Source: Halanaerobium saccharolyticum subsp. saccharolyticum DSM 6643 (GTDB lineage: Bacteria; Bacillota; Halanaerobiia; Halanaerobiales; Halanaerobiaceae). From it: a DNA stretch of 64,000 nt. Location of the stretch: assembly GCF_000350165.1 (NCBI RefSeq), contig NZ_CAUI01000023.1, positions 558,001 to 622,000 of the forward strand, written 5' to 3'. Numbering within the stretch: the first letter of the stretch is position 1; every line of letters begins with the position of its first letter. The notes under the pieces are model-generated. The model had not been told where the DNA came from and searched no databases. It saw nothing but the letters and a program-made list of their open reading frames with translations. A program made the position numbers and the translations under genes. Below are positions 1-64,000 of the stretch, in pieces.

Positions 1-21
1 ATTATTAAAGAATGCAAACAG

Positions 22-47
22 GGCAACCATTTTCACGATTGCCCTTG
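22..47 (-). terminator. Probable terminator after the glycosidase gene
   Basis: On the minus strand GGGCAA and TTGCCC form a 6-bp stem with a 12-nt loop just downstream of the glycosidase stop. The following T-stretch is interrupted (TGTTTGC...), so it is a weaker intrinsic terminator than others here. Confidence 0.5.
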
Positions 48-88
48 ATCAAACTAAGCTTAATTATTAAATATATAATCCTCAGAGC

Positions 89-1870
89 TTAATCAACAAT
101 TTGATTTAATTTGATTATTTTTTCAAGCTCTAATTTAAATTCTCTATTTTCATCCAGCAGACCATTTTTTTCCTGTTCAACATCAGTCAGCTGGGTATAA
201 CAATAACCTTCAAATTCTTCAACATCTTTAATCACTTCCAGCTGCTGCTTAATTCTCTGATTCAATTCTTCTTTATTTTGAACCTGTTCCCCATAGCCCC
301 AGCCTTCTTTATCCTGAAAAGCAATACCTCCAAACTCACTAAAAATTATCGGCTGACCCTGATACTGATAATTATCAGCCATAATAAATTTACCACCAGT
401 AATATATTCTTGATCATTAAAGACTTTTTTATTCTGCAGCAATTTTTCCATGTTTTCAACATATGTTTCTCGAAGCTGAGCAGTACTTTCTACATAATCA
501 TGAAAGCTTATAATATCAGAAATAGTATGCTCCCAGCCGTCATTAGCAATCACTGGCCTCTCTTGATCAATGCTCTTTGTCAAATGGTAAATACTTTCAG
601 TAAAATGCTGCTGTTTTTTATTATGACTAACAGCTTCAATCCCCCAGGATTCATTGAAAGGAACCCAGCAAATAATTGAAGGATGATTATATAATTCTTT
701 AACTACCCGCTGCCACTGAGAACTAAAATTTTCTACAGCCTGATCATTATACTGATAACTAGAACCTATCTCGGCCCAGACTAAAAGCCCTAACTTATCA
801 GCCCAGTAGTAAAAGCGATCATCTTCAATTTTTTGATGTTTACGGACTCCATTAAAACCCATTTTTTTAGTCAGTTCCAGGTCTTTTTTTAGTGCCTGAT
901 CAGAGGGAGGGGTAATTAAAGACTCGGGCCAGTATCCCTGATCAAGGATTAATTTCTGATAAAGAGGCTGATTATTTAAAAATATCTTATTAGCTTCTAT
1001 AGAAATTTTTCTCAGGCCAAAATAGGAATCAATTTGATCTACAACTTCATCATTTTTATATAAGATAAGCTTTAGATCATATAAATTTGGACTCTCGGGA
1101 TGCCAGATTTTAATCTCATTCTCTTGATCTTCAAGCTTAACTTTAAAATTATAATTATTTTTTTTAACTTCCAGCTCAAATTGATTAATTAACTGACCTT
1201 CAAATTCTATTCTGCTTATTAATTTATAGTTTTCAGCTTCAAAACCTTCTCCCTCAAAATTATAATCCAGTTCTACTTCTTTTTGATCAAGATAAGGGGT
1301 TATTTTAAGATTTTCAAGATAGAGATTCTGATCCACAAATTCCAGCCAGACTGTCTGCCAGATACCGGTAGTCCTGGTATACCAGCAGAGGAAATTATCT
1401 TTTTTATAAGTCTGCTTACCCCGGGGCTGAGTTTTAGAAAGTGAATCTTCAACTTTAACTACAATATTATTTTTATCCTGATAATTAATAAAGTCACTTA
1501 TATCAAATGAAAATGAATCATAGCCTCCCTGATGGCTGCCGGCAAAACTGCCGTTAATCCAGACTTTAGTTAAATAATCTACAGCTGCGAAGTTCAAAAT
1601 TGTTTTTTGTGCTTGCTCAGCATTAACTTCAAAAGTTCTCTGATACCAGATATAATTATGTTCACTTCGATCAGCAATGCCGCTGGCTTTAGTTTCAAAA
1701 GTAAAAGGCACAGTTATTTCCTGCCCCAGTTCTTTATTCTGGTACCACTTATTTTTTTCACCCTGATTTTGATCATCAAAGTCGAAATTCCAGCTTCCAT
1801 TTAAATTTTGCCAATTCTGTCTCTGAAACTGGGGTTTCGGATGTTCCGGCCTCGGTATTCTATTTCCCAT
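89..1870 (-). CDS. Glycoside hydrolase family 2 (beta-galactosidase/glucuronidase-like)
   Basis: This 593-residue enzyme has the GH2 order: sugar-binding jelly roll (about 15-185), immunoglobulin-like domain (about 190-290) and TIM barrel (about 295-593). The acid/base Glu is in FNESWG (E407) and the nucleophile is in FSEFGG (E512). There is no signal peptide, so it should act in the cytoplasm on an imported glycoside. AGGAGG precedes the ATG. It is the last gene of an operon with a CUT1-type sugar ABC importer, so it probably cleaves the imported oligosaccharide. The exact sugar (galactoside, glucuronide or mannoside) cannot be told from the sequence. Confidence 0.9.
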   Translation of the reverse strand: MGNRIPRPEHPKPQFQRQNWQNLNGSWNFDFDDQNQGEKNKWYQNKELGQEITVPFTFETKASGIADRSEHNYIWYQRTFEVNAEQAQKTILNFAAVDYLTKVWINGSFAGSHQGGYDSFSFDISDFINYQDKNNIVVKVEDSLSKTQPRGKQTYKKDNFLCWYTRTTGIWQTVWLEFVDQNLYLENLKITPYLDQKEVELDYNFEGEGFEAENYKLISRIEFEGQLINQFELEVKKNNYNFKVKLEDQENEIKIWHPESPNLYDLKLILYKNDEVVDQIDSYFGLRKISIEANKIFLNNQPLYQKLILDQGYWPESLITPPSDQALKKDLELTKKMGFNGVRKHQKIEDDRFYYWADKLGLLVWAEIGSSYQYNDQAVENFSSQWQRVVKELYNHPSIICWVPFNESWGIEAVSHNKKQQHFTESIYHLTKSIDQERPVIANDGWEHTISDIISFHDYVESTAQLRETYVENMEKLLQNKKVFNDQEYITGGKFIMADNYQYQGQPIIFSEFGGIAFQDKEGWGYGEQVQNKEELNQRIKQQLEVIKDVEEFEGYCYTQLTDVEQEKNGLLDENREFKLELEKIIKLNQIVD

Positions 1871-1951
1871 ATGCTACCTCCTAAAAAAATCAACCTTAGA
1901 TTACGAAAATATTTATCTTTTCTTAATTTTAATAAGTACTCTGCAAGAAAG

Positions 1952-2782
1952 TTAACCTTTAATTCCTGTAAATTTAATTCCCTGAATAATCTGCTTCTGG
2001 AATAATAAGAAAGCTGCTATAGCTGGTAAAGAAGCTATCATATTGACAGTCATTGGTATTGAATAATCCGGTGTATAAGCATCGGTAAATGTTGGTACTC
2101 CGACTGGTAAAGTAAACATTTCTTTGGACATAATTGCGATAAAAGGCCAGAGAAATGCATTCCAGGCCTGGATAAAGGTGAAAATTCCAATAGAAGCAAT
2201 GGCAGCTTTCGATAAAGGCATAAAGATAGAAAAGTAGATTCTAAATAGCCCACAGCCATCAATCCTGGCACTGTCAATTAAGTCTCTTGGTATAGCATCA
2301 AAGAACTCTTTTAAAATTATGATGCCTAAAGGAATTGCAATCCTAGGCAAAATCAAGCCCGGGTAAGTATTAACTAAACCCAGTTTTTGTACAATATCGA
2401 ATAAGGCTACTATATTCGCTTCTGTGGGAACCATTAAACCGATTGTAAATAATATAAAAACTAAATTTTTATGTTTAAAGTCAATTACAGATAAAGCAAA
2501 GGCTGCCAGTGAATCAAAAATTATAACAACAAGTGTCACACTGGCCGAAACAATAAAACTGTTTAACATCCATTTTAATACTGGCGCCTGTTCAATAACT
2601 GCAGAATAATTACTAAAAGAATAAGGTGGTAAAAACCACTCTATAATCTGTGAAACATGATAACCAGATGGTTTAAGTGAAGCAAAAAGCATCCATAAAA
2701 TAGGAAAAATAAATAGTACTGCCAGTAAATAAGAAAATGAATATTTCAAAACTTTAGTGGTTGGTGAAGTTTTATTTTCCAT
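1952..2782 (-). CDS. Sugar ABC transporter permease, MalG type
   Basis: This 276-residue inner-membrane protein has about six hydrophobic segments. The cytoplasmic EAA loop (about residues 170-192, DSARIDG...MPLSK) docks the ATPase in binding-protein-dependent importers. It starts 1 nt after the stop of the MalF-type permease, showing translational coupling. It forms the channel with that protein and takes substrate from the binding protein at 3750-4991. No ATPase gene is present nearby. CUT1 systems of this kind commonly share one MsmK/UgpC-like ATPase encoded elsewhere, and I infer that here. Confidence 0.93.
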   Translation of the reverse strand: MENKTSPTTKVLKYSFSYLLAVLFIFPILWMLFASLKPSGYHVSQIIEWFLPPYSFSNYSAVIEQAPVLKWMLNSFIVSASVTLVVIIFDSLAAFALSVIDFKHKNLVFILFTIGLMVPTEANIVALFDIVQKLGLVNTYPGLILPRIAIPLGIIILKEFFDAIPRDLIDSARIDGCGLFRIYFSIFMPLSKAAIASIGIFTFIQAWNAFLWPFIAIMSKEMFTLPVGVPTFTDAYTPDYSIPMTVNMIASLPAIAAFLLFQKQIIQGIKFTGIKG

Positions 2783-2783
2783 A

Positions 2784-3674
2784 TTATCCTTCCTCTCTTT
2801 TACGCAAATATATTTGTGCCATGGAAACTAAGACTAAAATAATGAAAAAGGAAAAGGCCATTGCTGCACCATACCCCATACTGTTTTGTTTAAAACTTGT
2901 TTCATAAATATACTGAACTATTGGACGGGTATCTGTACCCGGGCCACCACCGGTAATTAACCAGACCTGTGAGAAAATCTTAAAAGAAAAAATTATCTGC
3001 AGTAAAGTTACTACCCAGGTTATAGGTTTTAAGGACGGTAAGGTGATATAAATTAGCTGCTGGAATTTGGTTGCCCCATCTACTTCAGCTGCTTCGTAAA
3101 AAGACTGTGGAATATCCTGTAGTGCTGCTAGATATAAGATCATATTAAAACCAACAGTCCACCATAAAGTCGCAAAAACTATAACAAACCAGGCCAGTTT
3201 TGTTTCTCCAAGCCAAAAAATAGTTTCTTCTACCCCAAAATAACTCTGTAAAATCCCATTTAATAGTCCGCTGTGGGGTTGGAAAAAATAAACCATGATC
3301 GAAGAAATAACTGCTACTGATAAAACATAAGGAAGGAAAAATGCTATTTTAATAAATAATTGCCCTTTAATTTTTTGATTTGCCAGTAATGCTAAAACTA
3401 AACCCCCAATAACAATTGTCGGTGTTGAAATAAGTACAAATAATAAAGTATTGCCTAAAGAACCCCAAAAAGCTGGATCTTTAATCATATAAAGATAATT
3501 ATCTAAACCAACAAAACCCATATTACGGATCATAGTCCAGCGGTGCAGGCTCATCCAAAAGCCTCGAAAAATCGGATAGATCAAAAATACCGCATAAACT
3601 ACAGCAAAGGGTAAAAGAAATGGTAAAGCCTTTAAAAACGGATAACGGTCAGATAATTGATTATATTTTTTCAA
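2784..3674 (-). CDS. Sugar ABC transporter permease, MalF type (TTG start)
   Basis: This is the partner permease of the CUT1 importer, with six predicted membrane segments and the EAA loop EAAEVDGATKFQQL near the C-terminus. The reading frame stays open to 3725, but GGAGG lies 7 nt before a TTG at 3674. That gives a 296-residue protein starting MKKYNQLSDRYPF, a normal MalF-type N-terminus, so I place the start there. It lies between the binding-protein and MalG-type genes in one minus-strand operon. Confidence 0.92.
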   Translation of the reverse strand: MKKYNQLSDRYPFLKALPFLLPFAVVYAVFLIYPIFRGFWMSLHRWTMIRNMGFVGLDNYLYMIKDPAFWGSLGNTLLFVLISTPTIVIGGLVLALLANQKIKGQLFIKIAFFLPYVLSVAVISSIMVYFFQPHSGLLNGILQSYFGVEETIFWLGETKLAWFVIVFATLWWTVGFNMILYLAALQDIPQSFYEAAEVDGATKFQQLIYITLPSLKPITWVVTLLQIIFSFKIFSQVWLITGGGPGTDTRPIVQYIYETSFKQNSMGYGAAMAFSFFIILVLVSMAQIYLRKREEG

Positions 3675-3749
3675 ATCGAAACCTCCTTTAAAAATTTTAT
3701 TTAGAGCACAGGTGCTTAAAAACACCTGTGCCTTAAAATCAACTTCTTT

Positions 3750-4991
3750 TTACCTGCTTAATAATCTTTCTATTCCTCGACTCGCCTCTTCTACTGCTTC
3801 TTCTGCTGTTATCTGCTTATTCCAGACCTTACTTAAAGCTGTTGTCATTTCAGTTCTAATACTCCAGGTATAGGAGCCTGCACTATCAAAAGTTACATAA
3901 TCTGCTGCATTAACATAGTCCATTCTATAAGGCATATTTCTAAACTCTTCTTTTTCTTTAACTGTTTCTTTACTTGGTATGTGACCTGCTTTTGCCCAGA
4001 GCTCTCCATTATCTGTAGCCCACTTAGCAAAAGTTAAAGCTGCTTTTCTTTTCTCTTGATCAATACTTCTTGCATAGGGAAGTACTAAAGTATGAGAATC
4101 TCCCCAGACAGATCTATTGTCAAAAATCTGTGGCATTGGCATTACCCCAAAATCTAAACCTTCAGTCGCTTCTAAAGTACCTGTAATCCAGACACCTGTT
4201 AATAAAGTGGCTGCTTCTTCATTTCTAAACAAGTTTACATTTTCCATATACTCTGAATGCAGTGGTGAATATTCTTTATCATATAAGTCCTGCATATATT
4301 TAATTGCTTCTACAGCTTTTGCTTTGTCAATTGTCAGTTCTTTTTCGGTTACCACTGGGCTTCCACCAAGCTGGTTATATAGACTCCACCAGACTCTATA
4401 GTGTCCCTCCGCAGTTAACTTTGTCCAGTTAGTCATCGGATATTTGGCAGAAGAATCAGACTTTAATTTACCCAAAAATTCTTTAAATGTGCCCTCCATC
4501 TTAGGGCTTCCATCTTCTGCAATCAGATCTGCTTCTGCTAGTAATTCTTTATTATAATATAAAACTAATGGGTGAGTATCTAATGGCACTCCATAAATCT
4601 CACCATTTATTTCTGCTCCACTCAAAATATTTGAATTATATTCGTCCCAATTAATGCCGACATCTGCCCCTAATTCATCTAAAGCAACAATTAAACCTTC
4701 GTCTGCTAATTCTTTAACTCTGGTAACATGACTGATTGCTATATCAGGTCCATTTCCACTGGCAGTTGCAGTTTTTAACTTTGTATAATATTCTTCCCAT
4801 TCTAATCTTGTAACATCAACTTCGATATTTTCGTGAGCTGCATTAAACTCTGCTACTATCTCATCCATAAACTCTGCATCTCCACCACCAAAAAGATTCC
4901 AATAATCAACGGTAACTACCTCAGCCATAGCGCTAGACGTAAAACCAACTAAAATTGTAATTAATGCTAAAACTAAAAACTTCTTAGACAT
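3750..4991 (-). CDS. Extracellular sugar-binding protein of ABC transporter
   Basis: This 413-residue protein resembles family 1 solute-binding proteins (UgpB/MalE type). Residues 1-23 form a signal peptide ending AMA before EVVTVDYW. No lipobox cysteine is present, so it should be a soluble periplasmic protein, unlike the lipoproteins usual in single-membrane Firmicutes. It captures the sugar for the two downstream permeases. An upstream inverted repeat at 5101-5132 suggests control by the regulator at 5231-6163. Confidence 0.92.
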   Translation of the reverse strand: MSKKFLVLALITILVGFTSSAMAEVVTVDYWNLFGGGDAEFMDEIVAEFNAAHENIEVDVTRLEWEEYYTKLKTATASGNGPDIAISHVTRVKELADEGLIVALDELGADVGINWDEYNSNILSGAEINGEIYGVPLDTHPLVLYYNKELLAEADLIAEDGSPKMEGTFKEFLGKLKSDSSAKYPMTNWTKLTAEGHYRVWWSLYNQLGGSPVVTEKELTIDKAKAVEAIKYMQDLYDKEYSPLHSEYMENVNLFRNEEAATLLTGVWITGTLEATEGLDFGVMPMPQIFDNRSVWGDSHTLVLPYARSIDQEKRKAALTFAKWATDNGELWAKAGHIPSKETVKEKEEFRNMPYRMDYVNAADYVTFDSAGSYTWSIRTEMTTALSKVWNKQITAEEAVEEASRGIERLLSR

Positions 4992-5100
4992 TTTATATCC
5001 CCCTTTAAAATTTTTGAATTACCCAATTACTGCTTTAATTAAAAATATTGCGAATATTTATTTTTAAAAAAATATCACCCCGCTTTATTTTATGTATTAC

Positions 5101-5132
5101 TGCTTTAGTTTAATATTTATTAAATTAAAGCA
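5101..5132. promoter_or_regulatory. Candidate operator, inverted repeat upstream of sugar operon
   Basis: The arms TGCTTTAGTTTAATA and TATTAAATTAAAGCA are an almost perfect inverted repeat about 110 bp upstream of the binding-protein gene. A third TGCTTTAATT copy lies at 5031-5040. A similar palindrome followed by AAAGCA lies upstream of the regulator gene (6204-6222). Binding by that regulator is inferred. Confidence 0.5.
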
Positions 5133-5230
5133 CATAAAAAATTAAACTGACTTTTATAGGCTCTATTAACTATATTCTTCACCTGTTCTAAAATTCCTGC
5201 ATTTATTTTAAATTTTTTTGATTTATTTTA

Positions 5231-6163
5231 TTAATCATTAAACTTATATCTGTATCTAAGCATAATATCCTGTCTATAATTACCAAATTTACGACCAAAT
5301 AGATTAACTCCACCAACATTGCGGGCATCATCTTTTACACCAATTTTAACATCGATAAAATCTTCTTTTTCAATATTGAGATCAGCTAAAGTAATATCCG
5401 AAATCTGATTACCATCAATAAAAGAACCTTCATTTGTAACCTGCCAAATTTTTAGTAAACCATGTTGAGTCTGATCAAAATACCACCAGTCAGGATTTAA
5501 AATACCTCTTTTCTCACCAAAATCACCAGGAGAAGTCCAGACCCCAATTTCAACTCCATTAATCCAGATCGAAATATCAGAAGGCCAGTCCTCATTATAA
5601 TCAGAAGTTTCTGAGCAGATTTCCATACTTAGTTCCAATTTAGTTGCCTGAGAATTCTTAGGTAAATTATTAGGGAACACATATTTTACATAACCACTGC
5701 CAAACCAAAGTATTTGGGCGTGTATATGTTCAGGATTTAAAAATGATTTTACATCATCTAGTTCACCAATAACTGCTTTTTCTGAAGCCAAACCGCAGGT
5801 TGGATTCACTGAAAAATCCTTATAATTACCAATCGGCATTGAGGTTTCAATTAGATTTTTATCTTTTAACTCTCTATTTCCCGGCAGATTAATTAGTATC
5901 TTATCATAATTTAAACTACATATCTTTTGCGAACCATGATTACCAGGTTTATATTCAGTTTCAATCAGGCCGGCATTTTCCAGTTTTTTTATATTTACAG
6001 TCACTGAAGAGGCCGGCATATTTATAAATTCAGAAATCTGATTTAAATTCATATCTTCATTCTGTAATACTTCTATAATCTTCATCCTAGATTCGGAACC
6101 TAAAGCCTTTAAAACATCAATAATCTGTTCTTCATCTTTCAACTCCATTATATTACCCTTCAT
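5231..6163 (-). CDS. ArsR-type winged-helix regulator with C-terminal ligand-like domain
   Basis: The N-terminal ~90 residues form a winged helix-turn-helix (ALGSESRMKIIEVL, then SSVTVNIKKLENAGLIE) of the ArsR kind. The remaining ~215 residues are beta-rich with many Trp, resembling a jelly-roll sensor; I do not recognise a named family. No metal-binding cysteine pair typical of metal-sensing ArsR proteins is visible. The frame opens at 6178, but GGGGG lies 8 nt before the ATG at 6163; a further ATG at 6148 is also possible. It sits upstream of the sugar importer and shares inverted repeats with it, so it is probably a local sugar-responsive regulator. Confidence 0.8.
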   Translation of the reverse strand: MKGNIMELKDEEQIIDVLKALGSESRMKIIEVLQNEDMNLNQISEFINMPASSVTVNIKKLENAGLIETEYKPGNHGSQKICSLNYDKILINLPGNRELKDKNLIETSMPIGNYKDFSVNPTCGLASEKAVIGELDDVKSFLNPEHIHAQILWFGSGYVKYVFPNNLPKNSQATKLELSMEICSETSDYNEDWPSDISIWINGVEIGVWTSPGDFGEKRGILNPDWWYFDQTQHGLLKIWQVTNEGSFIDGNQISDITLADLNIEKEDFIDVKIGVKDDARNVGGVNLFGRKFGNYRQDIMLRYRYKFND

Positions 6164-6203
6164 TTTCAATACCCCCATTTTGCTTTGTTTTTACTGTCTT
6201 TAT

Positions 6204-6219
6204 TTTAACAATTGTTAAA
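6204..6219. promoter_or_regulatory. Candidate autoregulatory operator of the ArsR-type gene
   Basis: TTTAACAATTGTTAAA is a perfect 16-bp palindrome about 40 bp upstream of the regulator start, flanked by TGCTTT (6181) and AAAGCA (6217-6222). It resembles the repeat at 5101-5132, so one protein may bind both. Confidence 0.45.
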
Positions 6220-6280
6220 GCAAAAAGCAATTATTAAAAATGATAGGCTGTTCCCACATGATTAATCCAATTTTAAAATT

Positions 6281-7531
6281 TTATTCTATCACCGGCACTG
6301 TTAAACTTCCTTGGGGCAGAATATAGGTTGAATAATCAGCTCCATATTTTTCTTCCAGATAATCTACTGCTTCTTGAATAGAATTCATTTTTTTAGCGAA
6401 AATGTTTTCTGTCTGTTCACGGCTCAAACTGGAAATCAATATAATTTCTTTTTCGGCCGCTACTTTAGAAATAGCAAAGGCTTTATGACCACCTATTAAA
6501 AATTTCTTTTTGATTCGCTCAATATTAGCCTCAGGTTTTTGGGCCTCATCCATCCATTTTTTAAAACGTTCTTCGCCATAACCTTCCGAGCATTCTGCTA
6601 CCCAGATGATTGTACCACCCTTTTTGACAGCATGATCAGCATGGTCTAAAGCTTTTTGCGCCTGATAAATATTTATGTCTCTGGGAAAACCACCTGAACT
6701 AACAATAGCTGCCTCAGCCTTTTTAGCAAGCGGCAGCTGATACATCGCTGCTGATTCAGAAATCCCAGCTTCCCAGGCCTCCAGATAATCACCTGCACAA
6801 ACTTTAACTATTTCTCTGCTGCTGTTGGTGACTACATTGAGAATAAAATCTAATCCAACTTTTTCTGCTGCTTCAAACATCTCCTGACTGATTGGATTAT
6901 TCTCAAGTGCTGGTTTTTCTGAAGTCACTTCAACCATCATTGCATGGTTATTTTCAATACTATCTCTGCCAGCTATTCCGGGCAAAATAGACTTTCTACC
7001 CCCGGAAAATCCAGCCATATAATGAGGGAGTATTACTCCTGTTGCAATTAAAAAATCAGCCTCTACTGCTTTTTTATTTATTTTAAGCTGATTGCCTGTA
7101 CTAAGTTCACCTAAATCAAGCAGATCCTGATCATAATCATGATGAATGAAATTATATTCAGCATCAATTTCCGGACCAAACATTTCTCTATTCTGCTCAG
7201 CTGAATGGGGACTATGCACTCCAGTTGCAACTATAAAAGTGACCTGTTCTTTTTTAATCCCAGCCTCAGCAATAGTTTTAAGCAGTGGCGGCAGCATATA
7301 ATTATATGGAGTATAGCGAGTTACATCATTAACTATAATTACCAGATCATTGATTTCCTCTGCTGCTAAAAGTTCTGACAGAGGCTTTGTCCCAGTTGGC
7401 TCGCTCAGAGACTTTTCTACTGCTTTTAAAGGATCATTTAAACCTTCTTTTTCATTTGCTTTTAATACATTAAGGACTCTACTACTATTTATCTTAAACT
7501 CTAAGGTTTTTCTTCCGTATTTTAATTCCAT
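6281..7531 (-). CDS. LarA-family (DUF2088) nickel-pincer racemase/epimerase-like protein
   Basis: This 416-residue protein matches the lactate racemase LarA family. Counterparts of the LarA cofactor and catalytic residues are visible: R72 (NDVTRY), H106 and H109 (ATGVHSPH), H170 (ILPHYMAGFSGG) and K180 (GGRKSILPG), the lysine that carries the pincer cofactor in LarA. The family needs LarB, LarC and LarE to make the nickel-pincer nucleotide; none is encoded in this window. Family members racemise or epimerise various 2-hydroxy acids, so the substrate here is open. It lies 76 bp downstream of the S-adenosylhomocysteine hydrolase gene on the same strand. Confidence 0.85.
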   Translation of the reverse strand: MELKYGRKTLEFKINSSRVLNVLKANEKEGLNDPLKAVEKSLSEPTGTKPLSELLAAEEINDLVIIVNDVTRYTPYNYMLPPLLKTIAEAGIKKEQVTFIVATGVHSPHSAEQNREMFGPEIDAEYNFIHHDYDQDLLDLGELSTGNQLKINKKAVEADFLIATGVILPHYMAGFSGGRKSILPGIAGRDSIENNHAMMVEVTSEKPALENNPISQEMFEAAEKVGLDFILNVVTNSSREIVKVCAGDYLEAWEAGISESAAMYQLPLAKKAEAAIVSSGGFPRDINIYQAQKALDHADHAVKKGGTIIWVAECSEGYGEERFKKWMDEAQKPEANIERIKKKFLIGGHKAFAISKVAAEKEIILISSLSREQTENIFAKKMNSIQEAVDYLEEKYGADYSTYILPQGSLTVPVIE

Positions 7532-7607
7532 TTCTACTCGACTACTCCTTGCTTTTTTGTGAATTAATTATTTATAACCAGGTACCTATATAAAAGTACT
7601 ATATATT

Positions 7608-8858
7608 TTAATCAGTCCAGCTGTTGATATAAGCTTCCTGTTCTTCTGTCAACTGATCAATTTCTATATCTAAAGATTTTAATTTATATTCTGCTACCAT
7701 ATTATCTATATCATCAGGTATATTATAGACCTGAGCATCTAAATTTTGATTATGATTTAAATAAAGCAGTGAAGCTAATTGTAAAGCGAAGGTCATATCC
7801 ATAATTTCTGCTGGATGGCCATCTCCCGCTGCCAGATTAACCAGTCTTCCATCCGCTAAAAGATAAAGTTTGCGACCATCTGCCATTTCAAATTTCCTAA
7901 TGTTGGCTCTAGCTTCACTGACCTCTATAGCCAGTCTATTTAAAGCAGGCTTGGACACTTCTACATCAAAATGACCAGCATTAGCCATAATTGCTCCATC
8001 TTTCATCACTTTTAAATCTTCTGCATCAATAACATCCTTACAGCCTGTTACTGTAATAAAGAAATCCCCTTTTTGAGCTGCTTCCCGCATTGGCATAACC
8101 TCAAAACCATCCATCCAGGCTTCACTTGCTTTAACTGGATCAATTTCAGTTACTATTACTCTTGCTCCCAGTCCCTTTGCTCTCATGGCTACACCTTTAC
8201 CACACCAGCCATAACCTGCCACAACTGCAGTCTTACCGGCAACAACAAGATTGGTTGTTCTCATTATTCCATCCCAGACTGATTGTCCGGTACCATAGCG
8301 GTTATCAAAAAGAGACTTACATTTTGCATCATTAACTGCCATCATTGGAAAGGCTAAAGTCCCATCACCTTCCATTGCTTCCAGACGGTGAATTCCAGTT
8401 GTTGTTTCTTCGGCTCCACCTATAATATTTTCCAGCAAATCTCTTCTTTCTTTATGAAGGGTTTCAACCATATCGCCTCCATCATCAATAATCAAATCTG
8501 GTTCAATATTTAAAACCTTATTTAAATGCTCTTTGTATTCTTCAGGTGTTGAATCATACCAGCTGTGAACCATCACTCCATGAGCTGCTAAACCTGCTGC
8601 TACATCATCCTGAGTTGAAAGCGGATTACTGCCAGCAATAGCAACATCTGCTCCCAGCTGACTGATAACATAAGCCATATAGGCAGTTTTAGCTTCTAGA
8701 TGAAGACAAATTGCCACTTTTTTACCTGCTAAAGGCTGTGCAGCCTGATGCTCTTTTAAAATCTCATTTAAAATATCCATCTTATCTGCTACCCATTGAA
8801 TTTTCTGCCATCCCTTTTCTGCTAGTTCGGGCTTTCTAAGTGTTGATTTAGTAACCAT
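7608..8858 (-). CDS. ahcY: S-adenosylhomocysteine hydrolase
   Basis: This enzyme reversibly splits S-adenosylhomocysteine into adenosine and homocysteine using tightly bound NAD. The 416 residues include the dinucleotide fold GYGWCGKG (215-222), the substrate-site CKSLFDN (K181, D185) and NAGHFDVEV. The length fits the shorter form of archaea and thermophilic bacteria, without the internal insertion of plant and proteobacterial enzymes. GGGAGG precedes the ATG. It recycles the product of SAM-dependent methylation. No other methionine-cycle gene is adjacent. Confidence 0.93.
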   Translation of the reverse strand: MVTKSTLRKPELAEKGWQKIQWVADKMDILNEILKEHQAAQPLAGKKVAICLHLEAKTAYMAYVISQLGADVAIAGSNPLSTQDDVAAGLAAHGVMVHSWYDSTPEEYKEHLNKVLNIEPDLIIDDGGDMVETLHKERRDLLENIIGGAEETTTGIHRLEAMEGDGTLAFPMMAVNDAKCKSLFDNRYGTGQSVWDGIMRTTNLVVAGKTAVVAGYGWCGKGVAMRAKGLGARVIVTEIDPVKASEAWMDGFEVMPMREAAQKGDFFITVTGCKDVIDAEDLKVMKDGAIMANAGHFDVEVSKPALNRLAIEVSEARANIRKFEMADGRKLYLLADGRLVNLAAGDGHPAEIMDMTFALQLASLLYLNHNQNLDAQVYNIPDDIDNMVAEYKLKSLDIEIDQLTEEQEAYINSWTD

Positions 8859-9247
8859 AATTTTTCCTCCCTATTATATTTTATAATCTAATAGCAATAT
8901 TTTTTAAAAAATCAATGCCATAAACTAATGCTACTATCAAAATAATTATCCGAATTTTCCTCTTATTTATATTTTATCATAGATTTAAACAATGAAAAGA
9001 AAAATTATCTAAACTACATATTCATTTATGCTTTCTTCCAGAATACTCTGGCAGTATCAGTTTTTACGACCGAATTTTTGGGAACCTGACTGATCACTAG
9101 AATAGAGTAGAATAAGTTGTCTTAATTCATTTTGCCCCTCACAGAATACGACTTAAACTGTCAGAACTGCGGCTTAGCTAAAATCTATTTTCTAAAATCA
9201 AAAAGTATGCTATTCTATTTTTAACAGCGAAAAAGGAGTGAGAGCAA
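8859..9247. other. Intergenic region with stop-bounded coding remnant
   Basis: No intact gene is seen here. On the minus strand, 9026-9123 reads as a stop-bounded 31-codon frame ending in VKTDTARVFWKKA, without a start codon. It looks like the tail of a lost gene but I cannot assign it. The part next to ahcY (8867-8960) is very AT-rich and presumably holds its promoter. Confidence 0.3.
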
Positions 9248-9307
9248 ATGATAAAACAACCAACAACAGGCATATACAGCTTCCAGCCCGGCCAAAAATT
9301 ATTTTAA
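9248..9307 (+). CDS. Possible 19-residue peptide upstream of the LytTR operon
   Basis: ATG at 9248 opens a 19-codon frame encoding MIKQPTTGIYSFQPGQKLF, preceded at good spacing by AAAGGAG. It could be a leader peptide of the LytTR operon, whose first gene starts 103 bp downstream, or the relic of a larger gene. I recognise no family. The evidence is limited to the start codon and ribosome binding site. Confidence 0.3.
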   Translation: MIKQPTTGIYSFQPGQKLF

Positions 9308-9410
9308 TTAATTACTTTGCTTTAGAGGAGAATTATTAATATAATTAAGTTAATGTGAAAATTTTTCGAATATAAATCTAGAGTAAATAGAAAATCTGGA
9401 GGCAAATAAT

Positions 9411-9968
9411 ATGAAAGTAAAATTGATCTGTTCTAATACATACCAGCTTTTATTAAAAGATTTTCTGGAATCCAGAGATTTTCAAATTTCCGAGCAGGCA
9501 GAATTCTCTCTGGTGGAAAAAGGTGAGGAAATCCCCAAAGATGGAATAAGTATTGTCTTTAACTCCCATAAAATTGATCAGCTGATTTCCTTTTTGGAAA
9601 ATAAGCTATTAAATGAGAAACCCCGAGAAGAAAAATCAATGCAGGATCATTTAATCGGGCAGCTGGATGAGAACTATGAAATTGTAAATTATAAGGATAT
9701 TATACTTTTTGAAGCCCAGAACAGCATCATCTATGCCAGAGCAAATAATAAAAAATACAGAGTTAAAGAAAAATTATATCAGCTGGAAGAAGAACTGGCT
9801 GCTGAAGGTTTTGTCAGGATAAACAAATCGGAGATAGTTAATATTCTGCATATCAAGGAAATTGTGCCCTGGTTTAACGGCCGCCTGCTGCTTAAACTTG
9901 ATAATAAAAGGGAAGTTGAAGTTTCACGCAGCTATGCCGGTGATTTTAAAGACTTTTTAGGTTTATAA
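9411..9968 (+). CDS. LytTR-domain transcriptional regulator
   Basis: This is a 185-residue regulator. The C-terminal ~100 residues form a LytTR DNA-binding domain (IVNYKDIILFEAQNS..., then GFVRINKSEIVNILHI). The N-terminal ~75 residues are a short degenerate domain without a phosphoacceptor receiver motif. GGAGG precedes the ATG. It is followed 10 bp later by a DUF3021 gene; LytTR-DUF3021 pairs are a recurring Firmicute arrangement in which the membrane protein is thought to modulate the regulator. The targets are unknown. Confidence 0.88.
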   Translation: MKVKLICSNTYQLLLKDFLESRDFQISEQAEFSLVEKGEEIPKDGISIVFNSHKIDQLISFLENKLLNEKPREEKSMQDHLIGQLDENYEIVNYKDIILFEAQNSIIYARANNKKYRVKEKLYQLEEELAAEGFVRINKSEIVNILHIKEIVPWFNGRLLLKLDNKREVEVSRSYAGDFKDFLGL

Positions 9969-9978
9969 GGAGGTAATA

Positions 9979-10401
9979 ATGGAAAAATTTAAAGAATATA
10001 TTTATAATCTGCTGCCTTCGGGGTTAATTGGAGTTGTGATTGCCTTTTTTGAACATCTATTTCTGAATCCAGACAGTAATCTAATTGAATCAATTTTAAT
10101 TTATTTTGTTTTTGGAGCTGTAATTGGAACTGTGAGTGAGCTTGCAGTTTCCTGGACAATCTATAAGACATCTTCAAAACGGTTGACCTACCTGACTGTA
10201 ATGCTTGCAGATGGAGTGTCAGTATTTTTACTCTTAATGCTGCTCGGTACTCATCAGGCATATGGATGGATGGCAGTTTTCAATATTATTTTAATTACAG
10301 AAGTCCTGGCTTTATCTATCGCCTATTTTAGCAATCAGAAATATAAGAATTTTAATCAGAGTTTAGAGTCAAAAAAAGAAAACATAAAAGGGAGAGAGTA
10401 A
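9979..10401 (+). CDS. DUF3021 membrane protein
   Basis: This 140-residue protein has four hydrophobic segments and a charged C-terminal tail, and matches the DUF3021 pattern. AAGGAGG precedes the ATG. It lies between the LytTR regulator and an alpha/beta hydrolase in one plus-strand operon. Its role is inferred from association with LytTR proteins: probably a membrane partner of the regulator. No catalytic motif is visible. Confidence 0.8.
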   Translation: MEKFKEYIYNLLPSGLIGVVIAFFEHLFLNPDSNLIESILIYFVFGAVIGTVSELAVSWTIYKTSSKRLTYLTVMLADGVSVFLLLMLLGTHQAYGWMAVFNIILITEVLALSIAYFSNQKYKNFNQSLESKKENIKGRE

Positions 10402-10402
10402 A

Positions 10403-11365
10403 TTGAAAAAAGTTTTAAAAAGAATATTAATCATTATCCCCATAATCTTAATTGCCCTAGTTTCATTTGTAGTTTTAAGCAGTTATTTTGAACACAGAAA
10501 TTTAATTGCTGAAGAAAAGGAAAAGTACCCAGCTCCAGGTGAAATGGTAGAAGTAGCTGGAACAAATCTTCATGTCTATGCAGAAGGTCAGGGAGATCAA
10601 ACACTGGTCTTGATGTCCGGTCTGGGAACAAGTTCTCCCTATTATGATTTCAAGGTTCTTTTTGAAAAATTATCAGATGATTATCGAATTGTGGTTGTCG
10701 AAAGGGCCGGCTATGGCTGGAGTGAAATAACTTCTGCTGACAGAGATTTAAAAACTTTACTTAAAGAAACCAGAACAGCTCTAGAAATGGCAGGAGAAAA
10801 AGGACCCTATGTCTTATTTCCTCACTCTTTAGCAGGTCTGGAAGCTATCTACTGGGCCAATCTTTATCCAGAAGAAATAACAGCGATTATCGGTCTGGAT
10901 CCTCTTGTTCCCGGTTATATTGAGAAAACAGAAGAAAAACCATCTTTATCGCCATTAATTACTGTCCTGACCCGAACTGGCCTGGTCCGAAATCAGCCTG
11001 ATGTTTTTGATAATAATTTTGAAGCAGTCAAAAAAGATCTCTTAACAGAAAAAGAAGCTGAAATTGCCAGGACAATATTTTACCGTCGTGTTCAGACCAA
11101 AAACATGTGGGAAGAAGTGGATATGGTAACTGCTAATTCCAAAACAGTTTCTGAACAGGGAAAACCCGAAATCCCCTTTTCTGCTTTTATTTCCAGTCAA
11201 AATGAAGAAGAATACTGGCAGGATAGTATAAATAATTATGTAAAAGCTACTAATGGTAAGTCATTTATTTTAGATGCTGAGCATTATATTCACCTTGATT
11301 ATCCCGAGTTGATTGCAGAAAAGAGTAAAGAAATTATTGAAAAAACCGCCCCGGAGGACGGTTAA
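10403..11365 (+). CDS. Membrane-anchored alpha/beta hydrolase (TTG start)
   Basis: This 320-residue protein has an N-terminal transmembrane anchor (about residues 6-28) followed by an alpha/beta-hydrolase domain. The nucleophile elbow reads PHSLAG (S142) rather than the usual GxSxG. A late His lies in DAEHYIHLDYPE. The start is TTG at 10403 with GGGAGAGAG upstream, one base after the DUF3021 stop, so the three genes are co-translated. The substrate is unknown; a lipid or ester outside the membrane is plausible. Its last codons also encode the hairpin of a terminator for the convergent gene. Confidence 0.82.
   Translation: MKKVLKRILIIIPIILIALVSFVVLSSYFEHRNLIAEEKEKYPAPGEMVEVAGTNLHVYAEGQGDQTLVLMSGLGTSSPYYDFKVLFEKLSDDYRIVVVERAGYGWSEITSADRDLKTLLKETRTALEMAGEKGPYVLFPHSLAGLEAIYWANLYPEEITAIIGLDPLVPGYIEKTEEKPSLSPLITVLTRTGLVRNQPDVFDNNFEAVKKDLLTEKEAEIARTIFYRRVQTKNMWEEVDMVTANSKTVSEQGKPEIPFSAFISSQNEEEYWQDSINNYVKATNGKSFILDAEHYIHLDYPELIAEKSKEIIEKTAPEDG
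11338..11362 (-). terminator. Terminator embedded in the convergent hydrolase gene
   Basis: Read on the minus strand, ACCGTCC-TCCG-GGGCGGT is a 7-bp stem followed by TTTTTT. It lies just after the stop of the metallophosphoesterase gene but entirely inside the final codons of the plus-strand hydrolase gene. Confidence 0.75.
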
Positions 11366-11369
11366 GCTT

Positions 11370-12809
11370 CTAAACTGCCACAATTGTGTTTCTTAATTTA
11401 GGTTCAACTTTCTTTACTTTCTTTAAATATCTTTCCAGATTTTCTATAGCATTAATATCAAGTTTTTCCCGCTCTTTTCCATATTCTGCTCTTACTCCCT
11501 GGCTTGTCACAAAAGCAACATCATAAACTCGATCAAATTCTACCTCTTTACCCTGTACAAATAATTTTTGAATTCTTTCTCCGGCCGGATTTTCAATTTT
11601 AAAATAGAGATTGATACCGGCTGAGCGTTTAACATAACCTCCCATCTGCTGATAGGGATCAGCGGCAAATGTTCTCTCTAAATTAACTTCCATCATCTCC
11701 CAGAGTTCTTTTCCACTTAATTTAACAGTTGAAACTGGTGGATTAACCGGTATAATGTTCCAGAGGTCATTGCGGGTGATCGGTCCCGGTATAATTGGAG
11801 CTCCGTATCTCCAGCCATTTGAAAAAGCCATTTCTGCTCCGGTTAAATCCAGCAGTGAATCCAGCAAAAAATTATCCATTGTTGATTCCAGCACCATATT
11901 GCGGTTGAGAGCAATCTCCGTAAAGCCCAAAACCTCTTCCAGTTTTTTTCGGTGGGGTTTCATAACTTTTTCTACTTCTGCTTTAACTTCTCGATCTTCC
12001 TTAATACTCTCCTCAACAGTAATCAGCTGATGTTTAAAGTCTACTACCTTCTTATTTTCCAACTTTAAATCTAGCCGACCCACAAATGAACCATGGCAGC
12101 CTGATTGAATAATTATTGTATCATTAAAAACAGCTGGTTTATGGACTCGATTATGTGTGTGCCCACTTAAAAGCACATCGATTCCATCTACCTCTTCTGC
12201 TAGTTTAATCTCCTGGGGAAAGCCAAGATGTGATAAAACAACAATCAGATCAACATCTTTTTCTTTTAATTCAGCTATATAATTAGGTAGTTCTTCATTT
12301 CCCAGAGTTAAATATATTCCTTCACTAAACCAGTCCGGCATCACCTTATCAATAATCGTGGCTGCAACCCCAATTACCCCGACCTTTAAATCACCATATT
12401 TTTTAATTAAATAGGGGTCAAATACTAAATTATTACTTTCTTCATCATAGAGATTGATCGCCAGCATCGGATAATTTAGCTCTTCTGTTATTTCCATAAA
12501 GTTTTCCGAACCATAGCCAAATTCCCAGTGCGCAGTCATTCCTTCAAATCCCATCTTATTTAAAATAGGAATCATGGATCGGCCCTTAGATTTGACAGCC
12601 TGATAAGTCCCGTGGATTGTATCTCCATTATCAAGGGCCATTGTTCTCCCATTTGTTTCTGCTTTGATCTCTTTAATCAAGGAACGGATCCGCGCATAAC
12701 CTCCTGCCTTCCTATATTCTGCTCGATCACCATCCCAGAATAATTCCTGATGGTTTTCCAGATAAGAGTGAGTGTCATTAATCTGTAGTAAAGTAAAATC
12801 TTTAGCCAT
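11370..12809 (-). CDS. Metallophosphoesterase/5'-nucleotidase, SoxB/YunD-like
   Basis: This 479-residue protein has a calcineurin-like domain (about 1-280) followed by a 5'-nucleotidase C-terminal domain. Metal motifs visible are NDTHSYL, DNGDTIHG, LSHLG and LSGHTHNR. The usual GNHE motif reads AHWEFGYG, as in the SoxB/YunD branch, not the UshA branch. No signal peptide is present, so it should be cytoplasmic, unlike SoxB. It probably hydrolyses nucleotides or nucleotide-like phosphoesters. It is monocistronic, ends at an intrinsic terminator, and faces the hydrolase gene. Confidence 0.85.
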   Translation of the reverse strand: MAKDFTLLQINDTHSYLENHQELFWDGDRAEYRKAGGYARIRSLIKEIKAETNGRTMALDNGDTIHGTYQAVKSKGRSMIPILNKMGFEGMTAHWEFGYGSENFMEITEELNYPMLAINLYDEESNNLVFDPYLIKKYGDLKVGVIGVAATIIDKVMPDWFSEGIYLTLGNEELPNYIAELKEKDVDLIVVLSHLGFPQEIKLAEEVDGIDVLLSGHTHNRVHKPAVFNDTIIIQSGCHGSFVGRLDLKLENKKVVDFKHQLITVEESIKEDREVKAEVEKVMKPHRKKLEEVLGFTEIALNRNMVLESTMDNFLLDSLLDLTGAEMAFSNGWRYGAPIIPGPITRNDLWNIIPVNPPVSTVKLSGKELWEMMEVNLERTFAADPYQQMGGYVKRSAGINLYFKIENPAGERIQKLFVQGKEVEFDRVYDVAFVTSQGVRAEYGKEREKLDINAIENLERYLKKVKKVEPKLRNTIVAV

Positions 12810-12906
12810 TATAATTACCTCCTCTTAATTTTTTAATCTAAGATGATTACTGTCAGTCCATTATTTCTGGTCTTTAAATCTGTATGCTAATCTCCTTGAA
12901 TTATAA

Positions 12907-13641
12907 TTATGCTGTTAAAAGCAAAGTTAAGGCATTAATGCTGAGCATTATTAAAACAAACCAGCTGAATATTTTTTCAGGAATGTGATTATAAATTTTA
13001 ATTCCCAGCCAGGAGCCTAAAAACAGAGCCGGCATTACTATCAGAGCCTCCAGAAAGAGAGGCATAGTAAATGAACCAGCAACTAATACAGCCAGTAAGC
13101 GATAGAGCATCAGAGTCCCAAAGAAAGCTGTAAAAATCGACTTCATATGTTTACTTTCCCAAAAACCAGCAACCACCATAAAAGTTCCATAAATAATCAT
13201 TGGTGGCCCAGGAATAGCTACAGCTCCCCCAAATATACCTGCTATAAAACCTGCAGCCACTGCACTTTTCCAGCCTGGATTCAGATCCTGTTTTTTTAAC
13301 CAATCTCGAAAAAAATCCAGTCTTTTAAAAAGTGTAATTAAAACTACTGCTAATAGTAAAGTAATCCCAATTGCAATTCTAAACTGCGATTTACTGAAGG
13401 CACTAAAAACATAAATCCCGAGAGGCATTCCAAAAGCCAGACCAATAACCGGAAACAGCCAATCCTTAACCACAAAGTTATCGCGTACACTCCACCAGAC
13501 TCTAAAATTACTAACAACAGCAATTAAACTGAAAATAATTGAAGCCGAGGTAGGACTTCTAAATAATGGCATCAAGCCCATTGAAACTTGTGCCACTCCA
13601 AATCCTGCTATTCCGTGAACTAAAGTCCCAAGTGTAATCAC
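12907..13641 (-). CDS. TauE/SafE-family anion exporter
   Basis: This hydrophobic protein has about eight membrane segments and the TauE/SafE repeat motifs (VHGIAGFG and GGAVAIPGPPMI). The family exports sulfite, sulfonates and related anions. GTG at 13641 is the only conventional in-frame start after the upstream stop, but it has no ribosome binding site and would cut off part of the first helix. AGGGGGAG lies 5 nt before an in-frame ATT at 13677 that would add FNLIETSLTFL and complete the helix, so the true start may be AUU. The substrate cannot be read from the sequence. Confidence 0.85.
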   Translation of the reverse strand: MITLGTLVHGIAGFGVAQVSMGLMPLFRSPTSASIIFSLIAVVSNFRVWWSVRDNFVVKDWLFPVIGLAFGMPLGIYVFSAFSKSQFRIAIGITLLLAVVLITLFKRLDFFRDWLKKQDLNPGWKSAVAAGFIAGIFGGAVAIPGPPMIIYGTFMVVAGFWESKHMKSIFTAFFGTLMLYRLLAVLVAGSFTMPLFLEALIVMPALFLGSWLGIKIYNHIPEKIFSWFVLIMLSINALTLLLTA

Positions 13642-13758
13642 CAGAAAAGTTAAGGATGTTTCAATTAAGTTAAAAATATAATCTCCCCCTTAATTTTAAG
13701 CTGCATGATAGTAGCTTTTTCAATAGGATTCTAAGCTATATTTAAAATAAGCTGAATG

Positions 13759-13787
13759 TTGTAAATTATCTGTTAATATACTATAAT
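13759..13787 (+). promoter_or_regulatory. SigA-type promoter of APC permease gene
   Basis: TTGTAA, a 17-bp spacer, then TATAAT. Transcription should start near 13794, giving a leader of about 127 nt in which I see no clear structure. Confidence 0.65.
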
Positions 13788-13920
13788 AATTATATCTTTA
13801 ATAATTATTAAAAGTCAATAATAGGATAAATGTCAGAACTAAAATTATAATTTTGTAAAATTGACTCCAAATTATTTTAAAACAGAAACTGATTTTAATT
13901 TAACGAGGGGGTAATAAAAA

Positions 13921-15183
13921 ATGAGTAAGAAAAAAATGGGTTTAAATGAAACCTGGAGTATGGCAGTTGGAGGAATGGTCGGTGGAGGTATTTTTTCAGT
14001 CTTAGGAGTTATTATTGCTACCGCAGGTAATATGGCCTGGTTGAGTTTTTTTATTGCCGGCTTAATTGCCCTAGCAACAGGTATTAGCTATTCAAATCTA
14101 ACAAATAAATTTGAAGAGGGTGGAGGAGCATTCACATATATTAAAGATATTAACCATCAAGGCCTGGCAGGTGGGCTTTCCTGGCTTTTGATAATTGGCT
14201 ATATCTTAACTCTTTCAGTTTATGCTTTTACTTTTGGTCAATATTTAGAAAAGTTATTAAATTTTGGCCCCTGGTTTCCCCGTTTGATTTCTATCTCAAT
14301 CATTCTCATTTTTATGTACCTTAATCTTCGCGGTGTAAGTGATGCCTCGCAGCTGGAAGTGTTTATAGTCTGGGCAAAATTAGCTATTTTAGTGGGCATC
14401 GCCTCCCTAGGCTTGTGGCAGTTTGATCTGCAGATCTTTAACAGCGGTCATTTGAAATCTGCAGGCACATTTGCCAATGCAATTGTCGGTGCCTCAACTA
14501 TTTTTATGGCCTATGAAGGCTTTCAGCTGATAACTTATGATTATGAAGATATTAAAGATGCTGACAGCACAATTCGAAAAGCAGAAATACTGGCAGTTAT
14601 TTCTGTAATATTTATCTACATATTGGTTACTCTGGGTACTATTAATCTAGTCAGCTATCAGACAATTATCGAAGAAAAAGAAGTTGTGCTGGCAATTGCA
14701 GGAGAAAACATTTTGGGAACAGCCGGTCTGATCATCGCTTCCATTGCTGCTTTATTTTCAACCGGTTCTGCAATTAACTCTACCCTATTTGCAACTTCGA
14801 GACTGGCAATTAAAGTAGCAAATGATGGAGAGTTACCTTCTTTTCTGGCTCATAAAAATGATTCTGGCCTCCCAGATCGCTCAATTTATGTTATCGGTGG
14901 CACAGGAGCTCTCCTGGCAGCATTCGGTAATTTAGCTTCTCTGGTTGAAGCTGCAAGTTTTATCTTTTTAGTTACCTTTTCCGTGGTAAATTTTATTGCC
15001 TTTAAAGAAATTAAAGAAAATAAAACGGTCTCCTTTCTGGGAGGGTTGGGAGCATCTATCTCTTCCATTTTACTATTTATTCGCTTTCTGAATCGGGACC
15101 TTAAAATAATTATCGCCCTAGCTGTTTTGTTATTCCTGGCAACTATAGGAAGAAATCTGATTTATAGAATTAAATCTCAATAG
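13921..15183 (+). CDS. APC-family amino acid permease
   Basis: This 420-residue protein has about 12 membrane segments. Its N-terminus carries the glycine-rich APC signature GGMVGGGIFSVLG, and FMAYEGFQLITYDYEDIKD matches the family's helix-6 region. It should be a proton- or sodium-coupled amino acid transporter; the substrate is undetermined. GAGGGGG precedes the ATG. A SulP transporter follows 96 bp downstream on the same strand, perhaps from a separate promoter. Confidence 0.88.
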   Translation: MSKKKMGLNETWSMAVGGMVGGGIFSVLGVIIATAGNMAWLSFFIAGLIALATGISYSNLTNKFEEGGGAFTYIKDINHQGLAGGLSWLLIIGYILTLSVYAFTFGQYLEKLLNFGPWFPRLISISIILIFMYLNLRGVSDASQLEVFIVWAKLAILVGIASLGLWQFDLQIFNSGHLKSAGTFANAIVGASTIFMAYEGFQLITYDYEDIKDADSTIRKAEILAVISVIFIYILVTLGTINLVSYQTIIEEKEVVLAIAGENILGTAGLIIASIAALFSTGSAINSTLFATSRLAIKVANDGELPSFLAHKNDSGLPDRSIYVIGGTGALLAAFGNLASLVEAASFIFLVTFSVVNFIAFKEIKENKTVSFLGGLGASISSILLFIRFLNRDLKIIIALAVLLFLATIGRNLIYRIKSQ

Positions 15184-15279
15184 TGATTTCAGAGTATTTA
15201 TAAGAACCAATATTATCAACTTAAAATAAAATATTTAATTTTTTCTGGCTATCCTATACAAAAAGGAAAGTGAATAATT

Positions 15280-16980
15280 ATGATTGAAATAGCAGATATT
15301 AAAGATTCAGCCTTTTATAAAACAATAGAAAATTATAATTTTTCTAAATTAAAAAGTGATTTAATTGCCGGTCTCTCAGTAGCTGCTCTTTCGCTTCCTC
15401 AGAACATGGCTTATGCCTTAATTATCGGAGTAGATCCTGTTTATGGTATTTATGCTACAATTGTATCAATGATATTATTCACGTTTGTGGGGGTTTCCAA
15501 TTTTATGATTGTTGGACCCACCAATATAATGGCAATGTCTTTAGTGGTCAGTTTAAATAATGTTAGTGACGAAAATTACCTGGCAGCATTATTTTTATTA
15601 ACTTTTATGGTAGGTTTTTTTCAACTAATATTTTCTTTTTTGAAATTTGGTAAATTTGTTAACTATATTTCTCACTCTTTAATAGTCGGCTTAAGCACAG
15701 GCGCAGTAGTAATGATCGCCGTTAGCCAGTTTAAAAACTTTGTAGGAATTGAAGGAGAAACCGGGGCTACAATTTTTAGCAACTTATATGTGTTAATCAC
15801 AAATCTTGATTTAATTAATCCGCTAACGGTGATGACTGGAACTATTACTATTTTAACAATCCTTTTTTTACAGAAGTTGAATTCCAAACTTCCAGCTTAT
15901 CTGATAGCATTAATTTTATCAGGCCTTATAGTTTATTTCTTTAAGCTGAAAAACCAAATTGCAGTGGTCGGTCAATTACCAACAAGAATAATCAATTTTG
16001 AAATAATTAGTTTTCAATGGAAATTAATTTATCAGCTATCATCAAAGGCTTTTTCAATAGCGATTATTGGTCTGATCCAGACTCTTGCGGTTGTAAAATC
16101 AATTTCTCTGGAAACAGATGAAGAAATCGATATGAATAGAGAATTTATGGGGCAGGGGCTAATAAATACTGTCGGCTCCTTTTTCAATTCTTTTGCAGTT
16201 TCAGCATCTTTCGCAAAATCATATACCAACATCCAGGTAGGAGCTAAAAGTAGATTTTCTCAATTTATTGCCGCTATCTCAGTTATTATTATTCTGCTTA
16301 GCTTTAAAAGATTTATCTCATATATCCCTATTGCAGGCCTGGCCGGACTTGTGATTGTTGTTGCCATTAAATCTGTTGATCTGCAGTCAATAAACCAGAA
16401 TTTAAAAACCACCAGAGGCGATGCAGTTATTTTTCTACTCACCTTTCTTGCCACTATTATGCTGCCTAACCTGGAATCAGCAATCTATATTGGGTTAATT
16501 GTATCTTTTGTAGTAGTTTTAAAGAAAAATGAAGAAGTTAATTTGAGTATCTTAGATTATGAAGATCCAAATAAAAATCAGATTAACGAGAATCATATTG
16601 AATCAATCAAAGACAAAAAAACAGATGAAAACTATATAATTATCAATATCAGTGGAGATCTTCATTTTATTTCATCTGAGAACTTGAAAGAAAAACTGGA
16701 TAATTACTACCGCGATCAAAAAGATTATATACTGCGTTTAAGAGATATTGAAAGAATGGATATTACAGTAATTCGAGAGATTGAAAGTTTTATTAAAAAA
16801 GTACATTCAGGTGGTAATACTGTGTTTTTATCTGGTTTAAACTCTAAAAATTATGAGAGATTGAAAGACTATGGTCTTCTAAATAAAATTAAGAAAGAGA
16901 ATCTTTATTTCTCAACTGATAGACTATTTGAAGCAACCAAAAAAGCTCATGATAATGCTGTTGAAAGAAATGAAAAATAA
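15280..16980 (+). CDS. SulP-family anion permease with STAS domain
   Basis: The 566 residues comprise an N-terminal 10-14 helix SulP transport core (LPQNMAYALIIGVDPVYGIYA near residue 40) and a C-terminal cytoplasmic STAS domain (about 445-555). SulP proteins move sulfate, bicarbonate or other anions with H+ or Na+. It shares this part of the window with a TauE/SafE exporter, so sulfur oxyanion traffic is possible. Bicarbonate or dicarboxylate transport cannot be excluded. AAAGGAAAG lies upstream of the ATG. Confidence 0.88.
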   Translation: MIEIADIKDSAFYKTIENYNFSKLKSDLIAGLSVAALSLPQNMAYALIIGVDPVYGIYATIVSMILFTFVGVSNFMIVGPTNIMAMSLVVSLNNVSDENYLAALFLLTFMVGFFQLIFSFLKFGKFVNYISHSLIVGLSTGAVVMIAVSQFKNFVGIEGETGATIFSNLYVLITNLDLINPLTVMTGTITILTILFLQKLNSKLPAYLIALILSGLIVYFFKLKNQIAVVGQLPTRIINFEIISFQWKLIYQLSSKAFSIAIIGLIQTLAVVKSISLETDEEIDMNREFMGQGLINTVGSFFNSFAVSASFAKSYTNIQVGAKSRFSQFIAAISVIIILLSFKRFISYIPIAGLAGLVIVVAIKSVDLQSINQNLKTTRGDAVIFLLTFLATIMLPNLESAIYIGLIVSFVVVLKKNEEVNLSILDYEDPNKNQINENHIESIKDKKTDENYIIINISGDLHFISSENLKEKLDNYYRDQKDYILRLRDIERMDITVIREIESFIKKVHSGGNTVFLSGLNSKNYERLKDYGLLNKIKKENLYFSTDRLFEATKKAHDNAVERNEK

Positions 16981-17136
16981 TAAAATAACCGATTGCTGCT
17001 GTTCAGATTCAATAATTTATTAATTTTTATTTTATTTTTTTAAGATATATCTTATCTAAAAAACTGGAAATTTGAGTGTTTTACTTATATAATATATATT
17101 AAGTAAATAATTTGAATTTAAATGGAGGGAAAAACG

Positions 17137-17655
17137 ATGAAGAAAAAAGTTTCGATATTTTTAATAGCTGCCCTGCTTGTTAGTGGACTTTCATTTTTCT
17201 ATCTTCAGAATACAGCAACTAAGGTTGCCGCTGAAGTAGGTACAGAAATAGGTATGCAGGCTCCTGGTTTCAGCTTGGTTAATATGAACAATCAAGAAGT
17301 TAGCTTAAGTGATTACCGCGGCAAAAAAGTTTTTCTTAATTTCTGGGCCAGCTGGTGTCCTCCCTGCAGAGAAGAAATGCCTGATATGCAAAAACTGCAC
17401 GAAGAATATGGAAATGAAATTGCTGTTTTAGCAGTTAATATTGGTGAATCAAAGTCTACAGTTGCTAATTTTATGATGCAGAACAAACTCAATTTACCTG
17501 TACTTTTAGATCTTAACAAAAGTATTGCCCAGAATTATTTAGTAAGAGCAATTCCAACTACTTATATTCTAGATAAAGATGGAATTATTATAGAAAAAAC
17601 TTTTGGAGCTTTAAGCTATCAGAGCATGCTTGATCTTGGTGGAATAGAAAAATAA
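17137..17655 (+). CDS. TlpA/ResA-like extracytoplasmic thioredoxin
   Basis: This is a 172-residue thiol-disulfide oxidoreductase with a single N-terminal signal anchor (about 5-23) and a thioredoxin fold carrying WCPPC (C74, C77) and the cis-proline motif IPTTYILD. The frame begins at 17122, but that ATG overlaps GGAGGG; the ATG at 17137, 7 nt after it, is the better start. It probably reduces or oxidises cysteines outside the inner membrane. No cytochrome-maturation gene is adjacent. An intrinsic terminator follows. Confidence 0.9.
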   Translation: MKKKVSIFLIAALLVSGLSFFYLQNTATKVAAEVGTEIGMQAPGFSLVNMNNQEVSLSDYRGKKVFLNFWASWCPPCREEMPDMQKLHEEYGNEIAVLAVNIGESKSTVANFMMQNKLNLPVLLDLNKSIAQNYLVRAIPTTYILDKDGIIIEKTFGALSYQSMLDLGGIEK

Positions 17656-17693
17656 CTAAAAATAAGATAAGCAAAAAATAATATAAATAATTT

Positions 17694-17732
17694 AAAAGCA
17701 GGCTCTCAATAATCTGAGGACCTGCTTTTTTT
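17694..17732. terminator. Bidirectional terminator between converging genes
   Basis: AAAAGCAGG pairs with CCTGCTTTT, and the inner TCTCA/TGAGGA can extend the stem. The plus strand is followed by a T-run and the minus strand also ends in U-rich sequence. It separates the TlpA-like gene from the purine permease. Confidence 0.85.
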
Positions 17733-17753
17733 ATTTAAAATATTAATTTCTTA

Positions 17754-19067
17754 TTAATGAACAACAAAATAAAATACGAATACTACTCCTAATAAATATA
17801 CTAACCAGTGAACATCTTTACCCTTACCAGTAAAAAGCTTAACTATTGGATAAACAATAAACCCAAGCGCAATACCATTAGAAATTGAATAAGTTAAAGG
17901 CATAGCAATCATCGCTACAAAGGCTGGTAGGATCTCTGTAAAATCATCCCAATCTAATTTTGTAATATTTGTCATCATCATTGTCCCAACAATTATTAAA
18001 GCAGGTGCTGTTGCTGCTCCTGGAACTATCCCAATTAAAGGTTTAAAGAATAATGATAAGAAAAAGAGTATAGAAACAACCACACCTGTCAATCCTGTAC
18101 GACCACCTTCTGCTACTCCAGAAGCTGATTCAACATAAGTAGTTACTGTACTTGTACCAAATAAAGCACCACCAGTAGTACCAATAGCATCTGCAAGCAG
18201 AGCTTTACTCGCTTTTGGAAGATCTCCATTCTCATCTATGTATCCAGCCTGCTGACTAACTCCAACCAGAGTTCCAGCTGTATCAAACATATCTACAAAA
18301 AGGAAAGAAAGTATAACTCCAAACATTCCTACATTTAAAGCTGAACCAATATCAAGCTGAAATAATACGCCTGACCAATCTGACATTCTTGGCATTGCAA
18401 CTATTCCATTAAAAGCAGGTGTAACCCCATTAATCCAACCAAAAGCTGTAGAAGCTAAAATACCCCAAAGCAGAGCACCCTTTACTTTTTTAGCATGTAA
18501 AATACCCGTGATTATAAGTCCAACCAAAGCAACCAGACCCGGTCCTTCTAAAACACTACCCATAGCAACTAAAGTAGCATCATTATTTACTACTATCCCA
18601 GCATTTTGCAGACCGATAAAAGCAATAAATAAACCAATACCTGTACTAATACCTGTTTTTAAAGCCATTGGAATACTGTTAACTATCATTTCTCTAACTG
18701 GTGTTACACTTAAAATAATAAATACAATACCTTCTAAAAATATAATTCCCAGTGCTGTCTGCCAGCTAACTCCCATTCCAATAACTACTGAATAAGCAAA
18801 AAATGCATTAAGCCCCATTCCAGATGCAAGAGCAAACGGATAATTACTTAATAATGCCATCGCCATTGTACCTAATATTGCACCCATGATAGTAGCAATA
18901 AATACTCCATCAAAAGGCATTCCGGCATCACTTAAGATTGCAGGGTTTACAAAAATAATATAAGCCATTGTCATAAAGGTTGTAAATCCAGCAATTACCT
19001 CCGTCTTCACATCTGTATTATTTTCCTGCAGTTTAAATAAATTTTCTAAACTTCCATTATTACTCAT
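17754..19067 (-). CDS. NCS2-family purine permease (guanine/hypoxanthine type)
   Basis: This 437-residue protein has 12-14 membrane segments and motifs of the AzgA/PbuG branch of nucleobase transporters: VNPAILSDAGMPFDGVF near the start, LSFLFVDMFDTAGTLVGV and FGTSTVTTYVESASGVAEGGRTG. Its leader carries a guanine-type riboswitch (19354-19420) and terminator, and a strong promoter, supporting guanine/hypoxanthine uptake. Together with the adjacent adenine deaminase it forms a purine-salvage module. Confidence 0.93.
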   Translation of the reverse strand: MSNNGSLENLFKLQENNTDVKTEVIAGFTTFMTMAYIIFVNPAILSDAGMPFDGVFIATIMGAILGTMAMALLSNYPFALASGMGLNAFFAYSVVIGMGVSWQTALGIIFLEGIVFIILSVTPVREMIVNSIPMALKTGISTGIGLFIAFIGLQNAGIVVNNDATLVAMGSVLEGPGLVALVGLIITGILHAKKVKGALLWGILASTAFGWINGVTPAFNGIVAMPRMSDWSGVLFQLDIGSALNVGMFGVILSFLFVDMFDTAGTLVGVSQQAGYIDENGDLPKASKALLADAIGTTGGALFGTSTVTTYVESASGVAEGGRTGLTGVVVSILFFLSLFFKPLIGIVPGAATAPALIIVGTMMMTNITKLDWDDFTEILPAFVAMIAMPLTYSISNGIALGFIVYPIVKLFTGKGKDVHWLVYLLGVVFVFYFVVH

Positions 19068-19143
19068 TAAATTAATACCCTCCTAATTTTTATATGAAAT
19101 AACTTAAAAAACAAAAAGCTTATCATTTTTTTATTAGACTAAA

Positions 19144-19201
19144 TAGAAAAACCCGAGAAAATAGACTATCCCCAACTACGAGGAATCTATCTTCTCGGGT
19201 T
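19144..19201 (-). terminator. Riboswitch-controlled intrinsic terminator
   Basis: On the minus strand ACCCGAGAA pairs with TTCTCGGGT, extended by GATAGA/TCTATT, then TTTTT. The loop contains CCTCGTAGTT, which is complementary (one G-U pair) to AACTATGAGG at the 3' end of the aptamer. That offers an alternative pairing for regulation. Confidence 0.8.
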
Positions 19202-19353
19202 AATATGCCCGTTAAGATAAAACATGAACTACATGTATAAATCAGCTTTAAAAATCGAAGGTATAATAATTATAGCTTCCTTTAGATTATCCAACAAATA
19301 AAAATTAATGAAGTTTTGCTGTGAATAATTTAGTATAACAGCTAATTTACTTC

Positions 19354-19420
19354 CCTCATAGTTGTCAGTTATCGGCTGACACTAGAGACTTGTGAACCAT
19401 ATCATCACAATTATATGAGG
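19354..19420 (-). ncRNA. Guanine-type purine riboswitch aptamer
   Basis: The minus-strand RNA follows the purine riboswitch pattern. P1 is CCTCATA/TATGAGG. J1/2 contains TATAAT. P2 is TGTGA/TTCACA with loop TGATATGG. The J2/3 core reads AAGTCTCTA. P3 is TGTCAG/CTGACA with loop CCGATAA. J3/1 reads ACTAT: the C at the position that pairs with the ligand marks guanine/hypoxanthine recognition (U there would mean adenine). It lies about 290 nt upstream of the NCS2 permease start, followed by a terminator. Confidence 0.93.
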
Positions 19421-19480
19421 TCTATTTAATTTTTTTATAAAATCTTTAAAAATAATGATCTAACTTTATTTCCATATATT

Positions 19481-19509
19481 ATTATAGATAAAGTTAAGCC
19501 GCTTGTCAA
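19481..19509 (-). promoter_or_regulatory. Consensus SigA promoter of riboswitch-permease unit
   Basis: TTGACA (19509-19504), exactly 17 bp, then TATAAT (19486-19481). It lies about 60 nt upstream of the aptamer, so the riboswitch heads the transcript. Confidence 0.9.
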
Positions 19510-19525
19510 TAAAGTTTTAGAAGTC

Positions 19526-19598
19526 AGACAGCAGAATTACTTTTCTTGGCTTAAATAAATATTTATTTAAGACAAAAATTGATATCAGGCTGCTGTCT
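19526..19598. repeat. Nested inverted repeat between ade and the permease promoter
   Basis: The outer arms AGACAGCAG and CTGCTGTCT are perfect complements. Inside them lies a perfect 22-bp AT-rich palindrome (19550-19571, centred on AAATATTT). It follows the ade stop, so it may end that transcript, though no strong T-run follows. Confidence 0.55.
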
Positions 19599-19611
19599 TA
19601 ACTTAAGCGCT

Positions 19612-21363
19612 TTATTCAATAACTAACTCTACATTTTCAAATTTATTAACATCAAAGAGGCCGCTATCCGTTAATTTTAACTTTGGGATAACAGTTAAAG
19701 CCATAAAAGAAAGAGTCATAAATGGCCCATCACGATTAACCCCCAGATTGTTTGCAAGTTCCCTCATTTTATTTAGACGACTGGCCACTTCTTTGACAGG
19801 TTTAAGCGCCATTAAACCCGCTACTGGTAGAGCTAAAGTTTCTTCAACTATACCATCAACAACTATTGCCAATCCTCCCTGCATTTTTTCAATCTCTCTA
19901 ACAGCAAGTTCCATATCTTTAGCAGCTAATCCAGCCACTATAATATTATGTGCATCATGGCCAATTGAAGTTGCCACAGCCCCACGCCTCAAACCAAAAT
20001 TACGAAGTAGACCAAGACCAACATTTCCTGTCCTATAATGTCTTTCTACTACAGCCAATTTAACCAGGTTATGACCGATTAACTCGATTGAAAGTGGCTC
20101 AGTCTTATATTCGGATTCTGTCTGATAAAATGATTCTCCGGTTACTACTTGCTCCTTTATTAATTCTATAACTCTATATTTCTTAGCAGGCGGTAGTTTA
20201 AAGTCTTTTTCAGAAATATTTCCTATTTTAACTGAATTGAATATTTTCTCTTCAATTTCTTTACTCGAAAAATTATCTTGGGTTAAAGAAATCTGGTCAT
20301 CTATTGATTTTAAAAGAGTTCCATTTTCAGCTACAAGTTTTCCATCCTTATATACCTTTTCAACTTCAAAGTTCCTTAAATTGTCAAGCACCAAAAGATC
20401 TGCTCGATAACCGGGAGCAACAGCACCCAGTTTTTTAATACCTAAAGCTTCAGCCGCATTAATAGTTGCCATTTTAATAGCTCGCAAAGGTGAAAGTCCA
20501 TATTGAACTGCTTTCCTTACAGCAAAATCTATCTGCCCCTCATCAATTAAATCACCAGGATGCCTATCATCCGTAGCAAATAAAAAGCGTGAAGAATTAC
20601 TGCTGTTAACTGCAGGCAGCAAACTGACTAAATCTCTGGTAACTGACCCTTCTCTAATCATAATATACATTCCTTTAGAAATTTTTTCTAAAGCCTCAGC
20701 TGCTGTTGTTGCTTCATGATCAGCTGCAATACCTGCCAGCAAATAAGCATTTAAATCCTTGCCTAAAAGACCAGGTGCATGTCCATCTTTAAATAATTCT
20801 GCTGCCATTTCAATTTTACTCCAGATTTCTGATTCACCATTGATCACAGCTGGATAATTCATTACTTCGCCCAGACCAAAAATACCTTCTTCTCCAATTA
20901 AAGTCTTTAAGTCTGCCGCCTTAAGTTCTGCACCGGAATGCTCAAATTCTGAAGCTGGCACACAGGAAGGAAGCATCAAATTAAAATTCCAGGCCTGTGC
21001 TTTTCCAGCCTGAAGCAAATATTTAATACCTGTCAAACCTGCTACATTAGCAATCTCATGGGGGTCAGCAACAATGGTTGTAGTTCCTTTTGGAATAACT
21101 GCTCGAGCAAAATGATCAACATTTGTCATTGAAGATTCAAGATGAAGATGGGCATCAATTAAGCCCGGAATTACTATTTTACCGGATAAGTCAATTTCTT
21201 CTTCTGCCTGATAATCACCAACTCCAATAATAATACCATCTGCAACTGCTATGTCGCTTTCCATAAGACGCTCATTAAATACGTCAACATAGATTGCATT
21301 TTTAAATACTTTATCTGCCTTCTCAATTCCCCGGGCCTGTTTTAATAATTTCTTTTTCAGCAT
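19612..21363 (-). CDS. ade: Adenine deaminase
   Basis: This 583-residue amidohydrolase converts adenine to hypoxanthine and ammonia. Motifs of the Ade family include PGLIDAHLHLESSM, PHEIANVAG, FATDDRHPGDLIDEG and, in the C-terminal domain, IGHDAHNIIVAG. GGGGG lies before the ATG. The hypoxanthine formed is a substrate of the NCS2 permease branch encoded downstream and a ligand class of its riboswitch, linking both genes in purine salvage. No riboswitch was seen upstream of ade itself. Confidence 0.95.
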   Translation of the reverse strand: MLKKKLLKQARGIEKADKVFKNAIYVDVFNERLMESDIAVADGIIIGVGDYQAEEEIDLSGKIVIPGLIDAHLHLESSMTNVDHFARAVIPKGTTTIVADPHEIANVAGLTGIKYLLQAGKAQAWNFNLMLPSCVPASEFEHSGAELKAADLKTLIGEEGIFGLGEVMNYPAVINGESEIWSKIEMAAELFKDGHAPGLLGKDLNAYLLAGIAADHEATTAAEALEKISKGMYIMIREGSVTRDLVSLLPAVNSSNSSRFLFATDDRHPGDLIDEGQIDFAVRKAVQYGLSPLRAIKMATINAAEALGIKKLGAVAPGYRADLLVLDNLRNFEVEKVYKDGKLVAENGTLLKSIDDQISLTQDNFSSKEIEEKIFNSVKIGNISEKDFKLPPAKKYRVIELIKEQVVTGESFYQTESEYKTEPLSIELIGHNLVKLAVVERHYRTGNVGLGLLRNFGLRRGAVATSIGHDAHNIIVAGLAAKDMELAVREIEKMQGGLAIVVDGIVEETLALPVAGLMALKPVKEVASRLNKMRELANNLGVNRDGPFMTLSFMALTVIPKLKLTDSGLFDVNKFENVELVIE

Positions 21364-21489
21364 AGCTACCCCCTATCTAAAGTGCTGACAGTCAGTTTGA
21401 CTTTTTAGCAAATAAATTGCGGTCATAACTTTTATTTGTTATTTTATATATTCAAGATATTTAAAATTAGTCCTGCTTGAACTAATGTT

Positions 21490-21518
21490 AAAAAAAGCAT
21501 CCGATTCCTCGGATGCTT
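21490..21518 (-). terminator. Terminator after the OsmC gene
   Basis: AAGCATCCGA and TCGGATGCTT form a 10-bp stem with a 4-nt loop; TTTTTT follows on the minus strand. Confidence 0.85.
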
Positions 21519-21558
21519 GATAATCTATCTATCTGCTTTTAGTTTATCAGTAATTTCC

Positions 21559-21972
21559 TTAATCACTGTGCTCAATTTGATAACTGGAAGTGATTTCAGC
21601 GTTAAGAGAACTGCTGGCAGAGCAGTACTTTTCTTCCGAAAGATTAATTGCTCTTTCTACTTTCCGCTCATCCAATTTTTTACCTTTAAATTTATATTTA
21701 ATATGAATTTTGGTAAAACGTTTGGGAGCTTCTTCTGCTCTTTCTGCATCAACTTCCATTTCGAAATCTTCTAGTTCCGTTTTCATTTTCTTTAAAATCA
21801 AAACTACATCAATACCGGTACAACCTGCTAAACCACTAAGCAGTAATTCCATAGGCCGGGGTCCGTTATTGTGACCACCACTTTTTTCTGCTGCATCAGC
21901 TATTAGATCATGGCCTGATGGAAGATGGTTATTAAATTCTAAATCTCCCTGCCAATCTACATTAATTTTCAT
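21559..21972 (-). CDS. OsmC/Ohr-family protein
   Basis: This 137-residue protein has the OsmC pattern: GGHNNGPRPMELLLSGLAGCTGIDVVLILKK-like core with one conserved Cys (in LAGCTG) and a second reactive position replaced near SEEKYCSASSSL (Cys present). Such proteins reduce organic hydroperoxides through a Cys pair. The frame extends to 21996, but AAGGGGG lies 7 nt before the ATG at 21972. It is grouped with DUF134 and CoA-disulfide-reductase genes, suggesting thiol or redox work. Confidence 0.85.
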   Translation of the reverse strand: MKINVDWQGDLEFNNHLPSGHDLIADAAEKSGGHNNGPRPMELLLSGLAGCTGIDVVLILKKMKTELEDFEMEVDAERAEEAPKRFTKIHIKYKFKGKKLDERKVERAINLSEEKYCSASSSLNAEITSSYQIEHSD

Positions 21973-22053
21973 TATGTTCCCCCTTTGTCTTTTCAAAAGA
22001 ACAACAAACTAATAATTTAAATTCAAATATAATAAAAGTTAATTAATTTTAAC

Positions 22054-22455
22054 TTACTCTTTATCATCGCAGTCTGAACAAGGTTCTGTTCTCCTTCTTT
22101 CACCATGTCTGTGGGCTCTACCTCGTCTCATCTTTTTCCCACATTCAGGACAGTGTCCAGGTCTTACCAATCTATAATCTCCACCTTCAAATTTAATAGC
22201 TTTACCGCAGGTTAAAGCCTCTGCTGCCTTTTTTCTGGCTGAAGTTAATACCCGCTGAAAAGTGGGGCGAGACACATTCATTATTTCTGCCGCTTCAGCT
22301 TGAGTTAAACCTTCAACATCTTTTAGACGCAGAGCTTCTACCTCTTCCATAGTCATCTCTACTGTTTCCAGCTGATGTCCTGGAACTCCTGCAGGTTTAA
22401 ATAATCTAATTTCAGGTAATTTTTCTATAATTCTATCTTTTGTTGGACGGGCCAT
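22054..22455 (-). CDS. DUF134 DNA-binding protein with zinc-ribbon tail
   Basis: This 133-residue protein has a sigma-like helix-turn-helix (TQAEAAEIMNVSRPTFQRVL) of the DUF134 family and a C-terminal CPEC...CSDC cluster able to hold a metal. The frame opens at 22497, but GGAG lies 9 nt before the ATG at 22455 (MARPTKDR), the family's usual start. It is probably a transcription regulator; its location between OsmC and a flavin disulfide reductase hints at redox targets. No ligand is known to me. Confidence 0.85.
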   Translation of the reverse strand: MARPTKDRIIEKLPEIRLFKPAGVPGHQLETVEMTMEEVEALRLKDVEGLTQAEAAEIMNVSRPTFQRVLTSARKKAAEALTCGKAIKFEGGDYRLVRPGHCPECGKKMRRGRAHRHGERRRTEPCSDCDDKE

Positions 22456-22537
22456 AGTTTTCACTCCTGTTACAAATATTAAAGTATAGTAAAACACTTT
22501 ATATTCATTATAACAGATTAGTTAACAAAGAACAAAA

Positions 22538-23884
22538 TTATAATTTTTTCTCAGCTACCATACCTAAAATAGCTACTGCATCTTTAGGACCTGAATAAGG
22601 TGGTGCATAAGCAAGATCTACCTGGAAAAGCTCATCTGCTGTCATCCGGTTATAGATTGCTGTTGCTAAAACATCGATTCTCTTATCTGATCCATCTCCA
22701 CCAACAACCTCTGCCCCTAAAATAACTCCATTTTCCTTATCAAAAATTCCTCTTAAATGAATGTCATCTGTTCCTGGGTAATAACTTGCATGATTATGAG
22801 CCTTTATTTTAACTACAGCAGCATCTGTTCCTTCTGCTTCTGCTTCTTCTAGGGTTAGACCGGTTCTGGCAACAGTTAAATCAAAAACTTTAGTAATTCC
22901 TGTCTTTAAAATTCCATAATGACTTGCATCTCCACCAGCTGCATTTTCTCCTGCTGTTCTTCCCTGTTTATTAGCTGTAGATCCAAGAGGTAGCCAGATA
23001 TCTTTATTTCTCAATAGATCAGTTGTTTCAGCACAATCACCAGCAGAATAGACGTCTTTAAGATTAGTTTCCAACTTTTCATTTACTTTTATTGCCCCTG
23101 TTTCACCAATTTCAACTCCAGCTTCTTCGGCCAGTTTAGAGTTAGCTTTAATTCCAATTGACAGCAGTGCTAAATCTGCTTCTACTTCTTTACCCGAGCC
23201 AGTTACAACCTTTTCTACTTCCTCTTGGCCTTCAAAGTGATCTACTCCATCTCCAAGAATCAAGTTGACACCTTTTTCTTTTAAGTGTTCTTCAACAATT
23301 GCAGCCATTTCTTTACTAAATGGTGGTAATACCTGATCCTGAAGCTCGATTACTGTAACTTCCATTCCTAATTCTCTAAAGGATTCGGCCATTTCTAAAC
23401 CAATTAAACCTGCCCCAATAATTACTGCTTGATTAACATCATCTCGCTTGACAGCATCTTTAATTTTGTCAGCACTTTCGACAGACCTTAGAGTGAAAAT
23501 ATTTTCTAAATCCAAACCTTCAAATGGAGGTTTGATTGGTAAAGCGCCAGTAGCAATAATTAATTTATCAAATTTATATTCCCCTTCTTCCCCATTTTTT
23601 AAGTTCTTATAAGTAAGATTCTTATCTTCACTATTAATTTTTGTGACTTCATGTTCTAAAAGAACCTCAACATTATATTTTTCTTTGAAATCCTGGGCGG
23701 TATTCATCACAACATTATAGCGGGAAGGAGTAACTCCTGAAATATAATAAGGAAGGCCACAGCCAGCATAAGAAATATCTCTACCTTTTTCAAAAATTAC
23801 TATTTCTGCATCTTTGTTCGTTCTCCGAGCTTTAGCGGCTGCACTTGTCCCTGCTGCAACAGCACCGATAATTGCAATTTTCAT
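22538..23884 (-). CDS. FAD-dependent CoA-disulfide reductase / NAD(P)H oxidase-like
   Basis: This 448-residue enzyme of the pyridine nucleotide-disulfide oxidoreductase class has an N-terminal FAD motif (GAVAAGTSAA), the single active cysteine C42 in SYAGCGLPYY, a second dinucleotide motif (GAGLIGLEMAE) and the FAD-contact SAGDCAET. It lacks a C-terminal rhodanese domain. Relatives reduce CoA disulfide, polysulfide or oxygen; the sequence alone does not separate these. GGAGG precedes the ATG. Confidence 0.9.
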   Translation of the reverse strand: MKIAIIGAVAAGTSAAAKARRTNKDAEIVIFEKGRDISYAGCGLPYYISGVTPSRYNVVMNTAQDFKEKYNVEVLLEHEVTKINSEDKNLTYKNLKNGEEGEYKFDKLIIATGALPIKPPFEGLDLENIFTLRSVESADKIKDAVKRDDVNQAVIIGAGLIGLEMAESFRELGMEVTVIELQDQVLPPFSKEMAAIVEEHLKEKGVNLILGDGVDHFEGQEEVEKVVTGSGKEVEADLALLSIGIKANSKLAEEAGVEIGETGAIKVNEKLETNLKDVYSAGDCAETTDLLRNKDIWLPLGSTANKQGRTAGENAAGGDASHYGILKTGITKVFDLTVARTGLTLEEAEAEGTDAAVVKIKAHNHASYYPGTDDIHLRGIFDKENGVILGAEVVGGDGSDKRIDVLATAIYNRMTADELFQVDLAYAPPYSGPKDAVAILGMVAEKKL

Positions 23885-24258
23885 TTTAAATTCCTCCTGT
23901 TAAAAGTTTTAAAAATAGCTTTTATTTTTTTACTAATTCAAAAAAATTACTATTAACTGTAACTTCTGAAGTCTAACACATTAATTTTACCTTTTTTATT
24001 TTATAAAAACAGTAAAAATGCCAACACATAAAACCTTAGTTTGTGACAAAGTCATCATATTCTCTATTCAATAAGCTCAAAAAATCTTGCCCTATCTATA
24101 ATATTCTAGATTTCTTATTTACTTCCTTGTCTTAAAATTAATTATTGTGATGAATTAAAAATTTATAAAAATTTTAAACTTTTATTATTTGCTATCATTG
24201 CTACGTTGACAAAGATAATAGAGCGAAAATTTTAAATTATATTTCTTTATAAAATTTC
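23885..24258. other. Intergenic region without a gene
   Basis: This is an AT-rich spacer between the flavin reductase and tRNA-Glu. I see no ORF with a ribosome binding site and no clear RNA. A TTGACA at 24205-24210 has no good -10 at 17 bp. Confidence 0.5.
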
Positions 24259-24287
24259 TTGACCTAATCTTAATCTTGTGCTATTAT
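24259..24287 (+). promoter_or_regulatory. Promoter of tRNA-Glu
   Basis: TTGACC, 17 bp, TATTAT; it lies about 35 bp upstream of the tRNA 5' end. Confidence 0.8.
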
Positions 24288-24321
24288 ATTTATTGCAGTC
24301 GCAAAAACTGCATAAAAATTT

Positions 24322-24397
24322 GCCCTCATCGTCTAGGGGTCCAGGACACCAGGTTTTCATCCTGGCGGCAGGGGTTCGAATCCCCTTGAGGGTACCA
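24322..24397 (+). tRNA. tRNA-Glu (anticodon UUC)
   Basis: The 76-nt cloverleaf has acceptor GCCCTCA/TGAGGGT (one G-U end pair), anticodon stem CCAGG/CCTGG with loop TTTTCAT (anticodon TTC), T-arm GGGGTTCGAATCCCC and an encoded 3' ACCA. The GTCTAG D-arm start is typical of glutamate tRNAs. It is a single gene with its own promoter and terminator. Confidence 0.96.
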
Positions 24398-24408
24398 TTT
24401 TTGATATT

Positions 24409-24436
24409 AAGGCAGCCAATAGGCTGTCTTTTTTTT
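24409..24436 (+). terminator. Terminator of tRNA-Glu
   Basis: AAGGCAGCC-AATA-GGCTGTCTT followed by a T-run, directly after the tRNA. Confidence 0.88.
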
Positions 24437-24560
24437 ATGTCTTAAGATTTTCTGACATATCATAGGATTTATGTTATAATTCATTGTAAATATTCTTAAA
24501 TTTAACTTTTCTTATTCTAAAATACTATTTGTTTATCAAAAAAACTTCAGGAGGGTTAGA

Positions 24561-25460
24561 ATGAAAATATCATCAGAAATTTTTGTTTACTCAATGTCTG
24601 CCCATAATCAGGCTGCTGCCAGCTGTCAACCGGGCGAGACAGTTATCTTTGAAACTCAAGATTGTTTTAGTAATCAAATCCAAAGTGAAGAAGTTCTTTT
24701 TGAATCAACTGACTGGGATACCATTAATCCAGCTACTGGCCCCTTAAAAGTGGAAGGTGCTGAAATTGGTGATACTCTAAAAGTAGAAATTAAAAAGATT
24801 GAATTAAATAATCAGGGGGTAATGGTTACAACTTCTGAAGAAAGTTATCTGGAAGAATTTATCACTGAATCAAAAACTAAAATACTACCAATTAAAAACA
24901 ATAAAGTTATTTTTAATGATAAAATAAATTTTGATTTAAAACCAATGATTGGAGTAATCGGTACTTCACCGGGAGAAGATAAAAAAGCTGTCTCTTGTGG
25001 TACACCAGCCTCTCACGGAGGTAATATGGATACAAAGGTTATAATGGCAGGAACTACTCTTTATCTGCCAGTTAAAGTTCCAGGAGCTATGCTGGCAATG
25101 GGAGATCTGCATGCAGCGATGGGCGATGGAGAAGTTGGAGTAACTGGAGTTGAAGCGGCTGGAGAAGTAACAGTTAAAGTTGATCTAGTTAAAAACAAAG
25201 ATTTAAGTGATCCACTGCTGGAAACTGAGGCTGCCTTTTATACAATTGCATCTGGCACTGATGTTGACGCTGCTGTTAAAAAAGCCAGCAATAATATGTT
25301 TAGATTTTTAAAAGAAAGACTAGATTTACATAATAATGAAATTTCAATGCTAATGAGTATTATCTGCGATCTGCAGATCAGTCAAGTAGTTGATCCTCAA
25401 AAAACAGCTCGAATGAGGGTCGATAAAGAAGCTTTAAAAGAATATGATTTAAAATATTAA
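24561..25460 (+). CDS. Acetamidase/formamidase-family protein
   Basis: This 299-residue protein matches the FmdA/AmdA family of zinc-dependent amide hydrolases. Family motifs include the acidic LHAAMGDGEVGVTGVE-type stretch with metal-ligand candidates, PASHGGNMD and GVIGTSPG. It should release ammonia and a carboxylate from short amides, in the cytoplasm. GGAGGG precedes the ATG. It is monocistronic and ends at a terminator shared with the LPS cluster. Confidence 0.9.
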   Translation: MKISSEIFVYSMSAHNQAAASCQPGETVIFETQDCFSNQIQSEEVLFESTDWDTINPATGPLKVEGAEIGDTLKVEIKKIELNNQGVMVTTSEESYLEEFITESKTKILPIKNNKVIFNDKINFDLKPMIGVIGTSPGEDKKAVSCGTPASHGGNMDTKVIMAGTTLYLPVKVPGAMLAMGDLHAAMGDGEVGVTGVEAAGEVTVKVDLVKNKDLSDPLLETEAAFYTIASGTDVDAAVKKASNNMFRFLKERLDLHNNEISMLMSIICDLQISQVVDPQKTARMRVDKEALKEYDLKY

Positions 25461-25497
25461 TCTAAAAATTTACAGGCTGATTTATTTGTAAAAGATC

Positions 25498-25538
25498 AAA
25501 AAGACTAACTCTTTTATATTTGAGTTAGTCTTTTTTTA
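25498..25538. terminator. Bidirectional terminator ending the LPS cluster
   Basis: AAAAAGACTAACTC and GAGTTAGTCTTTTT form a 14-bp stem with runs of A and T on both sides. The stop codon of the minus-strand kinase gene lies inside the stem. Confidence 0.9.
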
Positions 25539-26343
25539 TACCTAAAAACTTTCTTATTTTATTTTTAGCATTAACAAATCTTCTTCTTTTTTGACGAGCT
25601 TCACTAACTTCCTTTTTATAATACTTCCATTTTCCTGGCGAATAATTTTTAAAGAAAATTTTCTTTTCCTGATCAGTAAATTTTAATCTTTTAAGATCAT
25701 CTATTTTTTCTTTTTCAGAAAGATTGTCCTTAACCCGACCTCGATTTAAATCTATATAATATAATTTAGCTTTAGTTTCAAAATCTTTAACTAAAATATT
25801 TCCTGCATGCAGGTCATTATGAACAATATTTGCCTGATGCATGCGCTTGACTTCTTTACCTAACTGAGGCATTATTTCTTTAATTTTATATCTTTCAGGA
25901 TGTTTAAAATCTTTAGCAATATCAAGCAAATTAAAATCATAATCAACATAATCAGTTATATAATAGCTGAAAATAAGTTCCTTTGTTTTACCTCGTTTTT
26001 CGATAACGGCTAAGGGCGCCGGCGTTTTAAGCCCTATTTTCTGCAGAGCTCTTGCAATCTTTAGTGACCGCTCTGCTTTAGATGGCAGCATTCGGAAACG
26101 AAGTTGATCATAGGTTTTCTTTAGATGAAACTCTTTAACTGCAATTTCTTTTTGGAGTATTGGATCAGCAATTTTAGTAATCGTATTTCTTTTATCATAC
26201 AAAACTTTTGTATTTTCAATATCCTTATCATCACAAAATTTATCTAAAAATGAATTAACCCAATTTGAATCCAGATCACTGCGAACTGTAATCGTAATTT
26301 CATTTTTTTTGTAAGTTATAAAAGAATTGTTTTTTAAATTCAT
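25525..26343 (-). CDS. LPS-core kinase-like protein (WaaP/InaA, RIO-like fold)
   Basis: This 272-residue protein has a kinase fold: candidate ATP lysine K70 (VKEF), catalytic loop VHNDLHAGNILV (D177, N182) and a metal motif YIDLNR in place of DFG. This is the pattern of the lipopolysaccharide kinase family that phosphorylates core sugars. It is the last gene of the envelope cluster, so a core Kdo, heptose or hexose phosphate is its probable product. The target sugar is an inference. Confidence 0.8.
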   Translation of the reverse strand: MNLKNNSFITYKKNEITITVRSDLDSNWVNSFLDKFCDDKDIENTKVLYDKRNTITKIADPILQKEIAVKEFHLKKTYDQLRFRMLPSKAERSLKIARALQKIGLKTPAPLAVIEKRGKTKELIFSYYITDYVDYDFNLLDIAKDFKHPERYKIKEIMPQLGKEVKRMHQANIVHNDLHAGNILVKDFETKAKLYYIDLNRGRVKDNLSEKEKIDDLKRLKFTDQEKKIFFKNYSPGKWKYYKKEVSEARQKRRRFVNAKNKIRKFLGIKKD

Positions 26344-26360
26344 TGTATTCTCATCCTATA

Positions 26361-27305
26361 TTAATAAATTTTCTGAAGCCACTCTACTTCTCTTTTCAAT
26401 CCTTCTTTAAAAGAAACCTGTGGCTGATATCCTAATAATTTTTCCGCCTTAGAAGTATCTGCAGATGTATGTTTTACATCACCTTTAACCTTTTCTATAT
26501 AATTAATTTTAGTATCACAATTTGTCAGTTCTTTGATTAGATCAAGGGTATCATTTAAAACTATACCTTTACCAGAGCCTCCAATATTAATAATCTCACC
26601 TGCTGGAGCTTTCTCTGCAGCTAAGATGTTGGCACGAGCAATATCACCAACATAAGTGAAATTACGACTTTGTTTACCATCGCCAAAGATATTAATTTCT
26701 CCCCCAGTTAAAAAAGCTTTAGTGAAAATATGAAAAGCCATATCTGGCCGCTGTCCTTCCCCATAGACAGTAAAATATCGTAATGATACAGTTGGCACCT
26801 TAAAATTTTTATGATATAAATAAGTTAGATTTTCACCTGCAAGCTTAGAGACTCCATAAGGAGAAACTGGCTGTAATCTATTTTTCTCCTGCATTGGTAA
26901 CTGATCAGTATCACCATAGACTGAAGATGAAGATGCATAAACAAATTTCTTTAATTGTTTAGCTTCTCTGGCCGCCTCCAATAATTTTTGCGTTAAAAGA
27001 ATATTATTCTGATTATATATTTCAAAATCTTCTCCCCAACTAGATCGAACACCAGCTTGAGCCGCTTGATGATATACATAATCTATATCTTTTAATAATT
27101 TTTTTAAATCAACCTGTAAAAGATCTTTTTCTAAAAAAGAAAATTTAGGATCATTTAATATATTTTCTATATTTTTTTCTTTTAAGTCACGAGAATAATA
27201 ATCTGTAAAACAATCTATTCCAATAACTTCTTCTCCCTTTTCTAATAGTTCTTTGGCCAGATTAGAACCAATAAAACCTGCTGCTCCTGTTATTAGGTGT
27301 TGCAA
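26361..27305 (-). CDS. NAD-dependent UDP-sugar epimerase
   Basis: This 314-residue short-chain dehydrogenase of the extended type has the NAD motif GAAGFIGSN (7-15), catalytic SSSSVYG and Y150-x3-K154 (YGVSK). It resembles UDP-glucose 4-epimerase and UDP-glucuronate epimerase. It probably supplies a nucleotide sugar to the glycosyltransferases upstream in the same cluster. The exact specificity is not visible. Confidence 0.88.
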   Translation of the reverse strand: MQHLITGAAGFIGSNLAKELLEKGEEVIGIDCFTDYYSRDLKEKNIENILNDPKFSFLEKDLLQVDLKKLLKDIDYVYHQAAQAGVRSSWGEDFEIYNQNNILLTQKLLEAAREAKQLKKFVYASSSSVYGDTDQLPMQEKNRLQPVSPYGVSKLAGENLTYLYHKNFKVPTVSLRYFTVYGEGQRPDMAFHIFTKAFLTGGEINIFGDGKQSRNFTYVGDIARANILAAEKAPAGEIINIGGSGKGIVLNDTLDLIKELTNCDTKINYIEKVKGDVKHTSADTSKAEKLLGYQPQVSFKEGLKREVEWLQKIY

Positions 27306-27324
27306 TTATATCACTCCAAATTAG

Positions 27325-28075
27325 TTATAAATTCTCTATTAAACATTCCCATTTTTTAATTATTGCATCTATCTCTAATTCTTTTGCTCTTTCAAAAATT
27401 CTTTTGCTCTTTCAAAAGCTTTTTTTATTAGTCTTGAAAAAGTTTTTATTAAATGCCATTGCCCTTTTTGATAATGCAGACTTCCCATTGTAATTATTGT
27501 TTTTTTAAAAAAAATATGCTCATATTTTTTTCCAACAGTGACTTTAGATTTTTCTGTAATTTTATTAATATCGTATGGGTTATATATAACTTCAATTTTG
27601 TTTTTAGGCACATTATAATTATCTGCTAATTCTTCTTTTATTTTTCTTGAGACAGAGACAACTGAATAAGCCTTTTTATAAAAAAATTTGCTTTAAGTTT
27701 ATTAAAGAAATGATACCTTTTAGAAATATAATTTCTAAAAGATATCATGATTTTCTCATTTTTTCTGGTAATAATATTTTGGAAGTTTGGTTGAGGCAAA
27801 AAGCTTATGACAACATCAAAATTATACTTCTCCTTAGCTTTCTTTAAAGCTTTTATTCTTTTTATATGACTATAAATATTTGCTAAAGCATTACTTTTTC
27901 TTCTATCTGCTAAATTTATTAGTTTAGCCTTATAAGGATAAAATATCTTATTCTTATCATATACAATTAGATGTTTTTCATATTTGCTGCTGTCAAGTTT
28001 CAGAGTAAAATTAGAAACAACCCTTTCAGCCCCACCGCCACCTAAATTCGGAATAAAAAAAGCTATTTTTTTATA
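27325..28075 (-). pseudogene. Decayed GT4 glycosyltransferase gene
   Basis: Reading minus-strand frames in order recovers a GT-B glycosyltransferase: KKIAFFIPNLGGGGAERVV, then YKKAYSVVSVSRKIKEEL, then GSLHYQKGQWHLIKTFSRL, and a tail ending KKWECLIENL. Lesions are: no start codon (removing one G from ATG gives the present TATAAAAAAATA); a 7-T run at 27672-27678 where 8 would restore frame; a 20-bp tandem duplication (27377-27396 and 27397-27416) that shifts frame; and about 100-130 codons missing from the middle of the C-terminal domain, judged by the ~240-residue total versus ~370 for the family. A good AGGAGG remains upstream. Confidence 0.88.
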
Positions 28076-28100
28076 GCAATTCCCTCCTAAAAATCAATAT

Positions 28101-29201
28101 CTATTTACTTAAAAATTCCTTTTCTATATTTTTTATCATATTATTAAAAGTATAATTTTCTTTATAAATTTCATGTGCATAATTACCCATTTTTTCTCTT
28201 TCCTTATTCTGAATCATTTTAAATAATGCATCCGCAAATTTTTCTTTATTTCGTGCAGTTAAATATCCAGTTTCCCCATCAATAACTAACTCTCTAACAC
28301 TTGGAATATCAACAGAAACAATCGGTTTTGCAGCTGCCATAGTTTCTAAAATTATCCATGGGCATCCTTCATATATAGCAGAATGGGCTACAAAATCAAC
28401 TTGACTTAAGATAGAAGGAATATCATCTCTAAATCCAGTAAATATTATTTTATCTTCTAAGTTTAAGGTCTCAACTAAATTTTTAAACTTTTTATGATGA
28501 TCCCCAGTTCCAATAAATAAAACTTTAAATTTTTTATATTTTTTTTCTAGTACACTAATAGCATTTATTAAATCCTGTTGAGCTTTCTGCCTTCCTAGCC
28601 TTCCAATATTAGCTATTACCGTATCTTCTTCATCAATATTATATTCTTTTCTTAAATCACTTTTTATATTGGAATTAACAAATTTATCATAATTAACACC
28701 ATTATAAATCAATTTAATTTTATCACCTGATATTAAATCTTTAGGTAACTTTTCTAAACTTTTTTCTAATGTTGTTTTAGAAATCGCCATAAAATCTGTT
28801 ACAAAATTTTTGAGTGCTAATCTATTATAAAAATGATTATTTATAGGTTTGGCTAAAGCTCTTCTATATATAATTTTATCAACCCCAGCAAGGTAACCAG
28901 CTAAAGAAGCAAATTTAAAATGAGAAGATTGACAAAAAAACATAACTTCAATTTTATTTTTTTTTAAATATTTCTTTAATCTATGTACTCTAAGCATGTT
29001 TAGAAAAGTACCACTGTCTATCTTCTCTATAGTTTCAACTTGTAAATTAGCCTCCCTACATTTTTTCAAAAAAGGTGTTCCTGCTTTAGCTAAAATAAAA
29101 ACATTATGCCCTATTTCATTTAAAGCTTTCGCAGTTTTGTAATTCCAACCTTCTACGCCACCCCATATTATACCTGTATTAATAAATAAAATATTTTTCA
29201 T
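28101..29201 (-). CDS. GT4-family glycosyltransferase
   Basis: This intact 366-residue GT-B enzyme has the N-terminal loop GIIWGGVEGW and donor-site IANIGRLGRQKAQQDL, then EGCPWIILETMAAAKPIVSV (nucleotide-sugar Glu region). The frame opens at 29216 with GTG, but GGGAG lies 8 nt before ATG at 29201. It is closely similar in style to the GT4 at 31709-32812, suggesting they are paralogues. It should add a sugar to the LPS core or O-chain at the inner-membrane face. Confidence 0.9.
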   Translation of the reverse strand: MKNILFINTGIIWGGVEGWNYKTAKALNEIGHNVFILAKAGTPFLKKCREANLQVETIEKIDSGTFLNMLRVHRLKKYLKKNKIEVMFFCQSSHFKFASLAGYLAGVDKIIYRRALAKPINNHFYNRLALKNFVTDFMAISKTTLEKSLEKLPKDLISGDKIKLIYNGVNYDKFVNSNIKSDLRKEYNIDEEDTVIANIGRLGRQKAQQDLINAISVLEKKYKKFKVLFIGTGDHHKKFKNLVETLNLEDKIIFTGFRDDIPSILSQVDFVAHSAIYEGCPWIILETMAAAKPIVSVDIPSVRELVIDGETGYLTARNKEKFADALFKMIQNKEREKMGNYAHEIYKENYTFNNMIKNIEKEFLSK

Positions 29202-29231
29202 AATAAAAACTCCCACTAAATATAAATTTGA

Positions 29232-30370
29232 TTATATTTCATCAATAAAATTCAAAATTTTTGATCCTCTTTTACGCCATAATAATTGTTCACTAAAATC
29301 ATAAATATTATTAACAATTTTTAGATAAAGATCCTTATCTTCATTCAAAACTTCAATTTTATTTGCCAAATCTTTACTATTTCTAGTTTTATAAAGCAAA
29401 CCATACTTTTGATTTAAAATTTCTTTAATTGACAGTAAATCTGTACCAACAAAGGGTATTCCATGAGAAAAATAATTAAATATTTTTATTGGAGAAGTCA
29501 AATTACGATTAAAAAAATTATCCTTTAAAGGTACTAAACCAATTTTAACACTTTTTAGAATTTCATCAATTTCTTTTCTTTCAACCCAACCAGTTATTCT
29601 AATCTTATCTTCTATACCTATTTTTTCTGCTAAGTTATTATAGTAATTTATTTGTTTATCATTTGTACCACCAATAATTATTAATTTGCCAAATTTTTCA
29701 TCTATTAATTTTAAAGATTTAAATACAGTTTCTAAATCTTTGCGGTTTCCTAATGCCCCAATATAGGCAATATCTTTTTTTGAAATTATTTTTTCTAAAT
29801 CATAGCGATAGATTTTATTAATTCCGGTCCTAGCCATTAAATAATTTTGATTACGGAAATGATTTTTATATAAGTTCTTCAAGATATTTTGATGACATAT
29901 TATTCCATCTAATCTCCCCAAGAAAATTTTTTGAAACAATTTCTTTTTATAGTGTCTTTTCTCTTTTTTGTCTAGATCAAGATAATAATCATGGGCTTCA
30001 TAAATAACTTTTAGATTATATTTCTTTTTTAAGAAGAATAAATATGGTAAAAATCCAACTTTCCTTGTTATAATGACATCTAATTGTCTGTTTTTAGCTG
30101 GTTTTGATAAATACTATAAGCTTTAAAATAAAACTTTGTCGTTTGACTAAATCTAGTTTTATTATCAAGAAATTTCACATTGAAATTGCTAATTTTTTTA
30201 ATCCAAAATAGTTTTTTAGAGACAATCCGACATCTTTTGATTCTCCAGACATTATTAACTCAACATCATTGTTTTTATCAGCCTTTGCTATTCCATAACT
30301 AGTGAATGTTGTAAAGCTAACTCCAGCTGCTACTAGGCCACTCTCTACCAAAAACATATTTAATATACAT
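29232..30370 (-). pseudogene. Frameshifted GT4 glycosyltransferase gene
   Basis: Four minus-strand frame segments join into one ~375-residue GT4. A possible start at 30370 reads MYIKYV. It continues as ESGLVAAGVSFTTFTSYG, then FNVKFLDNKTRFSQTTKFYF, then DVIITRKVGFLPYLFFLKKK, and finally YIGALGNRKDLETVFKSLK. The junctions fall at short runs: a T5 near 30354 (4 would fit), an A7 near 30190 (8 would fit) and an A5 near 30090 (6 would fit). The last segment alone (29232-29939) is open for 235 codons from a TTG with no ribosome binding site. It is either a pseudogene, phase-variable, or affected by sequencing error in homopolymers. Confidence 0.85.
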
Positions 30371-30491
30371 GTATTATTCTACCCCTTTTTATTATAAATA
30401 CAATCATTATTATTTAAACAATTTATTAAGCATATTATAGCAAAATAAAAATAAAATAAATTTCTAGCCACATAAATAATTTGAAATATCC

Positions 30492-31706
30492 CTAAACTGA
30501 TTTTGAACTTAAATTTGATAACTCATCATATTCTGAATTTTTTAATACAATACTTAAAGCAATAACAACCCAAAAAAAACTTAAAGGTTCAGTTTTACCA
30601 AAATTATATTGAGTCAAACCTTGAACCAAATAAATGACAATCATAATTATAGTTGATAAATGAAATATTTTAACATTAATTTTAGATTCTTCTTTGTAAA
30701 AAATAATAACCTTTTTTAATGTAAAATACATTAAATATAAAAAACTGAAAAGACCAAAAAGACCAATTTCAGAACCAAATTGTAAAAAAGTATTATGAAC
30801 ATGAATATAACCTTTTGGTTTGATTTCATCAACTTTATATTTATCAGAAAGGGGCGTTCTATAATTATCATATCCTAGACCAATTACAGGGTTATCTTTA
30901 ATTATATCTATTGCTGTTTTCCACATTGCAATTCTATAAGCGTTTGAACTGTTTTCTTCAAAATCATAACTAATATCAAAACTACTTTTGAACCTGTTAG
31001 TATATTGTGGTGGCATAACCAAAAACAATATAGTTAAAAATACTAAAAATAATACTATCAATTTTCTGCTCTTGATTAATCCAAGCACAAAAATACCAAC
31101 TATAAATGCTAACCATGCTCCCCTAGATTTGGAAAAAATTAAATTCAAAACAAAAATAAAATTAATTAAAAATAAAATTATTTTAGTTCTTTTATTTAAA
31201 TCACTCCAAAAAATATAAATAATCATAGTTGTAACCATTACTGCAATTAAATTACCAAAAGTTAAAGAAAATGAAAATGCTTTTATTCTAGCATAATCAA
31301 GAAAATAATATTGATATAAACCATAAATTGAGGCAATAATCGATGAAGCCATTAATAATGAGATAATAATTTTAACTTCCTTTTTATTCTTGATTTCATT
31401 TATAAAAATAAAGAAAAACAAAAAAGAAAACATGAACTTATTACTTAAAATCTCATTATTCCAGTTATTTAATCCCGAAATAAAGATAGAAAGGGTAAAT
31501 ATAGACATAGGTATTAAAAAACCTTTAAAATCATAACTACTAATTATTTTATCTTTTAATATAATTTTTATTAACCAAAACAAAATAGTTAGTATTGATC
31601 CAATATTTATTGCTGCATTAGAAATGAAAATCGAAAAACAAGTCAGATAAATTGATACTATAATACAATAATCTATTTTATTTGAAATAACCTTTTTAAT
31701 ATCCAA
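30492..31706 (-). CDS. O-antigen ligase-like membrane protein (WaaL/Wzy_C)
   Basis: This 404-residue protein has about ten hydrophobic segments and a long periplasmic loop containing the family region (GLGYDNYRTPLSDKY..., then HVHNTFLQFGSEIGL). The family joins O-antigen or other glycans to lipid A-core in the periplasm, or polymerises them. It overlaps almost directly with the preceding GT4 gene. I call it a ligase by context, but an O-antigen polymerase cannot be excluded. Confidence 0.82.
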   Translation of the reverse strand: MDIKKVISNKIDYCIIVSIYLTCFSIFISNAAINIGSILTILFWLIKIILKDKIISSYDFKGFLIPMSIFTLSIFISGLNNWNNEILSNKFMFSFLFFFIFINEIKNKKEVKIIISLLMASSIIASIYGLYQYYFLDYARIKAFSFSLTFGNLIAVMVTTMIIYIFWSDLNKRTKIILFLINFIFVLNLIFSKSRGAWLAFIVGIFVLGLIKSRKLIVLFLVFLTILFLVMPPQYTNRFKSSFDISYDFEENSSNAYRIAMWKTAIDIIKDNPVIGLGYDNYRTPLSDKYKVDEIKPKGYIHVHNTFLQFGSEIGLFGLFSFLYLMYFTLKKVIIFYKEESKINVKIFHLSTIIMIVIYLVQGLTQYNFGKTEPLSFFWVVIALSIVLKNSEYDELSNLSSKSV

Positions 31707-31708
31707 AT

Positions 31709-32812
31709 TTAAGCCTCCAAAAATCTCTTTATTCTTTCTATCATTATCTCCAGTGTAAAATTTTCTTCTATAACTTCCCTACCTCTTATCCCAAAATTAT
31801 TTTTATTTTTTTGCTCTATCATTTTTAACATCTTAGCAGCTATATCTTCACTATTTCCAGCTTCAGCTAAATAACCAGTTTCACCCTCAACAACGATTTC
31901 AGAAATATTACTGACATCAGTACTCACAACAGGCAGTCCTGCTGCCATTGCTTCGGCAATTACAAAACCAAAGCCTTCCCAGCGTGCTGTATGTACTAAA
32001 AAATCTAAACCAGGCAAAAGACTATATACATCATCTCTAAATCCTGTAAAAACTATATGGTCTTCTATTTTTTTTTCTTTAACCAGTTTTTTTATTTCCT
32101 CTTCTCTTTCGCCATCTCCAATTATTAAAACAACAAAATCTTCTCTTTCCTGCTTTAGTAATTCTACGGCTTCGATCAAAAATTCATGCCCTTTTTGATA
32201 ACTTAAACGACCTATATTACCAATTATTATATTGTCATCAGCAATTCCAAATTCTTGCTTTAAATTTACTGCATTTTCTAAACCCTTATCTATTTTATCT
32301 AAATCTATCCCATTATAAATTAATTCAATTTTCCCTTCATTTAACCAGTGAGAAGTGTTGCGCAAAATAGTTTCTTTTGTTGATTTAGAATTAGCAATAA
32401 TATCTGTTACACATTCTGTTAATAAATATTTATTATAAAATCTATTTTTAATTGGTATAGCACTACCACGCCGATAAATAATTCTCTCTAGGCCGGCTAA
32501 TTTACCGGTGATTCCACCAAATTTTAAGTCCTGAGACATATTTGAAAACATTATATCAATTTTTTTATCTTTTAAAAAGCTGACAAAATTTTTAACTTTA
32601 AAAGGATTTAAAACTGTTATCCCGCTTTTTACTTTAACTTCACTGGTTTTAATCCCGGCTTCTTTTGCCCTCTTAAATAGTTCTGTATCTCTGCCAGTTG
32701 CAATATAAATATTAAACGCTGGATCATTATTTAATATTTTAGCTGTGGTGAAGGTCCATTTTTCACCACCACCCCAGACAGGACAGCTGTTTAGAAAAAC
32801 TATGTTTTTCAT
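31709..32812 (-). CDS. GT4-family glycosyltransferase
   Basis: This 367-residue GT-B enzyme has SCPVWGGGEKW near the N-terminus and GNIGRLSYQKGHEFLIEAV and ARWEGFGFVIAEAMAAGLPV in the donor-binding half. Its ATG overlaps the stop of the GT2 gene by one base (TAATG). It should extend the LPS core. Its paralogue lies at 28101-29201; both begin with a matching NSCPVWGG/NTGIIWGG loop. Confidence 0.92.
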   Translation of the reverse strand: MKNIVFLNSCPVWGGGEKWTFTTAKILNNDPAFNIYIATGRDTELFKRAKEAGIKTSEVKVKSGITVLNPFKVKNFVSFLKDKKIDIMFSNMSQDLKFGGITGKLAGLERIIYRRGSAIPIKNRFYNKYLLTECVTDIIANSKSTKETILRNTSHWLNEGKIELIYNGIDLDKIDKGLENAVNLKQEFGIADDNIIIGNIGRLSYQKGHEFLIEAVELLKQEREDFVVLIIGDGEREEEIKKLVKEKKIEDHIVFTGFRDDVYSLLPGLDFLVHTARWEGFGFVIAEAMAAGLPVVSTDVSNISEIVVEGETGYLAEAGNSEDIAAKMLKMIEQKNKNNFGIRGREVIEENFTLEIMIERIKRFLEA

Positions 32813-33573
32813 TATTTATCATCCCCAAAATTATTTAATTCCCAGAGTTTAATTGCTTTTAAGAATTGATAATAAGATGACAAAGTAGATAAAATCAATC
32901 CCTGACTACCTAATAAAAAACCTTTTTTGAATAAATATTTTTTTATAAATTCCAAAAAAGTTCTGATTAAAATATAAGAAATACTAACTGATTTACCAGC
33001 ATTATATTTCTTTTCTGCATCAAGGGTAGTATATTGATTCATTTTAGCTGCATAACTCTCTAAATCTTGATAGGTATAATGAATAAAATCATTCTCTAGC
33101 TTTTTGATTTCACCACTTATTTGAGGAGACTCATGGACTAAACCACTATATCTATATTTGCTTTTAAATAGTCTTAAAGTATAATCAGGATACCAGCCGC
33201 AGTATTTAATCCACTTACCTAAAAAATAATTTTTACGGGCTATTTCATATCCTTCAGCCTTAGCTTCAGTTTCATTTAAGGTTGCTATTATCTCTGCTTT
33301 TAATTCCTCAGTAGCTCTTTCATCAGCATCAATAACAAATACCCAGTCAGTTTTGATTTTATTTAGACCAAAGTTTCTTTGAGCAGCAAAGTCTTTGAAT
33401 TCATTTTCATAAAAATCAACATTGTCATACTGCTGACAGATAGCTTTTGTCTGATCATTACTAAAAGAATCAACAACTACAATCCGCTCGATCCAATTGA
33501 TACTTTCTAAACAATCAGCAATCTGATCTTGCTCATTATAAGTCAGGACTAAAGCACTCAGCTTTTTCATCAT
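32812..33573 (-). CDS. GT2-family glycosyltransferase, WaaE/KdtX-like
   Basis: This 253-residue GT-A enzyme has LVLTYNEQDQIADCLESI at its start, VVVDSFSNDQTKAI, and a metal-binding VIDADERAT. The size and KIKTDWVFVIDADER pattern match WaaE-like LPS-core beta-glucosyltransferases. Two consecutive ATG codons overlap the stop of the heptosyltransferase gene, with GAGGG upstream. It probably adds a hexose to the inner core heptose. Confidence 0.88.
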   Translation of the reverse strand: MMKKLSALVLTYNEQDQIADCLESINWIERIVVVDSFSNDQTKAICQQYDNVDFYENEFKDFAAQRNFGLNKIKTDWVFVIDADERATEELKAEIIATLNETEAKAEGYEIARKNYFLGKWIKYCGWYPDYTLRLFKSKYRYSGLVHESPQISGEIKKLENDFIHYTYQDLESYAAKMNQYTTLDAEKKYNAGKSVSISYILIRTFLEFIKKYLFKKGFLLGSQGLILSTLSSYYQFLKAIKLWELNNFGDDK

Positions 33574-34649
33574 ATCATTCCCTCAGCTTCTAATCTTTGA
33601 ATTATCATTTTAGGACTCAACTCTCTCATACACTTAAAATGATCAAGTGGGCACTCATGTTCTCCACAGGGGCGGCAATTTAAATCAACATTTTTAAATA
33701 AAATATTCTTCCCCTGACCTCTGGGTGCATACATTTCTTCATCAGAAGGTCCAAAAATAGCAGCAGTATTTGTGCCAACAGCAGCTGCCACATGAACCGG
33801 GCCAGTATCACCACTAATCATAAGTTGTGTCTTTTTCAGAATTGCAGCCAGCTCTAATAACGATGTTTTACCACTTAAATTATATATCATTTTTTGATTG
33901 TCGATTTTATTACAAATATAGTTAACTCTTTCTGTATCAGAAGCTCCCCCCACAAAAAGAATCTTATAACCCTTCACAGCTAAATGATCAGCAACTTCTG
34001 CAAAATATTCTTCCGGCCAGCGTTTAGTTTTCCAGCTGCCACCAGTATTTAAAACAATAAACTCCTCATCTTCTAAGCCAATATTTTTCAGCTTAAGATC
34101 AGCATTTTGCTGATAAACATCATCAAATTCTAAAACAGGAAACTTATTCTCACTATTTTCTAATTTGATCTTATTCTGAAGTTCATTATTTTCTGCAAAA
34201 TATTGCTCTAAAAGCTGACTCTGCTGCATCTGCTCTAAAAAATCTAAATAAAATTCTATCATATGTGATGAAATATCTTTTTCCACTTCTTCATCTAAGA
34301 AAACCCCTCTACCTTTTCCTCCATAGCCAATGCTCTGCTCAGCAGAAATTAATTTTAAAAGTAAAGCGGTACGCCAGTTCCCGTGAATATTAATCCCCAG
34401 ATGATAATTGTTCATCTTCAGCTTTTTAGCAAAACTATAGGAGCGGGCAGCAGTCCAATTTTTATTATAACTATAGACATGATCTATATTATCATTAGCT
34501 CTCATTATCTCAGAAAAATTACTATTTGCAACCAGGTCAATTCTGGCCTCTGGAAACATTTCTCTTAAACCTTCAAAAAACGGATGTGCAAATAATAAAT
34601 CTCCCAGATATAAGAGGTCAACAACTATTATTCTCTTAACAGCTTTCAT
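33570..34649 (-). CDS. GT9 heptosyltransferase-family protein (WaaF-like)
   Basis: The 359-residue GT9 protein begins with VDLLYLGDLLFAHPF and carries GGSWKTKRWPEEYF and the donor-site SGDTGPVHVAAAVGT. Near the C-terminus four cysteines (CRPC...C...C) occur as in many heptosyltransferase-II-like proteins. It should transfer heptose or a similar sugar onto Kdo-lipid A. No heptose biosynthesis gene lies in the window, so the sugar is an inference. Confidence 0.87.
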   Translation of the reverse strand: MKAVKRIIVVDLLYLGDLLFAHPFFEGLREMFPEARIDLVANSNFSEIMRANDNIDHVYSYNKNWTAARSYSFAKKLKMNNYHLGINIHGNWRTALLLKLISAEQSIGYGGKGRGVFLDEEVEKDISSHMIEFYLDFLEQMQQSQLLEQYFAENNELQNKIKLENSENKFPVLEFDDVYQQNADLKLKNIGLEDEEFIVLNTGGSWKTKRWPEEYFAEVADHLAVKGYKILFVGGASDTERVNYICNKIDNQKMIYNLSGKTSLLELAAILKKTQLMISGDTGPVHVAAAVGTNTAAIFGPSDEEMYAPRGQGKNILFKNVDLNCRPCGEHECPLDHFKCMRELSPKMIIQRLEAEGMI

Positions 34650-34677
34650 TATTATCAGTCCTTCGTAATCTAAAATC

Positions 34678-35733
34678 TTAAAGCTCTAATTTTTTCTTTG
34701 AAATTCTTAAAACCTGATCCACTGTTATAGACTTCATACACTGCATTTTGCGGCTGCAGTGTTTATCCCAGCAGCGAATACATTCTAAACTGTTATCTTG
34801 AATTACGGTATGGCCTTCACCATAAGGCCCATGAGTATCAGGATCAGTTGGCCCCATCAGCGAAATAACATTTAAGCCGACTGCAGCTGCCAAATGAGTT
34901 GGTCCTGTATCTCCACCAATATATAACGAAGCTCTATTGTAAACTTCTGTTAACTCCTCTAAATTAGTCTTAGCTGCTAGATTGCAATAACTAGCTTCAT
35001 CAAGAGATTCAAAGCTATCAATAGCCTCTTTATCTCCAGGCGCACCAGTAAAAATAACATAATAACCCGACTTAATAAATTCATTAGCCAGCTGAAAATA
35101 ACGCTCCAAAAACCAGTTTTTAGACTCCCAGGTTGTAAAAGGATTAATTACTACTAGCTTTTTATTCTGATCAACATTTTCTGTTTCAAATAAACGACTG
35201 ACCCTACTTTTAATAATTGGAGTCATTTTCAAGCCATAGTTGACTTCATCAGTTTCTGCATCTAAAGCAGAAGCTAAATGTAGATTTCTTTCAATTTTAT
35301 GCATTTTTTTATCTGGAATATCTATCTTTGCCTGATAAAACAAGGTGCTTAATTCTCTGCCATCAGCAGGACCAATTCTGAGCCCAGGTTTAATCAGAAA
35401 AGAACTTAAAGCACTCTTGAATAGTCCATGGAGATCAAGATTGATATCATAATTTTCCTTTTTCATTTTTTTAAAAAACTTAAAAAAGGATCTTACTGCT
35501 CCTATAAAATCACGGCTTAACATTTCCCTCCACTGTTTACGAGGTAATAAAATAACATTATCTAGATAGGGATTCAATTTAACAAGTGGATAAGCCTTAG
35601 CTTCAACTAACCAATCAATTTGAGCTTCAGGATATTTTTGTCTTAAAGCATAAGCTACAGGTAATGCATGAATAACATCTCCTATAGCACTAAGCCTTGT
35701 AATTAAAATCTTTTCTCCTTTATTCTCCTGCAT
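34678..35733 (-). CDS. GT9 heptosyltransferase-family protein (WaaC/F-like)
   Basis: This 351-residue GT9 enzyme has ITRLSAIGDVIHALPVAYAL at the N-terminus, NPFTTWESKNW, and GGDTGPTHLAAAVGL. It has a C-terminal CIRCW...C...C cluster similar to its neighbour. Its start lies 14 bp inside the waaA gene, so translation is coupled. Together the two GT9 genes would build the inner core immediately after Kdo addition. Confidence 0.88.
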   Translation of the reverse strand: MQENKGEKILITRLSAIGDVIHALPVAYALRQKYPEAQIDWLVEAKAYPLVKLNPYLDNVILLPRKQWREMLSRDFIGAVRSFFKFFKKMKKENYDINLDLHGLFKSALSSFLIKPGLRIGPADGRELSTLFYQAKIDIPDKKMHKIERNLHLASALDAETDEVNYGLKMTPIIKSRVSRLFETENVDQNKKLVVINPFTTWESKNWFLERYFQLANEFIKSGYYVIFTGAPGDKEAIDSFESLDEASYCNLAAKTNLEELTEVYNRASLYIGGDTGPTHLAAAVGLNVISLMGPTDPDTHGPYGEGHTVIQDNSLECIRCWDKHCSRKMQCMKSITVDQVLRISKKKLEL

Positions 35734-37039
35734 TATAATCTTCTCCCTGCTTTAATAAAACATCTATCAGCTGCAGTTGTTTTCGCACTGAACCTCTATT
35801 TTTATCAATTAGCTCAGCCGCTTTTTCTGCTCTCTGCTTCCTATACTCATCATTTGCCAGAAGTTGATAACACTTTTCAAAAAAATCATCACTATTTTCA
35901 ACTTCAAAACCCACTTCATTTTCAAGCAGAAAATCTCTCTCCTCTTTAAAATTGTACATGCTTTGACCAAATAAAACAACTTTGGCTCTGGCTGCAGCCT
36001 CAATAACATTATGGCCTCCCCGATCTATCAAAGAACCCCCAATAAAAACTAAATCTGAATAAAAATAAAGCTGGGCCAACTCGCCCATGGTATCAACAAT
36101 TATAATATCCGTATCTTCTGCCAGCAAAATTTCATTTCTTTTAAGTTCAGAATACAAAACAGCTGCTATTTCCTTATCCTGACAGAGACTTAAGAGTTCC
36201 TCTCTGCGCTCAACATAACGAGGCGCAATTAAAATTTTCAGCTGATTAAACTCTGCTTTTAACTGCTGATAAAGATTTAAAATTATCTCTTCCTCACCTT
36301 GATGAGTACTACCAGCTACTAAAACCTTTGTCTTATCATTTATTTTTAGCATCTCTTTTTTCGCCAGATATTGCTCTTTTGTAGGTGGCTTAAGATCTAG
36401 ATCATACTTTAAATTTCCATTAATACAAATATGATCTTCGGCAGCACCTAACTCATTAATTTTTTCAGCAGCTTCTCGATGCTGCATACTGAAAATATCT
36501 ATTCTATTTAACATATCTTCTAAAAGAGAACCTAAAATTTTATATTGTCCAAAAGAATCATCACTAATTCTACCACTAGCAAGCATTATTTGCGTTCCCT
36601 GTTGATCCAAAGCTTTAATTAAGTTTGGCCAGAGTTCAGTTTCAATCATAATAAATAAATCAGGCTTAAATTTATTAACTGCTTTTTTTACAACCCAATT
36701 TAAATCAAAGGGCAGATAAATAATCAAATCAGCACCTTCTATTTTCTTTTTGGCAAGGCTTTTCCCACTTGCTGTCATTGTAGAAAATATAATTCTAGCT
36801 TCTGGATATTTTTTTCTAATCTCAGAAGTTAGTTTTTGAGCTGCTAGAGTCTCCCCTGCAGAAGCAGCCTGAATCCAGATTACCTGATTTGCTGGAAATA
36901 AAAGATCTAAATTTTGATCATAAAAAGCAAAACGTTCTTTTAAATTTAGTTTTTCTCCACTCTTTTTGCTCTTAAAATAGTAATAGGGAAGTAAAAAAAC
37001 TGTTAAAACAGACAAAAGCAAATTATAAATCAAGTACAT
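35720..37039 (-). CDS. waaA: Kdo transferase
   Basis: This 439-residue GT30 enzyme attaches Kdo from CMP-Kdo to the lipid A precursor. It has an N-terminal membrane segment, the acceptor-site IQAASAGETLAAQKL with general-base Glu E63, then ETELWPNLIKALD and GSTHQGEEEIIL, and a GGSLIDRGGHNVIEAAA donor region. Whether it adds one or several Kdo residues cannot be told. It lies within a Kdo/lipid A gene run, which secures the call. Confidence 0.94.
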   Translation of the reverse strand: MYLIYNLLLSVLTVFLLPYYYFKSKKSGEKLNLKERFAFYDQNLDLLFPANQVIWIQAASAGETLAAQKLTSEIRKKYPEARIIFSTMTASGKSLAKKKIEGADLIIYLPFDLNWVVKKAVNKFKPDLFIMIETELWPNLIKALDQQGTQIMLASGRISDDSFGQYKILGSLLEDMLNRIDIFSMQHREAAEKINELGAAEDHICINGNLKYDLDLKPPTKEQYLAKKEMLKINDKTKVLVAGSTHQGEEEIILNLYQQLKAEFNQLKILIAPRYVERREELLSLCQDKEIAAVLYSELKRNEILLAEDTDIIIVDTMGELAQLYFYSDLVFIGGSLIDRGGHNVIEAAARAKVVLFGQSMYNFKEERDFLLENEVGFEVENSDDFFEKCYQLLANDEYRKQRAEKAAELIDKNRGSVRKQLQLIDVLLKQGEDYNAGE

Positions 37040-37078
37040 ATTTCTCCCCCTTAATTAGTAAAAAGATTATCGGTAAAA

Positions 37079-37945
37079 TCAACTATAAGTTTTCCAACGT
37101 TTATGCAGCCACATCCAATCAGCAGGATTTTCCCTTATTTCTTTTTCGGTCAAATTTAATAAAGATTGTAACTCTTCTTTTAATTCTGATTCAGAAGCGT
37201 TTTTATTTATTTTTCTGGCTTCATAAACTTTTAATTTGTGTTTTAACCAGGCCTGACGATGAAAAAACATAGGTACAATTGGGGCTCCAGTCCTTTTGGC
37301 AAACTGTACTGCTCCAGCATATGTAGAAGCATCTCTACCAAAAAAATTTAGTTTCCAACCATGATCACGAGCATCCTGATCACCTAAAATAGCTACGATT
37401 TGCTTGTTTTTTAACTTTTTAAAAGCCTGTCTTACTGCTAGACCTTTAGGAATTATTCCAATTCCAATTCCACGTCTAATCTCATTTATTTTTTTATCAA
37501 ATAGAGAATTATTCTGCTTCCGTGCAATAGAATTAATTGGATAACCTTTAATCGCTAAAACTGCTCCCAGCAGCTCCCAATTACCAAAATGACCTGTATA
37601 AATAATAACTCCATTTCCTTCTTTTAAAGCTTGATCTAAATGCTCTAAGCCATTAAAATCAACCATTTTGTCTATATCTTCCTGGCTGAAAGCATCTTCC
37701 ATTAAAAATTCGGCAAAATTATAACCCAAATTTTCATAAACCTCTTTGATTAACTCTTTTGATTCTTGATCATTTAAATTTAAAGCTCCTTTTAAATTCA
37801 ACCGAGAATGTTCTCTTCTCGAAGGAGTAATAAAATAGGCTAGATAGGCAATTAATTTCCCTAAATAACGCCCAGCTGCAGCTGGCAGTTTTTGCAGTAA
37901 AAACCTAAAAATATTATATAAAAATATACTAATTTTATCTTTCAT
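37079..37945 (-). CDS. LpxL/HtrB-type lipid A acyltransferase
   Basis: This 288-residue membrane-bound acyltransferase has the HX4E motif in GHFGNWELLG (H119, E124), plus GIGIIPKG and ILGDQDARDHG. The family adds secondary acyl chains to Kdo-lipid A. Only one such gene is in the cluster. It follows kdsD and precedes waaA on the minus strand. Confidence 0.92.
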   Translation of the reverse strand: MKDKISIFLYNIFRFLLQKLPAAAGRYLGKLIAYLAYFITPSRREHSRLNLKGALNLNDQESKELIKEVYENLGYNFAEFLMEDAFSQEDIDKMVDFNGLEHLDQALKEGNGVIIYTGHFGNWELLGAVLAIKGYPINSIARKQNNSLFDKKINEIRRGIGIGIIPKGLAVRQAFKKLKNKQIVAILGDQDARDHGWKLNFFGRDASTYAGAVQFAKRTGAPIVPMFFHRQAWLKHKLKVYEARKINKNASESELKEELQSLLNLTEKEIRENPADWMWLHKRWKTYS

Positions 37946-38017
37946 ATTTAGCCTCTTTTATCTTCTATTAATTATAATTCAAAAATTAATTTTATTACAC
38001 AAACTCAAATATTTTCA

Positions 38018-39007
38018 TTAAAAAACTTTTGCTCTCAATAAGTCCTGGAAATTAAGCATTGCAACTGGTTTTCCTGCTTCAACAACCGGCAGATCATTGA
38101 TTTCTTTGGCTTCCATAATCTGCAGTGCCTCGGCTGCCAGTCTATCTGGAGCAATTGAAATTGGATCAACTGTCATATAATCTTTAACAGGCCGATCAAT
38201 AAAATCTGCAGACTTCTCTAAAAGTCTACGGATATCTCCATCAGTAATAATTCCTCTAAGTTTACCATCCTGATCAACAATAGAAGTTGAACCCATCCGA
38301 CTTTTTGTCATCTTAAATAAAGCTTCTCTGACGGTTGTCTCTATTTTAACAACAGGATTCTGTTCTCTAATCTTAATTACATCCTTAACTTTAGTTAAAA
38401 GTTTTCTGCCCAGAGAACCCCCTGGATGATAGAGAGCAAAATCTTCAGGGCTAAAACCATAATAAGAGGAGAGAGCAATGGCCAGCGCATCTCCCAGAGC
38501 TAAAGCAGCAGTAGTACTTGCTGTAGGTGCTAAATTATGCGGACAAGCTTCTGTAATTACATCTGCCTCCAAAATTAAATCAGCATGTTCAGCTAATGTT
38601 GACTCACTATTTCCAGTCAGTGCAATCAAAGTAACACCAATCCTTCTTAAAGAAGGTAATAAAGAGATAACCTCATCTGTTTCTCCACTATTAGAAACAG
38701 CAATTACTACATCACCGGCTCTAATCATCCCTAAATCACCATGTAGAGCCTCACCAGCATGCACAAAAAAAGCTGAAGTACCAGTACTGGAAAAAGTAGC
38801 AGCCAGTTTTTTAGCTACTAAACCTGTTTTGCCAACTCCTGTAAAAACTACTCTTCCCTCAGAATCAATAATCAGCTCCATAGCTTTTTTAAAACTTCCG
38901 TCAAGATCCTCTTTCAATTTTAAAACTGCATCAGCTTCTATCTGCAGGACATTTTTTGCTCCTTCAAGTCCTGCTTTTAATTTATCTTCTCTGCTTTTTT
39001 TTGTCAT
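38018..39007 (-). CDS. kdsD: Arabinose-5-phosphate isomerase (KdsD/KpsF)
   Basis: This enzyme makes arabinose 5-phosphate from ribulose 5-phosphate, the first step of Kdo synthesis. The 329 residues comprise a SIS domain (TGVGKTGLVAKK, SSTGTSAFFVHAGEALHGDLG, SNSGETDEV) and two CBS domains in the C-terminal 120 residues. The frame opens at 39016, but GGGTG lies 6 nt before the ATG at 39007. kdsA and kdsB sit immediately upstream. Confidence 0.94.
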   Translation of the reverse strand: MTKKSREDKLKAGLEGAKNVLQIEADAVLKLKEDLDGSFKKAMELIIDSEGRVVFTGVGKTGLVAKKLAATFSSTGTSAFFVHAGEALHGDLGMIRAGDVVIAVSNSGETDEVISLLPSLRRIGVTLIALTGNSESTLAEHADLILEADVITEACPHNLAPTASTTAALALGDALAIALSSYYGFSPEDFALYHPGGSLGRKLLTKVKDVIKIREQNPVVKIETTVREALFKMTKSRMGSTSIVDQDGKLRGIITDGDIRRLLEKSADFIDRPVKDYMTVDPISIAPDRLAAEALQIMEAKEINDLPVVEAGKPVAMLNFQDLLRAKVF

Positions 39008-39023
39008 TTTATTCACCCGAATC

Positions 39024-39869
39024 TTAATAATTTATTTCATCACAATCTTTGACAGCATTATCAATTGCCAGTCCCTGTTTTAAAATCTCTTCCAGCTTAG
39101 CTAAAGGAATCATATTTGCTCCATCACTTTTTGCTACTGCTGGATTATCATGAACTTCCATGAATAAGGAATCGATTCCTACAGCCAGAGCAGCTCTCAT
39201 TAAATATGGTACATATTCTTTTTCACCATCTGAGCTATCTCCTGCTCCACCTGGAAGTTGGACTGCATGAGTTGAATCAAAAACAATCGGATAACCAGTT
39301 TTGCGCATTCTAGGTAATGAGCGCATATCTACTACTAAATTATTATAACCAAAAGACACTCCTCTTTCGGTTAAAAGTATTCTTTGATTGCCAGTACTTT
39401 CTATTTTTTCTACAACCTGATCTATATCCCAGGGTGCCAGAAACTGTCCTTTTTTAACATTAATAATACTTCCGGTTTTACCAGCTGCAGTCAACATATC
39501 GGTCTGTCTGGATAAAAAGGCTGGGATCTGCATAATATCTAAAACTTCAGCTGCCACAGCTGCCTGCTCAGGTAAATGAATATCTGAAATTACAGGTAGT
39601 TCAAATTCTTTTTTTACTCTCTCTAAAATCCTTAATCCTTCTTCTAAACCAGGACCGCGATATGATTCAATTGAAGAGCGGTTTGCTTTATCAAAAGAAG
39701 CCTTAAAAACATAGGGAATCCCCAACTTATCAGTAATTTTTTTAATTCCTTCGGCAATTCTCAAGACCCTATCTTCTTCCTCAATCGCACAGGGACCTGC
39801 TAAAAGCACAAATGGTTTTTCCTGGTCTCCAAAAATTATATCATCATTTAATTTAACCTGCTTAATCAT
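39024..39869 (-). CDS. kdsA: Kdo-8-phosphate synthase
   Basis: It condenses arabinose 5-phosphate with phosphoenolpyruvate to Kdo 8-phosphate. The 281-residue TIM-barrel protein shows [22 protein letters not shown], and [11 protein letters not shown], all KdsA landmarks. The Asn/Cys position that separates metal-independent from metal-dependent forms: the PCAIE loop holds a Cys, which in known enzymes goes with metal dependence. I treat that as a suggestion only. Confidence 0.95.
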
Positions 39870-39930
39870 TTTTTACCCCCATCTGTATGTCACGTATTGT
39901 CAAAAAATCTTTTAATTATAGATTAATTAA

Positions 39931-40680
39931 CTAAATCTTTTTATTTCTGGCTTTAAGTTCTTTTTCCACCAGCTCAACATCTTCTTTGCGATCAACACCA
40001 ATTAATTTTGCTTTTGTTTCCAAAACCTTAATCTGATAACCATTTTCAAGTGCCCGCAGCTGCTCTAAAGATTCTGCCTTTTCTAAAGCAGTCCTTTCCA
40101 TTCCTGCATATTTTAATAAAAAATCACGGCGATAAACATAAAGTCCTATATGCTGATAATAATGCTGATCTTTTACTTTTGTATCTCGATAATATGGAAT
40201 GGGAGAACGAGAAAAATATAAAGCATAATCTTCATAATCTGTAATAACTTTAACTAGATCAGGACTTTTAGCAGCTTCAGAATTTATCTTTCTCTTTAAA
40301 GTACTCATCTGCAAATTATTTTCCTGACTAAAAGGTTTTAAAGCTTGCGTAATACTTTGAGCTTCAATCAAGGGTTCATCTCCCTGAACATTGACTATCA
40401 AATCAGCTTCAATTTGAGCCGCCGCCTCTGCAATTCTATCAGTACCACTTTGATGCTGATTAGAGGTCATAATAACTCTGCCTCCAGCTGCTTCCACAAC
40501 TTTTTTTATTCTTTTATCATCTGTTGCCACATAGACTTCATCTATTTGTTCACATTTTTCTACTGCCTGATAAACCCTAACAATCATCGCTTTCCCTAAA
40601 ATATCTACCAGGGCCTTCCCCGGAAACCGACTGGAATCATAACGTGCTGGAATCACAGCCGCAGTTTTAAGAGCAGTCAT
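39931..40680 (-). CDS. kdsB: CMP-Kdo synthetase
   Basis: It activates Kdo with CTP for transfer by WaaA. The 249-residue nucleotidyltransferase has VIPARYDSSRFPGKAL, TSNQHQSGTDRIAEAA, NVQGDEPLIEAQ and HIGLYVYRRDFL. GAGGTG precedes a TTG-ATG pair; the ATG at 40680 has the better spacing. No KdsC phosphatase gene is visible between kdsA and kdsB; another phosphatase may serve. Confidence 0.95.
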   Translation of the reverse strand: MTALKTAAVIPARYDSSRFPGKALVDILGKAMIVRVYQAVEKCEQIDEVYVATDDKRIKKVVEAAGGRVIMTSNQHQSGTDRIAEAAAQIEADLIVNVQGDEPLIEAQSITQALKPFSQENNLQMSTLKRKINSEAAKSPDLVKVITDYEDYALYFSRSPIPYYRDTKVKDQHYYQHIGLYVYRRDFLLKYAGMERTALEKAESLEQLRALENGYQIKVLETKAKLIGVDRKEDVELVEKELKARNKKI

Positions 40681-40697
40681 CAAAACACCTCAAATCC

Positions 40698-41822
40698 TTA
40701 TTTTGCATTTTCATTACGTATTTTCGATTTAATAATTTTTAGTAATTTGTCTTTTTCCTCAATTTTTAAAGAAATTTTAAGATAATAAAAAGGGAGATTA
40801 CCAATCATCTCTGCAAAATCACTTAGTTTAACCGCATCTTTTTCTGTAGTTAAAATTAAATCAGCCTGAGAAGCAGAATACTGATCAAGCAAAGTTAAAA
40901 GATCTTCCTTTTGGTAATTATAATGATCTTTAAATATTTTGTAACTAACTATTTTAGCACCTGCACTTTCAATACTTTTTTTGAAAGCTTCCGGGCTACC
41001 AATGCCAGAAAAAGCGAAAACCTTTTTCTCCTTTAAAAAGTCAAGCTTCTCTTCCTGCTGTGAGGCTACGCAAACACAACTTTCTAAACTGGTTTCTGCT
41101 TTAAAAACTCCGTCATTAGAAGGACTAAGCGTTTCAAGAGAATTTTCAAGCTCTTTAATTCTATTAAAATCAACATTTTCACTGCGATTTAAAAGAAAAA
41201 TATCAGCTCTTTTTAAAGCAGTAAAAGGTTCTCTTAGCAAACCTGCTGGTAAAACTTTATTATTAGAAAAGGGTTTTTCAGCATCGATTAAAACAATATC
41301 TGAATTTCTTTTTAATTGATAATGCTGAAAACCATCATCTAATAATATCAAATCTGCCCCATGAGCTTCTGCCATTTTTGTTCCCTGATATCTATTAGCT
41401 GAACGAATAAAAATTAATTGATCATAATTGCGGGCCAGCATAAAAAGCTCATCTCCCGCCTGAGCAGCATCGGCATAAAGCTTTGAACCATCTTTAATCA
41501 AATATGGTTCTTCTACATTTTTTGCCGCTCCATAACCACGACTAATAATTGCTATCTTATATTGAGATTTTAATTCCTCAGCTAAAAATGCTGTAAAAGG
41601 TGTTTTACCAGTACCACCAGTTGTAATATTACCAATACTGATTACCGGCACCCCTGCCTCTTTTTTCTTTAAAATATTATTTTGATAAAGAGTGGACCTA
41701 ATTTTAGCTAGTTGAGCATAAAACAGTGATAACAAAAATAAGATACAGCGAATTACTCCTGCCAATATCCCCTCTTTAGATCCATCTATTATATTTTCTA
41801 AATATTTTCGCAAACTACTCAT
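40698..41822 (-). CDS. lpxK: Tetraacyldisaccharide 4'-kinase
   Basis: This 374-residue enzyme phosphorylates the 4' position of lipid A disaccharide. The P-loop lies in ISIGNITTGGTGKTPFTA-like sequence (about 60-72). LLDDGFQHYQLKRNSDIVLI is the LpxK signature, and an N-terminal hydrophobic helix anchors it. No lpxA, lpxB, lpxC or lpxD gene lies in the window, so the earlier steps are encoded elsewhere. Confidence 0.94.
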   Translation of the reverse strand: MSSLRKYLENIIDGSKEGILAGVIRCILFLLSLFYAQLAKIRSTLYQNNILKKKEAGVPVISIGNITTGGTGKTPFTAFLAEELKSQYKIAIISRGYGAAKNVEEPYLIKDGSKLYADAAQAGDELFMLARNYDQLIFIRSANRYQGTKMAEAHGADLILLDDGFQHYQLKRNSDIVLIDAEKPFSNNKVLPAGLLREPFTALKRADIFLLNRSENVDFNRIKELENSLETLSPSNDGVFKAETSLESCVCVASQQEEKLDFLKEKKVFAFSGIGSPEAFKKSIESAGAKIVSYKIFKDHYNYQKEDLLTLLDQYSASQADLILTTEKDAVKLSDFAEMIGNLPFYYLKISLKIEEKDKLLKIIKSKIRNENAK

Positions 41823-41838
41823 ATATTTAATACCACCA

Positions 41839-42489
41839 TTATTTTTTGACTAATTCAGCAGCTCTTTTATTTACTTCTGTCATTTTTTCTTTTAAAATTT
41901 TCTCTTTTTCTTCCATCTCAAGCCCTGCTTTGAATTTAAACGGCTCAGCAAAAACTAAGGCTGTTTTACTAAAAGGTAAAGGCAGCAAAAAACTATCCCA
42001 GCTGTTAAAGTTTTTCTTCCAACGAGCCTCAACCCCTATCGGAACCAGATAAGACCCCGCCTTTTCCTGTAGAAAAATAATACCCGGTTTAACCTGATGC
42101 GGAGGACCTGTCGGTCCATCAGGAGTAATAGCTGTACTTTCTCCTTTTTTTAATTTCCTATATAATTCAAGTAGAGAGCGGCTTGCACCTCTGCTGCTTG
42201 AGCCACGAACTGTTCTCCAACCCATTTTTTTTAAAACTTGAGCCATATAACTGCCATCTCGACTTAAACTTGATAAAGCATAAATTCCTAAATCCTTTAG
42301 GAAATATGAAGGAACCCAGAGTTTACCATGCCAGCAGGAAAAAACAAGTGACTCCTGCTTATCCAACTTTTCTTTAGCCTGCTGCCAACCTTCGACTTCT
42401 AATCTGTAAGAAAAATTTGTAGCTCTAATTAAATAATAAGCTAAAGGAGGAATTATTGCTTTTTCTAATTTTCTTTTTTGATCTGACAT
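41839..42489 (-). CDS. DUF374 lysophospholipid-acyltransferase-like protein
   Basis: This 216-residue protein has SCWHGKLWVPSYF (HX4-type motif), SSSRGASRSLLEL and TPDGPTGPPHQVKPG, the DUF374 pattern. The family is often found among lipid A genes and is thought to acylate a lipid, possibly lipid A. It sits between lpxK and msbA, 16 bp from lpxK. The role is inferred from family and position. Confidence 0.87.
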   Translation of the reverse strand: MSDQKRKLEKAIIPPLAYYLIRATNFSYRLEVEGWQQAKEKLDKQESLVFSCWHGKLWVPSYFLKDLGIYALSSLSRDGSYMAQVLKKMGWRTVRGSSSRGASRSLLELYRKLKKGESTAITPDGPTGPPHQVKPGIIFLQEKAGSYLVPIGVEARWKKNFNSWDSFLLPLPFSKTALVFAEPFKFKAGLEMEEKEKILKEKMTEVNKRAAELVKK

Positions 42490-42520
42490 TAATCATTCCT
42501 CCTTTTTTGAATTTTAATAT

Positions 42521-44299
42521 TTAGGCATTGGGATCTTCAATAAATTGACCTTGATATAAAGAAGCATACTTACCCTGTTTCTTGATCAGTTCCTGGTGAT
42601 TACCCATTTCCATAATCTCACCCTGTTCTACCACTACAATCTTATCGGCGTTTCTAATAGTAGATAATCTATGAGCAATAATAAAAGTTGTTCTATTTTT
42701 CATTAAATGCTCTAGAGCTTCCTGTACTAAGGCTTCAGATTCAGAATCAAGAGAAGAAGTAGCCTCATCTAAAATTAATATCTTAGGATTTTTCAAAATT
42801 GCTCTGGCAATAGAAATTCTCTGTTTCTGACCACCAGAAAGTCCAACTCCGCGCTCTCCCACAACAGTATCATAACCATCTGGAAAGCCCATAATAAATT
42901 GATGAGCATTGGCAGCTTTAGCTGCCTTCTGAATCGCTTTTTCGTCAGCATTTAAATCACCGTAGGCTATATTATCTCTTAAAGAACCACTGAATAAAAT
43001 AGTCTCTTGTGGTACTATCCCAATAAAGTTACGCAGACTATCGATTTTTAGATCTCTAAGATCATGGCCATCAACACGCATTCTACCTTCGATTGGATCA
43101 AAAAACCGTGGGATTAAATCAACCATTGTTGTTTTGCCAGCTCCACTGTGACCAACAAGAGCTACAACTTCACCTGGCTTAGCAGTCAAATTGATATTTT
43201 GGAGCACTATTTCATCTTCATTATAGGCAAAGCTAACGTTATCATAAACTACCTCACCTTCAAGATCATTTAATTCTATTTTGTTTTCATCATCTTCACG
43301 CAGTTCACTTTCAGTATCCATAATTTCAAAAACTCTTTCGGCTGAAGCAAATAACTGCTGCAGTCTTTTAGATAATTTAGTAATTGATCTTAGCGGTTCA
43401 CTGATAGTTAAAAGCAGAGTGAAAAAGGCAATTAATTCAGATGCTGTCATTCGGCCCTGCATGACCTCATAACCTCCATACCAAAGTATAGCTGTAAAAG
43501 AAATAGCAGCTAAAAATTCTACCAGTGGAGTTAAAATCGCACCATATTGAGTCTTTTTCATTTTTGCCCGGAAATTAGCCTGATTTTCACTGCTGAAACG
43601 TTCAAACTCATATTCTTCCCGACCAAAAGATTTAACTACTCTAACTGCAGATAATGTTTCCTGCAGTACATCAGATACATCAGCTATTTTAATCTGAACT
43701 CTGCGGCTTACTTTTTTCAATTTATAATTAAATTTAGTAATAACATAAGTGATAAATGGTAAAATTATAATTAAGAAGATTGTCAGGCGATAATTTAGAT
43801 AAACCAGATAAATAATTCCTCCGATTAGAGTAAAAACCTTATCAACACTACCCACAGTCGTCTTAATCATTGAACTTTCTAAATTCTGAACATCATTTGT
43901 AACCCTTGATAAAATATCACCTGTCTTATTTTTACTGTAAAAACTCAAAGATAAATTATGCAGATGTGAATAAAGATCATCCCGCATGTCTTTGATTGAC
44001 CTCTGTGAAACATAGGAAACTAAATAGGTCTTTCCGTAATAAGAAACACCTTTAAGGAAATAGACTAAAATCATCATTCCCGCAACTAAAGAAAGCTGAA
44101 TCATTCCCTCTCTTCCCATATCAATATCCGAGATAATTGTTTCCAAAAGGTCCTGAAAAACCTTAACAAAAAAAACAGTTAAAAAGGCATGAACCAGCAT
44201 GGAGATTACTCCCCCTGCCAGCCTGCCTTTATATGGTAAAAGATATTTAAATACTCTTTTTAATATTTCAAATTCATTATTACCTTTTGCTGAGTCCAT
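42521..44299 (-). CDS. msbA: Lipid A flippase, MsbA-like ABC exporter
   Basis: This 592-residue half-transporter has six membrane helices (about 20-310) fused to an ATPase: Walker A GHSGAGKTT, signature LSGGQKQR, Walker B ILILDEATSS and H-loop IAHRLST. The frame is open to 44338, but GGGG lies before the ATG at 44299, which overlaps the HutP-like gene by 20 bp. Position among lpxK, kds and waaA genes makes lipid A-core flipping its likely task. Similar exporters carry drugs, so the name rests partly on context. Confidence 0.88.
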   Translation of the reverse strand: MDSAKGNNEFEILKRVFKYLLPYKGRLAGGVISMLVHAFLTVFFVKVFQDLLETIISDIDMGREGMIQLSLVAGMMILVYFLKGVSYYGKTYLVSYVSQRSIKDMRDDLYSHLHNLSLSFYSKNKTGDILSRVTNDVQNLESSMIKTTVGSVDKVFTLIGGIIYLVYLNYRLTIFLIIILPFITYVITKFNYKLKKVSRRVQIKIADVSDVLQETLSAVRVVKSFGREEYEFERFSSENQANFRAKMKKTQYGAILTPLVEFLAAISFTAILWYGGYEVMQGRMTASELIAFFTLLLTISEPLRSITKLSKRLQQLFASAERVFEIMDTESELREDDENKIELNDLEGEVVYDNVSFAYNEDEIVLQNINLTAKPGEVVALVGHSGAGKTTMVDLIPRFFDPIEGRMRVDGHDLRDLKIDSLRNFIGIVPQETILFSGSLRDNIAYGDLNADEKAIQKAAKAANAHQFIMGFPDGYDTVVGERGVGLSGGQKQRISIARAILKNPKILILDEATSSLDSESEALVQEALEHLMKNRTTFIIAHRLSTIRNADKIVVVEQGEIMEMGNHQELIKKQGKYASLYQGQFIEDPNA

Positions 44300-44750
44300 A
44301 GTAATGAATCCCCATTCCTGAAATTTCGTGATCAACATCTAAACCAGGGATACCAAGCTTTCCATAAAGAGCTACTGCTAAATGTGGTGCTTTACTAACA
44401 ATACCTATTTTAATACCAGCTCCAGAAATACCGGATAACGGTTTATCAAAGTCAACCATTGCTCGTTCCACACAGCGAGTTAATATTCTCTGATCCTGAA
44501 CAGATTCGGTAATTACATCACCTTTAATTGCTGCTCCAAGACAGTTGCGTAAAACTTTGTCCTTTAGTTTGGAGCCCTTGCCTCCAGCTCTAGTAATTAC
44601 AGCTTCATAACCCTCACTTTTATAAGCATCAATTATCTTGCCATCATATTCATCATTAACCATTGAAAGTAGTACAGCTACCTTTCCTATAGACTGTCCA
44701 CCATCAATTTCCGTAAAATCATCAATTGTAAAATCTGATAAATTCATCAA
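44280..44750 (-). CDS. HutP-family RNA-binding regulator-like protein
   Basis: This 156-residue protein aligns with HutP, the histidine-dependent antiterminator of Bacillus: VALYGKLGIPGLDVDHEISG and GMGIHYYG match the conserved C-terminal part. H141 corresponds to the metal-ligand His138 of HutP. The positions matching His73 and His77 read R88 and R92 (QRILTRC), so the known Mg2+/L-histidine site is not intact. There is no hut operon nearby; the gene overlaps msbA by 20 bp and heads the LPS cluster. AGAGGTGATT lies upstream. The function is probably not histidine control as described for Bacillus. Confidence 0.8.
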   Translation of the reverse strand: MMNLSDFTIDDFTEIDGGQSIGKVAVLLSMVNDEYDGKIIDAYKSEGYEAVITRAGGKGSKLKDKVLRNCLGAAIKGDVITESVQDQRILTRCVERAMVDFDKPLSGISGAGIKIGIVSKAPHLAVALYGKLGIPGLDVDHEISGMGIHYYGLSKR

Positions 44751-44844
44751 ATCACCTCTTAGTCTTATTTTCTTAGTTATTTCCTTTTAAAAAAGGTTTA
44801 TAAATGCCTGAACTTTCCCTACCACTGTCTGCTATTCAACAAAA

Positions 44845-45768
44845 CTAATCGATCTCCTCTTTTAGTTCTGGAAAAATAGCTTTAATCAACTCCTTATAAC
44901 CCTCAATGATTCTTGGTGAAGGTCTATTAACTAAATCTTGATTGACTAAATATAAACGGTCATTTTTAAAAGCAGAAATTTCTCTAAGGATTTTTTTCTG
45001 TTTTAATTTCTCAATAGTTAAATCCTGCAGACTGCTGTGCTGGCTGCTAATATAAACCTCAGGGTCAGCGGCAATTAAGCTTTCCATACTATATGTTGGC
45101 CAGCTCCCTTGAGCCTCACGACCGACATTGTAACCCCCAGCAGCATAAATCAAACTATCAATAAAAGTTCCGCTGCCAGCTGTATATAATGGGTCTGACC
45201 AAATTTCGTAAAAAACCCTTCGCCGTTCATTATTTTCGAGCTTTTTAGCCACAATTTTTTTCAACCGTTGATGTTCTTTTTCCATCTCTGCAGTTATCTC
45301 TGATCCAGCACTCTGGGCAGAAATTAAATAAGAAATGTCATCAATCATATCTATTGTATCATTAATTGAGCCAGGTTTAAAACCAATATTTTTAATTCCC
45401 AATTCAGTTAACCGTTTTAGAACTGCAATTTTACTTACAGATTCAGCAATTACAAGATCTGGTTCTAAAGAAATTATCTTTTCTAGATTAGGCTCATCAA
45501 TTCTACCCACATCTTCTTTATTCAATGCATCATCTGGATAATCGCAGGCCGAACTAACAGCTACCAGTTTATCTTCCAGGCCGAGAGCATAAATAATTTC
45601 TGTAATTGCCGGCGCCAAAGAGATGATTCTCTGCACTTCCTTTTCAATTACAATCTCCCTTCCCAAATCATCGGTATATTTAATTGGAAAAAAATCAGCT
45701 AAAACTGATGTCGAAGCTGTAAAAATTATCAAACAAATCATGAGCAGCATAAAAATTGTTTTTCTCAT
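44845..45768 (-). CDS. Periplasmic binding protein of cobalamin/iron ABC transporter (BtuF-like)
   Basis: This 307-residue protein has a signal peptide (MRKTIFMLLMICLIIF... to VLA), no lipobox Cys, and the TroA/BtuF fold marks TDDLGREIVIEKEVQRIISLAPAITEI (start of that block) and EPDLVIAE. The frame opens at GTG 45777, but GAGG at good spacing favours ATG 45768. Relatives bind vitamin B12, siderophores or haem. No permease or ATPase is adjacent, so it is an orphan binding protein. Confidence 0.87.
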   Translation of the reverse strand: MRKTIFMLLMICLIIFTASTSVLADFFPIKYTDDLGREIVIEKEVQRIISLAPAITEIIYALGLEDKLVAVSSACDYPDDALNKEDVGRIDEPNLEKIISLEPDLVIAESVSKIAVLKRLTELGIKNIGFKPGSINDTIDMIDDISYLISAQSAGSEITAEMEKEHQRLKKIVAKKLENNERRRVFYEIWSDPLYTAGSGTFIDSLIYAAGGYNVGREAQGSWPTYSMESLIAADPEVYISSQHSSLQDLTIEKLKQKKILREISAFKNDRLYLVNQDLVNRPSPRIIEGYKELIKAIFPELKEEID

Positions 45769-45799
45769 TTGATCCACCTCAGCTTAAAGACTTTAGTGA

Positions 45800-46558
45800 T
45801 TATAGTATTTTATCTCTTTTAGGAATGGGAATTGGTGCTACCTTATGGCTGTTTTTAGAGGCCAATTCTTTAATCTTTGTTTCAACTTCTGGCTCAGCCT
45901 CACCAGTTAATATATATTGGTCAAGTTCTTCGTAACTAAAACCCATTTCAGACTCATCTGTCTGTCCTTCCCAAAGGCCAGCCGAAGGCTTTTTCTCTAT
46001 AATTTCAAGCGGAATATCCAGCACCCTTGCCAGCTCTTTAACCTCATGCTTTACTAATGAACCAAGTGGTGCTAGATCAATACCTCCATCACCGTGTTTG
46101 GTAAAATAACCAATTTTCAATTCACTCCAATTATCTGTTCCTACAACCAGATAGTCTTTAGATTGGGCATAATAATATAAGGTGGTCATCCGCAGACGAG
46201 GTTTAATATTAGCTTCAGCTAATTTTCCGCCTTTAATACCAGTTGCCCTTAAATTATCTAATAAGTGATCATAAACTTCACTTAAGTCATTTTCCACTAC
46301 CGGCATTTTAAATTCATTAGCTATTTTAAGTGCATCTTGTTTATCCTTGCTGCTTGAATGACAGGGCATAATAACTGTCAACAGATCTTCTCCAAAAGCC
46401 AGCTGTGCTAATCTTGCAGTAACTGCTGAATCAATTCCACCACTCAAACCAACTACCGCTCCTTTTAGACCAGAATTTTTCACTTTTTTCTGCAGCCAGG
46501 AAACTAAATTATCTTTAATTTTCTCATAATCATTGTTTGCAATTAGTTTTTTATCCAT
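45800..46558 (-). CDS. nadE: NH3-dependent NAD synthetase
   Basis: This 252-residue enzyme amidates deamido-NAD to NAD. It has the PP-loop GLSGGIDSAVTARLA, TDNWSELKIGYFTKHGDGG and KKPSAGLWEGQTDE. It lacks a glutaminase domain, so it uses ammonia. GGGGG lies 7 nt before ATG 46558, which overlaps the previous stop by one base (TAATG). The longer upstream frame to 46630 is not used. Confidence 0.94.
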   Translation of the reverse strand: MDKKLIANNDYEKIKDNLVSWLQKKVKNSGLKGAVVGLSGGIDSAVTARLAQLAFGEDLLTVIMPCHSSSKDKQDALKIANEFKMPVVENDLSEVYDHLLDNLRATGIKGGKLAEANIKPRLRMTTLYYYAQSKDYLVVGTDNWSELKIGYFTKHGDGGIDLAPLGSLVKHEVKELARVLDIPLEIIEKKPSAGLWEGQTDESEMGFSYEELDQYILTGEAEPEVETKIKELASKNSHKVAPIPIPKRDKIL

Positions 46559-47913
46559 TATTCTTCCCCCCAGGGATATTCTCCAGCAATCATATCTTTC
46601 ATATCTCCATTGATTTTCTTTATTTTCCATACTTCATCAAATTTCTCAACTAAAATTTGATCTTCTAATTCAATTGAATAAAGTTCTTCGCTATTTCTAA
46701 AGTTAAATTCATAAAAAGCTTTAAAAGTATGACTGTTCTCTGAGCTTGAAAGCTTCTCCAACCTGAAATTTTCCAGACTGTAAACCTGTTTAATTTCTCT
46801 ATCTGAATTTGGCTCTGAATAGGCAGCCTGCATTTTTTCTATCACGTAACTTTCGGATATTAAGCGTTCCATTTTGCCTAAATCAAATTCTGCTGCTTCA
46901 TCGGCCAGTCTAATATTTTTTGCAGCTATTGCTCCGTAAAAATAATTTACTACTTCCTCAGGCGAATTATCAGCTGTAATAGTCGCATCTGGTCCTGAAC
47001 TCAAGCCCCAAAATAAAGAAGAAAATAGAATAACAAAAAAAAGTAGTGGCTTCCAGCTCTGTCTAAAAAAGAGTTTAATATTTTCTTTTTTTCTCTTCTT
47101 TTTCACTATTTTATTATCTATAATATTTTTCCTTTTAAAAAAAGGCTGCAGCTCAAATTGCTTTTCTAAAGTTGTATTTTCGAGTTCTTCAAAAATAAAG
47201 TCTAAGCTCGGTCTCTTATTTTTTTCTCGGTCCAGCATTTTCATAAACAAATTATTTAAGCTATTACTGATCTGTGGTACCAGGGTTTTCAGTTCTAAAA
47301 TATTCTCACTCTGAATTTTATTTAAAACCTTAGCCTGATCGTTATCGCTAAAAATTGTTTCAGAACTTAAAAAATAATAAAAAACTGCAGCTGTATTAAA
47401 AATATATGAATGCTGCTGCCAGGATTCTCCCTCAATTATCTCAGGTGGCCTAAAATAATCTGAAACAGGGGCTTCAAATTTAAATTCATTGTAATTCCTC
47501 TTACTTCGGAGCAGTTGTTCTGGCATCAAATAAATATTCTCCTGCTCATCAATATAGAAATTACCAGCATTTATACCATCTGGAAAAATATTTTTTATTA
47601 GTTCGAGCTGTTCCAGTATTTCTAAAACTTCTTTAAATTCCTGCAGCAATTTTTTTAAACTAATAGAATTTTTATTTAAATATTCAACTAGCGGTTTTAA
47701 ATCACTACTACCTTTATAAAGTAAATAGTACTCACCATTTTCTCTAATAATATCCTGATAAGATATAATCTTTGCTGGGAGTTCTGCTGGCATATTTTCT
47801 AAAGCAGATCTTACTCTTTTAACAACATCAAGCTGAACCCTAGAACGTGGCACAGTATCTTTAAAAAGTTTTTCTTTATTTAAATTTTTATTTTCTGCTT
47901 TGTCTTTACTCAT
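46558..47913 (-). CDS. Membrane pseudokinase with extracytoplasmic NTF2-like domain
   Basis: The first ~270 residues of this 451-residue protein look like a degenerate Ser/Thr protein kinase. YFRPPEII stands in for the APE motif and DREKNKRPSLDFIFEEL for the end of the C-lobe, while the catalytic HRD and DFG motifs are absent (the region reads FPDGINAGNFYI...YLMPEQLL). A basic stretch (KKKRKKENIK) and one transmembrane helix follow, then ~130 extracytoplasmic residues beginning SPEEVVNYFYGAIAAKNIRLA, typical of NTF2-like domains. GGGGG lies 7 nt before ATG 47913. It is coupled to nadE. The role is unknown; a non-catalytic membrane sensor is plausible. Confidence 0.75.
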   Translation of the reverse strand: MSKDKAENKNLNKEKLFKDTVPRSRVQLDVVKRVRSALENMPAELPAKIISYQDIIRENGEYYLLYKGSSDLKPLVEYLNKNSISLKKLLQEFKEVLEILEQLELIKNIFPDGINAGNFYIDEQENIYLMPEQLLRSKRNYNEFKFEAPVSDYFRPPEIIEGESWQQHSYIFNTAAVFYYFLSSETIFSDNDQAKVLNKIQSENILELKTLVPQISNSLNNLFMKMLDREKNKRPSLDFIFEELENTTLEKQFELQPFFKRKNIIDNKIVKKKRKKENIKLFFRQSWKPLLFFVILFSSLFWGLSSGPDATITADNSPEEVVNYFYGAIAAKNIRLADEAAEFDLGKMERLISESYVIEKMQAAYSEPNSDREIKQVYSLENFRLEKLSSSENSHTFKAFYEFNFRNSEELYSIELEDQILVEKFDEVWKIKKINGDMKDMIAGEYPWGEE

Positions 47914-47949
47914 AACAATTCCCCCGGCAGTAATTAAATTAGAATAAGC

Positions 47950-47989
47950 AAAGTTATCCACCCAAATAATTCTTAGGTGGATAAACTTT
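47950..47989. repeat. Inverted repeat between pgi and the pseudokinase gene
   Basis: AAAGTTATCCACC pairs with GGTGGATAAACTTT (one bulge) across a 14-nt loop. No T-run follows on either strand, so it is an RNA hairpin or operator rather than a clear terminator. Confidence 0.55.
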
Positions 47990-48074
47990 GATATTTATTA
48001 TAATTATAAAGGACAATCATTAAAAATAGATGAATTTTTAATGATAAATCTATATTATCCAGATCAAATTTAAC

Positions 48075-49493
48075 TTACAGAATTAAGTCATCTTTATGTG
48101 AAGCAGAATTTTCAAATTCATCTTTTTTCTCCTGATAGCCATCACGACCAAAAATTCCGTAAGTATAATTCTTACCCAGTTCAACTCCAGGCTGATTAAA
48201 GGCATTGACATTTAATAATTCACCGGTTACAGCTGTCTGGAATTCAAAGAAATAGAATAACTGACCTAAAGTAAATTCATTGACTTCTGGAACCTTAAGA
48301 GTTTGATTCATTCTCTTGCGCTTATTTAAAGCAAGTTCTGTTGCCCATTTTTCTGTATTAATTAATTCATCAAAGCTATGGCCTCCTAAATAACCAAGAC
48401 CAGCTAAATCCTGATAAGCTCCAGGAATTTCTAATTCTTCTCCAAAATTTTCTACTTCAAGGAAAGTAATGATTTTATCAAAAGGTCCTTCCATATATAG
48501 TTGAGCCTGTGAATGCTGATCAGTTGCACCTAAAGCTTTAATCGGAGTTGGACCAACATTTACCTGATTACCCTGTCTATCGACTTCTTTACCTAATGAT
48601 TCCGCCCATAACTGCCTGTACCAGTCCGCTACATCACGCAGGCGATCAGAATAAGGCATCATCACATTCATAATCTTACCTTTTTTATAGGCTAGATACT
48701 GGATTAAGCCATTAACTAAAGCAGGGTTTTTCCAAAAATCATCCTCACGACAGATCTTATCCATATAGGCTGCACCATCGAGTAATTCTTCAATATCGAC
48801 TCCAGTCATAGCAGCCGAGAGGAGTCCAACCGGGGTTAGAACCGAGAATCTTCCTCCTACATTATCAGGAATAAAGAATTTTTTCATTCCTTCTCTTTTA
48901 GCAATTTCAATCAAATAACCAGAATCTTTACTTGTAGTCGCAATAAAATGTTCCCCAACATTTTCTTCTCCTACAGCATCGGCGATAAATTTACGGGCCA
49001 ACAAAAACTGACTCATTGTTTCAGCGGTGCTTCCTGATTTAGAAATTACATTAAAGAGAGTCTTTTTAGGATCAAGCTTATCCAGCAGAGCTTTAGTTCC
49101 TTCTGGATCAACATTATCACTAACAAAAAGGCGAGGATAACCATTACGCGCTTCTTCAAATAGGTTGTAGTGGGGATCATTAATTGCAGTCTGGACTGCA
49201 ATGTTTCCAAGTGCGGATCCTCCAATACCCAATACTACAAAATTATCAAACTTGTCTTTCAATTCTTCAGCAGTTTCCTTAAGTTCTTTTACAACTTCTT
49301 CCTGTTTATATGGCAGTTCCATAAAACCCATCTTTCCTTCAGCTTCAGCTTCCAGAATATTTTGATGTGCTCTAAGAGCTTCTTCTTTTGCATCTTCTAA
49401 CTCTTTGACTGTCAAACCATGCTCTTCACCAATCATTTCTGCAAAAACATTGTTAATATCCAGTTTTAGTCTTAAATCTTCCTTTACAGACAT
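48075..49493 (-). CDS. pgi: Glucose-6-phosphate isomerase
   Basis: This 472-residue glycolytic enzyme interconverts glucose 6-phosphate and fructose 6-phosphate. It shows VVLGIGGSALGNIA, NVISKSGSTAETMSQFL, GGRFSVLTPVG, and ATDQHSQAQLYMEGP, the PGI landmarks. The size fits the shorter Firmicute/archaeal-like PGI form. AGGAGG precedes the ATG and a SigA promoter lies at 49548-49576. It also provides a precursor for envelope sugars. Confidence 0.96.
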   Translation of the reverse strand: MSVKEDLRLKLDINNVFAEMIGEEHGLTVKELEDAKEEALRAHQNILEAEAEGKMGFMELPYKQEEVVKELKETAEELKDKFDNFVVLGIGGSALGNIAVQTAINDPHYNLFEEARNGYPRLFVSDNVDPEGTKALLDKLDPKKTLFNVISKSGSTAETMSQFLLARKFIADAVGEENVGEHFIATTSKDSGYLIEIAKREGMKKFFIPDNVGGRFSVLTPVGLLSAAMTGVDIEELLDGAAYMDKICREDDFWKNPALVNGLIQYLAYKKGKIMNVMMPYSDRLRDVADWYRQLWAESLGKEVDRQGNQVNVGPTPIKALGATDQHSQAQLYMEGPFDKIITFLEVENFGEELEIPGAYQDLAGLGYLGGHSFDELINTEKWATELALNKRKRMNQTLKVPEVNEFTLGQLFYFFEFQTAVTGELLNVNAFNQPGVELGKNYTYGIFGRDGYQEKKDEFENSASHKDDLIL

Positions 49494-49547
49494 ACTAATT
49501 CCTCCTTAAATTCTTATGTCGCTGCTTAAATTAATAATACTATCACA

Positions 49548-49576
49548 AGTATATATTTTTCAGCACTATTTTGCAA
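49548..49576 (-). promoter_or_regulatory. SigA promoter of pgi
   Basis: TTGCAA, 17 bp, TATACT; transcription should begin near 49541, about 48 nt upstream of the start codon. Confidence 0.75.
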
Positions 49577-49664
49577 GATTTATGTACAGCTTCTGTTCTC
49601 AGGACCAATAATTTCTAAATTATATTTCGGCAATGTCCTTGTAAAAATATAATCATACTAAAAT

Positions 49665-49693
49665 AAAAAATCCCCGCCTTTTACAGCAGGGTT
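49665..49693 (-). terminator. Terminator after the acidic secreted protein gene
   Basis: On the minus strand CCCTGC pairs with GGCGGGG (one G-T pair) over a 7-nt loop, followed by ATTTTTTATTTT. Confidence 0.75.
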
Positions 49694-49703
49694 AATATCA
49701 TTA

Positions 49704-50633
49704 CTATTTTTTTGCATTTCCATTTGCGTTAGAATTTGGAGATTTATTTGATGATTTACCTTTAGACTTTGACTTTTCATTATTAGAATTTCCTTTGCCT
49801 TGATTCTCATTCTTTAAAGAATTTTTAGAATTGTTTTTATTCTGGCGATTTTCCAAAGCATTTTCAGAAGCTGAATTAGAATTATTCTGTCTGTTATTTA
49901 ATTTTTCAGCTCTTGCTTCTTCTCTTGCTTCTTTTCTGTATTCTGCAGCTAATTGTTTTAATTGAGAAGTTTCAATCTCTCCATTCCCCTCAATAATAGA
50001 TTCTATTTCTTCTACAAAGGCTTCTGTCTTTTCTCCTGAGCTATCTACACGACTTATCTTTCTCAGTTCAAGCGCAGTTTGAAAACTAAATTGACCATTA
50101 TCAGTTTCATTTTGATTGCTATTAATTAATTCTAGCGCCATTTCTTCTTCCAAACCATTATTTACACTTTGATTTAAATTATTTAATATCACAAATCCCT
50201 GTCCTAAATCAAGTTCTTCGTCCATAATTTTATTTGTAACTGAAGTCATTGCTTCAACACTTAAGCTTTCTTCATAAGATGTTAATTTTCTTTCTAAAGT
50301 AACTTTTTCAAGCTCACTTAAATCTTCACTGTCACTAATAGCAGTCAACAAGTCATCAAGACTTTCATAACTAACTTCAGTCTCATTTTCGCTATCTGTA
50401 GTTTCTCCATTTTCAGAATCTTCATCACTTGCTGCAGCTTCTTCCTCTGTATCTACTGTCTCATCAGTTTCTCCCTCTTCAGTATCTTCTCCCGTTTCAT
50501 TTACTGTCTCATCAGTTTCTTCCAAAACAGTTTCTTGGGTTTCTTCTGTGCTGTCCTGAGCTAGAGTTAAAGCAGAACCAAATGTAAAAAGAACCATCAG
50601 TACTATCAAAACTAAACTTATTTTTTTCTTCAT
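49704..50633 (-). CDS. Secreted acidic low-complexity protein
   Basis: The 309 residues split into four zones: a signal peptide (1-25, ending TLAQ), a Glu/Thr/Asp-rich segment (about 26-90), a central helical zone (about 91-245) and an Asn/Lys/Ser-rich basic tail (about 246-309, many NK and KS pairs). There is no cysteine and no known domain. The extreme charge asymmetry suggests it binds other surface components or tolerates high salt outside the cell. It has its own promoter and terminator. I do not recognise a family. Confidence 0.75.
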   Translation of the reverse strand: MKKKISLVLIVLMVLFTFGSALTLAQDSTEETQETVLEETDETVNETGEDTEEGETDETVDTEEEAAASDEDSENGETTDSENETEVSYESLDDLLTAISDSEDLSELEKVTLERKLTSYEESLSVEAMTSVTNKIMDEELDLGQGFVILNNLNQSVNNGLEEEMALELINSNQNETDNGQFSFQTALELRKISRVDSSGEKTEAFVEEIESIIEGNGEIETSQLKQLAAEYRKEAREEARAEKLNNRQNNSNSASENALENRQNKNNSKNSLKNENQGKGNSNNEKSKSKGKSSNKSPNSNANGNAKK

Positions 50634-50672
50634 TTTTTTGACCTCCTAGATAAATTTTTTCTAACTATTTTT

Positions 50673-50702
50673 ATTATAGTATAGCTTGGTCTGCTAAAAC
50701 AA
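50673..50702 (-). promoter_or_regulatory. Promoter of the acidic secreted protein gene
   Basis: TTGTTT, 18 bp, TATAAT, with the start codon about 40 bp downstream of the -10. Confidence 0.55.
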
Positions 50703-50820
50703 CTTATTTGGGGAAAGTTCATACTTTCTTCACAAATATCATGTTTTTGCGATATAATTTTCAATATTGTAAAATGCTTAACTTTTTTTCTTAAGTTTAG
50801 GGCATATTATAAATATAAAG

Positions 50821-50837
50821 ATACCCCATAAGGGTAT
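50821..50837. promoter_or_regulatory. CsoR/CstR-like operator candidate
   Basis: ATACCC-CATAA-GGGTAT is a perfect inverted repeat between a TATAAA-like -10 region and the ribosome binding site of the permease pair. CsoR-family repressors (copper CsoR, persulfide CstR) bind sites of the form TACCC...GGGTA, so this is a fair match. No csoR-like gene is in the window. Confidence 0.5.
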
Positions 50838-50855
50838 TTACAAGGAGGGAATTTA

Positions 50856-51338
50856 ATGTATACACTTTACTATATTGCTGGATTTGCTGTTCTAATTTCA
50901 TTTTTTACAGACCGCGAAAAAACATTTAAAGGGTTAAAAGTGGGCTGGAAGAAATTCTCTAAAATTTTAGGAACTTATCTTAAGTTATTAATTATTTTAT
51001 CATTTATCTTATTAATTTCTGATCAGTTTATAATAAATTATCTTGGTGGTCAGGCTCCATTTATTGGTATGATTATGGGATTAATTATCGGGTCGATTAC
51101 TATGATGCCTGGTTTTATCGCTTATCCACTGGCAGGAATATTAGTTTCTAAAGGAGTAAATTATATGGTAGTGGCTGCTTTTATCACAACTTTGATGTTA
51201 GTTGGAGTAGCTACCTACCCAGTTGAAAAAGAATATTTCGGAATCAAAGCAACTATCTGGCGTAATATTGCTGGTTTTATAATTTCAGCTATGATCGCTG
51301 TTGCAACAGGAGTATTATACGGAGAGGTGTTAATATAA
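50856..51338 (+). CDS. YraQ/ArsP-like permease, first half
   Basis: This 160-residue protein has four to five hydrophobic segments and the YraQ (DUF318) permease core GSITMMPGFIAYPLAGILV. Full YraQ/ArsP proteins contain two such repeats; here each repeat is a separate gene. AAGGAGGG precedes the ATG, and the stop overlaps the start of the next gene. The pair should form a heterodimeric membrane permease. The substrate is unknown; ArsP relatives export organoarsenicals. Confidence 0.8.
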   Translation: MYTLYYIAGFAVLISFFTDREKTFKGLKVGWKKFSKILGTYLKLLIILSFILLISDQFIINYLGGQAPFIGMIMGLIIGSITMMPGFIAYPLAGILVSKGVNYMVVAAFITTLMLVGVATYPVEKEYFGIKATIWRNIAGFIISAMIAVATGVLYGEVLI

Positions 51339-51880
51339 TGGCTAAAAATAAAGAAACTAAGAAAAATAATAATATGAACTACTATATATTTGCAGTTTTT
51401 GTAGCTTTTATTGCCGGATCATATTTTATGAATTTTGATCTTGGTAAAAGAATTGGTTCTAATTTTATGATCTTTGCCCGCGATATGGGCTTACTCTTAC
51501 CGCCCGCTTTTATTCTAATCGGTTTATTTGATGTCTGGGTCAGCCGCGAAAGCATTGAAAATAATTTTGGTAATACTTCTGGATTCAAAAAATATATTTA
51601 TGCTATTTTGCTAGCAGCAACTACAGTTGGAGGAACTTTTGTAGCTTTTCCGGTAGCAAACACACTCTATCATAAAGGAGCAAATTATTCGTCGATATTC
51701 ACTTATGTAACAGCTGCTTCCCTGGTGATGATTCCAATGAGTATTATGGAGGCTTCAATATTAGGAGTTAAATTTACTGCTATCAGAATTGGTGTCTCAT
51801 TACCACTAGTGATTGTCAGTTCAATTATTTTAGGTAACTTCTTCAATAAGATCGATTATAAAATTCCTAAAGCAGATTAG
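51338..51880 (+). CDS. YraQ/ArsP-like permease, second half
   Basis: This 180-residue protein has about five membrane segments and a matching repeat motif, VGGTFVAFPVANTLYHKGANYS, placed like the GFIAYPLAGIL repeat of its partner. Its ATG overlaps the partner's stop by one base (TAATG), with GGAGAGG upstream. It probably completes the two-repeat permease. An N-terminal Lys/Asn-rich tail (1-14) is cytoplasmic. Confidence 0.8.
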   Translation: MAKNKETKKNNNMNYYIFAVFVAFIAGSYFMNFDLGKRIGSNFMIFARDMGLLLPPAFILIGLFDVWVSRESIENNFGNTSGFKKYIYAILLAATTVGGTFVAFPVANTLYHKGANYSSIFTYVTAASLVMIPMSIMEASILGVKFTAIRIGVSLPLVIVSSIILGNFFNKIDYKIPKAD

Positions 51881-51930
51881 GGTGCAGCTTCCGTTTTTTG
51901 GACCAAATATTTCCAAATATAATATTTAAA

Positions 51931-51975
51931 AAACAGCAGCTTTTAGGTGCTTTTAGACCTCAAGCTGCTGTTCTT
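51931..51975. terminator. Hairpin between converging permease and peptide-transport genes
   Basis: AACAGCAGCTT pairs with AAGCTGCTGTT, with a nested GGT/ACC. The plus strand continues CTTATTTTAT, so it is a moderate terminator, probably serving both directions. Confidence 0.65.
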
Positions 51976-52030
51976 ATTTTATGATCTTTTATTTATTTCC
52001 AACAAGTTACAAGTATCCGGTACCAAGATT

Positions 52031-53608
52031 TTATTCCAGGTAAGTGTTCCAGAAGAAAGGCTGCCAACCTGACTGAAAATTCTTAAGCTCTGTTCTTTTA
52101 ATATGCAGCCTACTGTAATCTAATATATTAAAATAGGGTACTGTATCCCAAAGTTTAGCCTGCATTCTTTCCATAATTTCATATCTTTTTTCCTGGTCAA
52201 CCTCTTTCAGCATTTCTGCAAAGATCTGGTCCATCTCTCGAGATTCTTCACTATCCCAGTTACTAATCCATTTATTTGTACCGGTCCAGCCTTGATGAAT
52301 TTGAGGATCAGGCACTATTTTGATAAATGGAGAAAGGTGCATATGCCAACCTTCTTTTCTAGCTCTTCTTTCGACAACAGTTGGACGATCAAAAAGCTGA
52401 AGTTCAACCTCAATTCCTATTTTTTCTAGCTGATCTTGAATAGCAATTGCTCCCTGTCTTTCCATTTGATTATCTTGACCACTTAAAATAACAAGTGGTT
52501 CTCCATCATAGCCTGCTCTGTCAAGAAGTTCTTTTGCTTTTTCAGGGTCATAAACTCCATAAATACCTTCGCCAGCATCAGGAACATGCCAGGGGTTGCC
52601 TTCCTCATGTAAGGCTGATTCCAGACGCCAGAACTCAGAGTCTCCAATCATTGCATAACCTAACTCTTCAAAGTCTAAAGCATATACTATTGCCTGACGA
52701 GCATACTTATTATTAAATGGTGCTTCAGCGTTATTGAAAATTAACATCGACATCCGATCAGGATAAATAATTACATTTTCTATATTCTGATCCATTTCAA
52801 AGATTTGATATTGATCTCTTGGAACTTCTTCGGCAAAATGAAACTGTCCGGTTTGAACTCCAGAAACTCTAACCTGAGCATCAGGAATAAAATTAAACAC
52901 AATTTCATCTAAATAAGGGATTCGCTCACCTGCAAAAAATGAACCTTCACGTGGACTTGGCGTATAATCTTCAAAACGAGTTAATACTAACTTCTGATCT
53001 GGGACCCATTCCTCATATTTGTAAGGTCCTGTACCTACATGGCGATCAATAACATCATTACCAAACTCTTCTACTACTTCTTCTGCCCTTACCACAAATT
53101 TTTGATTTGAAACAGGAGAAGCCAAAATATTTAAAAATGGAGCATATACTTCTTCAAATTTAAAACGAATATTATACTGATCTATCTTTTCTACTTTTTC
53201 GAAATATGGAGCTATCAAGCCACCACCATTATTCAATTCAAGCCATCTTCTAAATGAAGCTACTACATCATCAGCATTCATTGTCTGGCCATTATGCATC
53301 TTAACATTTTCTCTCAACTTAACTTCATAAACCAAACCATTCTCTTTTATTTGATAGCTTTCTGCTAAGTGGGGAGTTAAATTAAGATTTTCATCAAATT
53401 CGAATAAGCCTTCATAAACATGATTCATCATCGCTGTAATTAAAGAGTCTGTAGAATTATCACTATCTAAGTGGGCTACTGACATCTGAAAAGCTGCATT
53501 CAATGTACCTCCAAAACGTTCTTCCTCTTGAGCTAAGACCGTCGAGCTAAACAACAAAGAAAAAATGATAAGCATAACTAACAAACTCAACTTTGTTTCT
53601 TTTTTCAT
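52031..53608 (-). CDS. Peptide/oligosaccharide ABC transporter binding protein (DppA/OppA type)
   Basis: This 525-residue family-5 solute-binding protein has a signal peptide (to TVLAQ), no lipobox Cys, and motifs such as HVYEGLFEFDENLNLTPHLAE and MNADDVVASFRRW. It should be periplasmic. It lies upstream, in transcription terms downstream, of two matching permeases. It may bind peptides or plant oligosaccharides, as family 5 proteins in related organisms do. Confidence 0.9.
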   Translation of the reverse strand: MKKETKLSLLVMLIIFSLLFSSTVLAQEEERFGGTLNAAFQMSVAHLDSDNSTDSLITAMMNHVYEGLFEFDENLNLTPHLAESYQIKENGLVYEVKLRENVKMHNGQTMNADDVVASFRRWLELNNGGGLIAPYFEKVEKIDQYNIRFKFEEVYAPFLNILASPVSNQKFVVRAEEVVEEFGNDVIDRHVGTGPYKYEEWVPDQKLVLTRFEDYTPSPREGSFFAGERIPYLDEIVFNFIPDAQVRVSGVQTGQFHFAEEVPRDQYQIFEMDQNIENVIIYPDRMSMLIFNNAEAPFNNKYARQAIVYALDFEELGYAMIGDSEFWRLESALHEEGNPWHVPDAGEGIYGVYDPEKAKELLDRAGYDGEPLVILSGQDNQMERQGAIAIQDQLEKIGIEVELQLFDRPTVVERRARKEGWHMHLSPFIKIVPDPQIHQGWTGTNKWISNWDSEESREMDQIFAEMLKEVDQEKRYEIMERMQAKLWDTVPYFNILDYSRLHIKRTELKNFQSGWQPFFWNTYLE

Positions 53609-53626
53609 TTCTTAAACACCCCTTTA

Positions 53627-54469
53627 TTATTTTTTTAAAGTATTTTTTAAATGCGGATCTAATAAATCACGCAAACCATCCCCCAGTAAATTTAAAGATA
53701 AAACTGAAAGGATAATCATAATTCCTGGAGCAAGTATCATCCAGGGTGCAACTACCATATATGTCCTGGCATCGGTCACCATAGCTCCCAAACTTGGTTC
53801 AGGTGGCATAATGCCCACCCCCAAAAAACTGAGTGCAGCTTCATCCAAAATTGCTAAGGCAAAATTAAAGGTTGCCTGAACCATAATCGGAGATGCCGAG
53901 TTTTTAAGAATATATTTAAAAATAATTCTAAAATCAGTAGCTCCTGCTGCTCGAGCTGATTCTACATACTCTAAATCTTTAATTGAAATCACAGCACTGC
54001 GAACAATCCTTGCCATTTTGGGAAAATAGGCAAAAGAAAGAGCAAAAATTATATTTAATTTTCCAGCTCCCCAGATAGCTGCCAGCGAAATTGCTATAAT
54101 TATACCTGGAAAAGCCATCATTGCATCTAATACTCTCATAATTATTTTATCAAGATAGGGATAATAGCCTGCAGCTATTCCTATAATTCCACCAAAAATA
54201 ATAGTTAGAATAACCACTGAAATTCCAATCTCTATTGAAGCTCGAAGACCATAGAGAATACGGGTAAAAATATCTCGACCAAATTGATCTGTCCCTAAAA
54301 GATGTTCTCTAGAAGGCGGCTGCAATCTATTCCTGGCATCATTCCTTACAGGATTGTAATCTGTAAGCACCGGTGCAAAAAGGCTCAAAAAAACCAAAAT
54401 TAATAAGATTATTATTGAAGTTGTTATATATGGATGCTGATATTTATGATATTTTTTTAAAAATAACAA
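53627..54469 (-). CDS. ABC transporter permease DppC type
   Basis: This 280-residue permease has the DppC N-terminal extension (LLGTDQFGRDIFTRILYGLR) and EAA-type loop EYVESARAAGATDFRIIFK. It pairs with the DppB-type protein encoded 12 bp upstream in transcription. It has five to six membrane segments. No DppD or DppF ATPase gene follows. Confidence 0.93.
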   Translation of the reverse strand: MLFLKKYHKYQHPYITTSIIILLILVFLSLFAPVLTDYNPVRNDARNRLQPPSREHLLGTDQFGRDIFTRILYGLRASIEIGISVVILTIIFGGIIGIAAGYYPYLDKIIMRVLDAMMAFPGIIIAISLAAIWGAGKLNIIFALSFAYFPKMARIVRSAVISIKDLEYVESARAAGATDFRIIFKYILKNSASPIMVQATFNFALAILDEAALSFLGVGIMPPEPSLGAMVTDARTYMVVAPWMILAPGIMIILSVLSLNLLGDGLRDLLDPHLKNTLKK

Positions 54470-54481
54470 ATTATTACTCCT

Positions 54482-55426
54482 TTATTGATATCTGATTTTT
54501 GGGTTTAAAAATGCATAACTTAAATCCACTAATAAATTTAAAATTACATAAATAACTGCAACAAAAATTATGGAAGCTTGAATAACTGGGATATCACGAC
54601 GCATTATTGCATTAATTGCCATAAAACCAGTACCAGGAATTACAAATATTGTTTCTACTATCCAGGTCCCCCCCAAAAGCACTGCAAAATTATGCCCAAT
54701 TACAGTAATTACAGGCAGCATAGAATTTTTCAAAGCATGTTTGAAAACTATAGAATAAACAGATAAGCCTTTACTCTTTGCTGTTCTAATATAGTCCTGT
54801 TTTAAAGTATCAAGCATTGCACTTCTAGTCATTCGAGCTATTAAGCCCGCCTGCATAAAAGCAAGTGTCACAGCCGGTAGAATTATATAACGTAATGTGC
54901 CAAAACCTGCTTCATTAAATGGTTCATAACCGCTAACCGGAAACCAACCCAGTTTAACTGAAAAAAAATACATTAAAATCAACGCAAGCCAAAAACTGGG
55001 AATGGAAATCCCTAAAAGTGATACTGTAATTGAAAATTGATCTAAAATCTGTCGATGCTTAACAGCGGCTAGAATCCCCAAAAGGACTCCGGCTGTAATT
55101 CCTAAAATTTCAGCCAAAATAGCAATTAAAAATGTGGGCCTCAGTCTTTCCGCCAAAACTTGCGAGACAGGTGCATTTAAATAAAGTGATTCTCCAAAAT
55201 TCCCTCTCATTATATTAGCCAACCATCTAAAAAATCTCACAATTAAAGGCTGATCAAAACCAAGAGCAGCTTCTAATCTAGCAACCTCGGCTTCTGACGC
55301 CATATTGCCCAGAATAACTCTAACAGGGTCCCCGGGCATTAAATTTGTTATAAAAAAAGCAATTAAAGCTACAATAAAGATTATAGGAATTAATAGTAAT
55401 ATTCTTTTTATTATATAATTTCTCAT
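54482..55426 (-). CDS. ABC transporter permease DppB type
   Basis: This 314-residue permease begins MRNYIIKRILLLIPIIFIVA and carries NLMPGDPVRVIL, an ARMTRSAMLDTLKQDYIRTA loop and the C-terminal DppB helix set. The frame opens at 55453, but AGGAAGTGG lies before the ATG at 55426. It is first in the operon; the binding protein gene is last. Confidence 0.93.
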   Translation of the reverse strand: MRNYIIKRILLLIPIIFIVALIAFFITNLMPGDPVRVILGNMASEAEVARLEAALGFDQPLIVRFFRWLANIMRGNFGESLYLNAPVSQVLAERLRPTFLIAILAEILGITAGVLLGILAAVKHRQILDQFSITVSLLGISIPSFWLALILMYFFSVKLGWFPVSGYEPFNEAGFGTLRYIILPAVTLAFMQAGLIARMTRSAMLDTLKQDYIRTAKSKGLSVYSIVFKHALKNSMLPVITVIGHNFAVLLGGTWIVETIFVIPGTGFMAINAIMRRDIPVIQASIIFVAVIYVILNLLVDLSYAFLNPKIRYQ

Positions 55427-55604
55427 TTTTCCACTTCCTGAGTGTAATAACATTTATATCTTATAATTCATTTTATCACAACCATATCGCTTAATCAATC
55501 GAGAATGATTGCTGATTGGACCAATTATAATTAATTTATTGAATGAATTCTAGTTAACATTTTACATTTTTGAGATAGCAGTACCTTTTTAAATACACTT
55601 CAAA

Positions 55605-55637
55605 TTAAAAAAACCACCATTGATGGTGGTTTTTTTA
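55605..55637. terminator. Terminator after psuG
   Basis: AACCACCA-TTGA-TGGTGGTT with A-runs before and T-runs after, so it works in both directions; it ends the psuK-psuG unit. Confidence 0.88.
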
Positions 55638-55654
55638 ATAAAATTAGTAGCTCA

Positions 55655-56578
55655 TTAAGCTTTAGCAGCAAAAGCCTTTGCTATCTTAGCACCTACAACT
55701 GCATTGTTTCTTACTAAAGCAATATTTGTTTCTAAACTTTTCCCATCAGTTATTTCTTTAATTCTATCCAATAAAAATGGGGTTAACTCTTTGCCAGAAA
55801 TTCTTTTCTCTTTAGCTTCAGCTAATGCCTGTTCAATTTTTTCATTAATAACTGAGTATTCGATTTCATCAGCTTCTGGCACTGGATTAGCGATTAAAAC
55901 TCCTCCGTCTAAACCAAGTTCCCATTTTGCTCGTAAAATATCGGCTGTGTGTTCTGGGCTTTCTAATTTATAGTCACAATTAAATCCACTGTGTCGGCTG
56001 TAGAATGCTGGTAGTTCTTCTGTTTGATAACCAAGAACAGGAACCCCAAAAGTTTCTAATTTTTCTAAAGTTAAACCCAAATCTAATATTGATTTAGCAC
56101 CAGCTGCAATTACTGCAACTGAAGTTTTCTTTAACTCTTCTAGATCAGCTGAAATATCAAAAGTTTTTTCTGCTCCTCTGTGTACTCCACCAACTCCACC
56201 AGTAACAAAGATTTTAATTCCAGCTAAATCTGCTGCAATCATGGTTCCAGCTACTGTTGTTGCACCATGTTTTTTTTCTGCTAATACAATTGGTAGATCA
56301 CGCCGACTAACTTTAATTACTTCTTTGGATTCGCCTAAAAATTCAACCTCTTCTTTAGTTAAGCCAACTTTTATTTTGCCATCAATAATTCCAATAGTCG
56401 CTGGCACTGCACCATTAGCTCTAATTATATCTTCAATCTCTAATGCTGTTTCTATATTTTGAGGATATGGCATTCCATGAGCAATTATTGTTGATTCCAA
56501 AGCTACAACAGCTTTACCAGTGTTTAGTGCCTCTTTTACTTCCTCTTTGACCACTAAATATTTTTCTAAATTTTTCAT
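55655..56578 (-). CDS. psuG: Pseudouridine-5'-phosphate glycosidase
   Basis: This 307-residue enzyme splits pseudouridine 5'-phosphate into uracil and ribose 5-phosphate. PsuG landmarks are [17 protein letters not shown] near residue 22, [20 protein letters not shown] and [15 protein letters not shown]. It is 22 bp from the kinase gene, forming the standard two-step pseudouridine breakdown pathway. Confidence 0.95.
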
Positions 56579-56600
56579 TATATTACCTCCATATTATTTA

Positions 56601-57749
56601 TTATACTAATTCACTTAAATCCGGATTACATGTGAGTTCAGATTTGATAGTCAGAGTTGAAGCTTTAATTCCCAATTCTATAGACTCTTGAATAGACTTT
56701 TTATTCATGATACCAGCTACAAATCCAGCTGTTAATGCATCTCCCGCTCCAGTTGTCTCCACAATTTCTTCACTATTAATTTCAGGGGCTTTAAAATGCT
56801 CTAACTTGACTTTTTCTTTATTTCGACTGAGATAATAAACTCCTTTTTTGCCAGCACTAATGATCATCTCAGGCAAATGTTTATTTTCAGAATAAAATTT
56901 TTCTAAGCGCTGCATTCTATCTTTAATATTCAGTTTTTGAGTTGTTCCAGAAGCTTCCATTTTAACTAAACCAAGCAAAACTTCAATTTCATCAAGATTA
57001 GCTCTTAAATAATCTAGATAAATTAACTTATTTTTTAATTTTAAAGCTTTTTCAACTGAAACAGCATCAGCTATTTTAATCATTTTTTTGTCTCTAGCTA
57101 ATTCTAATAAAAATGAAATTGAACTTTCTTCTAAATTTGTATCAAAAATAAGCATTGAGGATGTTTCAATAATCTTTCTTTTTTCGTTCAAATAATTAAT
57201 ATCAATCTTTTTTAAAATTCTCATATCATTTACTGCCCCAATCAAATCTCCATTTTGGTCTAGATGAGCCAGATAAACTCCAGTTTTATTTTCCTGAGCT
57301 GAAGTAATTTTAAAATGCGAGATATCAACACCTACTGCTTTAGTTTCTTCTTTTAACTGTTCCCCAAAATGATCACTGCTAACTGCAGTCAGCAAAACAA
57401 CTTCTTGCTCCAACAGTGCAAGATCTTCTGCTATATTGCGCGCTACTCCGCCCGGACTCTCTTTGATCCATCCCGGACTGGAGCTACCTTTAATATAGTT
57501 TGGGCTATAACCTTTAATATCAAGATTAGCACCTCCAGCAATTACAACTTTCTTTTCAGGAGCAATAATATATCCCCTACCCAAAAGATAGCCTTTTGTG
57601 CTTAAGTGATGAATATATGTGCCTACAGCTGACTCTGAAATTTCAAGTTTATTTGCAATTTCTTCTCTACTGATTGTTGCATCCTTTTTAATTAAAACAA
57701 GAACTTCTTTTTCCCGTTCAGTTAATTTTTCTATTGCCAGCACCTCCAA
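56601..57749 (-). CDS. psuK: Pseudouridine kinase, PfkB family, with N-terminal HTH
   Basis: The first ~55 residues form a winged helix (TISREEIANKLEISESAVGTYI). The rest is a ribokinase-type kinase with GGANLDIKGYS and the GAGD motif ETTGAGDALTAGFVAG. It phosphorylates pseudouridine for PsuG. The frame opens at TTG 57749, which overlaps GGAGG; that ribosome binding site is 8 nt before an ATA at 57734, so the real start may be AUA, giving (M)EKLTEREKEVL. The fused HTH may let it bind DNA, but this is untested. Confidence 0.9.
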   Translation of the reverse strand: MEVLAIEKLTEREKEVLVLIKKDATISREEIANKLEISESAVGTYIHHLSTKGYLLGRGYIIAPEKKVVIAGGANLDIKGYSPNYIKGSSSPGWIKESPGGVARNIAEDLALLEQEVVLLTAVSSDHFGEQLKEETKAVGVDISHFKITSAQENKTGVYLAHLDQNGDLIGAVNDMRILKKIDINYLNEKRKIIETSSMLIFDTNLEESSISFLLELARDKKMIKIADAVSVEKALKLKNKLIYLDYLRANLDEIEVLLGLVKMEASGTTQKLNIKDRMQRLEKFYSENKHLPEMIISAGKKGVYYLSRNKEKVKLEHFKAPEINSEEIVETTGAGDALTAGFVAGIMNKKSIQESIELGIKASTLTIKSELTCNPDLSELV

Positions 57750-57791
57750 ATTTAAATATTTATTTACTTGTTTAAATTATTGTTTAAATAA

Positions 57792-57820
57792 AGTATAACA
57801 GATTTAGCTGCCTTTGTAAA
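57792..57820 (-). promoter_or_regulatory. Promoter of psuK-psuG
   Basis: TTTACA, 17 bp, TATACT, in the gap after the AEC gene. Confidence 0.75.
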
Positions 57821-57834
57821 TCATTTTTTAATTT

Positions 57835-58782
57835 TTAAATAATTTTTATTAATTTAAAAACAAATACAAATAAAGTTAAAGAAAAAACTGATCCCAATGT
57901 TGTCAGCATAACTATAGAAGCTGCTAAATTTTCATCTCCACCCATAGCTGCTGTTATAATGGCAGATGAAATTGAGGTTGGTACCCCAAACAAAATATAG
58001 ATTAAAAATATTTCACTATTGCTAAAATCAAGTAAAAGCGCTGCCATAACGGCCAGAAGAGGATTAATAATTAATTTGAAAATTGCTGAGGCAGCTGCAG
58101 GTTTAATATCTATAAATAATTTATCAACCCTAAAAGTGGCTCCAATTGTTAAAAGAGCCAAGGGAGTTGCTAAAACATCAAAATAATTTGCTGTGTTCTG
58201 CATTAATGGTGTCATTTTAAAGTTTATTAAAGACGCTATTATTCCCAGCCCAATTGCGATTATAAAAGGATTTTTAATAATATTTTTTAAAGCATCTTTA
58301 AATTGATTTTTCGCTTTATTATTAGAATTAGTCAATATGAGGACCAGCACTGCTAGAACATTATAGATTGGTACTACAAAAGCAACTACTAGAGAAGCTA
58401 AAGGTCCAACTGCCCCTGTTACATTTTCTAAAAGCGAAAAACCAACATATACAAAATTACCTCTAAAAGTTCCATGGATAAAAGCTCCCAGTTTGTTTTT
58501 CTCTTCAACAACAAATTTTGAATATATATAAATTAAAGCTACACTAATTATTGTTCCCATAATTGCAAAGCTAATTAATTCGAAATTAAAATTATCAACA
58601 ACTGAACTTCTGGAGACATTATTAAATAATTTTAATGGTAAGGCTATGTAAAAAACAATAAAATTGGCAGCAGTAATAAAATCCTTTTTAATTATATTTT
58701 TAGTTTTTAAAATAAATCCACTTAACATAATTAAAAAAATAGGCAAAGCAACACTTAGGCTAAATATGAAATTATCTAACAT
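57835..58782 (-). CDS. AEC-family (auxin efflux carrier-type) transporter
   Basis: This 315-residue protein has about ten membrane segments and matches the AEC/MleP family, with TLGSVFSLTLFVFVF near the C-terminus. AEC members move organic acids; some sit in nucleoside gene groups. It lies directly upstream of psuK on the same strand, so pseudouridine or ribose-related uptake is a possibility, though a separate promoter follows it. Confidence 0.85.
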   Translation of the reverse strand: MLDNFIFSLSVALPIFLIMLSGFILKTKNIIKKDFITAANFIVFYIALPLKLFNNVSRSSVVDNFNFELISFAIMGTIISVALIYIYSKFVVEEKNKLGAFIHGTFRGNFVYVGFSLLENVTGAVGPLASLVVAFVVPIYNVLAVLVLILTNSNNKAKNQFKDALKNIIKNPFIIAIGLGIIASLINFKMTPLMQNTANYFDVLATPLALLTIGATFRVDKLFIDIKPAAASAIFKLIINPLLAVMAALLLDFSNSEIFLIYILFGVPTSISSAIITAAMGGDENLAASIVMLTTLGSVFSLTLFVFVFKLIKII

Positions 58783-58811
58783 TATTACCTCCTGTACTTA
58801 TTAATATCTAT

Positions 58812-58838
58812 TAAAAAAGCCGCCCAAAAAGGGCGGCG
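58812..58838 (-). terminator. Terminator after superoxide reductase gene
   Basis: GCCGCCC-TTTTT-GGGCGGC on the minus strand, then TTTTTT. Confidence 0.92.
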
Positions 58839-58865
58839 GTTAAGTATTTATTTTATTTGAAATTA

Positions 58866-59222
58866 TTATTCTACAACTTTAATTTCTTTTCTTCCTTCCC
58901 AGTGACCATGAAGGTTACAGAAAGCATATACATTTAAATCACAAGATTCTTCTAATTTAACATTCAAGGTAGCTTCTGCTTTCATATCAGGAGTAAATTC
59001 TACTCTAGCAAGGCTTGCATAATTAGCATATAGATCAAAATACTGAATATAGTGATCTTTACCCATTGGATGAGTGATTTCCTTACCAAAAGTAACTTTC
59101 ACTTCAAAATACTCACCTTTTTTAACTTCATCAGGACATTGAATATAAGGAACATGTTTTTTCTCTAAGGCTGTCTTGTCTTCACCAGTGTTTTCCAACT
59201 TCTTAAGATCATAATAACCCAT
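58866..59222 (-). CDS. Superoxide reductase (neelaredoxin type)
   Basis: This 118-residue enzyme reduces superoxide to peroxide without releasing oxygen. The iron site is visible: E20 and H23 (EKKHVP), H51 (ITHPMG), H57 (KDHY), C102 and H105 (FCNLHGHW). It lacks the N-terminal desulforedoxin domain, so it is the single-iron class. Together with rubrerythrin upstream it handles oxygen exposure in an anaerobe. A TTGACC-17-TATTTA promoter lies at 59258-59286. Confidence 0.95.
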   Translation of the reverse strand: MGYYDLKKLENTGEDKTALEKKHVPYIQCPDEVKKGEYFEVKVTFGKEITHPMGKDHYIQYFDLYANYASLARVEFTPDMKAEATLNVKLEESCDLNVYAFCNLHGHWEGRKEIKVVE

Positions 59223-59257
59223 TTTAAAATTCCTCCTTATAGTTTGTGATTAATTAT

Positions 59258-59286
59258 TAAATATTCTAAATTAACTTTTAGGTCAA
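59258..59286 (-). promoter_or_regulatory. Promoter of superoxide reductase gene
   Basis: TTGACC (59286-59281), 17 bp, TATTTA (59263-59258). Confidence 0.55.
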
Positions 59287-59383
59287 TTTAGAAAATTTTA
59301 TTTTTTTATAACGAACAAACTAACTCTTTAAATCAATTATAGTCACTGTTTAGATTACTATAAATAATTATATCAAAAAATAA

Positions 59384-59941
59384 TTACTTAGTAAACTTAC
59401 GAAATGCTGAGCTAGGTTCTCCACATACAGGACATTTATCTGGTAAACCATCTACTACAGTGTGTCCACAAACTTCACAGATAGTTACATATTCTAATTC
59501 AATATCTTCTCCATTATCTACATGCTCTTTTGCATTTCTAAATAATTTAGCATGGATCTGCTCAGCTTCTAAAGCATAGTGGAATGAACGAACTGCATCT
59601 GACTCACCCTGTTCTTTGGCAACAATACTGTATGTAGGATACATCTGTTCCACTTCTCCCTCTTCGCCTTCAATAGCTCCAACAAGGTTTTCAGATGTTG
59701 TGCCTAAACCAAATTCTCCACCACCAGCAACTAAAAAATCTCCTTCAACATTATCATGAGCTGCAAAGTGATTTCCTGCATGAACTTCTTCAGCATAAGC
59801 AATAGCATCAAATAAAAGCGCTACGTTTTCAAAGCCTTCTTCGTCTGCTTTTTGGCCCCAAACCTTATATCTCTGATAAGCCATACTTTCTCCAGCATAA
59901 GCAGAACGTAAATTTTGAGCTGTCATATCATTTTTAACCAT
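59384..59941 (-). CDS. rbr: Rubrerythrin
   Basis: This 185-residue peroxide-reducing diiron protein has an N-terminal ferritin-like four-helix domain with ESMAYQRYK and YAEEVHAGNH ligand regions, and a C-terminal rubredoxin domain with CEVCGH and CPVCGEP binding one iron. It should detoxify the peroxide made by superoxide reductase. The promoter at 59985-60014 is strong and an AATAACTAGTTATT palindrome lies just upstream of it. Confidence 0.95.
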   Translation of the reverse strand: MVKNDMTAQNLRSAYAGESMAYQRYKVWGQKADEEGFENVALLFDAIAYAEEVHAGNHFAAHDNVEGDFLVAGGGEFGLGTTSENLVGAIEGEEGEVEQMYPTYSIVAKEQGESDAVRSFHYALEAEQIHAKLFRNAKEHVDNGEDIELEYVTICEVCGHTVVDGLPDKCPVCGEPSSAFRKFTK

Positions 59942-59984
59942 ATTTTAAAAATACCTCCATTTATTAATAATTATTACTGTTAAT

Positions 59985-60014
59985 AGTATAGCATTCTTAA
60001 TTATGTTATGTCAA
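59985..60014 (-). promoter_or_regulatory. Promoter of rubrerythrin gene
   Basis: TTGACA, 18 bp, TATACT on the minus strand; start codon about 44 bp downstream of the -10. Confidence 0.8.
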
Positions 60015-60015
60015 G

Positions 60016-60029
60016 AATAACTAGTTATT
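60016..60029. promoter_or_regulatory. Palindrome at the rubrerythrin promoter
   Basis: AATAACTAGTTATT is a perfect 14-bp palindrome immediately upstream of the -35. It does not match the PerR consensus. A regulator site is a guess. Confidence 0.35.
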
Positions 60030-60175
60030 GAGTATAAAAAACGTTTATAGTTCCTCTATATAATATTATTTCTATTTAAATGTTTTATTTCCTGCTTTTT
60101 AATTAAATATAGTTAAATTTTTAATTTGTTTTAATCTGTTATCTTTATTTTTTTGATTATTCTTTAAACTTAAGT

Positions 60176-60205
60176 AAAAAAAAACGACTGGATGCACTCC
60201 AGTCG
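60176..60205 (-). terminator. Terminator after typA
   Basis: CGACTGGA-GTGCA-TCCAGTCG followed by TTTTTTTTT on the minus strand. Confidence 0.93.
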
Positions 60206-60215
60206 GATAGTTATA

Positions 60216-62021
60216 TTATTTGTTATTTCTGAGTCTTGTTTTTTCTTTTAAAATCTTTTTACGCAGACGAATCGCTTCTGGAGTAATTTCTACTAATTCA
60301 TCATCTTCTATAAATTCTAAAGCCTGCTCTAAAGTGAATTTCTTTGCAGGAGCCAAATTAATAGAATCATCAGAACCAGAAGCTCTAACATTTGTCAGTT
60401 TCTTATTTTTACAAGCATTAACTGTTAGGTCATTATCACGACTGTGTAAGCCAATAATCATTCCCTCATAGACCTTAGTTCCAGGCTCAATAAACATTTC
60501 GCCTCTATCTTCTAAATTAGAAAGTGCATAACCCATAGCCGTTCCCTGCTGATTGGAAACCAAAACACCATTTTTCCGTTTTGGTACTTCACCTTTAAAT
60601 GGTTCATATTTTTCAAAAGAACGGATCAAAGTACCCTCACCACTGGTATCATTGATAAATTCACTCCTAAAACCAATTAATCCTCTAGTTGGCACTAAAT
60701 ATTCTAAATGTACATAATCACCTTCGGGCATCATAGAATGCATAATTCCCTTACGTTGATTTAATTTATTAATAACTGTACCAGAATATTTTTCCGGAAG
60801 CTCGACCATAACCTTCTCTATCGGTTCATGTTTTTTACCATCAATTTCTTTCATTAAAACTTCAGGCTTAGAAACAGAAACTTCATATCCTTCCCGGCGC
60901 ATATTTTCTAGTAAAATTGATAAATGAAGTTCTCCCCGACCAGAAACTTTAAAAGCTTCAGTATTTTCGGCTTTTTCGACTCTCAAACCAACATTAACTT
61001 CTAACTCCCTCTCTAAGCGAGCTTTGAGGTGGCGAGTAGTTAAATAATCGCCTTCTAAACCTGCAAAAGGAGAATCATTGACTAAAAAATACATAGCCAG
61101 AGTTGGCTCAGCAATTTCAATCATTGGTAGCGGATCTACCTTACCTACTTCACATACTGTTTCCCCAATCGAAATATCCGGGATACCAGCAATTGATACA
61201 ATTTCTCCACTGTGAGTTTCTTCAACTGCATTCTGTTTTAAACCTTCATAAACAGATAATTTAGTGATCTTACCTTTTTTAGTTGAACCATCACGCTTAT
61301 AAACTTCAACTTGCTGGCCATCTTCGAGCGTACCCTTATAAACACGACCAATACCAATTCGACCAAGATAATCATCATAAGCAAGATCATAAACCTGCAT
61401 CTGCAGTGGTTCAGCATCTAAATCTGGATAACTATCCACCGTGTCAATAATAGTTTCAAAAAGTGGTTCTAAATTTTCACTTTCATGATCAAGTTCAAAA
61501 AATGCTTTTCCCTCAACAGCAATTCCATAAATTACAGGAAATTCCAATTGATCGTCATCTGCAGAAAGCTCGATAAAAAGATCAATAATCTCATCATGCA
61601 CTTCTTCTGCTCGTTGATTATTTTTATCTATTTTATTAATAAAAACAATTGGTTTAATTCCTTTTTCCAAAGACTTTTTTAATACAAATCTTGTTTGTGG
61701 CATTGGTCCTTCGGAAGCATCTACAATTAAAATTGCAGAATCTACAGCCTTAATAACTCGTTCTACCTCTGAAGAAAAGTCAGCATGACCGGGAGTGTCA
61801 ACTATATTTATTTTAACTCCATTATGCTCGATAGCACAATTTTTCGAATAAATTGTGATCCCGCGCTCACGCTCAAGGTCATTACTATCCATTATACAAT
61901 CAACTACATCTTCATTTTCTCTAAAAACTCCACTCTGATTTAAAAAAGCATCAACTAAGGTTGATTTACCAGCATCAACATGTGCAATAACCGCCAGATT
62001 TATTATTTCTCTTTTATCCAC
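60216..62021 (-). CDS. typA: Translational GTPase TypA/BipA (GTG start)
   Basis: This 601-residue ribosome-associated GTPase has G1 AHVDAGKST, switch II DTPGHAD and NKID. An EF-G-like domain set and the BipA-specific C-terminal domain ([21 protein letters not shown] region) follow. Start is GTG at 62021, with AAAGGG 8 nt upstream. It acts in ribosome assembly and stress adaptation, including cold, and cold-shock genes lie next door. It is transcribed alone. Confidence 0.96.
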
Positions 62022-62186
62022 TCTAAAAACCCTTTCTCTTATAAAGTTAAATTAAACTTCCTTATTTTTTTATCATCTATTTATTTATATTCACTTAATA
62101 TCAGCAAAAATATTTAAAATTTTATCTATATAATTGTAATTATTTTAAATTTAATTAAAATATTACATTTAGTTATTATAATCAAA

Positions 62187-62222
62187 AAAGCCCTGACCAC
62201 TTAAAAAAGCAATCAGGGCTTT
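62187..62222 (-). terminator. Terminator after first cold-shock gene
   Basis: AAAGCCCTGA pairs with TCAGGGCTTT around a 16-nt loop, then T-rich sequence on the minus strand. Confidence 0.85.
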
Positions 62223-62250
62223 CAATTCTATTATAAAACTATTATTTGCT

Positions 62251-62454
62251 TTATAACTTAACGATGTTAGCAGCTTGTGGGCCGCGATCGCCTTCTACGA
62301 TTTCAAATTCTACTTCCTGACCTTCTTCAAGGTTTTTGAAACCTTCTTCTTCAATAGCTGAGAAGTGTGCGAACACGTCGTCTCCGTCTTCTCTTTCAAT
62401 AAAGCCAAAACCTTTTTTCCCATCAAACCACTTAACTGTTCCTGTGTAAATCAT
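62251..62454 (-). CDS. Cold-shock protein, CspA family
   Basis: This 67-residue single-stranded nucleic acid-binding protein has RNP1 KGFGFI and RNP2 DVFAHF. It differs from the copy at 62716-62919 by a single residue (EEEGF versus EEDGF). AGGAGG precedes the ATG. The promoter at 62518-62546 gives a ~55-nt leader containing a hairpin. It probably melts RNA structure in the cold. Confidence 0.96.
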
Positions 62455-62478
62455 TAAATTATTCCTCCTATTATTAAC

Positions 62479-62511
62479 GATGGAATTGTTACTTGTTTTT
62501 TGTTTTCCATC
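62479..62511 (-). promoter_or_regulatory. Leader hairpin of first cold-shock gene
   Basis: GATGGAA and TTCCATC pair around a 19-nt A/C-rich loop just upstream of the ribosome binding site. A similar hairpin occurs at 62947-62975. Confidence 0.5.
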
Positions 62512-62517
62512 TTTTAC

Positions 62518-62546
62518 AGTTTAGCATTATTATATGCTTCTGTCAA
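62518..62546 (-). promoter_or_regulatory. Promoter of first cold-shock gene
   Basis: TTGACA, 17 bp, TAAACT. Confidence 0.75.
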
Positions 62547-62655
62547 CTGTTATTTAAAATTATATTTTTATAACATTAATTTTCTCTTTTATAGATCGAC
62601 ATTTAGCCGACCAAACTCTTTTTGTGTTCTAGTTTACATTCTTATAAAGCAGCTT

Positions 62656-62692
62656 TAGAAAAGCTCTGTCCAATTAAATGAACAGAGCCTTA
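62656..62692 (-). terminator. Terminator after second cold-shock gene
   Basis: GCTCTGT pairs with ACAGAGC around a 12-nt loop, followed by TTTT on the minus strand. Confidence 0.8.
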
Positions 62693-62715
62693 AATTCATA
62701 AAACTATTTTATGCT

Positions 62716-62919
62716 TTATAATTTAACGATATTAGCAGCTTGTGGGCCGCGATCGCCTTCTACGATTTCGAATTCTACTTCTTGACCTTCTTCAAGGTTT
62801 TTGAAACCGTCTTCTTCAATAGCTGAGAAGTGTGCGAACACGTCGTCTCCGTCTTCTCTTTCAATAAAGCCAAAACCTTTTTTCCCATCAAACCACTTAA
62901 CTGTTCCTGTGTAAATCAT
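62716..62919 (-). CDS. Cold-shock protein, CspA family (second copy)
   Basis: This 67-residue protein is identical to its neighbour except Asp for Glu near residue 37, and the DNA is nearly identical as well. It has its own promoter (62983-63011) and terminator, so the two are a tandem duplication with separate expression, not an operon. RNP1 and RNP2 motifs are intact. Confidence 0.96.
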
Positions 62920-62946
62920 TAAATAAATTCCTCCTAATTTTTAACA

Positions 62947-62975
62947 ATGGAAATGTTTCTTGTTTTTTTCTCCAT
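62947..62975 (-). promoter_or_regulatory. Leader hairpin of second cold-shock gene
   Basis: ATGGA and TCCAT pair around a 19-nt A-rich loop resembling the first copy's loop (AAACAAG core). Confidence 0.45.
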
Positions 62976-62982
62976 CTCCCAT

Positions 62983-63011
62983 AGTATAGCATTCTGATAT
63001 AACTCTGTCAA
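62983..63011 (-). promoter_or_regulatory. Promoter of second cold-shock gene
   Basis: TTGACA, 17 bp, TATACT: close to consensus. Confidence 0.88.
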
Positions 63012-63039
63012 GGGTTATTTAAAATTATTTTGATATATC

Positions 63040-63885
63040 TCATTTTTTCGCTAAAAAATCTAATAGTTTATTATTCCGTTTTACTTTAGATTTTCCAAGC
63101 CAGATTAAGTGACCCCAAAAATCATCAGCATAGATTTCCGATTCTTTTATATTCACTGCTGCATATTCTGCATGCTTAAAAGAAACTGATTGATCATATT
63201 TACTGTGCATTATTAAAGTAGGGATTTCTATTTTCTGCAGCACTTCTTTTGCTGTCTGGTGTTCAAGATCATAGATAAAACCATTATCTGAACCATAACG
63301 GTTTGTCATTTCAACTAATTCTTTTATATCAGAACTCTCCATTTGATTCATAACTTCTTTTATCGAGAGGGTTGAAAACTGAGATAAAAATATTTTTGCA
63401 AAAAACTTAGGAAAGTTATTAGCGAGCTTGCGCAGCATAAACCAGGTAATTTTTTGTATTTTTGGGTTAAAAATAATTTTTCCTACATTATAATCTAAAT
63501 CATTTTTGCTCAACCAGGCTTTAGATGCTGCTGACTCTAAAACTAACTTTTTAACTCTAGCTGGATAATTAGCTGCCAGATAAATTGCAGTTAATCCCCC
63601 TGCAGAAACACCGATTAAATAAACTTTATCTATTTTTAGATAATCTAAAAATTCAACCAAGACTTTTGCGGTTTCAGCTGCGGTTTTACCAACTTCCACA
63701 TCTGTTCTGCCATAACCGGGACGCGAAGGAGTTAAAATGCTGTAGCCGGCATCTAAAAGAGGTTGATAGCCAAAGTTTTCCTGTGAGTTAGAGTGACCGC
63801 CGTGCAAATTTAAAATTACCGGACCAGCTCCCCGCAAAGTATATTCTATTTTCCCTTTTTCCAGTTTTGCAATCTCACTTTTCAT
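63040..63885 (-). CDS. Alpha/beta hydrolase
   Basis: This 281-residue hydrolase has an oxyanion loop LNLHGGHSN, nucleophile elbow GVSAGG (S94), an acidic residue in MHSKYDQSV, and a terminal His in DDFWGHLIWLGK. The frame continues upstream to 63975, but that stretch is the neighbour's sequence in another frame; GGGG lies before ATG 63885. It overlaps the upstream gene by 11 bp. The substrate is unknown; no membrane anchor is seen. Confidence 0.87.
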   Translation of the reverse strand: MKSEIAKLEKGKIEYTLRGAGPVILNLHGGHSNSQENFGYQPLLDAGYSILTPSRPGYGRTDVEVGKTAAETAKVLVEFLDYLKIDKVYLIGVSAGGLTAIYLAANYPARVKKLVLESAASKAWLSKNDLDYNVGKIIFNPKIQKITWFMLRKLANNFPKFFAKIFLSQFSTLSIKEVMNQMESSDIKELVEMTNRYGSDNGFIYDLEHQTAKEVLQKIEIPTLIMHSKYDQSVSFKHAEYAAVNIKESEIYADDFWGHLIWLGKSKVKRNNKLLDFLAKK

Positions 63886-64000
63886 TTTTATCAACCCCAT
63901 TAAAGCTTCCAAATTCAAGAAACTCAACCACAAGATCAGCAGTTTCTTCCTGAAAGTGAATATCTTTATGGCCATAAGGTAAAACTATAAAATCTTTTAA
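63875..64000 (-). CDS. C-terminal end of a second hydrolase-like gene (cut by window edge)
   Basis: The last 41 codons of a minus-strand gene enter from the right edge: LPYGHKDIHFQEETADLVVE and a tail ending DKNEK. The PYGHKDIHF and VVEFL spacing matches the catalytic-His end of alpha/beta hydrolases and resembles the tail of the downstream gene, so the two may be paralogues. Too little is present to be sure. Confidence 0.55.
   Translation of the reverse strand, partial: LKDFIVLPYGHKDIHFQEETADLVVEFLEFGSFNGVDKNEK

Follow-up and report, generated by a model that had tools for sequence, protein, structure and literature searches.

Is a glycosyltransferase gene that can be read only piecewise being switched on and off, being lost, or simply misread? 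The question is raised by a GT4-type gene in Halanaerobium saccharolyticum subsp. saccharolyticum DSM 6643T, in a 64,000 bp stretch of contig NZ_CAUI01000023.1, hereafter the window. The gene lies where the Halanaerobium LPS core / surface-polysaccharide cluster is variable, at its distal end. A preliminary description, made from the sequence, held that the gene can be read end to end only by changing frame at a T5, an A7 and an A5 run, with a single base needed at each junction, and proposed either slipped-strand phase variation of a surface-sugar enzyme or early decay.

Table 1. Features of the distal LPS cluster end, in window coordinates.
Feature	Position	Strand	Basis
Degenerate GT4-type glycosyltransferase gene (probable pseudogene), starting with the ATG at 30370 and changing frame three times in its first ~275 bp	29232..30370	-	intact orthologues, frameshift-aware alignment, Pfam
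Break 1: AGTAGCAGC, no homopolymer	30327..30336 (about)	-	frameshift-aware alignment
Break 2: at or adjoining A7 run 30193-30199	30188..30199	-	alignment; conserved Pro codon in intact relatives
Break 3: TATAGTATTTATCAAAACC, no run of 5 or more	30097..30117 (about)	-	frameshift-aware alignment
Open remainder, 293 codons, whole GT-B C-terminal domain	29235..30113	-	
Intact GT4 flanked by both broken GT4 genes	28101..29216	-	
Second degenerate GT4 gene	27322..28074	-	alignment to intact G008 relative; Pfam
Tandem direct repeat, gaaagagcaaaagaa, two copies, at second gene's deletion point	27377..27420	-	read directly from sequence
Intact WaaL/Wzy-type O-antigen ligase	30492..31706	-	PF04932
Intact conserved LPS core genes: GT4, GT2, two heptosyltransferases, Kdo transferase	31709..37039	-	

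Placement of the frame changes

The gene was indeed found to require three changes of frame. Breaks were placed by frameshift-aware alignment to three intact orthologues (G004, G013 and G011), against which the score was 31, -47 and -11 without frameshifts and 423, 317 and 353 with them. No single intact ORF covers both GT-B domains, the N-terminal part being the one that carries the three changes. As the sequence stands, three small indels break the frame, so that the full-length enzyme is not makeable by ordinary translation. Past the breaks, the 293 codons are free of stop codons and of additional indels. This open part matched two Pfam models of the GT4 family, Glycos_transf_1 and Glyco_trans_1_4, with 66.1 and 64 bits against cut-offs of 27 and 26.4 (E 5.1e-18 for Glyco_trans_1_4).

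The positions of the breaks agreed only in part with the earlier placement. The first sits in CCTAGTAGCAGCTGG, where four window bases replace two codons. Measured against the codon count of the relatives, the gene is a net two bases short at this point, so that the claim of one base per junction does not hold. The T5 run (30350-30354) lies upstream, and the frame is the same on either side of it (YVFG in the window and in the relatives). Break 3 sits in GCTTATAGTATTTATCAAAACC, upstream of the A5 run (30091-30095), which is itself inside a matched, correctly framed block, AKNRQLDVIITRK. When the breaks were forced to the T5, A7 and A5 runs, the score dropped by 52, 34 and 54 (against G004, G013 and G011, respectively). 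Forcing the T5 run alone cost 39, 25 and 44, and the A5 run alone 13, 10 and 10. The alternative sites, taken with the A7 run, reached the free optimum to within 1. Thus the A7 placement stands, but at the other two junctions the frame does not break at a short homopolymer run, contrary to the earlier statement.

Probable recent loss in a region of gene turnover

In most of the genus the order Kdo transferase-HepI-HepII-GT2-GT4-Wzy-type ligase is kept. The slot beyond the ligase differs by genome: it may hold the GT4 of the degenerate gene, a Kdo/WaaP-type kinase or different glycosyltransferases, and in some cases its content is not recognisable. Of the 60 other genomes searched, eight carried an intact orthologue of 381-399 aa. 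Five of these eight, of the same family (G004, G006, G008, G011 and G013), have the orthologue at the matching place in the cluster; elsewhere in the genus, other genes fill the slot or it stands empty, so that the gene is dispensable. The G004 orthologue (same genus, PF00534/PF13692, 381 aa) shares 56-57% identity with the open part and occupies the same syntenic slot, between a Wzy-type ligase and another GT4, and differs in having an intact open frame. A contig search with the open part gave a distant Richelia hit as its sole match.

Nearly all other genes in the window had been described as intact. The ORF list agrees, but the 795-bp gap at 27306-28100, which has no long ORF, hides a second broken GT4. 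In this remnant, an AGGAGG is followed by ATA-AAA-AAA-ATA at the expected position of the start codon. The protein reads on from there as KIAFFIPNLGGGGAERVV..., and around 27690 the frame shifts at least once, to give KFFYKKAYSVVSVSRKIKEELADNYNVPKNKIEVIYNP.... The segment 27378-27689 matched the GT4 N-terminal domain (Pfam Glyco_transf_4, E 1.3e-8), and aligning the remnant with an intact G008 relative revealed an internal deletion of ~142 residues at 27391-27392, with the C-terminal tail retained. Homopolymer-type base-calling errors do not account for the lost start and the deletion. Another segment of the window, 62022-63039 (1018 bp), is likewise without a long ORF, and had no match to the proteins of the relatives compared.

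Disruption of this cluster end was also seen in a sister species (G001, L024 11229-13886), where a DDE_Tnp_1/DUF4372 transposase splits the orthologue of the intact GT4 that the two broken genes flank, with an integrase-type ORF (rve/HTH_38) nearby. Together with the variable content of the slot past the ligase, this indicates that gene turnover at the distal end of the cluster is recurrent.

Eight intact orthologues elsewhere and three frame changes here are the pattern of a pseudogene, and we consider it likely that the GT4 gene was recently pseudogenised in a fast-turning distal LPS region. Three small indels in its first quarter, one of them in the A7 run, would have broken the frame, and the neighbouring GT4 (~27322-28074) would have decayed further. 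The indel bases would then be true in the cells and the change fixed and recent. We infer also that the surface glycan has lost the sugar or sugars added by both enzymes. Decay, as the preliminary description had suggested as one of its two readings, is thus backed by two nearby degenerate GT4 genes and by the disruption of the same cluster end in a sister species.

That the loss is recent is suggested by the state of what remains. Columns invariant in the intact copies are still kept in the broken gene (13 of 14, and 56 of 61), and a relative-rate test of the broken gene versus its intact G004 counterpart detected no excess of amino-acid change (38 versus 54, and 37 versus 43). The latter result fits recent loss and does not in itself demonstrate relaxed selection. 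It could be held against decay that three indels accumulated while the other 293 codons acquired no stop and no indel, and while amino-acid change did not accelerate. However, 293 codons free of stops would be a surprise only if the neutral substitutions had numbered more than about 30. The three breaks span about 230 bp of the 1139, a clustering with p of about 0.11 if three positions are drawn at random along the gene. Clustered indels and a clean remainder mildly favour either a very recent loss or a local error in the sequence.

The case resembles the frameshifted glycosyltransferase pseudogenes of LPS/O-antigen clusters in having a dispensable distal glycosyltransferase, several small indels, a neighbouring remnant and transposases in a sister lineage. 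Nothing essential differs, the indels being here confined to the first quarter. For a Firmicute genus with an outer membrane, it is one small further example of genes coming and going in the outer-core part of the LPS cluster, and is otherwise ordinary.

Sequencing or assembly error

For the draft of DSM 6643T, MIRA was used to assemble 454 and Illumina reads, and contigs were joined by manual editing in Gap5 (PMC3642252); indel errors therefore needed to be considered. Uniform sequencing error was rejected, as three breaks fall within ~0.3 kb while the ~102 kb of conserved coding sequence compared contains no other frame-broken gene. Proteins of the relatives cover ~102-103 kb of distinct bases within the 402 kb compared, and the GT4 gene at 29232-30370 is the only frame-broken gene there. 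Scattered error, previously judged a weak explanation, is accordingly just that.

The other pair flagged in the 402-kb comparison was a break in G004, in a gene intact in DSM 6643T. The frame change in question (L058, contig C1, about 325,138-326,066) lies in the relative of the window gene 2784-3725 (313 aa).

A local error is a different matter. The gene would then be intact in the cells, and three wrong indels would come from a low-coverage or manually joined stretch of the 2013 assembly. The history of the assembly allows for such an accident, and so do the confinement of all three breaks to about 230 bp of 25% GC sequence and a remainder of the gene with neither stops nor faster evolution. 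The same ~102 kb without another broken gene speaks against it, however. Typical 454 errors fall at homopolymers, unlike two of these three sites. Moreover, T9 runs in two neighbouring GT4 genes (28957-28965 in the intact gene between the two broken ones, and 32068-32076 in the GT4 of the core cluster) leave the frame unbroken, which indicates that homopolymers in this region were not generally misread. Finally, the remnant at 27322-28074 is undeniably degenerate. We therefore regard a local error as unlikely, while giving it more weight than any of the explanations that follow.

Homopolymer tracts and other readings

The other reading offered by the preliminary description was slipped-strand phase variation, in which a reversible change of tract length would toggle the surface-sugar enzyme. 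One break does fall in the A7 run, and enzymes of this class are often phase-varied in host-associated bacteria (PMC5084427, PMC3397941). But only one of the three frame-breaking sites is in a homopolymer, and the other two are outside repeats, so that slippage at A7 alone would leave the gene off.

Neither is the tract itself unusual. Homopolymers of at least 5 bases occur 21 times in the 1139-bp gene. Across 273 intact ORFs (at least 200 aa, in 402 kb of the genome), A/T runs of at least 5 occur at 11.3 per kb and those of at least 7 at 1.36 per kb, the latter rising to 2.59 per kb in AT-rich intact genes. Runs of at least 7 are present in 196 of the 273 intact genes and in 43 of the 47 AT-rich ones, and tracts of 7-9 are found in intact genes of the host genome. 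Tracts of the size of T5, A7 and A5 carry no signal in this AT-rich genome. In such a genome, frame breaks near short A/T runs are no sign of phase variation until they have been placed against orthologues.

A comparison of tracts among relatives, proposed earlier as a check, gave no support either. In all six intact orthologues checked, one genome per species, the site of break 2 is a conserved Pro codon with no A/T run longer than 5, and no tract of varying length is kept there. Several intact orthologues bear runs of 7-9 elsewhere with the frame unbroken. Given the Pro codon in the relatives and the abundance of long A/T runs in intact genes, the A7 run is neither unusual nor conserved. The phase-variable LPS/LOS glycosyltransferases of Neisseria, Campylobacter and Helicobacter are alike in enzyme class and in having a break at a homopolymer. 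They differ from the present gene, in which two of three breaks are off repeats and the short A7 run is unconserved in relatives. A literature search for a link between Halanaerobium and phase variation found nothing beyond one passing co-mention. Phase variation of this gene appears very improbable.

The C-terminal 235-293 codons could still be expressed, either as a functional shortened protein or as one part of a split, two-part enzyme. In favour, the GT-B C-terminal domain lies entirely within the open part, which keeps 56 of 61 invariant columns. Against this, three interruptions fall in the N-terminal domain, the open ORF begins at an internal TTG (29939), and the orthologue was found in split form in no relative. 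We give this idea hardly any credence. Programmed frameshifting was rejected: the three shifts are separate, none is conserved, and every relative is read in one frame.

A broader proposal is that the distal LPS glycosyltransferases of Halanaerobium are reversibly switched or shuffled, with long A/T tracts, namely the T9 runs at 28957 and 32068 in place of the T5, A7 and A5 of the preliminary description, as contingency sites. We hold this to be highly doubtful. If true, reversible T9 switching would mean that a free-living halophile, a Firmicute with an outer membrane, uses phase variation. The 273 intact ORFs of the 402 kb contain only six A/T runs of at least 9, and two of them in a single LPS cluster is mildly unusual, possibly reflecting just its AT-richness.
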